From contig JAGVPA010000076.1 in the NCBI GenBank assembly GCA_020052445.1, forward strand, positions 1-36,775: DNA of 36,775 bases, written 5' to 3'. A program made the translations under genes and the position numbers. This document shows positions 1-36,775 of the stretch, piece by piece (within the stretch, counting starts at the first letter, position 1; each line of letters starts with the position of its first letter). The DNA comes from a bacterium (GTDB lineage: Bacteria > Patescibacteriota > Patescibacteriia > UBA9934 > GWF2-40-263). The notes beneath the pieces were generated by a model. It was given only the letters and a program-made list of their open reading frames with translations. It made no database searches and had not been told where the DNA came from.

Positions 1-127
1 CCCCCACCCCAGCCCTCCCCCACCGTGGCGGTGAAGGAGGGAGATTAATTTTTTTATTTTAAACAACCGACTCAAAATAATTCTCCCTCCTTCGCATGCC
101 ACATGCAGGGGAGGGCTGGGGTGGGGG
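1..127. repeat. Family A palindromic repeat, copy 1 (contig edge)
   Basis: This is an imperfect inverted repeat. The left arm begins with a CCCCACCCCAGCCCTCCCCC-type sequence, and the right arm ends in the complementary GGGGAGGGCTGGGGTGGGGG type, with an AT-rich centre. Related copies lie at 803-922, 24697-24810, 33128-33237 and 33858-33970. It has no coding capacity, so it resembles a MITE or REP-like element. The contig starts exactly in it, as expected if the assembly broke at a multicopy repeat. Confidence 0.85.
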
Positions 128-130
128 AAG

Positions 131-201
131 TAACGCGGCCACCCTTCGCTCCTGGCGAGCTACGGAGTGGCAAGCGAGATCCCTCTCTGGCTCGGGATAC
201 C
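131..201 (+). repeat. Family B repeat, copy 1
   Basis: A GC-rich interspersed repeat with the core GCGAGCTACGGAGTGGCAAG followed by GCGAGATCCCTCTCTGGCTC. It directly abuts the family A copy. Relatives are at 926-962, 10448-10516, 29874-29985 (reverse) and 33824-33857 (reverse). Confidence 0.75.
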
Positions 202-229
202 CGTTAAAAGAAGACCGAGGTGAGGGGAC

Positions 230-778
230 TTACTCAAACCCACCCTCAGCCACATGCTCGGCTGGCGCATCGTTATCATCTCTGGCCTCGCGAGTAATGA
301 CTACTCGATCATAAGAAATTATATCTTTGTGTTCGCCGGCCCATTCTAAAACAAATTCGCCGGCGGAATTGGTGACCATTTCTCCGGTGGAGAAAAAATC
401 ATATGGGGTTTGACGAACCAACCAGCCTTCGTAAAATTCTGTCTCGCGATTTATTTCTGGCAGGCTGACGGTCACAGTGTGATACAGAACACCCTTTTCA
501 AAACTGCGAACCGCCGAACCGATTTCCAAACCACTGGCCAAACTTTTAATCACCGCTTCTTGTGACGAAAGATTTTCGGTTGAAACACTACTGGAAGAAT
601 TTGTTGCGACTTGATTACCAGAAACCACCTCGGCTGTCTCTTCCCCACCGACTTTTTTTTCCTCACCGCGCAAATGACGAAAACCTAAAATAAAAATAAC
701 CAAGGTTATAAAACCAAGTCCAACAATTTGTAAAAGCGAATTGAAACTTTTTGATTTTGATTTTTGATGATGGTACAT
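230..778 (-). CDS. Membrane-anchored protein with RskA-like C-terminal domain
   Basis: A 182-residue protein. Residues about 16-34 form one hydrophobic segment (LQIVGLGFITLVIFILGF), followed by a low-complexity acidic and Ser-rich linker and an extracytoplasmic domain. The domain carries an EGWLV...FFSTGEMV...EFVLEW...VVITRE pattern and a DAPAEHV tail, which resembles the C-terminal domain of RskA-type anti-sigma factors (W-L, then a late V-T-x-E and a Pro-Ala tail). No N-terminal zinc-finger or sigma-binding domain is present, so a real anti-sigma role is doubtful. The start ATG has no SD, and the upstream region is occupied by a family A repeat. The fold assignment is moderate and the function is unknown. 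Confidence 0.7.
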   Translation of the reverse strand: MYHHQKSKSKSFNSLLQIVGLGFITLVIFILGFRHLRGEEKKVGGEETAEVVSGNQVATNSSSSVSTENLSSQEAVIKSLASGLEIGSAVRSFEKGVLYHTVTVSLPEINRETEFYEGWLVRQTPYDFFSTGEMVTNSAGEFVLEWAGEHKDIISYDRVVITREARDDNDAPAEHVAEGGFE

Positions 779-802
779 ATTTTTTTAGGGTTACGAATCG
801 CC

Positions 803-922
803 CCCCCACCCCAGCCCTCCCCCACCGTGGCGGTGAAGGAGGGAGATTAATTTGATTTGGGAAAAAACCCAATTATTCTCCCTCCTTCGTATGCCGCATA
901 CGGGGGAGGGTTGGGGTGGGGG
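803..922. repeat. Family A palindromic repeat, copy 2
   Basis: Nearly the same left arm as the copy at 1-127 and a right arm ending GGGGGAGGGTTGGGGTGGGG. It lies just upstream of the start of the 230-778 gene, so any promoter of that gene must be inside or beyond the repeat. Confidence 0.85.
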
Positions 923-925
923 AAG

Positions 926-962
926 TAACGCGGCGAGATCCCTCTCTGGCTCGGGATGACGG
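926..962 (+). repeat. Family B repeat, copy 2 (short)
   Basis: A shortened family B copy (GCGAGATCCCTCTCTGGCTC then GGGATGACGG) that abuts the family A copy in the same order as at 1-201, so A and B behave as a composite unit here. Confidence 0.7.
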
Positions 963-1039
963 GTGGTTGGAATGTCTAATTTCTAATGACTAATGTCAAA
1001 TGAGGGAGGTTATTATTCTAAGAAATTAAGCTTCCAAAA

Positions 1040-1100
1040 TTCCACCGCCGACGGAGGCCTTTGACGGGGTCCCGCCAAAATCCTATGACGGCGGGAAATA
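1040..1100. repeat. Family C palindromic repeat, copy 1
   Basis: An imperfect palindrome built around CCGCCGACGGAGGCC and GGGGTCCCGCCAAAA, ending in GACGGCGGGAA. Similar copies are at 27170-27224 and 32308-32362. It lies just downstream of the helicase stop codon. The rest of 963-1127 is AT-rich with no recognisable signal. Confidence 0.75.
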
Positions 1101-1127
1101 ATTCGATAATAAAATAATTCAATAATT

Positions 1128-3230
1128 TCAAAGCTCATCGATATCGCGAAGGAACCCGAATTTTTTTTTGACTGGTGCTGACGGAATTTTTTCGCCCATT
1201 TTGTTTAGAACGATTACCGGTTCGTCTTCATCCCAATTTTCGATTTTTTCGTTTCGTTGTTTTAAGCCAAAACCGTGGCGTTCTTCGGCCATGATTTTTT
1301 TTGGTAACTCGGACAAAAACATTGATGGTTCGCTGATGGAATAATCACCGCTGCGACCGTCGGTTAATGGATAGGTTAAATACAAGCGATCGCGGGCTCT
1401 GGTCGCGGCCACGTAAAAAAGGCGGCGTTCTTCTTCGATTGCCCCTTCGATTAAAGCTCGTGGGTTTGGAAAAGCACCGTCGCGTAAGCCAATGACAAAA
1501 ACCGCATCCCATTCCAAACCTTTGGCTTGATGGATGGTCGACAAAACAATTTTTTCTGAATGATCGTTTTTATTGCCACTGTAATTTTCGGCCAGGGTGA
1601 CGTTGTCGAGAAAGGTGTGCAGGTTCGGCACGGTCTCGGCAAAAACCGCGAACTGTTCCAAGTCGTCCAAACGATCGCGAAAATCCGGCTGTTCGGCCTC
1701 CAGGTAATCTTTGTAACCCTGAGACACCACGGCTCGAATCATGTCCGAGGGTTGTGGCGAGGCTAACATGTGTTTCAAAATACCCCGACAAATTTCCCAG
1801 CCACTCGCCCCACGACCGGCGGTAATATTTTCCGAAGCCACGGCCTCGGCCAAAGTTTCAAATTGTCGAAGCTGTTCCAAAATCTTGCCAGCTGTCATGG
1901 AACCAATGCCTTGATAAAGTCCAAGGACTCTAAGCCAAGCCGCTTCATCTTTTATGTTGGCCAAAACTCGCAAGTGTGAAGAAACATCTTTAATGTGCGC
2001 GCGCTCAAAAAATCTCATACCACCACGAAATTCATAAGGCACATTGCGTTTCATGAGTTCGTATTCTAAAGGTTGAGCATGAAAAGCGGCCCGAAAAAGA
2101 ACAGCGATTTCTTTAGTTGGTACACCAGCAACTTTAAGATGAGTAATTTCATCGACAATCCGCCGAGCTTCCTCGAGGGTTGAAGCCGAAGAAATAATCT
2201 TTGGCAAAGAACCGGATTTTTTTATGGCCTGCAAAGATTTATCAAACTGACCTTGATTGTTTTTAATAATGTGATTGGCCAACGAAAGAATTTCTGGTGA
2301 AGAACGGTAGTTGGCCGTTAACCGAAAAACCTTGGCGTCAGAATAAGTTTTTGGAAAATCCAAAATATTTTTAATCTCGGCCGCCCGAAAAGAATAAATG
2401 CTTTGAGCATCATCACCAACCACCAAAAGGTTATGATGGACCGAAGATAATAAATGAACGATCTTGGCTTGAATTAAATTAGTATCCTGAAATTCATCAA
2501 CCAAAACATATTTGAAACGCGTGGCTAAATTATTTCTGACCACCTCGTGCTTTTGCAAAAGTTCCAAAAACATTAAAAGCAAATCATCAAAATCAACGGC
2601 GTTAGCGTCACGTTTGCGCGTCTCGTACAATTCCGCCACTCGCTCCAAAATCTGCGACATCATAACCAAAGCCGGACTGCGCCGTTCCAGCACCTCGCGC
2701 AAACCGGTGGTGGCGTTTCGCGAATAGCTGTAAGTATTCTGAAATGATGAAGGCGAAGGAAAACGTTTGTCACGCGAACTGTCGGCCCCGGCGTCCTTTA
2801 AACAAAGTTTGATGAGTGACTTGGAATCATCCTCATCAAGAATCGTAAAACTGTTGGTTCGTCCAACGAGCGAGGCATAAGAACGCAAAACTCGACTGGC
2901 GACTGAGTGAAAAGTGCCACCGATGACATCGGTCCTCACCCCTGGCACCCCTCTCCTGGCAGGAGAGGGGTCGGGGTTGGAGTTTGAGTTGGGGTGGTTG
3001 GTTAGATCTTTGACTCGAGTTAACATTTCCTTAGCGGCCTTGTTGGTAAAAGTCAGCAAAAGAATTTCCTCGGGTTTAATTCCCTGTTCCAAAAGATAAG
3101 CCACTCGATAAGTAACCGTGCGAGTTTTGCCAGAACCAGCACCGGCCAAAACCAAACACGGCCCGTCGCCATGTAGCACCACGTCGAGTTGCTCGGGGTT
3201 AAGTTCTTTTTGGTAATCAATCTTATTCAC
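1128..3230 (-). CDS. UvrD/PcrA/Rep-family superfamily 1 DNA helicase
   Basis: An ATP-dependent 3'-5' DNA helicase of the UvrD/PcrA/Rep type, 700 residues, acting in repair and replication restart. Visible motifs are Walker A AGAGSGKT (29-36), motif Ia LLTFTNKAAKEM, then GTFHS, VDEFQDTN (Walker B), GDDAQSIYSFRAA, STIHQAKGLEWDAVFV, and the late motif EERRLFYVAATRARDRLYL. The motif order is complete and the length is normal for the family. Residues about 77-101 (Asn/Pro/Arg-rich) are not typical of the family and coincide with a palindromic repeat placed in frame. The start codon is GTG, 9 nt below a good -10 box, so the mRNA is probably leaderless. UvrD and PcrA cannot be told apart without a tree. 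Confidence 0.95.
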   Translation of the reverse strand: MNKIDYQKELNPEQLDVVLHGDGPCLVLAGAGSGKTRTVTYRVAYLLEQGIKPEEILLLTFTNKAAKEMLTRVKDLTNHPNSNSNPDPSPARRGVPGVRTDVIGGTFHSVASRVLRSYASLVGRTNSFTILDEDDSKSLIKLCLKDAGADSSRDKRFPSPSSFQNTYSYSRNATTGLREVLERRSPALVMMSQILERVAELYETRKRDANAVDFDDLLLMFLELLQKHEVVRNNLATRFKYVLVDEFQDTNLIQAKIVHLLSSVHHNLLVVGDDAQSIYSFRAAEIKNILDFPKTYSDAKVFRLTANYRSSPEILSLANHIIKNNQGQFDKSLQAIKKSGSLPKIISSASTLEEARRIVDEITHLKVAGVPTKEIAVLFRAAFHAQPLEYELMKRNVPYEFRGGMRFFERAHIKDVSSHLRVLANIKDEAAWLRVLGLYQGIGSMTAGKILEQLRQFETLAEAVASENITAGRGASGWEICRGILKHMLASPQPSDMIRAVVSQGYKDYLEAEQPDFRDRLDDLEQFAVFAETVPNLHTFLDNVTLAENYSGNKNDHSEKIVLSTIHQAKGLEWDAVFVIGLRDGAFPNPRALIEGAIEEERRLFYVAATRARDRLYLTYPLTDGRSGDYSISEPSMFLSELPKKIMAEERHGFGLKQRNEKIENWDEDEPVIVLNKMGEKIPSAPVKKKFGFLRDIDEL
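2934..3005. repeat. Family D palindromic repeat inside the helicase gene
   Basis: The core CACCCCTCTCCTGGCAGGAG continues as AGGGGTCGGGGTTGGAG and matches intergenic copies at 35628-35805. Here it lies within the coding frame of the UvrD-like gene, adds roughly 25 residues, and does not break the frame. Confidence 0.8.
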
Positions 3231-3239
3231 AGTGGCAGT

Positions 3240-3267
3240 ATTTTAACACACCGAAATGAATGCTCAA
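3240..3267 (-). promoter_or_regulatory. Promoter of the UvrD-like helicase gene
   Basis: On the minus strand, TTGAGC (3262-3267), a 16-nt spacer, then TAAAAT (3240-3245). The GTG start is only 9 nt below the -10 box, so the predicted transcript has almost no 5' leader. Confidence 0.6.
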
Positions 3268-3270
3268 AAT

Positions 3271-3298
3271 AAAAAAACGACGCCTGCAAGCAGACGTC
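3271..3298 (-). terminator. Rho-independent terminator of GC-rich unit I
   Basis: Read on the minus strand, GACGTCTG, loop CTTG, CAGGCGTC, then a G and seven Ts. The 8-bp stem has one G-U pair. It ends the unit containing the 36-residue ORF and lies directly upstream of the helicase promoter. Confidence 0.8.
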
Positions 3299-3331
3299 AC
3301 GGTATCCGAGAGGAAGGTGTGATTGGAAAGA

Positions 3332-3442
3332 TCAACGACAGCAGTCCTCGGCTCGATGTCGAGCCAGGTAATAGACGCCGGCTGTCCAACCGACTACATC
3401 GGCGATCGGCCAAGCTGGTTTCACGAAAGCAAGGAGAAACAT
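3332..3442 (-). CDS. 36-residue ORF with strong SD, in GC-rich unit I
   Basis: A small ORF beginning MFLLAFVKPAWPIADVVGWT and ending in Arg/Cys-rich sequence (DCCR). The ATG follows GGAGG by 6 nt, a textbook Shine-Dalgarno arrangement that housekeeping genes in this window do not show. The first 27 residues are mostly hydrophobic or aromatic and could sit in a membrane; the end is charged. It lies between an upstream hairpin with a T-tract (3506-3538) and the terminator at 3271-3298. I do not recognise a family. It could be a chance ORF, but the SD, composition and terminator favour a real gene. Confidence 0.5.
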   Translation of the reverse strand: MFLLAFVKPAWPIADVVGWTAGVYYLARHRAEDCCR

Positions 3443-3505
3443 TCTGACCTCCAGCCGCTGGGAAGAAAGCGGTGCCGACACGGTAACAAAAAGACTTTAA
3501 AAAAG

Positions 3506-3538
3506 CAAAAAAATACCGTGCAGGAGAAGCCCACACGG
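3506..3538 (-). terminator. Probable terminator of the secreted-protein gene
   Basis: On the minus strand, CCGTG, a 13-nt loop, CACGG, then TATTTTTTT. It lies just below the stop codon at 3563. The stem is short, so partial read-through to the 36-residue ORF is possible. Confidence 0.55.
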
Positions 3539-3562
3539 ATGGGTCGCGAATCGCGACGAAGG

Positions 3563-4639
3563 TCAGAAGATGATGATGCCACCGGGAAGTGGGAGGCCGT
3601 CCGCTCCAACATAGAGATTCGGGGTGGTACCGTCGTACCATCGGATGCTTACGACCGCAGGGTGAACACTGTCATCACCGACAGCGCTTGCACCGGTCGT
3701 GTCGAGATGGATATGGTATTCCGTCAACGTCAACGTCAACGTCAACGCCCCCGCCAGCACCGTGTCACTCAGGTCGGTGACAGTGGCGAAGCCCACCACT
3801 TGATCGGCGCCCGCCGTGGCGCAGTCAATCGCATCCACCGAAAAGAATGTCCAGGTGCCGCCCAAGGAGTACCCCTGTGCATCGACGATGTCCCACTTGG
3901 ACGAATCGCCGAGCTGACCGCAGGTGTTCCAACCTGAGATCGCGTTGTCGGTGGTGGTCAGCGTCGTAGAGATACCTTCGAGTCCGATATCACCACCCAC
4001 ATCGGCAGAAATACCAAACCCTTGGATCTCTCGGAAGCCTCTGATACCCGCTCCATCCGGGCTTGCGGCCAGTGGGGAGACGGTCGGCTGGCTGTCGTGC
4101 CAGATCTTCCGAGGGCCCAGTACGAGGTTCGTGATAGACTGGGGCCCGAAGACCCGGTATGGTACACAGAGTCCTGTGGCCGAAGCACCTGTGTCGACCC
4201 AGTTGACCCGGACGAGATCGCCAGGAACAGCCAGACTTGAAGTCGCGTCGACCCAGACGCTCATGGTTTCGAGCGGCTGCCCTATGTGACGAACCGTAAC
4301 CCGCCCTTGGAAGCAGGCGAGCCTGTTGACAGGAACGGTCGAGACCGTAACCTGGCTCGCCAGACTATAGTTGTAGTAGCCCACTGTAACCAAGCCGTCG
4401 ACTCCGATGACCTCGAGACAGAAGGAGTTGAGTTCCATCGGCACACCGGTCGATCCGAACTCAAACTCGGACATCAGAACGGCGGTGTCGCCGCTGAGGA
4501 TGATGTCCCCATCAGGCGGCATCGTCTCCGCCGCGGAGACGACCAGCCGGGCTGGTGCCGGTGCGGGGGCCGCGTTGACTGGACCAGCAAGCACGAGCGT
4601 GCTGGCAAGGATAGTAATGAAGGAAAGGATCTGAAGCAT
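3563..4639 (-). CDS. Secreted protein of unknown function, GC-rich unit I
   Basis: The preferred start (4639) gives 358 residues beginning MLQILSFITILASTLVLAG, a clear signal peptide with probable cleavage after VNA. GGTGAG lies 9 nt upstream of this ATG, whereas the in-frame ATG at 4663 has no SD and would add a hydrophilic extension. The mature part is Thr/Ser/Gly/Val-rich, likely beta-sheet, with several Cys residues, and ends in YVGADGLPLPGGIIIF. A TCAACG-type repeat encodes LTLTLTLT near the C terminus. The base composition and C/G-ending codons differ sharply from the neighbouring genes, suggesting transfer or a specialised class. I do not recognise the family. A surface or adhesion role is inference only. 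Confidence 0.75.
   Translation of the reverse strand: MLQILSFITILASTLVLAGPVNAAPAPAPARLVVSAAETMPPDGDIILSGDTAVLMSEFEFGSTGVPMELNSFCLEVIGVDGLVTVGYYNYSLASQVTVSTVPVNRLACFQGRVTVRHIGQPLETMSVWVDATSSLAVPGDLVRVNWVDTGASATGLCVPYRVFGPQSITNLVLGPRKIWHDSQPTVSPLAASPDGAGIRGFREIQGFGISADVGGDIGLEGISTTLTTTDNAISGWNTCGQLGDSSKWDIVDAQGYSLGGTWTFFSVDAIDCATAGADQVVGFATVTDLSDTVLAGALTLTLTLTEYHIHLDTTGASAVGDDSVHPAVVSIRWYDGTTPNLYVGADGLPLPGGIIIF
3723..3746. repeat. Hexanucleotide microsatellite (four units)
   Basis: Four tandem GTCAAC units inside the secreted-protein gene encode alternating Leu-Thr. Gain or loss of a unit would keep the frame and change the length by two residues. Confidence 0.85.
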
Positions 4640-4706
4640 CTGTGGTCTCTCACCTCGATTCATTGTTCATTGTTCTCACAAACCCCAGAGGTATCCGGGG
4701 CCGGAC

Positions 4707-4735
4707 ACCGTAATTGAAAAACCAAAAAAAGTCAA
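4707..4735 (-). promoter_or_regulatory. Promoter of GC-rich unit I with +1 hairpin
   Basis: On the minus strand, TTGACT (4730-4735), a 17-nt spacer, then TACGGT (4707-4712). The predicted start falls near 4700, where CCCCGGA-TACC-TCTGGGG (4700-4683) forms a 7-bp hairpin with a tetraloop at the very 5' end of the transcript. Confidence 0.6.
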
Positions 4736-4747
4736 GGCTCCATATAC

Positions 4748-4777
4748 AAAATCGTCGGCCTCACAGCCGACGATTTT
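4748..4777 (-). terminator. Terminator downstream of the DUF2207 gene
   Basis: A perfect 12-bp inverted repeat, AAAATCGTCGGC and GCCGACGATTTT, with a 6-nt loop, located 10 nt below the DUF2207 stop codon. It is A-rich before and T-rich after, so it could work in either direction. Confidence 0.8.
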
Positions 4778-4787
4778 AAATTTCTTT

Positions 4788-6473
4788 TTACCAACTTCCG
4801 CCACCTCCACCGCCTCCGCCACCACCTGACGAACCACCACCAGAAGAAGATGGGGTGGTTAAAGAAGTTGATGATTGGACAAAAGAGTTCAGGCTGCTGT
4901 TAAAACTCGTAAAACTAAATGAAGTCGAGGTGCCGACATACCAAGTTGGTGACTCTTGCATCAGACCGGCAAAAGTTTTGATCCACTTATCGGCCACGCC
5001 AAAAACAATGGCGTAAGGCAAAAGTTTTTCGAAAATTCCTTCTTTCTCTTGCCACTGAATTCGATATTTTTCAGCGGTCGTCAAAAATAATTTGAAACCT
5101 TTTATTTTGTCATTGGTGTCGGTGCCTTTTTGGGTACGCCTGATCATGATCGCGCCAAAGACAAATAATTCAACTGCAATCAAACCAAAACCAACGGCCA
5201 CAAAATAGCGTTCAAAAATTCCAATAAAAGCCGTGCCGAGCATTATGGCTAAAACCATAGCCAACCCGCCAAAACCAAGATACCAAGAACGAACTTTTTC
5301 TGGATCACTTGGCACATAACCTTTTTCTATCAAAGATTCCCAGATCAACTTATCCATACTTAATCTAGCTTTAACAAATTCCGTCCGACATTCGGCTAAA
5401 ATTACTTCTGGTTTTTCGGCGAAAACTTTTTTCAAAAGATCTTTTTCAAAATCTCGTAATTTACTGTCGACCTCTTTCAATTTGATCAATTTATATTTAA
5501 GACTTTTGTACCAACGAACTTCTCCAGACAATTCTTCAATCTTCAAATAACCGCGAACTGCCAAATCAATCATTGTCGCCGTCACTGCACTGTCCTTCAA
5601 GCCAGAATAATAAAGCGACGAAATTTCGAAAGGCGACAAATTATCCGGCGGTTCGTATTCGGCAATAATTGTGCCACGACCTTTTGGGTCACGCCCATTT
5701 TTTGACCAAATTCCGTAAAGGATAAAAAAAGCCAGGAGGGGCAACAAAAGAAAAAACCAATCCCAATTATCTTTTAAAAAAGTTACGATGATTTCTTTCT
5801 GCGTTGGAAAGTAAAAAGAAACGGCTGGTTGGAAATTAACCAGCATGGTCATGTTGTAAACTGTAGATGAAGTGAGTGAATTTTTGTCTGCAGAAATTTC
5901 GCAAGTTTCGCCGGTCTCTGAATACCAACCGCCCCAGCAGGTCGCAGCATTTTGACTTGAACCGTCTGGCAAAACCACTTCTGAGGTTACTGACATAATT
6001 GGAGCATCCCACTTGTCCTCGGCCACATTCCAATACCAAGTGACCGTGCCGTCTTTTTCGTAAATCATGGCGTTACTGACTTTGTATTTAATGGCGTAAA
6101 CAAAATGACCAGAAAAAGTTTTTTCCGGGTCGCCAATTTTAACTGTCAGATAAGCACCATTACTAATATTTTCGTACGGTTCCGGAACACCATTTTTGGT
6201 CACTGATAAAACCTCGATCGGCATGACTTTGTGAATGATTTTGTAAGTGTTGTAGTATCTCGGAATATCGCGATACAAACCATGTCGCTCACCCAAAAAA
6301 TCTCCGGTGATGGTTTCGCTGACGACAAAAGTTGAGTCATTATTTATGACCGTTTTAACGTCGATACTATCCAAAGTGTAACCACCAAGACTTTCTTCGG
6401 CCTTGACTGGAGAGACTAAGATGGCAACCGAAAAAATCAGAGCGCAGAAGGTTGATAGGAGAAATTTTTTCAT
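4788..6473 (-). CDS. DUF2207 domain membrane protein with Gly-rich tail
   Basis: 561 residues. An N-terminal signal sequence (1-25, ending PVKA) precedes the DUF2207 extracytoplasmic domain (about 28-210), with typical patterns such as TITGDFLGERHGLYRDIPRYY and VTWYWNVAEDKWDAPI. A membrane segment follows near 237-257 (WFFLLLPLLAFFILYGIW), then a cytoplasmic region and two more membrane segments near 398-440. The C terminus is GGGSSGGGGGGGGGGSW, a hallmark of the family. The molecular function of DUF2207 proteins is not established. It lies downstream of mltG on the same strand, separated by a repeat, so cotranscription is plausible, and it ends at a strong hairpin. Confidence 0.92.
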   Translation of the reverse strand: MKKFLLSTFCALIFSVAILVSPVKAEESLGGYTLDSIDVKTVINNDSTFVVSETITGDFLGERHGLYRDIPRYYNTYKIIHKVMPIEVLSVTKNGVPEPYENISNGAYLTVKIGDPEKTFSGHFVYAIKYKVSNAMIYEKDGTVTWYWNVAEDKWDAPIMSVTSEVVLPDGSSQNAATCWGGWYSETGETCEISADKNSLTSSTVYNMTMLVNFQPAVSFYFPTQKEIIVTFLKDNWDWFFLLLPLLAFFILYGIWSKNGRDPKGRGTIIAEYEPPDNLSPFEISSLYYSGLKDSAVTATMIDLAVRGYLKIEELSGEVRWYKSLKYKLIKLKEVDSKLRDFEKDLLKKVFAEKPEVILAECRTEFVKARLSMDKLIWESLIEKGYVPSDPEKVRSWYLGFGGLAMVLAIMLGTAFIGIFERYFVAVGFGLIAVELFVFGAIMIRRTQKGTDTNDKIKGFKLFLTTAEKYRIQWQEKEGIFEKLLPYAIVFGVADKWIKTFAGLMQESPTWYVGTSTSFSFTSFNSSLNSFVQSSTSLTTPSSSGGGSSGGGGGGGGGGSW

Positions 6474-6480
6474 AGACTTG

Positions 6481-6523
6481 ACCCCAACCCTCTCCCGCCG
6501 GAGAGGGAGAGTTAGAGTAAGGA
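6481..6523. repeat. Family D-like palindromic repeat
   Basis: CCCTCTCCCGCCGGAGAGGG within CCCCAAC...GTTAGAG flanks. It fills the gap between mltG and the DUF2207 gene. Confidence 0.7.
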
Positions 6524-6525
6524 TT

Positions 6526-7551
6526 TTATTTCAAATACAAAACTTTATTTTCATTTTGTTCATCGTTCGTTCTGGCATAATGAACGTTTCCCTCTGCGTC
6601 AGTTAAAAAATACCAGGCGTCGTTGGCTTCAGGATAAATTACTGCTTTGATAGCTGAAAGACTAGGATTGCAAATTGGACCTGGTGGCAGATCTGGATAT
6701 TTGTAGGTGTTGTAAAGCGAGTCGACCGAACGATCGAAATCGGAAGTGTAAACGTTTTTGTCATCATTGCCGACGATATAATGGACTGTCGAATCGGCTT
6801 GAAGCGCCATACCAACATCGAGACGACGCCAGAATAAATCAGCGACTTTGGCCCGATCGGCATCGGTCGTCACTTCTTTCTCGACAATCGAGGCAAGCGT
6901 CAGAACCTCGTGAATGGTTTTTCCTTGATTGGTAATTTCAACTCGCAATTCCGGTGATAATTTTTCGCCAAAATTTGTTAAAAGCTTGTAAGTTAAATCA
7001 TCTGGAAAACCACTACGAGAAACTCGATAAGTATCTGGAAACAAATAACCTTCCAAAGGAAAACCCATAAAATCTGTAAATATAAAAGAAAAAGTTTCCT
7101 CCCATTTTGTATCATCTAAACCCTCAAGCCAAACTTGGCCTTGCCCATCACCAAAAGCCATATCAATCCGTTCGGTCATTTGTTCAATATTTAAACCTTC
7201 GGGAAAAGTTATAGTGACTTCGTCAGAAGCCACCGAGGTCATTAACGAAACAATCGAAGCGTAGTTTGAGCCTTCTTTTATAGTGAATTCACCGGGTTGA
7301 AAATCTTTGGTGGCTTTTATAAGACGAACGTAAAGTTTAAAACCAAAACGACTGGGAATAAGCTCGAGTTTTTTGAGGTTGACACTAATATTATCCGTGG
7401 CCGAACCAGGTTCGACCGTGACGACCACTGATTCGGCATCACGACTTGGTGTTCGTAAAAAAGCATCCCAAATAAAAGAAGCGCCTAAAATTGTACCCAC
7501 CAAAAAAAGTACACCACAAGTAATCACTAAAAATCTAGCCAAGGTTTTCAT
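6526..7551 (-). CDS. mltG: Endolytic murein transglycosylase MltG (YceG-like)
   Basis: A membrane-anchored lytic transglycosylase that cleaves nascent glycan strands during peptidoglycan synthesis. It has 341 residues. An N-terminal membrane segment spans about 7-30 (FLVITCGVLFLVGTILGASF), followed by a LysM-like part and the YceG catalytic domain. The catalytic Glu lies in ASIVEKEV (about 218-225), and the family signature LPPGPICNPSLSAIKAVIYP is intact, as is the end WYFLTDAEGNVHYARTNDE. Its ATG overlaps the stop of the upstream manC gene by 4 bases, so the two are translationally coupled. Confidence 0.95.
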   Translation of the reverse strand: MKTLARFLVITCGVLFLVGTILGASFIWDAFLRTPSRDAESVVVTVEPGSATDNISVNLKKLELIPSRFGFKLYVRLIKATKDFQPGEFTIKEGSNYASIVSLMTSVASDEVTITFPEGLNIEQMTERIDMAFGDGQGQVWLEGLDDTKWEETFSFIFTDFMGFPLEGYLFPDTYRVSRSGFPDDLTYKLLTNFGEKLSPELRVEITNQGKTIHEVLTLASIVEKEVTTDADRAKVADLFWRRLDVGMALQADSTVHYIVGNDDKNVYTSDFDRSVDSLYNTYKYPDLPPGPICNPSLSAIKAVIYPEANDAWYFLTDAEGNVHYARTNDEQNENKVLYLK

Positions 7552-8633
7552 AACACATCGTGAAAATTATTTTCTTTGAGCTGAGAAATAATTTCTTTAA
7601 CTCGCTGAGCTTCACTCTTCGGACAAACCAAAAGTGCGTCGCCGGTATCAACCACCACGATATCTTTCATACCGAGTACGGCCACCGTCTTCCCTTCCGG
7701 CGCATAAATCAAAGAATTTTCCGTATCGATTAAAATACTTCGCCCCTTGGTCACATTATTATTTTCCTCGGTCGACAAACGATCGTGAAGCGTATCCCAA
7801 GCCCCGATGTCACTCCAACCAAAATCACCTTTAATAATGAGAACGTCGGTCGGAGCCATTTTTTCAGTTACGGCGTAGTCAAAGGAAATTTTTGGTAAAC
7901 GAGAATAAAGGACGTCGAATCGTTGGGGCGCGCCATGGTGCGCCCCAACGGCGACGGCCTGTATTCCCCGAAAAATTTCCGCCATTTCCGGCGCGTAATT
8001 TTCGAAGGCTTCCATGAATTTCCTTGGCGTCCACATGTAATAACTGGCGTGCCAAAGATACGAACCTTCCTCTAAATACTGTTTGGCGATTTCGTAAGGC
8101 GGCTTTTCGGTATGACCGGCAAAATTAAAAATCTCCACGCCATCTCGAACTTCGAGCAACTCGCCGATTTTTGTGTAACCAAGAACCGTGCTCGGGAAAG
8201 TTGGTACGACACCGATGTCGAGCATCTTTCCGGTCTCGCGAATCAGTTGATCGCCAACCGATAAACACCGCAAAAACTTTTCTTCGTCGCCAATAAAATG
8301 ATCCGAAGGAATAAAAATTATCGGTTCATCCGGATCATCGAGTTCCAAAATGGCGGCCACAAAACCCATGGCCGGACCAGTGTCCCGTTTTTCCGGTTCG
8401 ATGATCATCCGCTCAACCGGCCAATCCGGAAAATGAGCGCCAAGCATTTCAGCCAAAGGCGCCGAAACCGAAAAATAAATTTTTTCTTTCGGGAAAAATT
8501 TAAGCAAGCGACGATAAGTCTCAAGAATGAGCGGTTCATCGCTAACGAGCTCAAAAAATTGTTTAGGTTTAGACTCACGGCTCATTGGCCAGAGTCTGGT
8601 GCCGGTCCCGCCGGCCATGATGATGGCTTTCAT
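7548..8633 (-). CDS. manC: Mannose-1-phosphate guanylyltransferase
   Basis: Makes GDP-mannose from mannose-1-phosphate and GTP for surface polysaccharide. 361 residues, matching the nucleotidyltransferase domain without the C-terminal isomerase half of bifunctional enzymes. The signature MAGGTGTRLWPMSRESKPKQ is at 6-25, followed by FIPSDHFI (107-114), GYTKIG, FAGHTEKPP, and late ISFDYAVTEK and FGWSDIGAWD. Residues about 224-241 (VAVGAHHGAPQRF) derive from a 30-base palindrome placed in frame just before the conserved SFDYAV. No SD is present. A mannose-6-phosphate specificity is assumed from the family, not shown. Confidence 0.92.
   Translation of the reverse strand: MKAIIMAGGTGTRLWPMSRESKPKQFFELVSDEPLILETYRRLLKFFPKEKIYFSVSAPLAEMLGAHFPDWPVERMIIEPEKRDTGPAMGFVAAILELDDPDEPIIFIPSDHFIGDEEKFLRCLSVGDQLIRETGKMLDIGVVPTFPSTVLGYTKIGELLEVRDGVEIFNFAGHTEKPPYEIAKQYLEEGSYLWHASYYMWTPRKFMEAFENYAPEMAEIFRGIQAVAVGAHHGAPQRFDVLYSRLPKISFDYAVTEKMAPTDVLIIKGDFGWSDIGAWDTLHDRLSTEENNNVTKGRSILIDTENSLIYAPEGKTVAVLGMKDIVVVDTGDALLVCPKSEAQRVKEIISQLKENNFHDVL
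7921..7950. repeat. Palindromic element inside manC
   Basis: Arms CGTTGGGGCGC and GCGCCCCAACG around a GCCATGGT centre, a near-perfect 30-base palindrome. It is in frame with manC and encodes Gly/Ala/His-rich residues not expected at this position in the family. Confidence 0.85.
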
Positions 8634-8691
8634 AATTGTCTGAACTGGGATTTATGGGATTAAAGGATTTCTAGGATTTTGAATTGGATTT

Positions 8692-9450
8692 TCAATACGG
8701 TGGAGATTTTATTTTCCAACCATCTATTTTAAAACCGCCCATTTTTTTCAAAACGTAATCAGTCAACTGTTCTATTTTATCCAGAGAAGCTTTTTCCAAA
8801 CATTTTTTGAACAAAGAAACAAATTTTTGATCGGGAATATTTTTAATTCCGTATTTCTTTCTGAATTTTTCGTTAGTTAGCATTTTGTGCACCTTGGACA
8901 AACCGCAAATTTCCGTACCGATAAATTCCGTGTAAATTTCTAAAATTTTGGTCAGATCGTTAAAATAGACAAAAGAAAAACTGGGTGAATTTTGTCTGTT
9001 CAAATCTTTCAAATTATCCAACTGATCCCAAAGAGAATATTTTTTAATTTCCGTCTGAAGAGCTGTGAGTTTTTTAATTTTTTTTTGTTTCAATTGTTTT
9101 TCAAACCGTCGTTTGGTTCTTTTTAAAACTCCGGTTTTATCAAACAAAATTTTTCCAATCGCAAACATTCTGACATCTGAAGCGATTCTATTTTTTCCAT
9201 CCTCGCTCTTACTGTTTTTAACAATCTGACAAATTGGATTGGCAAAATACTCGATCAAAAAACCATCAACGATTTTATTGCCCCGTTCTCGCCACCTGAT
9301 ATCATCTGACAAAATTATATGAACATCAATATCAGAAAATTCCGTGGCTAAACCGGTAACATAACTACCGGTAACCAAAGCACCAATCACTTCCTTTCGA
9401 TTTTTCCAATCTGTCAAAAACTTATCAAGAGCTTTTTCCCAAAATTGCAT
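8692..9450 (-). CDS. Nucleotidyltransferase-domain protein
   Basis: 252 residues. The N terminus has the DNA polymerase beta-like nucleotidyltransferase signature TGSYVTGLATEFSDIDVHII, with the GS at 28-29 and the metal-binding Asp pair at 40 and 42. A Lys-rich middle (about 106-125) and an alpha-helical C-terminal part follow, resembling substrate-binding domains of aminoglycoside- or MNT-type enzymes. The substrate is unknown. It could be a nucleotide-transferring modifier of a small molecule or of RNA or protein. The gene has a leader with a hairpin element (9479-9519) and a possible -10 box TATACT (9532-9537, minus strand). It could be the MNT half of a toxin-antitoxin pair, but no HEPN partner lies next to it. 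Confidence 0.75.
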   Translation of the reverse strand: MQFWEKALDKFLTDWKNRKEVIGALVTGSYVTGLATEFSDIDVHIILSDDIRWRERGNKIVDGFLIEYFANPICQIVKNSKSEDGKNRIASDVRMFAIGKILFDKTGVLKRTKRRFEKQLKQKKIKKLTALQTEIKKYSLWDQLDNLKDLNRQNSPSFSFVYFNDLTKILEIYTEFIGTEICGLSKVHKMLTNEKFRKKYGIKNIPDQKFVSLFKKCLEKASLDKIEQLTDYVLKKMGGFKIDGWKIKSPPY

Positions 9451-9478
9451 ATTTTTTATTTATTTAACTTCTCTCGAA

Positions 9479-9519
9479 CCTTCTTTTTGAACTATCCGGA
9501 AATTCCGGACAACTCAATT
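9479..9519 (-). promoter_or_regulatory. Leader hairpin element 1 (upstream of nucleotidyltransferase gene)
   Basis: On the minus strand, TCCGG-AATTT-CCGGA followed by TAGTTCAAAAAGAAGG. The same downstream sequence follows a different hairpin upstream of the NYN gene (10339-10376). Here the element begins just after a candidate TATACT -10 box at 9532-9537, so it would lie in the 5' untranslated region, about 28 nt before the ATG. Confidence 0.55.
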
Positions 9520-9588
9520 TTTTCCTTCTTAAGTATACTGGAATTCCTAATATACTGAATTTTCATTGAATTTCACGTTGTGGATATC

Positions 9589-9617
9589 TTGACAGCAACT
9601 CTAAAATTATGTAACAT
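9589..9617 (+). promoter_or_regulatory. Plus-strand promoter of candidate small RNA
   Basis: TTGACA (9589-9594), a 17-nt spacer, then TAACAT (9612-9617). It points away from both minus-strand neighbours into a region with two hairpins and no ORF. Confidence 0.5.
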
Positions 9618-9623
9618 TTAAAT

Positions 9624-9692
9624 ATAAGTTGCGAAGCAATTCGCAGGCTTACCGGATTTTGATCGAAATTCGCCCGCAAGGGTGAATTTTTG
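9624..9692 (+). ncRNA. Candidate small RNA with two GCAA-capped hairpins
   Basis: A predicted transcript of about 70 nt lies between two minus-strand genes. The first hairpin is TGCGAA-GCAA-TTCGCA; the second is AAATTCGCCC-GCAA-GGGTGAATTT followed by Ts. Both loops are GNRA tetraloops. The second hairpin doubles as a terminator. There is no ORF, and I do not recognise an Rfam family. The other reading is that the second hairpin merely terminates the NYN transcript on the opposite strand. Confidence 0.45.
9666..9691 (+). terminator. Terminator hairpin of the candidate small RNA
   Basis: A 10-bp stem (one G-U pair) with a GCAA loop, ending in TTTTT on the plus strand. On the minus strand it lies just below the NYN stop, but there the T-tract is weak. 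Confidence 0.55.
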
Positions 9693-9693
9693 A

Positions 9694-10305
9694 TTATCTT
9701 CGAATAAATCTTTCCATATTCAATCTGTACTCAAAATCATCAGCAAACAAAATTTCCGATATTATTCCAACTTTTTGTGCATCAATTACCTCACGACCGA
9801 TGTGACCGCGAGCACTCATGACAATACTTTTTTTACCATATTCTTTACTCAAATATTCCAAAGCCCTTACCAGATCGCCATCACCGGAAAAAAGAATAAT
9901 CGTATCATAATTATCTCTCTCTTGAATTAGATCAACCGCCATCTCCACATCAAGATCGCATTTTTTTTCAAAACCAAAAACACTGTCTTTTGAACAAATA
10001 TATTTAACTCGTTTGGCCACCACTTCAAAACCGTTTATCTTTGCTCGATTTAAAATTTTATCTGACCATTGTGTCATAATCTGACACGCTTCGTGTTTTC
10101 CAAAATCCGCGCCATAATAAAAACGCCGAAGAAAAACTTTTCCGGTTGAAAAATTTTTTACCAACCTGGCAAGTTCCGGCACACCAACTTTCCAATTTAA
10201 ACCATTCTTCCACTTTTCAACATTACCAAAATCAACAACCACAATAGTCCGCTGACGAAATTGATCGTAATCTTTTAAAAAATTTGCTATCTCGCCCTGG
10301 GTCAT
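9694..10305 (-). CDS. NYN-domain (LabA/DUF88-like) putative ribonuclease
   Basis: 203 residues from the ATG at 10305 (an upstream TTG at 10317 would add four). The NYN fold is shown by an early VVVDFGNVEKW strand-Asp motif, a central KKCDLDVEMAVDLI with conserved Asp residues, and ILFSGDGDLVRALEYL followed by VMSARGHIGREV. These acidic residues form the metal site of PIN-like nucleases, so RNA cleavage is likely from family knowledge, though the target is unknown. The gene has a leader hairpin element nearly identical in its flank to that of the next gene downstream, suggesting shared control. No SD is visible. Confidence 0.85.
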   Translation of the reverse strand: MTQGEIANFLKDYDQFRQRTIVVVDFGNVEKWKNGLNWKVGVPELARLVKNFSTGKVFLRRFYYGADFGKHEACQIMTQWSDKILNRAKINGFEVVAKRVKYICSKDSVFGFEKKCDLDVEMAVDLIQERDNYDTIILFSGDGDLVRALEYLSKEYGKKSIVMSARGHIGREVIDAQKVGIISEILFADDFEYRLNMERFIRR

Positions 10306-10338
10306 AATTTTAAACAATCTCTTTTTCGATCTTTTAAT

Positions 10339-10376
10339 CCTTCTTTTTGAACTACCGAGGATTCCTCGGTAATTGA
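10339..10376 (-). promoter_or_regulatory. Leader hairpin element 2 (upstream of NYN gene)
   Basis: On the minus strand, ACCGAGG-AAT-CCTCGGT followed by AGTTCAAAAAGAAGG. It matches the element at 9479-9519 in its flanks, while the stem sequence differs but still pairs. It ends about 34 nt upstream of the NYN ATG. Confidence 0.55.
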
Positions 10377-10447
10377 ATCTTTCAAACCAAAATCATCTTA
10401 ATCATTCAATCAGTTTAATCATGGTTCAAGACAACCAACCAAATCAC

Positions 10448-10516
10448 GTGGCCACCCTACGCTCGCGCCGAGCTACGGAGTGGTAAACGAGATCCTTCTT
10501 TGGCTCAGGATGACAA
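10448..10516 (+). repeat. Family B repeat, copy 3
   Basis: The core CCGAGCTACGGAGTGGTAAA is followed by a GGCTCAGGATGACA end. It sits in the 10318-10602 gap, which also holds a half copy of an ATCATGGTTCA-type repeat near 10419 and a short CTTCGCTCAAGGCGAGC hairpin near 10561. No gene is visible in the gap. Confidence 0.7.
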
Positions 10517-10602
10517 AGAAAAGAACCAACAATCTTGCCAATCCTCAAAATCCCATCCCACTTCGCTCAAGGCGAGCTTCGGCGGGACAAGATAATCCTA
10601 GT

Positions 10603-11106
10603 TCAGACAATCAATCTCGCCACCACCGTCGCCACCCCAATTCCCAAAACTGCCCCGCCGATAATATCACTAAAATAATGAACGCCGACAGCAATCCGAC
10701 TCAAGGCAATCAAAGCGGCCAAGACGAAAAATATCGAACCCCAAACTGGGTCCTGGGCAAAAACTCCGGCCGCCAGGGCGCAAGATATGGTGGTGTGGCC
10801 GGAAGGAAATGACGGCGTGCGCCACATGAGTTCCAGCAAAGGTTTTTCGTGGTTTTGTTGGAATGGTCGGTGTCGATTTAATAAATAAGCGATGGCCAGT
10901 TGTAAAATCCAAGCTATAGAAACGCCAATTATCAAAGCTAGCGCCGAATGCTTTTCCAAATGTTTAACCAGAATTTCCCAAAGTAAAACCGAAGCTGCCA
11001 ATAGCCAAACAAATTTCGTGGCGCCAAAAATCGCCAGTTTGGATAAACCGGTAGATTGTTTGGTTAAAGAAAATATTTTCTCGGCGAATTTTTTATCAAG
11101 TTGCAC
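10603..11106 (-). CDS. PAP2-superfamily membrane phosphatase
   Basis: 167 residues. The three phosphatase motifs are present: LLNRHRPF (75-82), FPSGHT (100-105) and SRIAVGVHYFSD (136-147), with catalytic His 104 and His 143. Several hydrophobic segments (about 33-46, 56-76, 106-116, 123-136, 148-165) mark an integral membrane enzyme. It is likely a lipid phosphatase, for example for undecaprenyl diphosphate, phosphatidate or phosphatidylglycerophosphate; the substrate cannot be told from sequence. It starts 5 nt after the gpmI stop, so the two are probably cotranscribed. Confidence 0.9.
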   Translation of the reverse strand: MQLDKKFAEKIFSLTKQSTGLSKLAIFGATKFVWLLAASVLLWEILVKHLEKHSALALIIGVSIAWILQLAIAYLLNRHRPFQQNHEKPLLELMWRTPSFPSGHTTISCALAAGVFAQDPVWGSIFFVLAALIALSRIAVGVHYFSDIIGGAVLGIGVATVVARLIV

Positions 11107-11111
11107 AAAAT

Positions 11112-12707
11112 TTAAATTAAAACCGTACCGGTCATTTCGTCCGGTTTATCAACTTTTAATATCGATAAAACCGTTGGCGCCACGTCGGCCAACATACCGA
11201 TAGTCGACACGAGCGACAAATCACCTTCAGGTACCTCGCCACTTGGCGCAGTGACGTTTTCAAATTGTTTACCGATAATCAAAAACGGCACCGGATTAGT
11301 CGAATGTTCTTTATCCATTTCGTCAGTCCGTAAATTTTTCACTTCTTCAACATTACCGTGATCGGCGGTCACCAGCAAAACTCCGCCTTTCCCCAAAATT
11401 ACCTCAGCTAATTTTCCCATACATTCATCGGCCACTTCATCAGCCTTAATCGAAGCTTCGAGACTGCCGGTGTGAGCCACCATGTCCGGATTGGCAAAAT
11501 TCGCCACAATAAAATCATATTTCTCGGCCGAAATTTCTTTAACAATTCGATCGGTAATTTCGCAAGCACTCATGGCTGGCGCTTGATCGTACGAAGAAAC
11601 CTGCGGTGATGGAATAATAACTCGATCTTCGCCCGGAAACGATTCCTCTTTTGTACCATTCAAAAAGAAAGTCACGTGGGCATATTTTTCAGTTTCCGCG
11701 ATATGGAGTTGGGTCAGACCAGCATTTGAGATGGCTTCGGCCAAAGTATTTTTGATGATATTTGGCGGCACGGCCACCTCAATCGGCAAACCTTTTTCAA
11801 ATTCGGTCATGCTGACCAAAAAAACATTGTTCAAACGTTCGCGAGCGAATTTATCAAAATCCGGTAAAGCAAAAGCTTTGGTGATTTGTCGCATGCGATC
11901 GGGACGAAAATTGAAAAAAATCACCGCGTCGTTATTTTGAATTTTGGCCACCGGTAAACCATCTTCTAGAATAACCGTCGGTACAAATTGCTCATCAAAA
12001 ATTTCCTTGGCATACGAAGCTTTAATTGCCTCCAAAGAATCAGTCGCCGTCTCACCCTGTCCCAAAACCATGGCGTTGTAAGCTTTCTCGGTCCGGTCCC
12101 AACGATTGTCACGATCCATGGCGTAAAAACGTCCGGACACGGAAGCGATTTTTCCTACTCCATATTCCTGAATTTTTTTCTGAAGGGTTTGAATGAAATC
12201 CGAAGCGACGTTGTAGACCGTGTCGCGACCGTCAAGAATGGCGTGAACAAAAACTTTGTCGAACTTTTGTTTTTTAGCCAGTTCCAAAAGTGCATAACAA
12301 TGTTCGTCCATGGAGTGAACGCGGCCGGAAGAGACCAAACCAACTAAATGAACGGCGCTTTTATTTGTTTTGGCAAAATCAAAAGCTTTGATGAAAGCCT
12401 GGTTCTCAAAAAAAGCCCCGGTGGCAATATCACGATTGATGCGCGGCAAAGTCTGATAATAAACTCGCCCGGCTCCAATCGCCAAGTGGCCAACTTCGGA
12501 ATTTCCCATCTCACCCCAAGACAAACCAACTTCCTCACCACTGGCCCGAATGGACATGGCTGGATAATTTCGCACAAACTTGGCAAAATTCGGCATCTTG
12601 GCCCTGGTCACCGCATTACCATCGCCAGCCGGCGCAATACCAAAACCATCGATAATCAAAAGAACTACCGGTTTCGGCCGTTGAATTTCAATAGGTGTTT
12701 CCGCCAT
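11112..12707 (-). CDS. gpmI: 2,3-bisphosphoglycerate-independent phosphoglycerate mutase
   Basis: Interconverts 3- and 2-phosphoglycerate in lower glycolysis, using two Mn ions and a phosphoserine intermediate. 531 residues, normal for the family. VLLIIDGFGIAP opens the phosphatase domain; the catalytic Ser is in MGNSEVGH; HAILDGRDT lies in the transferase domain; NFANPDMVAHTGS and VTADHGNVEEV carry late metal ligands. A candidate promoter lies at 12734-12762 and there is no SD. It belongs with eno, pgk and gap in the same window, all on the minus strand. Confidence 0.97.
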   Translation of the reverse strand: MAETPIEIQRPKPVVLLIIDGFGIAPAGDGNAVTRAKMPNFAKFVRNYPAMSIRASGEEVGLSWGEMGNSEVGHLAIGAGRVYYQTLPRINRDIATGAFFENQAFIKAFDFAKTNKSAVHLVGLVSSGRVHSMDEHCYALLELAKKQKFDKVFVHAILDGRDTVYNVASDFIQTLQKKIQEYGVGKIASVSGRFYAMDRDNRWDRTEKAYNAMVLGQGETATDSLEAIKASYAKEIFDEQFVPTVILEDGLPVAKIQNNDAVIFFNFRPDRMRQITKAFALPDFDKFARERLNNVFLVSMTEFEKGLPIEVAVPPNIIKNTLAEAISNAGLTQLHIAETEKYAHVTFFLNGTKEESFPGEDRVIIPSPQVSSYDQAPAMSACEITDRIVKEISAEKYDFIVANFANPDMVAHTGSLEASIKADEVADECMGKLAEVILGKGGVLLVTADHGNVEEVKNLRTDEMDKEHSTNPVPFLIIGKQFENVTAPSGEVPEGDLSLVSTIGMLADVAPTVLSILKVDKPDEMTGTVLI

Positions 12708-12733
12708 AAAAAAGCTTAAGTTTATGTGGAGAT

Positions 12734-12762
12734 ATTTTAACGTTTTTTGAGAATTAACGGAA
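12734..12762 (-). promoter_or_regulatory. Candidate gpmI promoter
   Basis: On the minus strand, TTCCGT (12757-12762), a 17-nt spacer, then TAAAAT (12734-12739), between the upstream terminator and the gpmI ATG. Confidence 0.4.
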
Positions 12763-12771
12763 GGGGCGATT

Positions 12772-12809
12772 AAAAAAATCGCTCAGACTTTAACCAAGCG
12801 ATTTTTTTT
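12772..12809 (-). terminator. Terminator below the 12826-13644 gene
   Basis: Complementary arms AAATCGCT and AGCGATTT around a loop of about 13 nt, with seven Ts following on the minus strand. It separates the eno unit from gpmI. Confidence 0.75.
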
Positions 12810-12825
12810 AATTTTTCAAAATCAA

Positions 12826-13644
12826 TTATTCAGCTTTAGGTGACAATAATTCAGCGAGAATAGCTAAATTTTCCTGAGCTTGTTTGAATTCTTTCAAAAT
12901 TTCATCAATTCTTCTAGAAACAATTTCTACCCCAATGTCGTAATTGTATTCAACCGGAATCTTTTTTTCAGTTACTCTCACTTCATCTGTGCCTCTTTCC
13001 ATTCCTCTCTGCTTTTTTATTTTTTCAATTTTTTTCTTTGCTTCAGCCTCAGCTTCTATCTGCTGATCATAGCCTGTTGAAAACCATGTATCAAACCAAC
13101 CTGTTGTTCCGAGAATTTCATAAATCAAAGATTTTAATAACCTTTTCTCTTCTTCTGGCGCCATGACATCCATAACTGGTACTCTAACTTTTTCAGTTAT
13201 TCTTAATGTTATTGTGTCCTTAGAGCCGGACAGAACCTTTTCTTGAAATTCTTGAGCGTCAGAAGGCAAAGCCTCATCTTCTCCTTGCAGTTCCATCAAT
13301 TTACCTTTAACAAAATCTTGAAAAACACCTCTTGTTCCCTCGGCCAAATTATCATATTCAACATGCAAATCGGCCAGAAGTTGCGAAACACTTGCTTTTT
13401 TTAGCTCAACGGAAAAAGCTTCCGTTCTTTTTACCAATACTAATTCATACCGCTGTCTTAACCTTTGAGCTTCGCGTCTAACAAATCCCGGATTTTTGTC
13501 CTTATTTTCTTGAAGAAAAGAAACCGCTGCCGCCATTCCCTTCTCCCTCAAAATTTTATTAAAAGGCTTCTGTAAATCTCGTCCTGCTTCTGTCTCAGGA
13601 CGAACAGTGACTTCTCCTCTAATTTCTCTTGACATAAAAAACAT
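12826..13644 (-). CDS. Hypothetical protein, alpha-helical
   Basis: 272 residues, not recognised. Largely charged and helical with no signal peptide or membrane segment, so probably cytoplasmic. A Lys/Glu-rich stretch around 200-215 (IEAEAEAKKKIEKIKKQRG) and a C-terminal helix are likely coiled coil. The start is MFFMSREIRGEV; the second Met (13635) is an equally good start, and neither has an SD. It begins 26 nt below the eno stop on the same strand and ends at a terminator, so it is probably transcribed with eno. Confidence 0.7.
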   Translation of the reverse strand: MFFMSREIRGEVTVRPETEAGRDLQKPFNKILREKGMAAAVSFLQENKDKNPGFVRREAQRLRQRYELVLVKRTEAFSVELKKASVSQLLADLHVEYDNLAEGTRGVFQDFVKGKLMELQGEDEALPSDAQEFQEKVLSGSKDTITLRITEKVRVPVMDVMAPEEEKRLLKSLIYEILGTTGWFDTWFSTGYDQQIEAEAEAKKKIEKIKKQRGMERGTDEVRVTEKKIPVEYNYDIGVEIVSRRIDEILKEFKQAQENLAILAELLSPKAE

Positions 13645-13670
13645 GGGTTAATTTTAATACTTAAATTACA

Positions 13671-14930
13671 TCATTTTTTCACTTCTTCGTCAATCTCCAT
13701 CAACCGATTATATTTCTCCACCCGTTCCGAACGAGACAGTGAACCGGTTTTTATAAAGTCTGCATTCACCGCCACCGCCAAATCGGCAATCGTCGTATCG
13801 GCCGTCTCGCCGGAACGATGAGAGACTGAAACTTTGTAGCCAGCTTGTTTGGCCAGCATGATGGCATCGATGGTTTCGATTAGTGTGCCAATCTGATTTA
13901 ATTTTATCAAAATCGCATTTCCGGCTTTCTGTTCGATGCCTTTTCTTAATCTCTCGACATTTGTCACAAACAAATCGTCACCAACTAAAGAAATTTTTGA
14001 GCCGAGTTCTTTGGTAAGTTTTTGCCAACCTACCCAGTCGTCTTCAGCCAAACCATCTTCGAGCGAGATGATTGGATACTTGCTCACCCATTTTTTCCAC
14101 ATAGCAATCATTTCGTTCGAGGTTTTTGCACCACCATCTTTTTTCAATTGATAAACTTTTTTCTTGGCATCATAAAGTTCTGACGAAGCTGGATCGAGAG
14201 CGAATTTTACATCGGTGCCAATTTTGTAACCAGCCGACTTCACAGCTTTCACGAGCCATTGCAAAGCCTCTTCATTTTTTTTGAACGAAACAGCGAAACC
14301 ACCTTCATCACCAACTCCGGTTGAAAGTCCGGCTTTTTTCAAAAGAGCTCCGAGGGCGTGAAAAACTTCGGCCCCGCAACGAACTCGTTCGCGAAGTTTT
14401 TTCTGCTGCGGCACAATCATGAACTCCTGAAAATCCAAACACCAACCGGCGTGAGCGCCGCCGTTCAAAACATTCATGGTTGGGTATGGCATTTTGTAAG
14501 TTTTTTCTGGCAAGTCAAAAGTCCAACGCAAATGTTCGTAAAGAGGCACCCGACGGTGGCGAGCGGCCGCTTGAGCGCAGGCGAGTGAAACACCAAGAAT
14601 GGCGTTGGCTCCGAGCTTGGATTTATTGGCCGTGCCATCTAAAAAAACCAACTCCTTATCAATCTCACGTTGTCGCAAAACATCTTTTCCAACCAAGGCC
14701 TTACAAATTTTTGTGTTAACGTTTTTGACCGCTATCAAAACACCTTTGCCACCGTAACGTTTCGGATCACCGTCACGAAGCTCGAGCGCCTCGTGACTAC
14801 CAGTTGAAGCACCACTCGGAACAGAAGCCGAGCCGACGGTTCCATCGGTGAGCAAAACGGAAACTTTAAGAGTTGGGTTGCCACGAGAATCCAAGATTTC
14901 GTGGGCGTGAATGGTTTCTATCTTTGGCAT
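13671..14930 (-). CDS. eno: Enolase
   Basis: Converts 2-phosphoglycerate to phosphoenolpyruvate. 419 residues. Full set of signatures: [14 protein letters not shown] near the N terminus, [27 protein letters not shown], the catalytic region [39 protein letters not shown] with the catalytic Lys, and [19 protein letters not shown]. The C terminus is complete. No promoter is visible in the 106 bases up to the res gene, most of which is a repeat, so eno may depend on transcription from the restriction operon or from pgk upstream. Confidence 0.98.
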
Positions 14931-14942
14931 AATATTTGACGC

Positions 14943-14993
14943 CCCTCACCCCAACCCTCTCCCGATTCGTCCTCGGATATGAGGAGAGGGAGA
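14943..14993. repeat. Family D-like palindromic repeat
   Basis: CCCTCTCCCGATTCG and a complementary ATGAGGAGAGGGAGA arm, directly upstream of eno. Same style as the copies at 6481-6523 and 35628-35805. Confidence 0.65.
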
Positions 14994-15036
14994 TAATTAT
15001 TTTGGAGTAATGAAGGCTAAAATGAAAATAATATTA

Positions 15037-17274
15037 TTAATTTGCTAAATTCAAAAACTTCCAAACTTTCAAGTCATTTGGATTATACTCGTATTTCAAC
15101 TCATCATTATAACGCCAACTATTCTTTTCTTTCAAAACAATTCCACCATACAATCTTTTACCTTTCTTATTTTGCTCAACAATATATTTTGCTAATCCTT
15201 CGGCGCGTGATTTTGCGGTTTCAGCAGTAAGCCCGCCTTTTGTATCAAACAAACCAATGCGACCTTTCTGCATCACTATAAAATCAACATAAAACGGCTT
15301 TTCAATTCCATGCTCAATATGGGGTACAGCAAAATACGACCCATCTTTTGTTCCATTTTTAAACCACCATTCGACTGTTTTTGTTTTTTCTAAATACTCA
15401 ATAAAATCAACTTCAAGATCACTATCTTCTTCAGACAAATTTACTGTACCTATTCCTGATTTTTTAGTGTAGTACGGTTGTATTACCGACTTTTTATAAT
15501 CTTTCTTTGCGAAAGAGAGAGTGTAATTTATTACTTTTGGTACATTCCAAGGCTCTTCATTTTTTACTATCTCGTTTTTACCTTTTCCAACTTCTTCTTG
15601 ATACAGCTCTTTTGCAAGATTAATAGTATCAATCATAATTTGATGATTTTCTTCTGCAAGAACAGCGGCTTGAATTTTTGGCCACTCATCCTCATCTCGT
15701 GATGCTTCAAAAAATGAATAAATTGAGCTTTTTATACGACTAATTGAGCGTTGTTCGGGCTCAAACGGTGCAAGATTATTCCTGGCAAACATATCAAATG
15801 CATTTTGTAATTCAACTTCGTTTTTAGGAATATCGAGCGTTCCTTTTCTCTCTATACTTTTTGCTTCTTTGTCAGCATCAACAATACGACCACTAGCAAT
15901 CAAACTCGTTTTTAAAATACTGTGTTTAAATGAAAATTTTTCTTTAAGTTTTAATTTCTTTCCCGCTTCAATAAAAAGAGGCGTAAAGTCAGAAGAAAGA
16001 CGTGTTTCCTCACGGAAACGTTTTGAATGATAAGAGAGTAAGTCAATATTTTTGTAATTCTTAATTCTAAATCCAGTGAAAGTTGTAATGTAATCGCGAG
16101 ACAAATCCTCGGCAACGTTAATGTCTTGCAAGCTTGTAAAAACATAACCAACATTCAAATCTTGATCCGTATAATGTTTCTGCTCCGGCATACGCATAAT
16201 GCGTCCGAGTGTTTGAATAGAAAAAGTGATATTTTCCTCGTGCCATTGTCTAAACAAAACCAAAATCGTCGCACGTGGGCAATCCCAGCCCAATGAAATT
16301 GCTTGCTTAAATATCATTATCTCAACCTCATTCTCATTTTTTTCTATATTCGCCAAATTTATTTTATTATCTTTGTCAGAAAGATATATCGCAAGTCGTC
16401 CATTTTCCGTGGTGTAGCCAAATTTTTTGAGTAAAGCAATAATCTCGTCTTTTTTATCTGATACGCCCTGCATAGCGTCTGGCAATTGAATAAGCAAAAG
16501 CGGATTAACGCCCGAGTCTTCGGCTTCAAGCTTTTTCCGTAATTCAATTCGCTTTTTTAGTGCACTTTCCAGCACGAGTTCGTCAGCAGATTTATCGCTT
16601 TTCTTTTTATCAATAATGTAATGTTCAAAACCTGGATTGATTACGATTTCTTTCTTGATCATTTCCTCGTCTTTCACATCCTTGAGTTCTACTTCAACAA
16701 TTCTGTTTACATTATTTAGCTGTGGAGTAGCCGAAACTTCAATCGTTATTTTTGGTCCAATGTCTTGAATCAACTCCCTTGATTTCTCGCTGTTCGCCGT
16801 GTGGTGACTTTCGTCAATGACAAGAAAGATCATTCTGCCCTCGTCTTTTGTTCGAGCAATAATACTTGTCAGATTGTTATCTCGTTCGTTTGCACGAACA
16901 TACAAATTATCTTTTTTGTTGATGCTTGCCCAGTTCAAAAACAAAATCTCGTTTTCGCTAATTCTGCGGTCATCCAAATCTTCAAAATAAGAGCATTTTA
17001 TTCCTACACCGTTTTGGTCATAGTATTTTCTCAAATTATTTCTGCTCTGGTCATGCAGTTTATTGACAGCAATCCAAACGAACGAAAACTTTTTTCCATC
17101 TATACGCGAATCAATCAAGCGTTTCAAAAACTCCGCCATCATCAGCGTTTTTCCCGAGCCAGTCGGTGCTTTAAAAATACAAACCTTATTTCCGTCTGCA
17201 TCCAAAAGTTCATCGATTTCTCTTTTCAGCTTTACGATTGAATTTTCTTGATAATTTTTAAATTCAAATATCAT
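15037..17274 (-). CDS. Type III restriction enzyme, Res subunit
   Basis: The helicase/nuclease subunit that uses ATP to scan DNA and cleaves unmethylated sites together with Mod. 745 residues, somewhat shorter than well-studied Res proteins. Walker A is KAPTGSGKT (35-43), the DExH box LVIDESHHTA (151-160), and motif VI LGRIMRMPEQ near 355. The C-terminal PD-(D/E)xK-type nuclease is suggested by YVDFIVMQKGRIGLFDTKGG near 660-680. The start lies one base after the stop of the HEPN-like gene in a TAATATG junction, so it is tightly coupled to it. The operon is visibly more AT-rich than its neighbours. Confidence 0.93.
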   Translation of the reverse strand: MIFEFKNYQENSIVKLKREIDELLDADGNKVCIFKAPTGSGKTLMMAEFLKRLIDSRIDGKKFSFVWIAVNKLHDQSRNNLRKYYDQNGVGIKCSYFEDLDDRRISENEILFLNWASINKKDNLYVRANERDNNLTSIIARTKDEGRMIFLVIDESHHTANSEKSRELIQDIGPKITIEVSATPQLNNVNRIVEVELKDVKDEEMIKKEIVINPGFEHYIIDKKKSDKSADELVLESALKKRIELRKKLEAEDSGVNPLLLIQLPDAMQGVSDKKDEIIALLKKFGYTTENGRLAIYLSDKDNKINLANIEKNENEVEIMIFKQAISLGWDCPRATILVLFRQWHEENITFSIQTLGRIMRMPEQKHYTDQDLNVGYVFTSLQDINVAEDLSRDYITTFTGFRIKNYKNIDLLSYHSKRFREETRLSSDFTPLFIEAGKKLKLKEKFSFKHSILKTSLIASGRIVDADKEAKSIERKGTLDIPKNEVELQNAFDMFARNNLAPFEPEQRSISRIKSSIYSFFEASRDEDEWPKIQAAVLAEENHQIMIDTINLAKELYQEEVGKGKNEIVKNEEPWNVPKVINYTLSFAKKDYKKSVIQPYYTKKSGIGTVNLSEEDSDLEVDFIEYLEKTKTVEWWFKNGTKDGSYFAVPHIEHGIEKPFYVDFIVMQKGRIGLFDTKGGLTAETAKSRAEGLAKYIVEQNKKGKRLYGGIVLKEKNSWRYNDELKYEYNPNDLKVWKFLNLAN

Positions 17275-17275
17275 A

Positions 17276-17863
17276 TTATTTGTAATTTTTTATAATAAAA
17301 GAAAAATCCGATATTAATAGTACTAAATCAGCTGGAGTCAGAAATTCATTAAATACTATTTTTTGAAGATGGAATGATTCTTCGATGGTTTTACCTCTCC
17401 AGCCAACCGGTAAATCAAGTTTATTCTTTTCATCAAAAAAGAATTTATTATTATGAGCCGCCCCATTTCTTATATGCTTGGTAAATTTAAAAAGAGTAGA
17501 ATTATTTTTAATAATATAATTCTGATATTTTGAAAATTGTAGAATATCAAACAACGAAATTGCAATTTGCCTTGCTTGAAAATTCATTAAGCCAACAATA
17601 TTGGCTTCAACCTTATCCCCAATCAACTTTAATTCAACAGATTTATTAAATGAGGTTAAAATATCCCGAATATCATATTTTAGACATTTTAAGTCATCAT
17701 ACTTTACTGAAATTTCTAGTTCGCTTTTTTCTCCTTTGTGTCCGTTGATTAACGCTTTTTGAAAATCTGGCATTGACATCATGTTAATTCCAGCTAAAAA
17801 GAACCTAAAATTATTTAATAACTCATTGAAAATGGGATGAATATATATTTCTTTATCTTCCAT
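17276..17863 (-). CDS. HEPN-like protein inside the type III R-M operon
   Basis: 195 residues, mostly helical, no signal peptide. RNGAAH (132-137) fits the R-x4-H active site of HEPN ribonucleases and lies in a helix after hydrophobic and aromatic residues, as is usual for that superfamily. No known subfamily is recognised. It sits between mod and res with identical TAATATG junctions on both sides, one base apart, so all three are translated from one message. Its likely role is defence: an RNase that acts if restriction fails, or a regulator of Res. Function is inference; the motif is short and could occur by chance, but position and fold type support it. Confidence 0.65.
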   Translation of the reverse strand: MEDKEIYIHPIFNELLNNFRFFLAGINMMSMPDFQKALINGHKGEKSELEISVKYDDLKCLKYDIRDILTSFNKSVELKLIGDKVEANIVGLMNFQARQIAISLFDILQFSKYQNYIIKNNSTLFKFTKHIRNGAAHNNKFFFDEKNKLDLPVGWRGKTIEESFHLQKIVFNEFLTPADLVLLISDFSFIIKNYK

Positions 17864-17864
17864 A

Positions 17865-19676
17865 TTATTTGAAAATCTCCCGATACACTTTCAGTATCAC
17901 TTCAGGAATTGCACAAAGCGTTACTTTGCTTTTCACGTCAGTAAATTTTTTTGTGTGTGGATCATCACCCATAGAGAAAACATAGGTGTTGAAATACCCC
18001 TCTATTTTCTTGATTGCTTTTTTATAATCTTCTATCGCTTCCTCGTAAAAAATAACGCCAACATATTTATCGGTATTCTTAAAAATCTTAAACTCCGATG
18101 TTTCTTGGATGAGCTCAAAAGCATTTTCCAAAATACAGAGCATGTCCGTTGATTCCTTAACCAATTTTCGCTTATTTTTATCAGTTGGCTCCGCTTCCAC
18201 AAAATCAGTAGTATAATATTTTAAATTTCCTCCCGTTCCCTCGATTTTTTCACCATTTTCAGTTTTATAACCACTTATAACTTTACAAACTCTTGGATAG
18301 CAAACTTCTGTACAAATATTATTTTCATTGTTTGTACAAAGAATGAACCTACGATTTCCACCATCCTCTACGTTTTGCTTAAGGACCGCATGGCCTGTCG
18401 TTCCTGATCCAGCGAAAAAATCTAAAACGGTTATCGACTTACTTTCAAATAATGTTATTAGAATTTTTATCAGACCAGTGTTTTTAGGATTACTAAACGG
18501 AACTTTATCAATTCCAAAAACCTCCTTCAATTCTGCACCAGCTGATGTTGTTTTAACGTCTATTTCGTATTCTTTTTTTTCATTGTTAACTATTGCTTCA
18601 TATTTTTTATTGATTATTAAACTTTTTAGTCTTATTTTTGTACTAAAATTTTTCTCATATATACTTTCGTTTTTGAATTCAAGAGCACCATTTTCAAAAA
18701 GTTCAATGATTTTGGATTTTGTGTATGTATTTAATACAAATTTATTATTCAAATATGAATAGTACCTTTTATATCCCGCACTTAATAATTTTTCATCTGT
18801 TTGATTGATATTTTTTTCGATTTTAATTTCTATCTTATTTACATTTTTATTATAATAAAGACTATAATGTTTTGCTGAATTAAAATCATCTACAATGGGA
18901 TTAAATTTATTTTCTCCTACAAGAACCCTTTTACCGCTATTGTGTACGTAAACTCCATTCTCATCAATTGCTAAATCGCTAAATTGTTTAGGAATATTTT
19001 CAATAAAATGACTTTTATTTTTATCTTTAGCATATATTAAGCAATAATCATTACTTACAGATATAAAATCCGAATTTTTTCTTCCCTTCGGATTATTTTC
19101 AACTGATAACATTGAAATGAAATTATTTTCTCCAAAAATTTCATCACAGAGCATTTTTAATGGTGCTAATTCATTATCGTCTATACTTATAAAAATCACA
19201 CCATCTTTTTTAAGAAGAAAACGAGAAAGTTTTAAGCGTTTTTCCATGAAGGACAACCATTTGCTATGTCTAAACGGATCTTCACTGTCTATAAATTTAT
19301 CATTGTATATAAAATCATTATGTCCAGTATTATAAGGGGGGTCAATATAAATTAGGTCAATAGATTCTTGGTGGGTAAAGTTTAAAACTGCAAGAGAATG
19401 ATAATTATCACCTTCAATTAATATATTAACCAACTTTGATTTATCAGATTCAATTGCTTTCTTTTTTATCTCTTTCAAAACAGGAAATGGCTTGCCTGCC
19501 ACTTCATTGGGAAACATTTCATTTGGAGTTCGAGCGTCAGGGTTTACAAGAATATCAATTTTTTCCTCCGGCAAATCACGATGCCAAACAAGCCCATAGG
19601 TTGTGCTTTTTATTTTGACAATTTCCTTGATCAACTCATCTTTTGACCAATCGTCGTAGTTATTTTTCTTCGACAT
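17865..19676 (-). CDS. Type III DNA methyltransferase, Mod subunit
   Basis: Adenine-N6 methyltransferase that also reads the target site for the Res subunit. 603 residues. The order DPPYNTG (112-118) then FAGSGTTGHAV (about 415-425) is that of beta-class enzymes, as in known type III Mod proteins. The region between them is the variable target-recognition domain. The start at 19676 (MSKKNNYDDW) is chosen because the longer frame upstream runs through the pgk C terminus. There is no SD. No simple-sequence tract for phase variation is seen in the gene. Confidence 0.93.
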   Translation of the reverse strand: MSKKNNYDDWSKDELIKEIVKIKSTTYGLVWHRDLPEEKIDILVNPDARTPNEMFPNEVAGKPFPVLKEIKKKAIESDKSKLVNILIEGDNYHSLAVLNFTHQESIDLIYIDPPYNTGHNDFIYNDKFIDSEDPFRHSKWLSFMEKRLKLSRFLLKKDGVIFISIDDNELAPLKMLCDEIFGENNFISMLSVENNPKGRKNSDFISVSNDYCLIYAKDKNKSHFIENIPKQFSDLAIDENGVYVHNSGKRVLVGENKFNPIVDDFNSAKHYSLYYNKNVNKIEIKIEKNINQTDEKLLSAGYKRYYSYLNNKFVLNTYTKSKIIELFENGALEFKNESIYEKNFSTKIRLKSLIINKKYEAIVNNEKKEYEIDVKTTSAGAELKEVFGIDKVPFSNPKNTGLIKILITLFESKSITVLDFFAGSGTTGHAVLKQNVEDGGNRRFILCTNNENNICTEVCYPRVCKVISGYKTENGEKIEGTGGNLKYYTTDFVEAEPTDKNKRKLVKESTDMLCILENAFELIQETSEFKIFKNTDKYVGVIFYEEAIEDYKKAIKKIEGYFNTYVFSMGDDPHTKKFTDVKSKVTLCAIPEVILKVYREIFK

Positions 19677-19710
19677 AATTTTAAAGATTCGTAATTCGCA
19701 CCCCCCAGAT

Positions 19711-20898
19711 TTAACTTTCAAGTGCCTCCAACCCAGGCAACTTCTTGCCCGATAAAAACTCGAGCATGGCACCACCACCAGTTGAAACCAAAGTAAATCG
19801 TTCGGCCAGATTGGCTGCCTCGATAACTGGAACGGTGTCACCACCGCCAATCACCGTTTTAGCCTTACCGGTTCGAGCAGCGATGATTTTGGCCATGGAG
19901 TAAGTGCCCTCACAAAATTTTTCGACTTCACAGTAACCGAGCGGACCGTTCCAGACGATGGTTTTAGCTTCTTGAATAATGGTCGTAAAATTTTCTAAAG
20001 TTTTTTTACCAATATCAATGGCACGATCTTTATCATCAATTTTATCCACCGAAACTAATCTGGGTTTTGATTGAGCACTTAGTCGTGAGGCGACAAAAAC
20101 ATCTTCTGGTAAAACAATTTTGCTTGAATATTTTTTCAAAATCTTTTTGGCCGAAACTACACCTTCCTTATCAAAAGCCGACTGACCAACTTTTTTTCCT
20201 TGGGCTACCAAAAAAGCATTGGCTAAAGCGCCGCCGATTAAAGCTTTATCGATTCGCGGCAAGAGTGCCTCAAGTACCGGCAATTTATCGTCCATTTTTA
20301 AACCACCCATGACTAAAACAAAAGGTCGCTTTGGTTCACCTTCGACCAAAGATTCCAAAACCGAAACTTCTTGGGACAAAAGTGGACCAGCGTAAGACGG
20401 AAGTTCTTCGGTAATCGCGTCAACCGAGGCATGAGCACGATGAGAGACCGCGAACGCATCGTTGATATAAATATCGCCGAGTGAGGCCAGTTGTTGAGCG
20501 AAGGCTTTGCTATTTTGTTCTTCGCCGGGGTTGAAACGTAAATTTTCCAGCATGAGCATGTCGCCGTCGTGCATAGCTGAAATCATTCGAGCCGTTCGAT
20601 CACCAACCACATCGTGACAAAGTTTTACTTTGACTCCAAACAATTCTCCTAAACGCTTGGCAATCGGCGCGTTGGAAAAGGCGGCCACTCGTTTACCGTC
20701 CGGTCGACCGCGGTGCGACAAAATAATAATTCGCGCCCCATGCTGACGCAACCACTCCAGACCAACCGCCGCCCGAGCAATTCGACCCTGAGGACCATCA
20801 ATAGCCAAACCGCCTTTAACCGGCACGTTACCATCAATTCTAACCAAGACCCGTTTGCCGCGGAGAGAATTGGCATTTGATAGACGACGAAGCTTCAT
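19711..20898 (-). CDS. pgk: Phosphoglycerate kinase
   Basis: Makes ATP and 3-phosphoglycerate from 1,3-bisphosphoglycerate. 395 residues from the ATG at 20898; a TTG eight codons upstream would extend it, but the ATG fits family N termini (MKLRRLSN...KRVLVRIDGNVPV). Motifs: IILSHRGRPDG, LMLENLRF, YINDAFAVSHRAHAS, a conserved VMGGLKMDDK-type strand, IVWNGPLGYCE and the C-terminal VIGGGDTV...VSTGGGAMLEFLSG. Complete. The type III restriction operon starts 34 nt below the stop, so it may share pgk transcription. Confidence 0.97.
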   Translation of the reverse strand: MKLRRLSNANSLRGKRVLVRIDGNVPVKGGLAIDGPQGRIARAAVGLEWLRQHGARIIILSHRGRPDGKRVAAFSNAPIAKRLGELFGVKVKLCHDVVGDRTARMISAMHDGDMLMLENLRFNPGEEQNSKAFAQQLASLGDIYINDAFAVSHRAHASVDAITEELPSYAGPLLSQEVSVLESLVEGEPKRPFVLVMGGLKMDDKLPVLEALLPRIDKALIGGALANAFLVAQGKKVGQSAFDKEGVVSAKKILKKYSSKIVLPEDVFVASRLSAQSKPRLVSVDKIDDKDRAIDIGKKTLENFTTIIQEAKTIVWNGPLGYCEVEKFCEGTYSMAKIIAARTGKAKTVIGGGDTVPVIEAANLAERFTLVSTGGGAMLEFLSGKKLPGLEALES

Positions 20899-20934
20899 AT
20901 TTTTTTCATCATTAGGATACAAGGAAAATCGGGA

Positions 20935-21160
20935 AATGTAAAAGTGGAGAAGTGTAAAAACGTAAAGGTGTAAAAACGTAAAAGTTGGATCGGATTAACT
21001 GTCTTGAACCATGATTTCCTTGATTAAAGGATTGACATGATTTTGGATTGCGTTTTTTCAACATAGATAATCAAGGTAATCAAATAAATCATGTGAATCA
21101 TGGTTCAGACAACCACCCAACCAAAATTTTACACTTTTACGTTTTTTACGTTTTTACATC
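20935..21160. repeat. Nested inverted repeats between pgk and the phosphoesterase gene
   Basis: The outer arms are rich in GTGTAAAAACGTAAA on the left and TTTACGTTTTTACA on the right. Inside them sit GTCTTGAACCATGATT and AATCATGGTTCAGACA in opposite orientation. The whole 264-base gap is occupied by this structure and shows no ORF. Confidence 0.7.
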
Positions 21161-21162
21161 GG

Positions 21163-22071
21163 CTACTCCAACTCCACCACCACCACCTCCGGCGGATTAA
21201 ACAATCTGGCTCTTGGTCCCATTTCGCCGAGACCTGAGGTGACAAAAACGTTTAAATCATTAACCTGAAAAAATCCTTCGTCATATTCCTTACCAAGAAC
21301 TGTCGGCACATTCGAAACCGGGCCAAGCCAGGGCAAACGGATTTGGCCACCGTGCGTGTGACCGGAAACAATCAAATCAGCTACATCGTTTTTCGAAGAC
21401 AGAACCACATCAGGATTATGAGACATTAACAAAACATTTTCCACCGTCGTCCGACCAGACAAAGTTTTTTCCAAATCAGCATCATTCCAAAGATCACCGA
21501 TACCCGCCAACCATAAAACTGAGCCGTCTGATAGTTTTATTGGCAATGAAGCATTTACCAAAACTTTTACACCAAAAGATTCCAAAGCTTTTCTAATTTC
21601 CTCGGAACGATTCGCATCAAAGTCATGATTTCCAAGGACGGCGTAAACACCGAGTTTGGTTTGGAGTTGTTTAAATTGTTCAAGTTGTTCAACTTGGCCT
21701 TCGCGACCCATGACAAAATCGCCGAGCAATAAAACCAAATCTGGTTTGAGTTCGTTGGTTTTTTTAACAATCTCTTCAACCCAACCGGCGCCTTTATAAG
21801 GTCCGATGTGAATATCTGACAATAAAACCACTCGAAGTGGCTCTTCCAAACCAACCAAATCAAACGATTCATTTTTGACGGTCAAAATTCTCGGTTCAAT
21901 ATAACTCCCATAAAAAACCACCCCCCAAGCCAAAACCAAAAAAGTCGCCACAAACAAAAGCAACTTTTTTCGCAAGATTTTTTTCCCATTCGTCACCAAA
22001 ATCTCAATCAACGCCGCACCAACAACGATGAGAAAAAACCAAATGGCCGTTTCAAACATCCACCAGCGCAT
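21163..22071 (-). CDS. Membrane-anchored calcineurin-like phosphoesterase
   Basis: 302 residues. Two N-terminal membrane segments (about 7-27 and 36-57) precede a metallophosphoesterase domain with all family motifs: VLLSDIHIGPYKG, LLLGDFVMG, VLGNHDFD, LMSHNPDV and IVSGHTHGGQIRLPW. Two metal ions bound by these His/Asp/Asn residues hydrolyse phosphoesters. This domain layout is like YaeI/YkuE-type proteins, some of which act on lipid A precursors or the envelope; the substrate here is unknown. The downstream end is complete (EVVVVELE). It begins about 7 nt below the next upstream gene, so the two are likely cotranscribed. Confidence 0.9.
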   Translation of the reverse strand: MRWWMFETAIWFFLIVVGAALIEILVTNGKKILRKKLLLFVATFLVLAWGVVFYGSYIEPRILTVKNESFDLVGLEEPLRVVLLSDIHIGPYKGAGWVEEIVKKTNELKPDLVLLLGDFVMGREGQVEQLEQFKQLQTKLGVYAVLGNHDFDANRSEEIRKALESFGVKVLVNASLPIKLSDGSVLWLAGIGDLWNDADLEKTLSGRTTVENVLLMSHNPDVVLSSKNDVADLIVSGHTHGGQIRLPWLGPVSNVPTVLGKEYDEGFFQVNDLNVFVTSGLGEMGPRARLFNPPEVVVVELE

Positions 22072-22078
22072 AATTTAT

Positions 22079-22480
22079 TCACTCAGCTCTTAAAATATCC
22101 CAAAAATCATACAAAATCATTCCGATATATAACAAAAAAGAAAACAAAAGAATGGTTAATTCTAAAGTTGGGTACACCACTCCGACAGCCGTAACAAGGC
22201 TTAGTAACAAAAGGGTTAACAGAAGGCCAAAAGGAATAACCACAATATGCAAAAACATTCTTTCACCCAAGGATTCGATTTTACTTTTTTGGTAAGAAAA
22301 TTCAAAATTTGCAAAACAGACTGAGACTAAAAGTATTGAAAGAATTAAAAGAAAATCATTCATTTGTTCAACTCCAATTTCTTTAATTGGTTTTATTACT
22401 AAAGGATACAAAATTAAAGATAAAATTATTATGAAAATATTTTTGAAAATATTTTCATAAATCAAAGTTCGTTTTTTCAT
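22079..22480 (-). CDS. Small integral membrane protein, unknown
   Basis: 133 residues with four likely membrane segments (about 12-30, 42-58, 75-97 and 104-128). No family is recognised. Gaps of about 7 nt to the phosphoesterase gene below and 15 nt to gap above suggest a gap-led operon. The start has no SD. AT-rich, similar in composition to its neighbours. Confidence 0.7.
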   Translation of the reverse strand: MKKRTLIYENIFKNIFIIILSLILYPLVIKPIKEIGVEQMNDFLLILSILLVSVCFANFEFSYQKSKIESLGERMFLHIVVIPFGLLLTLLLLSLVTAVGVVYPTLELTILLFSFLLYIGMILYDFWDILRAE

Positions 22481-22495
22481 AACTCTGAGATTAAT

Positions 22496-23506
22496 TTATT
22501 TCTTACCGCCAACAAACTCTGCCAAATCCATTAGGCGCATGGAGTAACCCCATTCATTATCATACCAAGCTAAAATTTTCACCATGTCGCCATCGACCAC
22601 CCGAGTCATTTCCAAATCGACGATAGAGGAACAGGACTGGCCGATAAAATCGGTTGAGACGAGTGGTTCTTCGGAAGCCATAACGATTCCCTTCCAACGA
22701 GCTGACTTGGCGGCTTTTTTGAAAACCTCGTTAATTTCTTCGACCGTGGTTTTTTTCTTTAAAAGAAAGGTGAAATCAGAAAGCGAAACATCGAGCGTTG
22801 GGACACGAATGGCCAGACCGTCGAATTTTCCTTTGAGGGTTGGCACAACTTCGCCGGTTGCTTTGGCGGCGCCGGTTGAGGTTGGCACGATGTTGATGAG
22901 AGCGGAGCGAGCTCGGCGCATGTCTGGATGCATTTTTGGTGGCAGGCCATCGACGATATTTTGTTCGGCTGTTACCGAGTGGACAGTCGTCATCATGGCT
23001 TTTTTAATACCAAAAGCTTCCTCCATAATGGCCGCGACTGGAGCGATGGAGTTGGTGGTGCAGGAGGCGTTGTTGACGATGGTGTCGGATTTTTTAAAAT
23101 CTTTGTGGTTGACGCCCATGAGGTAAGTCGGCACTTCCTTGGCTGGCGCGGAGATAACGACACGCTTGGCACCGGCGGTGAGGTGGGCTGAGGCGGCGGT
23201 TTTGTCGGCGAAGCGACCGGTACACTCAAGAACCACATCGACATTATATTCTTTCCACGGCAATTTAGTCGGTTCCATTTCGGCCACGACGGGAATTTTT
23301 TTGCCATCGATAATCAAATGGTTTTTATCAAAAGACACCTCGTGCGGCCATTCACGAAAAACTGAATCGTATTTAAGCAGATGAGCCAATGTCTTCGGTT
23401 CAGTCAAATCATTAATCGCAACAAATTGAACACCCGGTCGATCAAAACCGGCCTTGAAAACCGTTCGGCCAATCCGACCGAAACCGTTGATGGAAACGTT
23501 TAACAT
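22496..23506 (-). CDS. gap: Glyceraldehyde-3-phosphate dehydrogenase
   Basis: Oxidises glyceraldehyde-3-phosphate to 1,3-bisphosphoglycerate with NAD(P). 336 residues from the ATG at 23506, which gives the expected MLNVSINGFGRIGRTVF start; the open frame continues far upstream but crosses the promoter. The catalytic Cys 149 is in NNASCTTNSIAP and the partner His 176 in TTVHSVTAEQ; the C terminus WYDNEWGYSMRL is intact. An extended -10 promoter lies 29-37 bases upstream. The N terminus shows the Rossmann GFGRIG and an Asn-Asp pair at 32-33 compatible with NAD. Confidence 0.97.
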   Translation of the reverse strand: MLNVSINGFGRIGRTVFKAGFDRPGVQFVAINDLTEPKTLAHLLKYDSVFREWPHEVSFDKNHLIIDGKKIPVVAEMEPTKLPWKEYNVDVVLECTGRFADKTAASAHLTAGAKRVVISAPAKEVPTYLMGVNHKDFKKSDTIVNNASCTTNSIAPVAAIMEEAFGIKKAMMTTVHSVTAEQNIVDGLPPKMHPDMRRARSALINIVPTSTGAAKATGEVVPTLKGKFDGLAIRVPTLDVSLSDFTFLLKKKTTVEEINEVFKKAAKSARWKGIVMASEEPLVSTDFIGQSCSSIVDLEMTRVVDGDMVKILAWYDNEWGYSMRLMDLAEFVGGKK

Positions 23507-23534
23507 AAAAAATGTGGATAAATTAATTGCTAAA

Positions 23535-23563
23535 ATTATACCACGATTGACCAAATTTGATAA
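23535..23563 (-). promoter_or_regulatory. gap promoter (extended -10)
   Basis: On the minus strand, TTATCA (23558-23563), a 17-nt spacer, then TGGTATAAT with a perfect -10 at 23535-23540. It interleaves with the plus-strand promoter of the GC-rich unit at 23547-23575. Confidence 0.75.
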
Positions 23564-23575
23564 AAAGAATAAGTT
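23547..23575 (+). promoter_or_regulatory. Promoter of GC-rich unit II with +1 hairpin
   Basis: TTGACC (23547-23552), a 17-nt spacer, then TAAGTT (23570-23575). The -10 is weak. The predicted start near 23582 is followed by TTGGCAG-CCA-CTGTCAA (23586-23602), a 7-bp hairpin with one G-U pair. Confidence 0.45.
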
Positions 23576-23633
23576 GTAGCTGTCCTTGGCAGCCACTGTC
23601 AAAACAACTTCAGCCCGAACACGGAGAAAAATC

Positions 23634-23960
23634 ATGGCCACAGTTTCCCAACTTCGGAGCCTCGGCAAAACCCTAATCAGCCAGATTCTTAAAGACAACT
23701 TATTGATCTTCTTTCCAGGCCCTGAACAAATCTGGATTGAAGGGGATGTCGTCATCTTCGATGCCACAGAGGGCATACTTGTCAATGACTATCTCGATCT
23801 CGACGGAGCTATGGAGACCGTGACACGGCTCCTCGGAGCTGCTGGAATGTCTGTGACCTGCTCTCCATACATTGATCCGGATAACGAGACCCCAGACAAG
23901 ACAAGCGACAGTGAAGATGAAATCGATGGCAGGATGACCATCACACTCAATCCGAGCTAA
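23634..23960 (+). CDS. 108-residue acidic protein, GC-rich unit II
   Basis: The start at 23634 is chosen because GGAG lies 7 nt upstream; an ATG 48 bases further upstream lacks an SD and lies inside the predicted leader hairpin. The protein begins MATVSQLRSLGKTLISQILK, has an aromatic and hydrophobic middle (LLIFFPGPEQIWIEGDVVIF) and ends with a strongly acidic stretch (SDSEDEID). No signal peptide. Codons favour C or G in the third position, unlike gap and tsf on either side. It has its own promoter and terminator. No family is recognised. Confidence 0.75.
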   Translation: MATVSQLRSLGKTLISQILKDNLLIFFPGPEQIWIEGDVVIFDATEGILVNDYLDLDGAMETVTRLLGAAGMSVTCSPYIDPDNETPDKTSDSEDEIDGRMTITLNPS

Positions 23961-24012
23961 GGCGGCTAAAAAGAACGAGCTTTCTCGATCGCTTTTCTAC
24001 CCACTCCTCGAT

Positions 24013-24039
24013 CACCCGCACTCGGGTGGTTCTTTTTTT
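24013..24039 (+). terminator. Terminator of GC-rich unit II
   Basis: CACCCG-CACT-CGGGTG followed by GTTCTTTTTTT on the plus strand. Confidence 0.85.
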
Positions 24040-24046
24040 ACAACAA

Positions 24047-24076
24047 AAAATATCCGTCGTTGATGACGGATATTTT
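24047..24076 (-). terminator. Terminator of rpsB-tsf
   Basis: AAAATATCCGTC and GACGGATATTTT form a 12-bp stem around 6 nt, about 11 nt below the tsf stop. It has T-runs on both sides, so it also insulates against the converging GC-rich unit. Confidence 0.85.
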
Positions 24077-24087
24077 TTAATTTTCTT

Positions 24088-24672
24088 TTAAAACGATAAT
24101 CTGGAGATTCGACCGACCTGCATATTTTCACCCAGAGTAGCAACTTTTTCTTTAATCATTTCGTTTATGGTTTTGGTATCGTCTTTTATAAACTGCTGTT
24201 CGAGCAAACAATTATCAGCGTAGAATTTATTCAGTTTGCCTTCGATGATTTTTTCGACGATTTCGGCTGGTTTGTTTTGACCGGCAATTTCACCGCGATA
24301 AATTTCTTTTTCGTGTTCGACAATTTCAACTGGCACTTCTTCGCGACGAACATAAGTTGGATTGGCGGCCGCGACTTGAATCGCCAAGTCATGACCTAGT
24401 TCCAAAAATTGAGGTGTTTTGGCCACGAAATCGGTTTCACAATAAAGTTCCACCAAAACTCCGAGTTTTCCGTTAGCGTGCAAATAAGTGAAGACCAAAC
24501 CTTCTTTGGTTTCGCGTTCGGCTTTTTTGTCAGCCTTGGCCACCCCTTTTTTTCGCAGAAGATCCGCGGCTTTGTCGAGATCACCGCCAGTTTCCTCCAA
24601 AGCCCCTTTGGCTTCCATCATACCAGCCCCGGTTAAAGCCCGAAGTTGCATGACAATTTTGGCATCAATCAT
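24088..24672 (-). CDS. tsf: Elongation factor Ts
   Basis: Nucleotide exchange factor for EF-Tu. 194 residues from the ATG at 24672 (MIDAKIVMQLRALTGAGMME). The longer open frame upstream is repeat sequence. The UBA-like N-terminal domain (LRALTGAGMMEAKGAL...DLDKAADLLRKKG) and the core motif VELYCETDFVAKTPQF, with the conserved TDFVA, are clear. It is a short type with one reduced core subdomain. It follows rpsB as in most bacteria, although a family A repeat fills the gap between them. Confidence 0.97.
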   Translation of the reverse strand: MIDAKIVMQLRALTGAGMMEAKGALEETGGDLDKAADLLRKKGVAKADKKAERETKEGLVFTYLHANGKLGVLVELYCETDFVAKTPQFLELGHDLAIQVAAANPTYVRREEVPVEIVEHEKEIYRGEIAGQNKPAEIVEKIIEGKLNKFYADNCLLEQQFIKDDTKTINEMIKEKVATLGENMQVGRISRLSF

Positions 24673-24696
24673 AATGTTTTTTGTTATAAAGTTCAA

Positions 24697-24810
24697 CCCT
24701 CTCCTCTTATCCTCCCCCATCGCGGCGATGAGGGAGGAAGATTCATTTTTTAAAAAAAACTTATTCTCCCTCCCTCGTATGCCTCATACGGGGGAGGGTT
24801 GGGGTGAGGG
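24697..24810. repeat. Family A palindromic repeat, copy 3
   Basis: It lies between rpsB and tsf. One arm begins CCCTCTCCTCTTATCCTCCC and the other ends GGGGAGGGTTGGGGTGAGGG. Transcribed as RNA it would fold into a long hairpin within the rpsB-tsf message. Confidence 0.85.
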
Positions 24811-24819
24811 CTTTAATTT

Positions 24820-25566
24820 TTATTTCACTTGATTCACCGGTCCGGCCACATTCTGTGGCGCGGCCAAACGGGCGGTTTCCATAGCCTTGCGGCCTTCGAT
24901 GACGGCATCGGCCATCAGTTTAGCAACAATAGCCAAAGATTTGGAAGCGTCGTCATTGGCTGGGATTATATAAGTAGCATCATCTGGATTGACATTGGTA
25001 TCGCAAATGGCGATGACTGGTACGTTCATGGTTTTGGCTTCGAGCACAGCTGTATTGTCTGAATGCATGTCGAGAACAAAAACGGCTTCTGGTAAACGTT
25101 CGAGCAATTCGATACCACCGATTTTACCAGTCAATTCCTCGATTTCGCGAGTTAACATGAGCTGTTCTTTTTTGGTGTACTTTTTAAGTTCACCGCGCTC
25201 GTTTTGTTCGCGCAACATTTTTAAGCGACGAATAAGTTTTTTGATTTCACCAAAGTTGGTGAGGGTACCGCCGAGCCAACGAGAGTGAACGTTTGGCATA
25301 CCGCAACGAGTGGCTTCCTTAATAACCGCATCCTGAGCCTGACGTTTGGTACCGACAAACAAAACCAAACCACCGCGGGAAACGACATTTTTAACAAAAT
25401 CTAGGGCTTCCTTAAGCAATCTTTGAGTTTCCTCAAGATTAATAATATGGATACCGCCACGTTCTGCAAAAATGTACGGTTCCATTTTTGGGTGCCAGCG
25501 TTTGGCCTGATGACCAAAATGCACGCCGGCCTTAAGCATTTCTTCGAGTGAAGGAATGGTAGGCAT
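24820..25566 (-). CDS. rpsB: Small ribosomal subunit protein uS2
   Basis: 248 residues from the ATG at 25566 (MPTIPSLEEMLKAGVHFGHQ). Signatures: AGVHFGHQAKRWHPKMEPYI near the start, VGTKRQAQDAV, SRWLGGTLTNF and VPVIAICDTNVNPDDATYII. Length is normal. Transcribed from a near-consensus promoter at 25697-25725, with a leader of about 120 nt containing a GC-rich hairpin (25586-25617). Part of the usual rpsB-tsf pair. No SD is seen before the ATG. Confidence 0.98.
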   Translation of the reverse strand: MPTIPSLEEMLKAGVHFGHQAKRWHPKMEPYIFAERGGIHIINLEETQRLLKEALDFVKNVVSRGGLVLFVGTKRQAQDAVIKEATRCGMPNVHSRWLGGTLTNFGEIKKLIRRLKMLREQNERGELKKYTKKEQLMLTREIEELTGKIGGIELLERLPEAVFVLDMHSDNTAVLEAKTMNVPVIAICDTNVNPDDATYIIPANDDASKSLAIVAKLMADAVIEGRKAMETARLAAPQNVAGPVNQVK

Positions 25567-25585
25567 AGGATTTTTTCTTTTTTTA

Positions 25586-25617
25586 CCCCTCCGAAGCTCG
25601 ACACGAGCGAAGGGGGG
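25586..25617 (-). promoter_or_regulatory. Leader hairpin upstream of rpsB
   Basis: An imperfect hairpin with the inner stem GCTCG-ACA-CGAGC and outer CCCC/GGGG pairs, 20 nt before the rpsB start. It could be an S2 autoregulatory site or simply another small repeat; no match to a known leader family was recognised. Confidence 0.35.
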
Positions 25618-25696
25618 ACCTCGGTGGGTCAATTTGGGCCCTTTTTTAAAGGGAAAAGCCAAACCAACTTATTCCACCTGTGTGATTAATGGCCAA

Positions 25697-25725
25697 AGTA
25701 TACAAAAACCAGGTCTTGACGTCAA
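25697..25725 (-). promoter_or_regulatory. rpsB promoter
   Basis: On the minus strand, TTGACG (25720-25725), a 17-nt spacer, then TATACT (25697-25702). Its -35 overlaps the -35 of a plus-strand promoter in the palindrome TTGACGTCAA. Confidence 0.75.
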
Positions 25726-25744
25726 GCGTCTTTCCGTGTATCTT
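25716..25744 (+). promoter_or_regulatory. Promoter of GC-rich unit III
   Basis: TTGACG (25716-25721), a 17-nt spacer, then TATCTT (25739-25744). The leader that follows contains GTCG/CGAC at 25751-25769 (weak) and TGGTC-AAAG-GACCA at 25780-25793. Confidence 0.65.
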
Positions 25745-25817
25745 ATTCCGGTCGCGCCGAAAGTTCGACGTGGCACTCCTGGTCAAAGGACCAACACATG
25801 TCGGAGAACTGCACCAG

Positions 25818-26147
25818 ATGCTGAGAACGACACCCCCTGCAACAGGCGAAAGCCGACGTCCGGCCATCCTCGGTCTCCTCGACCGCAACGAACACGACAA
25901 GGCTGTCTTGGCCACAAGCAAGGCAGTCAACGATGGTCGTGCCAACGATCTTGGAACCGAAGTCATGACCAGGGTTCTCGAGGCAGGATTCAACCTGCCG
26001 CAGAAGCCCGAGTTCGCGGTTCACATGAGGACCATTGCCAGGACGCTGGCACCCGTTCTCAACAAACGCGACCGCCGCGGTCTGAAGCGAATGGCTCGCC
26101 GACTCGGTCACACCGACGTCGCTTCTGCTCTCGAGGCCTCCGTCTAG
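25818..26147 (+). CDS. 109-residue basic protein, GC-rich unit III
   Basis: The start at 25818 is chosen because it lies below the predicted promoter and has GGAGA 10 nt upstream; the open frame begins at 25689 but that ATG is upstream of the promoter. The protein begins MLRTTPPATGESRRPAILGL and is helical and Arg/Lys-rich, with a basic patch NKRDRRGLKRMARRLG near 85-100 and a DVASALEASV end. A nucleic-acid-binding role is possible from the charge but not shown. Codon use is GC-rich, unlike rpsB and the 2H gene beside it. Not recognised. Confidence 0.7.
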   Translation: MLRTTPPATGESRRPAILGLLDRNEHDKAVLATSKAVNDGRANDLGTEVMTRVLEAGFNLPQKPEFAVHMRTIARTLAPVLNKRDRRGLKRMARRLGHTDVASALEASV

Positions 26148-26212
26148 GGAACTTCTCTCATCTCCATCCTCTCGGAGGACCTCGTCCTCCACCACGTCCG
26201 TCACTCCATCGC

Positions 26213-26235
26213 CCACGCTGCGGTGGACTTTTTTT
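26213..26235 (+). terminator. Terminator of GC-rich unit III
   Basis: CCAC-GCTGCG-GTGG followed by AC and seven Ts. A separate stronger hairpin, GGAGGAC-CTC-GTCCTCC, lies just upstream at 26174-26190 without a T-tract. Confidence 0.55.
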
Positions 26236-26239
26236 ATAA

Positions 26240-26408
26240 AAATGGAGGGGCGCGAATTACGAATATTGGCAAATATACAAATTACGAATTTGTACGAATA
26301 TAGAGACGTTGCATTGCAACGTCTCTATAATTGGACACATTCGTCTATTCGCCAATATTCGTGATTTGTATATTCGTACCAATTCGTGATTCGCGCCCCC
26401 CCTCCATT
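26240..26408. repeat. Large nested palindrome between unit III and the 2H gene
   Basis: Outer arms AATGGAGGGGCGCGAATTAC and GATTCGCGCCCCCCCTCCATT enclose AT-rich arms and a central GAGACGTTGCATTGCAACGT-type palindrome. No ORF. Confidence 0.8.
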
Positions 26409-26423
26409 TTTTATTTTATTCTT

Positions 26424-27071
26424 CTATTTAAGAATCTCTGGTGATAAAGGTTTGCATTCGATGCGCGGTAAAACATCACCTCGAATTTGTCCTTCCAGAT
26501 CGGTAATTGCAATACCCATACCTGTGGCTGGACCGTTTTGTTTAATGTACAAAGTGACGTGAGTGGCCGATTGTCCGAGATCAAGTCCGACTTCTTCTCT
26601 CATGCGATCATAAAATTCATTCATGCCGGGCATGTTTACGTCGATCGTAATTGTATATTCTGACTCAAAGGCGGCTCGGCCGGTTTTGGTAAGAACAGCA
26701 TTGGCATCATAATCCTTATTATGAACAAACCTCACGCTGTTTAAATCGATCGTAAAAGAAAAATCTATCGCTGATAAAATTTCATTTATTTTCTGAATTA
26801 AATTTTCTCCGCGTTCAGAAGCCGCCTCAGCCATTTCTTTTATTTCATCTTTTGTACCAAAACCTAAAGCCGTAACATGAAATTCTTTTTTTCTTAAAAA
26901 CTCTCCTTCGGGCAAAACTAAACGTTCTTTTATTGGCAGGGCTTTTTCAATCGCTTCGGTCACCAAAACAATGTACGTGTTCAGGTTATTCAGTTCTCGA
27001 GCTTCTGGGGCCAGTTTCACTTCCACAGTCTGCGATCTTTCACCAACAGTTGTTTCACCACGGTCACTCAT
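26424..27071 (-). CDS. Putative 2H phosphoesterase (LigT-like)
   Basis: 215 residues. Two H-x-T motifs, KEFHVTALGFG (about 61-71) and SATHVTLYI (about 177-185), spaced as in the 2H phosphoesterase superfamily, which acts on 2'-5' or cyclic phosphodiester bonds in RNA or nucleotides. The remainder is not recognisable and the substrate is unknown. The first 25 residues are polar and may be disordered. Cytoplasmic. No SD or clear promoter; the upstream gap to the Wzz-like gene contains repeats. Confidence 0.65.
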   Translation of the reverse strand: MSDRGETTVGERSQTVEVKLAPEARELNNLNTYIVLVTEAIEKALPIKERLVLPEGEFLRKKEFHVTALGFGTKDEIKEMAEAASERGENLIQKINEILSAIDFSFTIDLNSVRFVHNKDYDANAVLTKTGRAAFESEYTITIDVNMPGMNEFYDRMREEVGLDLGQSATHVTLYIKQNGPATGMGIAITDLEGQIRGDVLPRIECKPLSPEILK

Positions 27072-27169
27072 ATGACAGAAAAATTAAAATTCAAAAATTC
27101 GTATATTCGTAAATTCGTAAATTCGCCGTGCCCTTCCGTAGCTCGTCGCGATCTAAGGAGGGTGATAGA

Positions 27170-27224
27170 TTCGCCCCGCCTCTTAGGTTCGGACGGGGTC
27201 CCGCCAAAGGCCTCCGTCGGCGGG
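27170..27224. repeat. Family C palindromic repeat, copy 2
   Basis: Contains GGGGTCCCGCCAAAGGCCTC and a complementary CGCCCCGCC arm. It lies in the 27072-27244 gap, preceded by tandem ATTCGTAAATTCGTAAATTC units. Confidence 0.75.
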
Positions 27225-27244
27225 ATAATTCGCGCCCCCCCCAA

Positions 27245-27895
27245 CTACAACTCCTCATCAATCAACTGATGTCGGCGGCGAATTCTCTCCGCTTGCAACA
27301 ACACGTAACCAACCCCAGCCAAACCGCCCAGGATTAGACCGGAGAAAGCGTTGGCCGGAATGTTTGGTCTGGCCGGCCAGCGGGAGTTGAGCGGGGTGTC
27401 GACCATTTTGACGAGAACGTTGCCGCTGTCACCACCAGAAAGATAGCTGGAAGCTTGCTGGGTTAAAACGTAAGCTACGGCGTTAACTATTTGTTCGGCT
27501 TGAGTAATGTCGGTGTGATAAACCGTGACACTTAACAAACCGTTACCGCGCGAGACGGAAGCGGTGACCATTTTTCCCCAGGTGGTGCGTTTTTTATCTT
27601 CGCGAGTTGGAAAAACGGCTTGATCAATATCAAAACCAGCACTCATAACCTGATCAAAAAATGAAGTGGTGTAAACAATCGTCGCCAAATTTTCGGCCAA
27701 GCGTTCGGTGGAACGGCTGGCCGTGTAAGCATCAATCGTTTCGACATTATTTTGCAAAATCAATAACCGAACGGTTGAAGAATAGCGAAGTGGCTGCACA
27801 AAAGAAACCACCAGCGCAATGATTAGTCCAATCATGGCAAAAGCCACGATAGTTGACCAGCCTTGCGCAATAACTACGGAATGGCGTTTGGACAT
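27245..27895 (-). CDS. Wzz/YveK-like polysaccharide chain-length protein
   Basis: 216 residues. Topology of polysaccharide co-polymerases: a membrane segment near 12-34 (TIVAFAMIGLIIALVVSFV), an extracytoplasmic region, a Pro/Arg-rich DTPLNSRWPARPN motif, and a second membrane segment near 185-203 (AFSGLILGGLAGVGYVLL), then a short basic tail. No tyrosine-kinase domain follows. It would set the length of a surface polysaccharide, in keeping with manC upstream on this contig. It lies 71 bases below the HtrA-like gene. Confidence 0.75.
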   Translation of the reverse strand: MSKRHSVVIAQGWSTIVAFAMIGLIIALVVSFVQPLRYSSTVRLLILQNNVETIDAYTASRSTERLAENLATIVYTTSFFDQVMSAGFDIDQAVFPTREDKKRTTWGKMVTASVSRGNGLLSVTVYHTDITQAEQIVNAVAYVLTQQASSYLSGGDSGNVLVKMVDTPLNSRWPARPNIPANAFSGLILGGLAGVGYVLLQAERIRRRHQLIDEEL

Positions 27896-27966
27896 AAGTT
27901 TTTTATTTTGGGCGTTAAGGGGTGTTCAGGCATTAAAGGCATTAATGCCCCCCCTAAAATGTAAAA

Positions 27967-29046
27967 TTAGCGAGAGCCGAGGGTTAAATCGACTTTCGAA
28001 ATAATTCCGCCTCGATCAATAACCAGATTTAAAACGTCGCCGGAATGATAGTCGGTTAATAATTCATCGAGCGACAATGAAGCTGAAAGTTCCTGACCAC
28101 CAACTGAAATAATTATATCGCCACGAGTCAGACCAGCAGTTTCGGCTGGACTACCTTTGGTTATTGTACCAAGTAAAGCGCCTTTCGTGTAGCCGCGAGT
28201 AAAGGTTTCGTCGTAACCGATAGCTCGAGACAAATCTGTAACCATGGCACCGAACCACAACGTGATAATTTCGCCAGACTTCAGAAGCGAATAGACGGCT
28301 GGTTTGATAGCCGAGAGTGGCAGAACCGTGTGGGTCTCGCCGAATTCTTCCGAAGTTAAAATACCAATTACGTCACCGGAAGAATTAGCTACTGGCGCGC
28401 CGGTAAAATATGACTCGGCGTCCATAGTTAATTCAAAACGATGACTGAAAGTTTCCGCCGGTTCGGAAATATCGCCTACGTGAATTGAACGGAAAAAAGA
28501 GGACACAAATAATTCGCGAGCGCCGGCGGCGACAAATAAATAATCGCCCGGCTCGACCGATAAGGCCTCACCAAAAGAAACCACTGGCGCGTTGGCAATA
28601 TCAATTTTCAAAAAAACCACAGCCGAAGTTGAATCATCAATAACTTTTTCGACCGAATAAATTTTTTCATTAAATAAAATTTTAGCTTGAGCCGTTTCGG
28701 CGATCGAGAAAAAATAAGGCGCCGCCACCAACCAACCGTCGGAAGTTATAAAAAATCCGCTGCCCTGACCTTCGCCTGGTTCATAAGCTCCGGTCACATC
28801 TGATGGTTTGGAAAAAATTTCTACGGTGGCTGACGAAACTTTTTCACGAACTTCCTGGGTGGCTTGTTCGTAACTACTTGGTTCGGTCTGAGGTCGTTCG
28901 CCGGCCAGACGAATTGGACCAGAGGAAGAAATGGCCACCGAATAATCGTATAACGAATTTAAAGTCAACGACGAAGCGACTATGCCGGCTCCGGCGCCCA
29001 AAGCCATGGCTAAAAGCAAAACAGATGGGGTGGAAAACATTTTCAT
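27967..29046 (-). CDS. HtrA/DegP-like protein lacking the catalytic triad
   Basis: 359 residues: an N-terminal signal anchor (about 8-30), a trypsin-like domain (about 70-250) and a C-terminal PDZ domain (about 265-355, with RGYTKGALLGTI and GLTRGDIIISVGG). The fold markers are clear (GQGSGFFITSDGWLV, FLKIDIA, GAPVANSSGDVIGIL), but the family His, Asp and Ser positions appear to be Tyr (APYFF), Ser (DDSTSAVV) and Thr (SYFTGAPV). It is therefore probably a non-proteolytic binding protein or chaperone outside the membrane. It starts 3 nt below the neighbouring membrane protein gene, so the two are probably coupled. Confidence 0.85.
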   Translation of the reverse strand: MKMFSTPSVLLLAMALGAGAGIVASSLTLNSLYDYSVAISSSGPIRLAGERPQTEPSSYEQATQEVREKVSSATVEIFSKPSDVTGAYEPGEGQGSGFFITSDGWLVAAPYFFSIAETAQAKILFNEKIYSVEKVIDDSTSAVVFLKIDIANAPVVSFGEALSVEPGDYLFVAAGARELFVSSFFRSIHVGDISEPAETFSHRFELTMDAESYFTGAPVANSSGDVIGILTSEEFGETHTVLPLSAIKPAVYSLLKSGEIITLWFGAMVTDLSRAIGYDETFTRGYTKGALLGTITKGSPAETAGLTRGDIIISVGGQELSASLSLDELLTDYHSGDVLNLVIDRGGIISKVDLTLGSR

Positions 29047-29049
29047 ATT

Positions 29050-29814
29050 CTAAGTCCAACGAGCCGTAAAAATAATAATTAAAGTTAGTAGTGCCACGGT
29101 TAAAAGATAACGTTTCAAAATCGGCTTATTTAATTTGTTCAAAAGCTTGGCCCGGACAATACCAAGAAACAAATAAAAAAACAAAGTCAGAAGCGCAGCG
29201 TTGGGGAAAAAACCACCTGGCAAAAGAGTTAAAACGACAAACAGTTCGGTGGCCAGCAAGGTTCCCCCAAAAGCATTTGGCAACAATCTTTCTTTTTCAG
29301 TTTTACAAATCCAAAAAGTCGACACAGCCAAAACAAAAGTCACGACAGCAAAGATTGGCACCAGTAACCACAACGGTGCACTAAGAAATAAACGGGTGGC
29401 AAAAAGTGCGGTGGAAAAAAAATAAATACTGACTACATTTATCACCAAAGAAAGATGCTCAAGAGCATTAACTTGATAAGCGCGCGGCAAGTGTAAAAAA
29501 GCAAATAAATTTTCGGCGAATAACCAGATAAGAAAAGTTGCCAAGGTGATGACCAAAATTTTCATACCGCTGCCTTCCAAAAAAAGCAACAGAAAAAAAG
29601 CAGCAACCGCTAAGAAAAAAGCCGGGCTTAAAAAAAGCCAAAAATCCAATTTATTAAAAGACCAACCAATAAGTCGGGCCAAAAGTAAAAACAATAAAAC
29701 TAAAGCTACACCAATGACCCAAATGATTTGCGCCGGAAACCAAAACAAGGCCATGGCACCAAGGGCCATCACCAAACCAATCAGAAACGGAAAAGTGCGT
29801 AAAACTAGTAACAT
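29050..29814 (-). CDS. Polytopic membrane protein, unknown
   Basis: 254 residues from the ATG at 29814. A GTG 11 codons upstream lies in repeat-derived sequence and is disfavoured. About eight hydrophobic segments and few charges. A CKTEKERLLPN loop lies between segments. No family is recognised. Its stop is 3 nt above the HtrA-like gene, so a functional link with that protein is plausible. Confidence 0.75.
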   Translation of the reverse strand: MLLVLRTFPFLIGLVMALGAMALFWFPAQIIWVIGVALVLLFLLLARLIGWSFNKLDFWLFLSPAFFLAVAAFFLLLFLEGSGMKILVITLATFLIWLFAENLFAFLHLPRAYQVNALEHLSLVINVVSIYFFSTALFATRLFLSAPLWLLVPIFAVVTFVLAVSTFWICKTEKERLLPNAFGGTLLATELFVVLTLLPGGFFPNAALLTLFFYLFLGIVRAKLLNKLNKPILKRYLLTVALLTLIIIFTARWT

Positions 29815-29873
29815 GTTTTTTAGGTTACGAATCACGAATTTTGACACGAATCAACGAATTTGGGTCTCGACAC

Positions 29874-29985
29874 CTGTCATCCTGAGCCAGTCTTCGATAG
29901 GCCTCAGACCATGAGCCCGGGGTCGAATGGAGAAGGATCTCGCTTGCCACGCCGTAGCTCGCCGCGAGCGTAGGGTGGCCGCGTG
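29874..29985 (-). repeat. Family B repeat, full-length copy
   Basis: The longest copy, from GTCATCCTGAGCCAGTCTTC through AGAAGGATCTCGCTTGCCAC to CGCGAGCGTAGGGTGGCCGC. It lies in the 29815-30002 gap upstream of the membrane-protein gene. Confidence 0.85.
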
Positions 29986-30002
29986 ACTCAACTCAAAAAT
30001 CA

Positions 30003-30770
30003 TCATTCGTAATTAGTCACTTCAACCGTCAGTGTTCCTGAAAGTAAAAGTACGCCGTCTAACGATTGAATGTTTTCAATTTTGGCGTATTGGTTGATCT
30101 CTTGATTCAAAAGGTCGAGACCCTGAGCCAAAAATGGTTTTAAGGCGGTATTAGACAACCATTCTGGCACAGTTAAACTACCAATACTAATCTTGACATA
30201 AGATAGGGCAACTTGGCTATTTTCTACTTTTAAAGAAGCCAGGAGACGCAAAGCGTTGTTGTTTGGTTGATTGGCTAAGGGCAGAAATAATTCAATTCCC
30301 TGTTCTTTGTCTAACGCCACCTGAACTTTTTCATTATCGAACTGAGTTAAATTATTTACCATCAACAAATCTCTGAAAGAGGTGGTTAGTGATGACTCAG
30401 GCAGCGAGATTTCCATTGAACGATCGGTAAGACTGCCGGAACCGGCTTGGAGACGCTGAGTTAAAAGCGAGTTGAAAGTTTCCGAAAGATAAACATCGGC
30501 TGGCGGTCCAACTTCGGATTTGTGAATCGGTTGCGGCTCATGGTAGGCCCAGCTGGACAAAACCGGAATGGTCACAAGACCAGAAGCCGCTGCTACCCAA
30601 GCCACGGCCCCGACAAAAATTAAAAAAATCAAAAATAAAATTCCGCAGCCAGCCAATTTCCATTTGCCTTTTCCGTGCTCGCGAGCTTCAGTTTTTTCTA
30701 CCTTAACCACCTCGGTTGCCAACTGTGTCACTTCTTCTCGCAAACCAGAATCTTTTTCCACTCGGGTCAT
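30003..30770 (-). CDS. Single-span membrane protein, unknown
   Basis: 255 residues. A cytoplasmic basic and acidic N terminus (1-37), a membrane segment (about 38-62, LAGCGILFLIFLIFVGAVAW), then an extracytoplasmic domain of about 190 residues with alternating hydrophobic strands, reminiscent of lipid- or polymer-binding folds, but no family is recognised. It starts 3 nt below the stop of the preceding gene, which itself follows the PerM-like gene by 6 nt, so these three form one operon. Confidence 0.7.
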   Translation of the reverse strand: MTRVEKDSGLREEVTQLATEVVKVEKTEAREHGKGKWKLAGCGILFLIFLIFVGAVAWVAAASGLVTIPVLSSWAYHEPQPIHKSEVGPPADVYLSETFNSLLTQRLQAGSGSLTDRSMEISLPESSLTTSFRDLLMVNNLTQFDNEKVQVALDKEQGIELFLPLANQPNNNALRLLASLKVENSQVALSYVKISIGSLTVPEWLSNTALKPFLAQGLDLLNQEINQYAKIENIQSLDGVLLLSGTLTVEVTNYE

Positions 30771-30773
30771 AGC

Positions 30774-31196
30774 TTATTGATTCAGCCAAGAATTATTAGA
30801 AAAAACTGATCGCAAACGAGTCTCGCCTTCAGTCATTTTTTCCGAATTACCGGCGAGCCCTTGGCGCAGCAATTCAAGACTGCTAACTAATTCAAAATGA
30901 ACCGAGCGGCCTTCGGCTGGAACTCGCAAGGCCAAAAGTTTTTGTTCAGTTTCCGAAACAAAAGCTAAACGGGTTGCGTCATCGGCCTGAGTGGTTAACT
31001 GATTAAAAAAATCTTTCATGACGAGTTTGGTTTCGTTTTGGTATTGCCCCATAGTCACGGCCGGCACTTCGATAAAATTGGCGGTTGGATTATTTTGTCT
31101 GGCCACATAAGCCCAAACAATAAAAACTATCAAAGTTAATGACAGGGCCACGATAACAAAAGGAAACCAAGATCGATGATGGATATGTTTAAACAT
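30774..31196 (-). CDS. Small anchored protein, unknown
   Basis: 140 residues. One N-terminal membrane segment (about 10-30, WFPFVIVALSLTLIVFIVWA), then a helical extracytoplasmic part. No recognised motif. It is sandwiched between the PerM-like permease and the other anchored protein, so it probably works with them in the envelope. Confidence 0.65.
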   Translation of the reverse strand: MFKHIHHRSWFPFVIVALSLTLIVFIVWAYVARQNNPTANFIEVPAVTMGQYQNETKLVMKDFFNQLTTQADDATRLAFVSETEQKLLALRVPAEGRSVHFELVSSLELLRQGLAGNSEKMTEGETRLRSVFSNNSWLNQ

Positions 31197-31202
31197 AAAA
31201 AT

Positions 31203-32255
31203 TTATTTAGTCTTTTCTGATGACAAACCAGAAAATAATTCTTCGATTGCCACCGAAGCCATAGTGGCTACCGGTATGGCCAGGAGGGCTCCGGTCACAC
31301 CGCCAAATTTTACACCGACCAGCATGGCCACAATGCTCACGACCGGGTTTAAACCAGTCGCCTTTTGCATAATTTTTGGCACCAGTAAATTATTTTCCAC
31401 TTGTTGAATGACAATAAAAAGAATGATGGCCAAAATACCTTTAATCGGCGAAACTGAAAAAGCGATAATGAGTACTGGAACAGCGGCCAACATTGGACCG
31501 GCGTAAGGGACAATCTCGAGTAATCCGGCGATTAAACCGAGCAGCAAGGCATAAGGCACGCCCAGGATTAAGAGACCGACATAAACCGCCAACCCGACAA
31601 CTAAACCAAGAACCAATTGACCGCGCAACCAGTAGCCGATGCGTTTTTGCATTTTATTAAACAGACCAGAGAGGAACGGTTGGTATTCAACCGGTGCCAT
31701 GTTTTTAAAAAATCGACGAGCTGAATCTTCTTCCACCACCATGTAAAAAGTTAAAACAAAAACAATGACCAAAGCGGCCAGACTGCCAAAAAAACCAGTG
31801 ACCGTAGAAAAAATTCCTGAAACTGAACTGCTGACACCCGATTCCAGCGCTTGCAAACCAGACTGAAAATTTTCACCAAAGCCATACTGAATTGTCACGG
31901 CCTGAAAACGATTAACCGTCCCCATCAAACTTTCGACGATCGAAGAAAAATTAGTTACCAGTTGCTGAACCTGAGCCACAAGTGGTGGCACGAGTAAAAT
32001 AATTATCGAGGTGCCAATGCCCAGCAAACAAATATAAACCAAAATAACCGCCAAAGCTCTGGGAATATGGTGACGACCAAACCAATCAGCAAACGGATCG
32101 ATAAGAGCCGAAAGAAGCAAAGCCACAAAAATCATGGCCACCACATCACGCAAAACCCAAATAAGCCCAAGGGCAATTAACATGATTATAACTTTCAAAA
32201 TTGTCCAAGTAGAAACCGAGATGGTGTGCGATTGATCGACGGAGCGAGTAGGCAT
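31203..32255 (-). CDS. AI-2E (PerM/YdgG) family permease
   Basis: 350 residues from the ATG at 32255; the longer frame runs into a repeat. About seven to eight membrane segments with the family pattern: an N-terminal pair (LKVIIMLIALGLIWVLRDV), a large soluble loop with VQQLVTNF...FRQ-like sequence (about 90-150), then GLLAGLLEIVPYAGPMLAAV near 255-275 and IIQQVENNLLVPKIMQKATG, the most conserved part. Members export small molecules or ions; some are antiporters. The substrate is unknown. It has an extended -10 promoter at 32375-32383 and a leader containing a family C repeat. Confidence 0.9.
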   Translation of the reverse strand: MPTRSVDQSHTISVSTWTILKVIIMLIALGLIWVLRDVVAMIFVALLLSALIDPFADWFGRHHIPRALAVILVYICLLGIGTSIIILLVPPLVAQVQQLVTNFSSIVESLMGTVNRFQAVTIQYGFGENFQSGLQALESGVSSSVSGIFSTVTGFFGSLAALVIVFVLTFYMVVEEDSARRFFKNMAPVEYQPFLSGLFNKMQKRIGYWLRGQLVLGLVVGLAVYVGLLILGVPYALLLGLIAGLLEIVPYAGPMLAAVPVLIIAFSVSPIKGILAIILFIVIQQVENNLLVPKIMQKATGLNPVVSIVAMLVGVKFGGVTGALLAIPVATMASVAIEELFSGLSSEKTK

Positions 32256-32307
32256 ATTGGTTGAAATGTCAAATGACAAATGAAGGATTTTTAATTTTGG
32301 AATTTGT

Positions 32308-32362
32308 CCCGCCGACGTAAGACTTTGGCGGGACCCCGCCAAAAGCCACTGTCGGCTGGGAA
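32308..32362. repeat. Family C palindromic repeat, copy 3
   Basis: GGCGGGACCCCGCC within longer arms. It lies inside the predicted 5' leader of the PerM-like gene. Confidence 0.75.
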
Positions 32363-32374
32363 ATTTCCGATATC

Positions 32375-32383
32375 ATTATAGCA
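32375..32383 (-). promoter_or_regulatory. PerM gene promoter (extended -10)
   Basis: TGCTATAAT on the minus strand, with a perfect -10 (32375-32380). The -35 is poor, as is usual for extended -10 promoters. The leader would be about 110 nt. Confidence 0.6.
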
Positions 32384-32390
32384 CGAAACA

Positions 32391-32420
32391 AAAAACTCTG
32401 AAAAAAATTCAGAGTTTTTG
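32391..32420. terminator. Terminator below the smpB-ssrA region
   Basis: AAACTCTGAA and TTCAGAGTTT form a hairpin with flanking T-runs on both strands. It separates ssrA from the PerM promoter. Confidence 0.7.
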
Positions 32421-32474
32421 GTCAAAGAATATAATTTCTCGATTCTTCGAGTCCTCTCATAATCTTTAGACAAC

Positions 32475-32625
32475 TGTAATTTTATTAAGTTATGGTCGAA
32501 GACCGTGAGCGAGTGGGAGGGTGGAAGAAACCGTGAGCTCTTCGAACGGTTATTATTTTATTAATGTTATGGCCTGCCATGAGCGGTGAGGGTAGAGGAA
32601 ACTGTGAGCCCCTCGAGAGGCCTCG
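32475..32625. repeat. Two diverged tandem units downstream of ssrA
   Basis: Two units of about 75 bases. Each begins TTTTATTAA-TTATGG and later shares TGAGCG, GAGGGT, GAAAC and GTGAGC blocks, with substitutions between. No ORF is supported. They follow the tmRNA and precede the terminator on its transcript. Confidence 0.6.
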
Positions 32626-32629
32626 GGAC

Positions 32630-32667
32630 ATTCGACTACAGCGGTAACAATACAGCTGTAGTCGAAT
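32630..32667 (-). other. 13-bp hairpin immediately after the tmRNA 3' end
   Basis: Perfect arms GCTGTAGTCGAAT and ATTCGACTACAGC around 12 nt. The arm begins at the last base of the tmRNA CCA, so it is a likely 3' processing guard. There is no T-tract. Confidence 0.7.
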
Positions 32668-33077
32668 GGTGGAACTGGAGGGAATTGAACCCTCGTCTGG
32701 TGAGCGCAATCCGAATGGTTCTTCAAGCGTAGTCTTGCTTGGGATATGCCTGAGTTGCAATCGAAGCAAGACAAAACTTGCAACACAGCGCCGGTCGCCT
32801 TTTCTTAGTATTCAGAGATCGGATACCTGAACACCCAGTCTGAAGAAATAACACCCCTATTTCCCGTATCAGACGTCGGGGAGAGGGATGGGTCGGCTTA
32901 AAAAATTAAGCAACGACCGCTACAAAGCTAGGAACCGCGAACGCTTTCGCGAAGGCAGTCTTAACTTCTGAGAAGAGATTGGCATTTACTTCTCTAGCAC
33001 CCAGGATTAACGAGGTAAGGTACGTCCTCGGCTTGCACATTCGGACAGCAGGCTCCCATCGATCCCGATCAGTCCCC
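32667..33077 (-). ncRNA. ssrA: tmRNA (transfer-messenger RNA)
   Basis: Rescues stalled ribosomes together with SmpB and adds a degradation tag. The 3' end encodes a T-arm GAGGG-TTCAATT-CCCTC and an acceptor strand CAGTTCC followed by ACCA (CCA encoded). The 5' end GGGACTG pairs with this strand, with one G-U pair, giving about 411 nt. The tag frame (32906-32983) follows a probable resume codon GCC after TAAAT and encodes about 25 residues ending VAVVA. It sits just below smpB, as in many bacteria. The 5' end was placed by pairing, so it could be off by a base. Confidence 0.93.
32906..32983 (-). other. tmRNA tag reading frame
   Basis: The tag begins Ala-Asn-Leu-Phe and ends in VAVVA, then TAA (32906-32908). 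The resume codon is taken as GCC because the preceding TAAAT resembles the known -5 context and gives an Ala-Asn start as in other tags. It contains an internal hairpin CGCGAA-AGCG-TTCGCG. Confidence 0.7.
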
Positions 33078-33127
33078 TTATATCTTCCCTTTAAAAGGAA
33101 AGAGACGAGGCGAGTGATTGGGTGGTT

Positions 33128-33237
33128 CCCCCACCCCAGCCCTCCCCCACCGCGGCGGTGAAGGAGGGAGATTAAATTTTTAAAAAAGTGATCTTCCTCC
33201 CTCATCGCCACGATGGGGGAGGATAAGAGGAGAGGGA
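33128..33237. repeat. Family A palindromic repeat, copy 4
   Basis: It lies between ssrA and smpB, within the 33078-33289 gap. Arms CCCACCCCAGCCCTCCCCC and GGGGGAGGATAAGAGGAGAG. No ssrA promoter is obvious in the gap. Confidence 0.85.
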
Positions 33238-33289
33238 CAAACAAAGTCTTCCAAAATTCAATAATTCGAAAATTCAATAATTTCCACCA

Positions 33290-33733
33290 CTACTCCAACA
33301 TCTTCTCCCGAATCTGTCGATCAATGTCGCGTTTTTTAATGACTGCCCGTTTTTCGTACTGCTTTTTTCCACGAGCTAGAGCAAAAGAAACCTTTACTAG
33401 ATTCCGATTAAGATACACCCTAATTGGCACTAAAGTCAAGCCTTGGGTATTCAATTTGCCAACCAATTTATTAATATCACGACGACGAATAAGTATTTTG
33501 CGATTACGATAAGAATCGTATGAATCCTGCGGACCGGCTGGTTCGTAACGAGAGATTAAAGCATTCTTAAGCCAGATCTCGTTATCACGAAACATAATGA
33601 AAGCCCCCTTAAGCTGAACATGCCCAGCCTTAGCTGCCTTAACCTCAGCTCCGGTTAACACAAGCCCGCCTTCAAAAGTTTCAAGAAGGTCGTAATCATA
33701 TTCCGCTCGCTTATTGATGGCTAAGCTTTCCAT
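33290..33733 (-). CDS. smpB: SsrA-binding protein SmpB
   Basis: Binds tmRNA and places it in the stalled ribosome. 147 residues, complete. Signatures: LAINKRAEYDYDLLETFEGGLVL-type N terminus, GAEVKAAKAGHVQLKGAF, and RKILIRRRDINKLVGKL then LVPIRVYLN and the C-terminal basic tail. The ATG lies 10 nt below the -10 box of an extended promoter, so the mRNA is almost leaderless. The gene is next to ssrA, forming a partner pair, although the two are separated by a repeat. Confidence 0.97.
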   Translation of the reverse strand: MESLAINKRAEYDYDLLETFEGGLVLTGAEVKAAKAGHVQLKGAFIMFRDNEIWLKNALISRYEPAGPQDSYDSYRNRKILIRRRDINKLVGKLNTQGLTLVPIRVYLNRNLVKVSFALARGKKQYEKRAVIKKRDIDRQIREKMLE

Positions 33734-33743
33734 AACTGGGGTT

Positions 33744-33752
33744 AGTATAACA
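33744..33752 (-). promoter_or_regulatory. smpB promoter (extended -10)
   Basis: TGTTATACT on the minus strand (-10 at 33744-33749). The start codon is 10 nt below, leaving a leader of only a few bases. Confidence 0.6.
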
Positions 33753-33823
33753 TATTGTTGGTTTGGAGGGGAAAGGGGAAAGGGGAAAGGGGACGGGGAT
33801 GGAAGCCCGATTCTCTCAATCCG

Positions 33824-33970
33824 TCATCCCGAGCCAGAGAGGGATCTCGCCACGTTACCCCCCACCCCCGCCCTCCCCCGCTGCGGCATCGAGGGAGGGA
33901 GAACAAATTTTTGTAAAAAATAAATCTTCCTCCCTCATCGCCGCGATGGGGGAGGATAAGAGGAGAGGGA
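33824..33970. repeat. Composite family B plus family A repeat
   Basis: A reverse family B end (GTCATCCCGAGCC) abuts a family A copy (33858-33970), mirroring the A-B composites at 1-201 and 803-962. Confidence 0.8.
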
Positions 33971-34004
33971 ATTTACCCGCAACCCCTCCAACCACACCAA
34001 CCGC

Positions 34005-34033
34005 TTGTTTTTTACTGAAGAGTTCGCTATAAT
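34005..34033 (+). promoter_or_regulatory. infC promoter
   Basis: TTGTTT (34005-34010), a 17-nt spacer, then a perfect TATAAT (34028-34033). The leader is about 90 nt and T-rich. Confidence 0.75.
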
Positions 34034-34131
34034 CTCACTGCTTAAACAACTCATAATCCATAAACCAAAAAAAATCCTAACTTCCTATTTTTTGGAATTT
34101 GGAATTTGGATTTTGATATTTCTCACAAGCT

Positions 34132-34683
34132 ATGCGTATCCACCGTCATCGAGTTCGAAAACCTAAATTTGATATTCCGGAATACAAAACCAATCGGGAG
34201 ATTACCGCTCCCGAGCTTAGAGTTGTCGACGAAAACGATGTTTCTCTTGGTGTTATAAGTACGGCTGAGGCTATTCGCATTGCCGAAGAGCGTGGTTTTG
34301 ATTTGGTCGAAGTTTCGCCAAAAGCCGAACCTCCGGTGGCCAAAATTCTGGATCACGGCCAATTTCGTTATCAAAAGGAAAAAGAAGTCCGAAAACAAAA
34401 AGTTCAATCCCACGAAGTTGATATTAAAGGTGTCCGTCTTTCTGTCCGAATTGGTGAGCACGACCTGACTATTCGCAAAGCTCAAGCCAAAAAATTCTTG
34501 GAACGTGGGGATAAGATTCGCCCAGAAATCGTCCTCCGAGGCCGTGAAAAAGCCCATGCCTACTTGGCCGAGGAGATTATTACCAATTTTATTAAGGCTT
34601 TAGAAGAATACTTCCCTTTGCGCGTTGAACAACCAATCAACAAGCAAGGTGGCCGTATTACCGCCATCGTCGCTCGCGGCTAA
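34132..34683 (+). CDS. infC: Translation initiation factor IF-3
   Basis: 183 residues. Keeps 30S subunits free and checks the start codon. The N-terminal domain begins after a short basic stretch (YKTNREITAPELRVVDEN) and the C-terminal domain contains KGVRLSVRIGEHDLTIRKAQ. The ending is complete (GGRITAIVARG). The start is ATG, not the rare AUU start used for autoregulation in some bacteria, so that control is absent here. First of the infC-rpmI-rplT cluster. Confidence 0.98.
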   Translation: MRIHRHRVRKPKFDIPEYKTNREITAPELRVVDENDVSLGVISTAEAIRIAEERGFDLVEVSPKAEPPVAKILDHGQFRYQKEKEVRKQKVQSHEVDIKGVRLSVRIGEHDLTIRKAQAKKFLERGDKIRPEIVLRGREKAHAYLAEEIITNFIKALEEYFPLRVEQPINKQGGRITAIVARG

Positions 34684-34686
34684 AGG

Positions 34687-34809
34687 AAGGACTTCTTAAT
34701 TCGGTGCATAACTTCGTCAAGTCCTACGTTTTTCGCTCAACGTATGTCGCATACGTCTCGCGAAAAGCCTCGGTCTTTCCTCGTTCTGCACCCAAATTAG
34801 AAAGTCCTA
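34687..34809. repeat. Imperfect inverted repeat between infC and rpmI
   Basis: Arms AGGACTTCTTAATTCGGTGC and GCACCCAAATTAGAAAGTCCT around a core with CGTATG-TCG-CATACG. It ends 3 nt before the rpmI -35 box. Confidence 0.75.
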
Positions 34810-34811
34810 AA

Positions 34812-34840
34812 TTGACAATAATTAGTGCTTTCGCTATACT
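34812..34840 (+). promoter_or_regulatory. rpmI promoter
   Basis: Consensus TTGACA (34812-34817), a 17-nt spacer, then TATACT (34835-34840). The start codon follows after about 26 nt. Confidence 0.85.
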
Positions 34841-34866
34841 CGGAGCACTTTTGTTTTGAAAATATT

Positions 34867-35070
34867 ATGAAGTGTAAGACCCATAAAGCGCTAGCTAAAC
34901 GCGTGCGCGTCACCAAATCTGGCAAAGTAACCAAGCGCTACTGTGGCCAAAACCATTTCAATTCCCGCGATCCAGGCAAAATCACCCGCAAAAAGCGTCG
35001 TGACACGGCCATGGCCCGAACCCACAACAAAGCCTTCCAAACCCTTTTGCCATACTCGAAAATTAAATAA
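34867..35070 (+). CDS. rpmI: Large ribosomal subunit protein bL35
   Basis: 67 residues from the ATG at 34867 (MKCKTHKALAKRVRVTKSGK). The family features KTHKALAKR, KVTKRYCGQNHF and KRRDTAMARTH are present; strongly basic. An upstream in-frame start would place coding sequence across the promoter and is rejected. Has its own promoter, unlike the usual co-transcription with infC, and lies between two palindromic repeats. Confidence 0.97.
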   Translation: MKCKTHKALAKRVRVTKSGKVTKRYCGQNHFNSRDPGKITRKKRRDTAMARTHNKAFQTLLPYSKIK

Positions 35071-35080
35071 TTACTGCTGT

Positions 35081-35182
35081 TGTATACGAATCTACGAATT
35101 TGGCTACAAAACTACAAATTTGGTTGGCAATCAAATTTGTAGCATTCGTAGATTGGTAGCAAAATTCGTAGATTTGTATACA
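35081..35182. repeat. Inverted repeat between rpmI and rplT
   Basis: Arms TGTATACGAATCTACGAATT and AATTCGTAGATTTGTATACA with an inner pair of ACAAATTTGGTTG-type arms. No ORF. Confidence 0.8.
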
Positions 35183-35199
35183 CTTTGAGCCCAACTTAT

Positions 35200-35577
35200 A
35201 TGCCAAGAGTCAAACGCGGTACCCAACATGTAAAACGCCGCAAAAATTTACTTAAAAAAACTAAAGGCTACAAATGGGGCCGCAAATCCAAAATTAAAGT
35301 CGCCAGAATTGCCTCCATTAAAGCCGGTGCCTACGCTTACCGCGATCGCCGCAACAAAAAGCGCGAATTCAAAAAGCTCTGGCAAATCAGAATCAACGCC
35401 GCGGTGCGTGAAGAAGGCTTAAGCTACAGCCGTTTCATGGACATGCTAAAAAAAGCCGGAGTAGAACTGGATCGCAAAATTCTGTCCCAAATTGCCATGA
35501 ATTACCCAACAGTTTTCAAAAAACTCCTAGCCGAAGTCAGCAAAACCGCCGAAAAAGCCAAAAAAACCAAAGAATAA
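35200..35577 (+). CDS. rplT: Large ribosomal subunit protein bL20
   Basis: 125 residues from the ATG at 35200 (MPRVKRGTQHVKRRKNLLKK). An rRNA-binding assembly protein, highly basic. Signatures: GYKWGRKSKIKVA, AYAYRDRRNKKREFKKLWQIRI and LSYSRFMDMLKKAGVELDRK. Complete, with a Lys-rich tail. A TTG 15 bases upstream would extend it but has no support. Ends before a strong terminator. Confidence 0.98.
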   Translation: MPRVKRGTQHVKRRKNLLKKTKGYKWGRKSKIKVARIASIKAGAYAYRDRRNKKREFKKLWQIRINAAVREEGLSYSRFMDMLKKAGVELDRKILSQIAMNYPTVFKKLLAEVSKTAEKAKKTKE

Positions 35578-35588
35578 ACCAAAAATTC

Positions 35589-35622
35589 AAAAAACCATTG
35601 GACTCCAGTCCAATGGTTTTTT
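35589..35622 (+). terminator. Terminator of infC-rpmI-rplT
   Basis: AAAAAACCATTGGAC-TCCA-GTCCAATGGTTTTTT, a perfect stem followed by Ts, 11 nt below the rplT stop. Confidence 0.92.
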
Positions 35623-35627
35623 AGTTA

Positions 35628-35805
35628 AGTCCTCACCCCCGGCACCCCTCTCCTAATAGGAGAGGGGTTTGGCTTCGGTTTGGATTGGATCGGATTGGTT
35701 GGGTGTGTGGAAAAATATCAAACAGAAGAGCAAGAACCCGACTCCCTAATCACCAACCCAACCGATCCCCTCTCCTGCCAGGAGAGGGGGCCTGGGGTGA
35801 GGACC
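35628..35805. repeat. Pair of family D repeats in opposite orientation
   Basis: CCTCACCCCCGGCACCCCTC opens the left unit and GGGGGCCTGGGGTGAGG closes the right one; both carry CCCCTCTCCT and AGGAGAGGGG arms. The unit matches the copy embedded in the helicase gene. The remaining bases to 35892 are C/A-rich with no ORF. Confidence 0.8.
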
Positions 35806-35892
35806 GATCCAAAACCACCCCAAAAACCCCCCAAAATAACGCCCTTTAATGCCCATTAGTGCCCTCCAACGCCCCAATCCACCATCACCCCC

Positions 35893-35921
35893 TTGACAAA
35901 AATTCAAAAACCTGATACATT
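35893..35921 (+). promoter_or_regulatory. Promoter of GC-rich unit IV
   Basis: TTGACA (35893-35898), a 17-nt spacer, then TACATT (35916-35921). The predicted start is near 35928, giving a leader of about 190 nt. Confidence 0.7.
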
Positions 35922-35926
35922 ATAGC

Positions 35927-35957
35927 GTCACATTAGACCGCCATGGGGCGGAGTGAC
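35927..35957 (+). promoter_or_regulatory. 5'-terminal hairpin of unit IV leader
   Basis: GTCAC outer arm, an inner CCGCC-ATGG-GGCGG stem, then A-GTGAC. It starts at the predicted transcript 5' end, a place where hairpins protect mRNA in other bacteria. Confidence 0.55.
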
Positions 35958-36116
35958 CTGCGAAGGCTTAGCCCTGAAAAGCAAGTATTGCCTGCAGTTC
36001 GTTTCGTCCTACATGTTCCAAACCGAAACGGATCGTAAAGGTTGTGTCTGGAAAAAGGCACGTGAACCTACGGTTCGTTTCATCGATAGAGCAACGTCAG
36101 AATGAGGAATACGAGA

Positions 36117-36775
36117 ATGCGCAAACGCCCGATCAAGCCCTGTACTCCATTCATCACGATCCCTGGTGGATACCTGGTGGCCGACGACGAACGTGTCCAA
36201 ACCATCATCGTCCGTGGCGTTCATGCCACGGGCAAGGGTAGCACCCTGGATTGGGAATTCCGGGATCTCTACGGCGTGACCCCCCTGAAAGGGACGACCG
36301 AGGCCAGGAGCATCCCCCGCAAGAACAAGAGCGGCCAGGTGATCCTCGATCCCGAAGGAAACGTGGTCTTCGACTACGTCTTCAAGATCAAGGCCGTGTT
36401 CGCCGACCACGACGATGGGAACCTCGTCATCTCGTACGTCGACTCCAACGGAGAACTCACCGAAAAGGAACTCCCCGTTGATGTCCTGGACGAGATGCCG
36501 ACCCCCGTGGTCGCCGTCGACACCGAAGCCGCCGCCCGCCGTGCCGAAGCCGCCCGAGTCGAGGCCGAGGAAGCTGAGCGTCGGGAGGAAGAGGAGAACC
36601 GCCGTCAGGACGAAGAGAACGCCCGTCGGGCCGAAGCGGACCGCAAGGCCCGCAGGTTCCCCTGGATCGTCGGAAGTGCCGTCGCGGCCGCCCTCGGTGT
36701 CTTGACCCTGGGCATCGCCCTGGCCACCTGCGGCGGCGATGACAAGACCGCCTCGGTGCCCAGATCGGAAGAGCG
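36117..36775 (+). CDS. Truncated membrane protein with coiled coil, GC-rich unit IV
   Basis: Partial: the frame is open to the contig end, with 215 codons up to 36761 and adapter bases after that. GAGG lies 9 nt upstream of the ATG. The protein begins MRKRPIKPCTPFITIPGGYL, with a mixed strand-rich part (about 20-125: TLDWEFRDLYGV, GNVVFDYVFKIKAVF, LVISYVD), then an Ala/Glu/Arg-rich coiled coil (about 137-180), a membrane segment (about 182-204) and a GGDDK-containing start of an outer part. Codons are C/G-ending. A cytoplasmic domain linked by a coiled coil to a single membrane span suggests a sensor or anchored scaffold, but no family is recognised. Confidence 0.7.
   Translation, partial: MRKRPIKPCTPFITIPGGYLVADDERVQTIIVRGVHATGKGSTLDWEFRDLYGVTPLKGTTEARSIPRKNKSGQVILDPEGNVVFDYVFKIKAVFADHDDGNLVISYVDSNGELTEKELPVDVLDEMPTPVVAVDTEAAARRAEAARVEAEEAERREEEENRRQDEENARRAEADRKARRFPWIVGSAVAAALGVLTLGIALATCGGDDKTASVPRSEE
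36762..36775. other. Sequencing adapter remnant at contig end
   Basis: The last 14 bases are AGATCGGAAGAGCG, the start of the common Illumina TruSeq adapter. They are not genomic and should be trimmed. Confidence 0.9.

Follow-up and report, generated by a model that had tools for sequence, protein, structure and literature searches.

Small HEPN RNase genes in or beside restriction-modification (R-M) operons are already known, as are defence genes nested within other operons, type I R-M operons among them. An association of HEPN genes with R-M operons has been shown for at least 16 clades (Anantharaman 2013, PMC3710099), and the R-M-linked families described there, pEK499_p136, Abi2/AbiF/AbiD, AbiU2 and ApeA, have the same R-N-x3-H motif as the protein reported here. 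PrrC, encoded in the type Ic EcoprrI operon, and RloC are likewise HEPN RNases whose genes lie inside an R-M operon and provide a back-up defence; in both, the nuclease is gated by an ABC ATPase at the N-terminus. EcoprrI keeps PrrC silent until an anti-restriction peptide releases it, and PrrC is the nearest known model for the restraint of a HEPN nuclease. Other defence genes found within defence operons include TgvAB and RloF (GmrSD-like), both inside type I R-M operons (PMC11411939, PMC4619093), and in Pseudomonas islands type I R-M loci harbour PrrC among other embedded systems (PMC12629846). A third gene has also been described in type III R-M, namely the extra helicase-like gene of m4C systems (PMC8259958).

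The locus examined here differs from each of these. In contrast to PrrC and RloC, its HEPN-like product, encoded in a type III operon, is a protein of just 195 aa in which Pfam finds no ATPase domain and hence no ABC ATPase gate, although it may work in a PrrC-like manner. Unlike the families of PMC3710099, its family falls below every Pfam HEPN cut-off, and the position that it occupies also takes non-HEPN cargo; the main text of that paper does not describe a type III mod-HEPN-res arrangement. It has no adjacent nucleotidyltransferase gene, as a HEPN/MNT toxin-antitoxin pair would. The extra gene of PMC8259958 is constant, ATPase-like and located 5' of mod and res, whereas the gene here lies between the two and is variable. 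Finally, in the accessible parts of the sources the hosts reported for embedded defence genes are type I R-M and Hma, whereas here the host is a type III mod-res pair that accepts many alternative cargoes, a complete CBASS among them.

The window, by which we mean the whole 36,775-nt stretch of DNA that was analysed, contains the following features around the locus.

20922-19711, minus strand: pgk, upstream neighbour of mod
17865..19676, minus strand: mod, type III DNA methyltransferase subunit, 603 aa from ATG (PADLOC and Pfam)
17861..17867, minus strand: mod/HEPN junction TAATATG (TAA-T-ATG, 1-nt spacer), left edge of the slot
17276..17863, minus strand: HEPN-like gene, 195 aa, ATG start, present cargo of the mod-res slot (ORF, motif, AF2 model)
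17453..17470, minus strand: R-N-x3-H motif RNGAAH, residues 132-137, predicted RNase active site
17272..17278, minus strand: HEPN/res junction TAATATG (TAA-T-ATG, 1-nt spacer), right edge of the slot
15037..17274, minus strand: res, type III restriction subunit, 745 aa, helicase and PD-(D/E)xK-like C-terminus
14930-13671, minus strand: eno, downstream neighbour of res

The R-M genes have the make-up of a type III system, an N6_N4_Mtase mod beside a ResIII res with a PD-(D/E)xK-like end. The mod gene is recognized by PADLOC (MTase_III, 7e-83) and Pfam (N6_N4_Mtase, 4e-35), and its translation contains DPPY and FAGSGTTGHA motifs; its start, placed by position after pgk, is likely the ATG at 19676 because the alternative TTG at 19850 lies inside pgk. 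The res gene (Pfam ResIII, 1.8e-20; PADLOC REase_III, 1e-17) encodes APTGSGKT, DESH and YVDF..LFDTKG, the nuclease motif being read by eye. The HEPN-like gene, which is single copy in its genome, stands between mod and res with TAATATG at both junctions, as the original prediction had it; the strand, which that prediction left unstated, is the minus strand. Judging from the spacing, the three genes are probably translated together. Within the operon the only neighbours of the HEPN-like gene are mod and res, and neither is antitoxin-like.

The mod-HEPN-res operon is inserted whole between pgk and eno (13671-20922), two genes that are almost adjacent in most relatives showing both, and it probably uses the glycolytic transcript. 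In a genome of the same genus (G001), a different gene of 248 aa lies between pgk and eno. The genome under study also contains a second type III mod-res pair (L084, G000:C99:18000-27887), with a res that is 50% identical, an empty slot (11-nt gap) and a RhuM-like gene after res.

The mod-HEPN-res arrangement is more than chance, because homologues of the HEPN-like gene recur beside R-M genes and because related operons fill the same junction with other genes. Relatives of Res were sought in 381 genomes of the class and 380 of the phylum (Patescibacteria), which yielded 54 loci with an examinable mod-res junction; in most of these, mod and res abut or overlap. In a tree built from 53 Res rows (G527 was left off), the slot is occupied in 11 of the 21 copies of one clade versus 1 of the 32 outside it, counts that depend on the genome sample, all surveyed loci being from MAGs. 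The corresponding Fisher p of 4e-5 is a guide only, the clade having been chosen post hoc and its tips being related. The view that type III systems are normally two-gene thus holds for most relatives but not for this Patescibacteria clade, with inserts in half of its copies. The occupants consist of one extra gene or a gene pair, nearly all different, and the spacers are mostly 1-14 nt. The filled junctions, other than that of the window, are as follows.

G477: CAP12-type TIR (CAP12-PCTIR, 5e-39; PADLOC PDC-S35, 1.6e-77)
G705 and G528: SLFN_AlbA_2
G123 (L121): SLFN_AlbA_2 and a 239-aa protein without significant Pfam match
G698: OLD-like AAA ATPase and TOPRIM
G730: 4-fold beta flower and a small protein with a hydrophobic segment
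G438 (L120, G438:C3:134000-146000): CBASS, comprising a CD-NTase (PADLOC Cyclase, 6e-105) and Cap15 (2.5e-34)
G204 (L122, G204:C73): RNase H and DUF3800
G480 and G740: proteins of 283 and 250 aa
G527: short ORF before a broken res
G589 (contig edge, mod out of view): protein with RHQSVAH, AbiU2-type HEPN by look, without Pfam support

The CBASS operon is tightly packed, with spacers of 2 nt between mod and the cyclase, 1 nt between the cyclase and Cap15, and 2 nt between Cap15 and res. Cargo changes between close relatives on the tree: sister tips carry HEPN (window) versus TIR (G477), and the close tips G705, G023 and G589 have AlbA_2, an empty slot and the AbiU2-like gene, respectively. The slot proteins of 283 aa (L082, 4858-5709, minus strand), 250 aa (L085, 2413-3165, minus strand) and 239 aa (L121) gave no significant Pfam match and are candidate defence effectors. 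Shedu (SduA_C) genes stand directly after res in G574 and G600 (L091, L092), so defence genes gather downstream of res as well. By eye, radC-like genes lie just upstream of mod in L120, L121, L083, L086 and L088.

The edges of the exchange are exact. In the closest relative, G477, res is 90% identical in protein and 82% in DNA. The DNA homology with the window spans mod to 3 nt beyond its stop and restarts 3 nt before the res ATG, and the genes between these edges, HEPN and TIR, are unrelated. The two operons are at different chromosomal sites, that of the window between pgk and eno and that of G477 flanked by a ligA-like gene upstream and a gatC/gatA-like pair downstream. In G204 (L122), a shortened second res start (ATGCAACTCAAAATCTACCAATAA) lies between the RNase H and DUF3800 genes, directly after RNase H, and is a trace of stepwise cargo gain. 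G698 (L083, G698:C14, 9106-10748) shows a second unit at the contig end, downstream of mod-OLD-res, made of a mod 3' end (41 nt at 90%), AlbA_2 and a res 5' end (77 nt at 97%), which reflects either slot units repeated in tandem or strain differences within the assembly. Exchange probably proceeds by homologous recombination via the conserved mod 3' and res 5' sequences.

Homologues of the HEPN-like protein are sparse. At E <= 0.001 they were found in 3 of 96 sampled relatives' genomes, one of these (L003) being rejected as a spurious match antisense inside a mod gene, and in 6 of 380 phylum genomes. A profile search at the same threshold found them in 9 of 381 class genomes, a tally that includes one row with stops (G536), and a pattern search of genome contigs added 18 loci, the last two of which (L031, L032) are Abi_2-type proteins. 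No HEPN homologue was found in plasmids, plasmid and phage searches with Res gave partial matches only, and viral contigs contained no relatives of Res or HEPN. Six of the 13 Patescibacteria members adjoin R-M genes, of five kinds (p ~2e-5 under the assumption that 5% of genes touch an R-M gene), and roughly half of the family has no R-M gene next to it. The mod-HEPN-res order itself, whose recurrence the original prediction had raised, appears once more, in Nomurabacteria (L022). There a family member, whose start is uncertain in that no ATG precedes the conserved N-terminus, lies between the mod (TypeIII_RM_meth, 1.5e-20) and res (ResIII, 6e-32) of a canonical type III system that differs in kind from that of the window and is unrelated to it. 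Other members stand beside an EcoEI-type hsdR that is preceded by an apparent hsdS end (L026), an Eco47II-type REase and methyltransferase (L014/L020), a type ISP enzyme (L017), and an EcoRI-type methyltransferase followed by RhuM-Fic (L044). PIN/NYN-like genes, identified by eye, are next to the members L018/L019, L025 and L027 and are a possible second recurring partner. The genome with CBASS in its slot, G438, has a HEPN member elsewhere (L011), near an N6 methylase.

Our preferred interpretation, held with moderate confidence, is that a HEPN endoribonuclease, probably an abortive-infection RNase, is the present occupant of an exchangeable defence slot in a Patescibacteria type III clade. 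The slot is occupied by different genes between exact edges, its occupant in the window bears a conserved active-site signature, and the family of that occupant recurs at R-M loci. Through tight operon packing, the cargo would be transcribed, and probably translated, together with mod and res, and it would be exchanged as an exact ORF, from the mod stop to the res start. The HEPN protein would cut RNA, halting the cell or the phage once infection gets past restriction; the back-up abortive role proposed in the original prediction is plausible. Because the HEPN protein has neither an antitoxin nor a sensor domain, external restraint would be needed, and the Mod/Res complex may well keep the protein inactive or provide its signal, much as EcoprrI does for PrrC.

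The alternative that survives best, and that we regard as a substantial possibility, is that the operon is only a parking place, in which a self-contained abortive HEPN gains expression and travels with a mobile R-M operon, with no sensing or control by Mod/Res. Several observations are consistent with it: (i) The systems that the slot takes are unrelated, one of them being a full CBASS that brings its own cyclase, and the CBASS, OLD and AlbA_2 cargoes are probably self-sensing, which favours a parking place over Mod/Res control. (ii) HEPN homologues are also found on their own or next to Schlafen, NYN-like, DUF1643 and RhuM genes. (iii) Protection by V. cholerae TgvAB, whose genes lie within a type I R-M operon, does not require HsdR activity (PMC11411939). 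However, the HEPN protein here lacks both a sensor domain and an antitoxin, its family is found repeatedly beside five R-M kinds, and the occupants in its own subclade (HEPN, TIR, AbiU2-like HEPN, and beta-flower with a small membrane-type protein) are effector-like. Gating by the R-M system and simple parking thus appear about equally likely, and under either we hold that the RNase would be an abortive or anti-RNA effector.

Both possibilities presuppose a HEPN nuclease, and it is unlikely, in our estimate, that the product is instead some other helical protein with a convergent motif or an inactive RNA-binding form. R132, N133 and H137, the positions whose conservation had been proposed as a check, are invariant in 16 aligned homologues with identity down to 20%, and position 106 is D or E in 16/16 (12/13 in a second alignment). 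These residues supply the Rx4-6H motif of the HEPN superfamily (here Rx4H, R132...H137), a polar residue (N, D or H in the superfamily) directly after the arginine (N133) and an acidic residue in the helix (90-110) preceding the motif helix. The genome-contig homologues were retrieved with a pattern that itself includes the motif, which partly accounts for their agreement, but eight independent relatives recovered by whole-protein or profile search all keep it. In the AF2 model of the 195-aa protein (pLDDT 88.8), the motif ends the third long helix and the acidic residue lies one helix earlier; the model of a shorter homologue (pLDDT 93.9) has the same placement, which is also that described for HEPN RNases (PMC3710099, sections 6 and 7). 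The helix order and motif position fit a four-helix bundle in both models.

Comparison with solved HEPN structures, in contrast, yielded no significant fold or profile match. Foldseek searches of the PDB with the two models and of viral structures returned nothing at E <= 0.001, although this method often misses remote helical folds. The best VIA-align Z scores for the two models, 3.5 and 4.2, were to unrelated helical proteins, and matches to Csm6, a HEPN RNase that came up with both models, lay within noise (5yjc: Z 2.8, rmsd 3.6 A, 85 aligned; 6tug: Z 3.8, rmsd 4.0 A, 87 aligned). Searches of PDB sequences with phmmer and the profile gave nothing relevant. Across the 16 members, all Pfam matches to HEPN families were sub-threshold and amid unrelated weak ones, pEK499_p136 in four members and Abi_2 and Swt1-like in one each, the nearest being pEK499_p136 and Abi_2. 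The pEK499_p136 (PF18736) matches had E up to 0.1 (best 0.001), and the 195-aa protein itself scored 15.6 bits against a cut-off of 26.6. In hhalign, alignments of the family with single pEK499_p136 and AbiU2-like sequences were weak and centred mainly on the motif. The HEPN-like reading of the original prediction is thus borne out by conserved residues and predicted topology, and neither outcome that the prediction named as refuting it came about, with matches to solved HEPN structures too weak to prove the fold. We conclude that the 195-aa protein very probably belongs to the HEPN superfamily and take it as a divergent HEPN family rather than a member of PF18736; its active-site residues predict RNase activity.

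Similarly unlikely is a dedicated control gene, whereby the HEPN RNase would cleave the polycistronic mRNA or host RNA and so delay or limit Res during host methylation. The HEPN-like gene is directly upstream of res on the same transcript, and synthesis of EcoP15I Res is reported to be delayed (cited in PMC12707154). However, sister operons with a close Res have no insert or unrelated cargo, indicating that the R-M system does not need the HEPN protein. The suggestion in the original prediction of a control on Res, like any HEPN-specific part in the R-M mechanism, is disfavoured, as unrelated defence genes share the position. That the inserts are mis-joined MAG contigs is scarcely credible, for although every locus comes from MAGs and the G698 contig ends in a repeat, the junctions are exact, in frame and a few nucleotides apart in many independent genomes, with both flanks of one R-M type and a different cargo each time.

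A broader and more tentative idea, which we consider possible if doubtful, is that some type III operons serve as two-layer immune platforms, in which Mod/Res would license whatever effector is plugged into the mod-res slot (HEPN RNase, TIR NADase or CBASS), via its failure, inhibition or translocation state. In the literature searched, in which coverage of subscription journals and preprints is thin and priority is therefore not firm, we found no prior description of an exchangeable type III mod-res slot and no CBASS inside an R-M operon. The slot offers a route to effector discovery, namely reading whatever stands between mod and res, and the natural swaps on nearly identical R-M backbones are test material for restriction-enzyme control of abortive effectors. 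For the organisms themselves, the slot shows how gene-poor Patescibacteria may layer defences cheaply.
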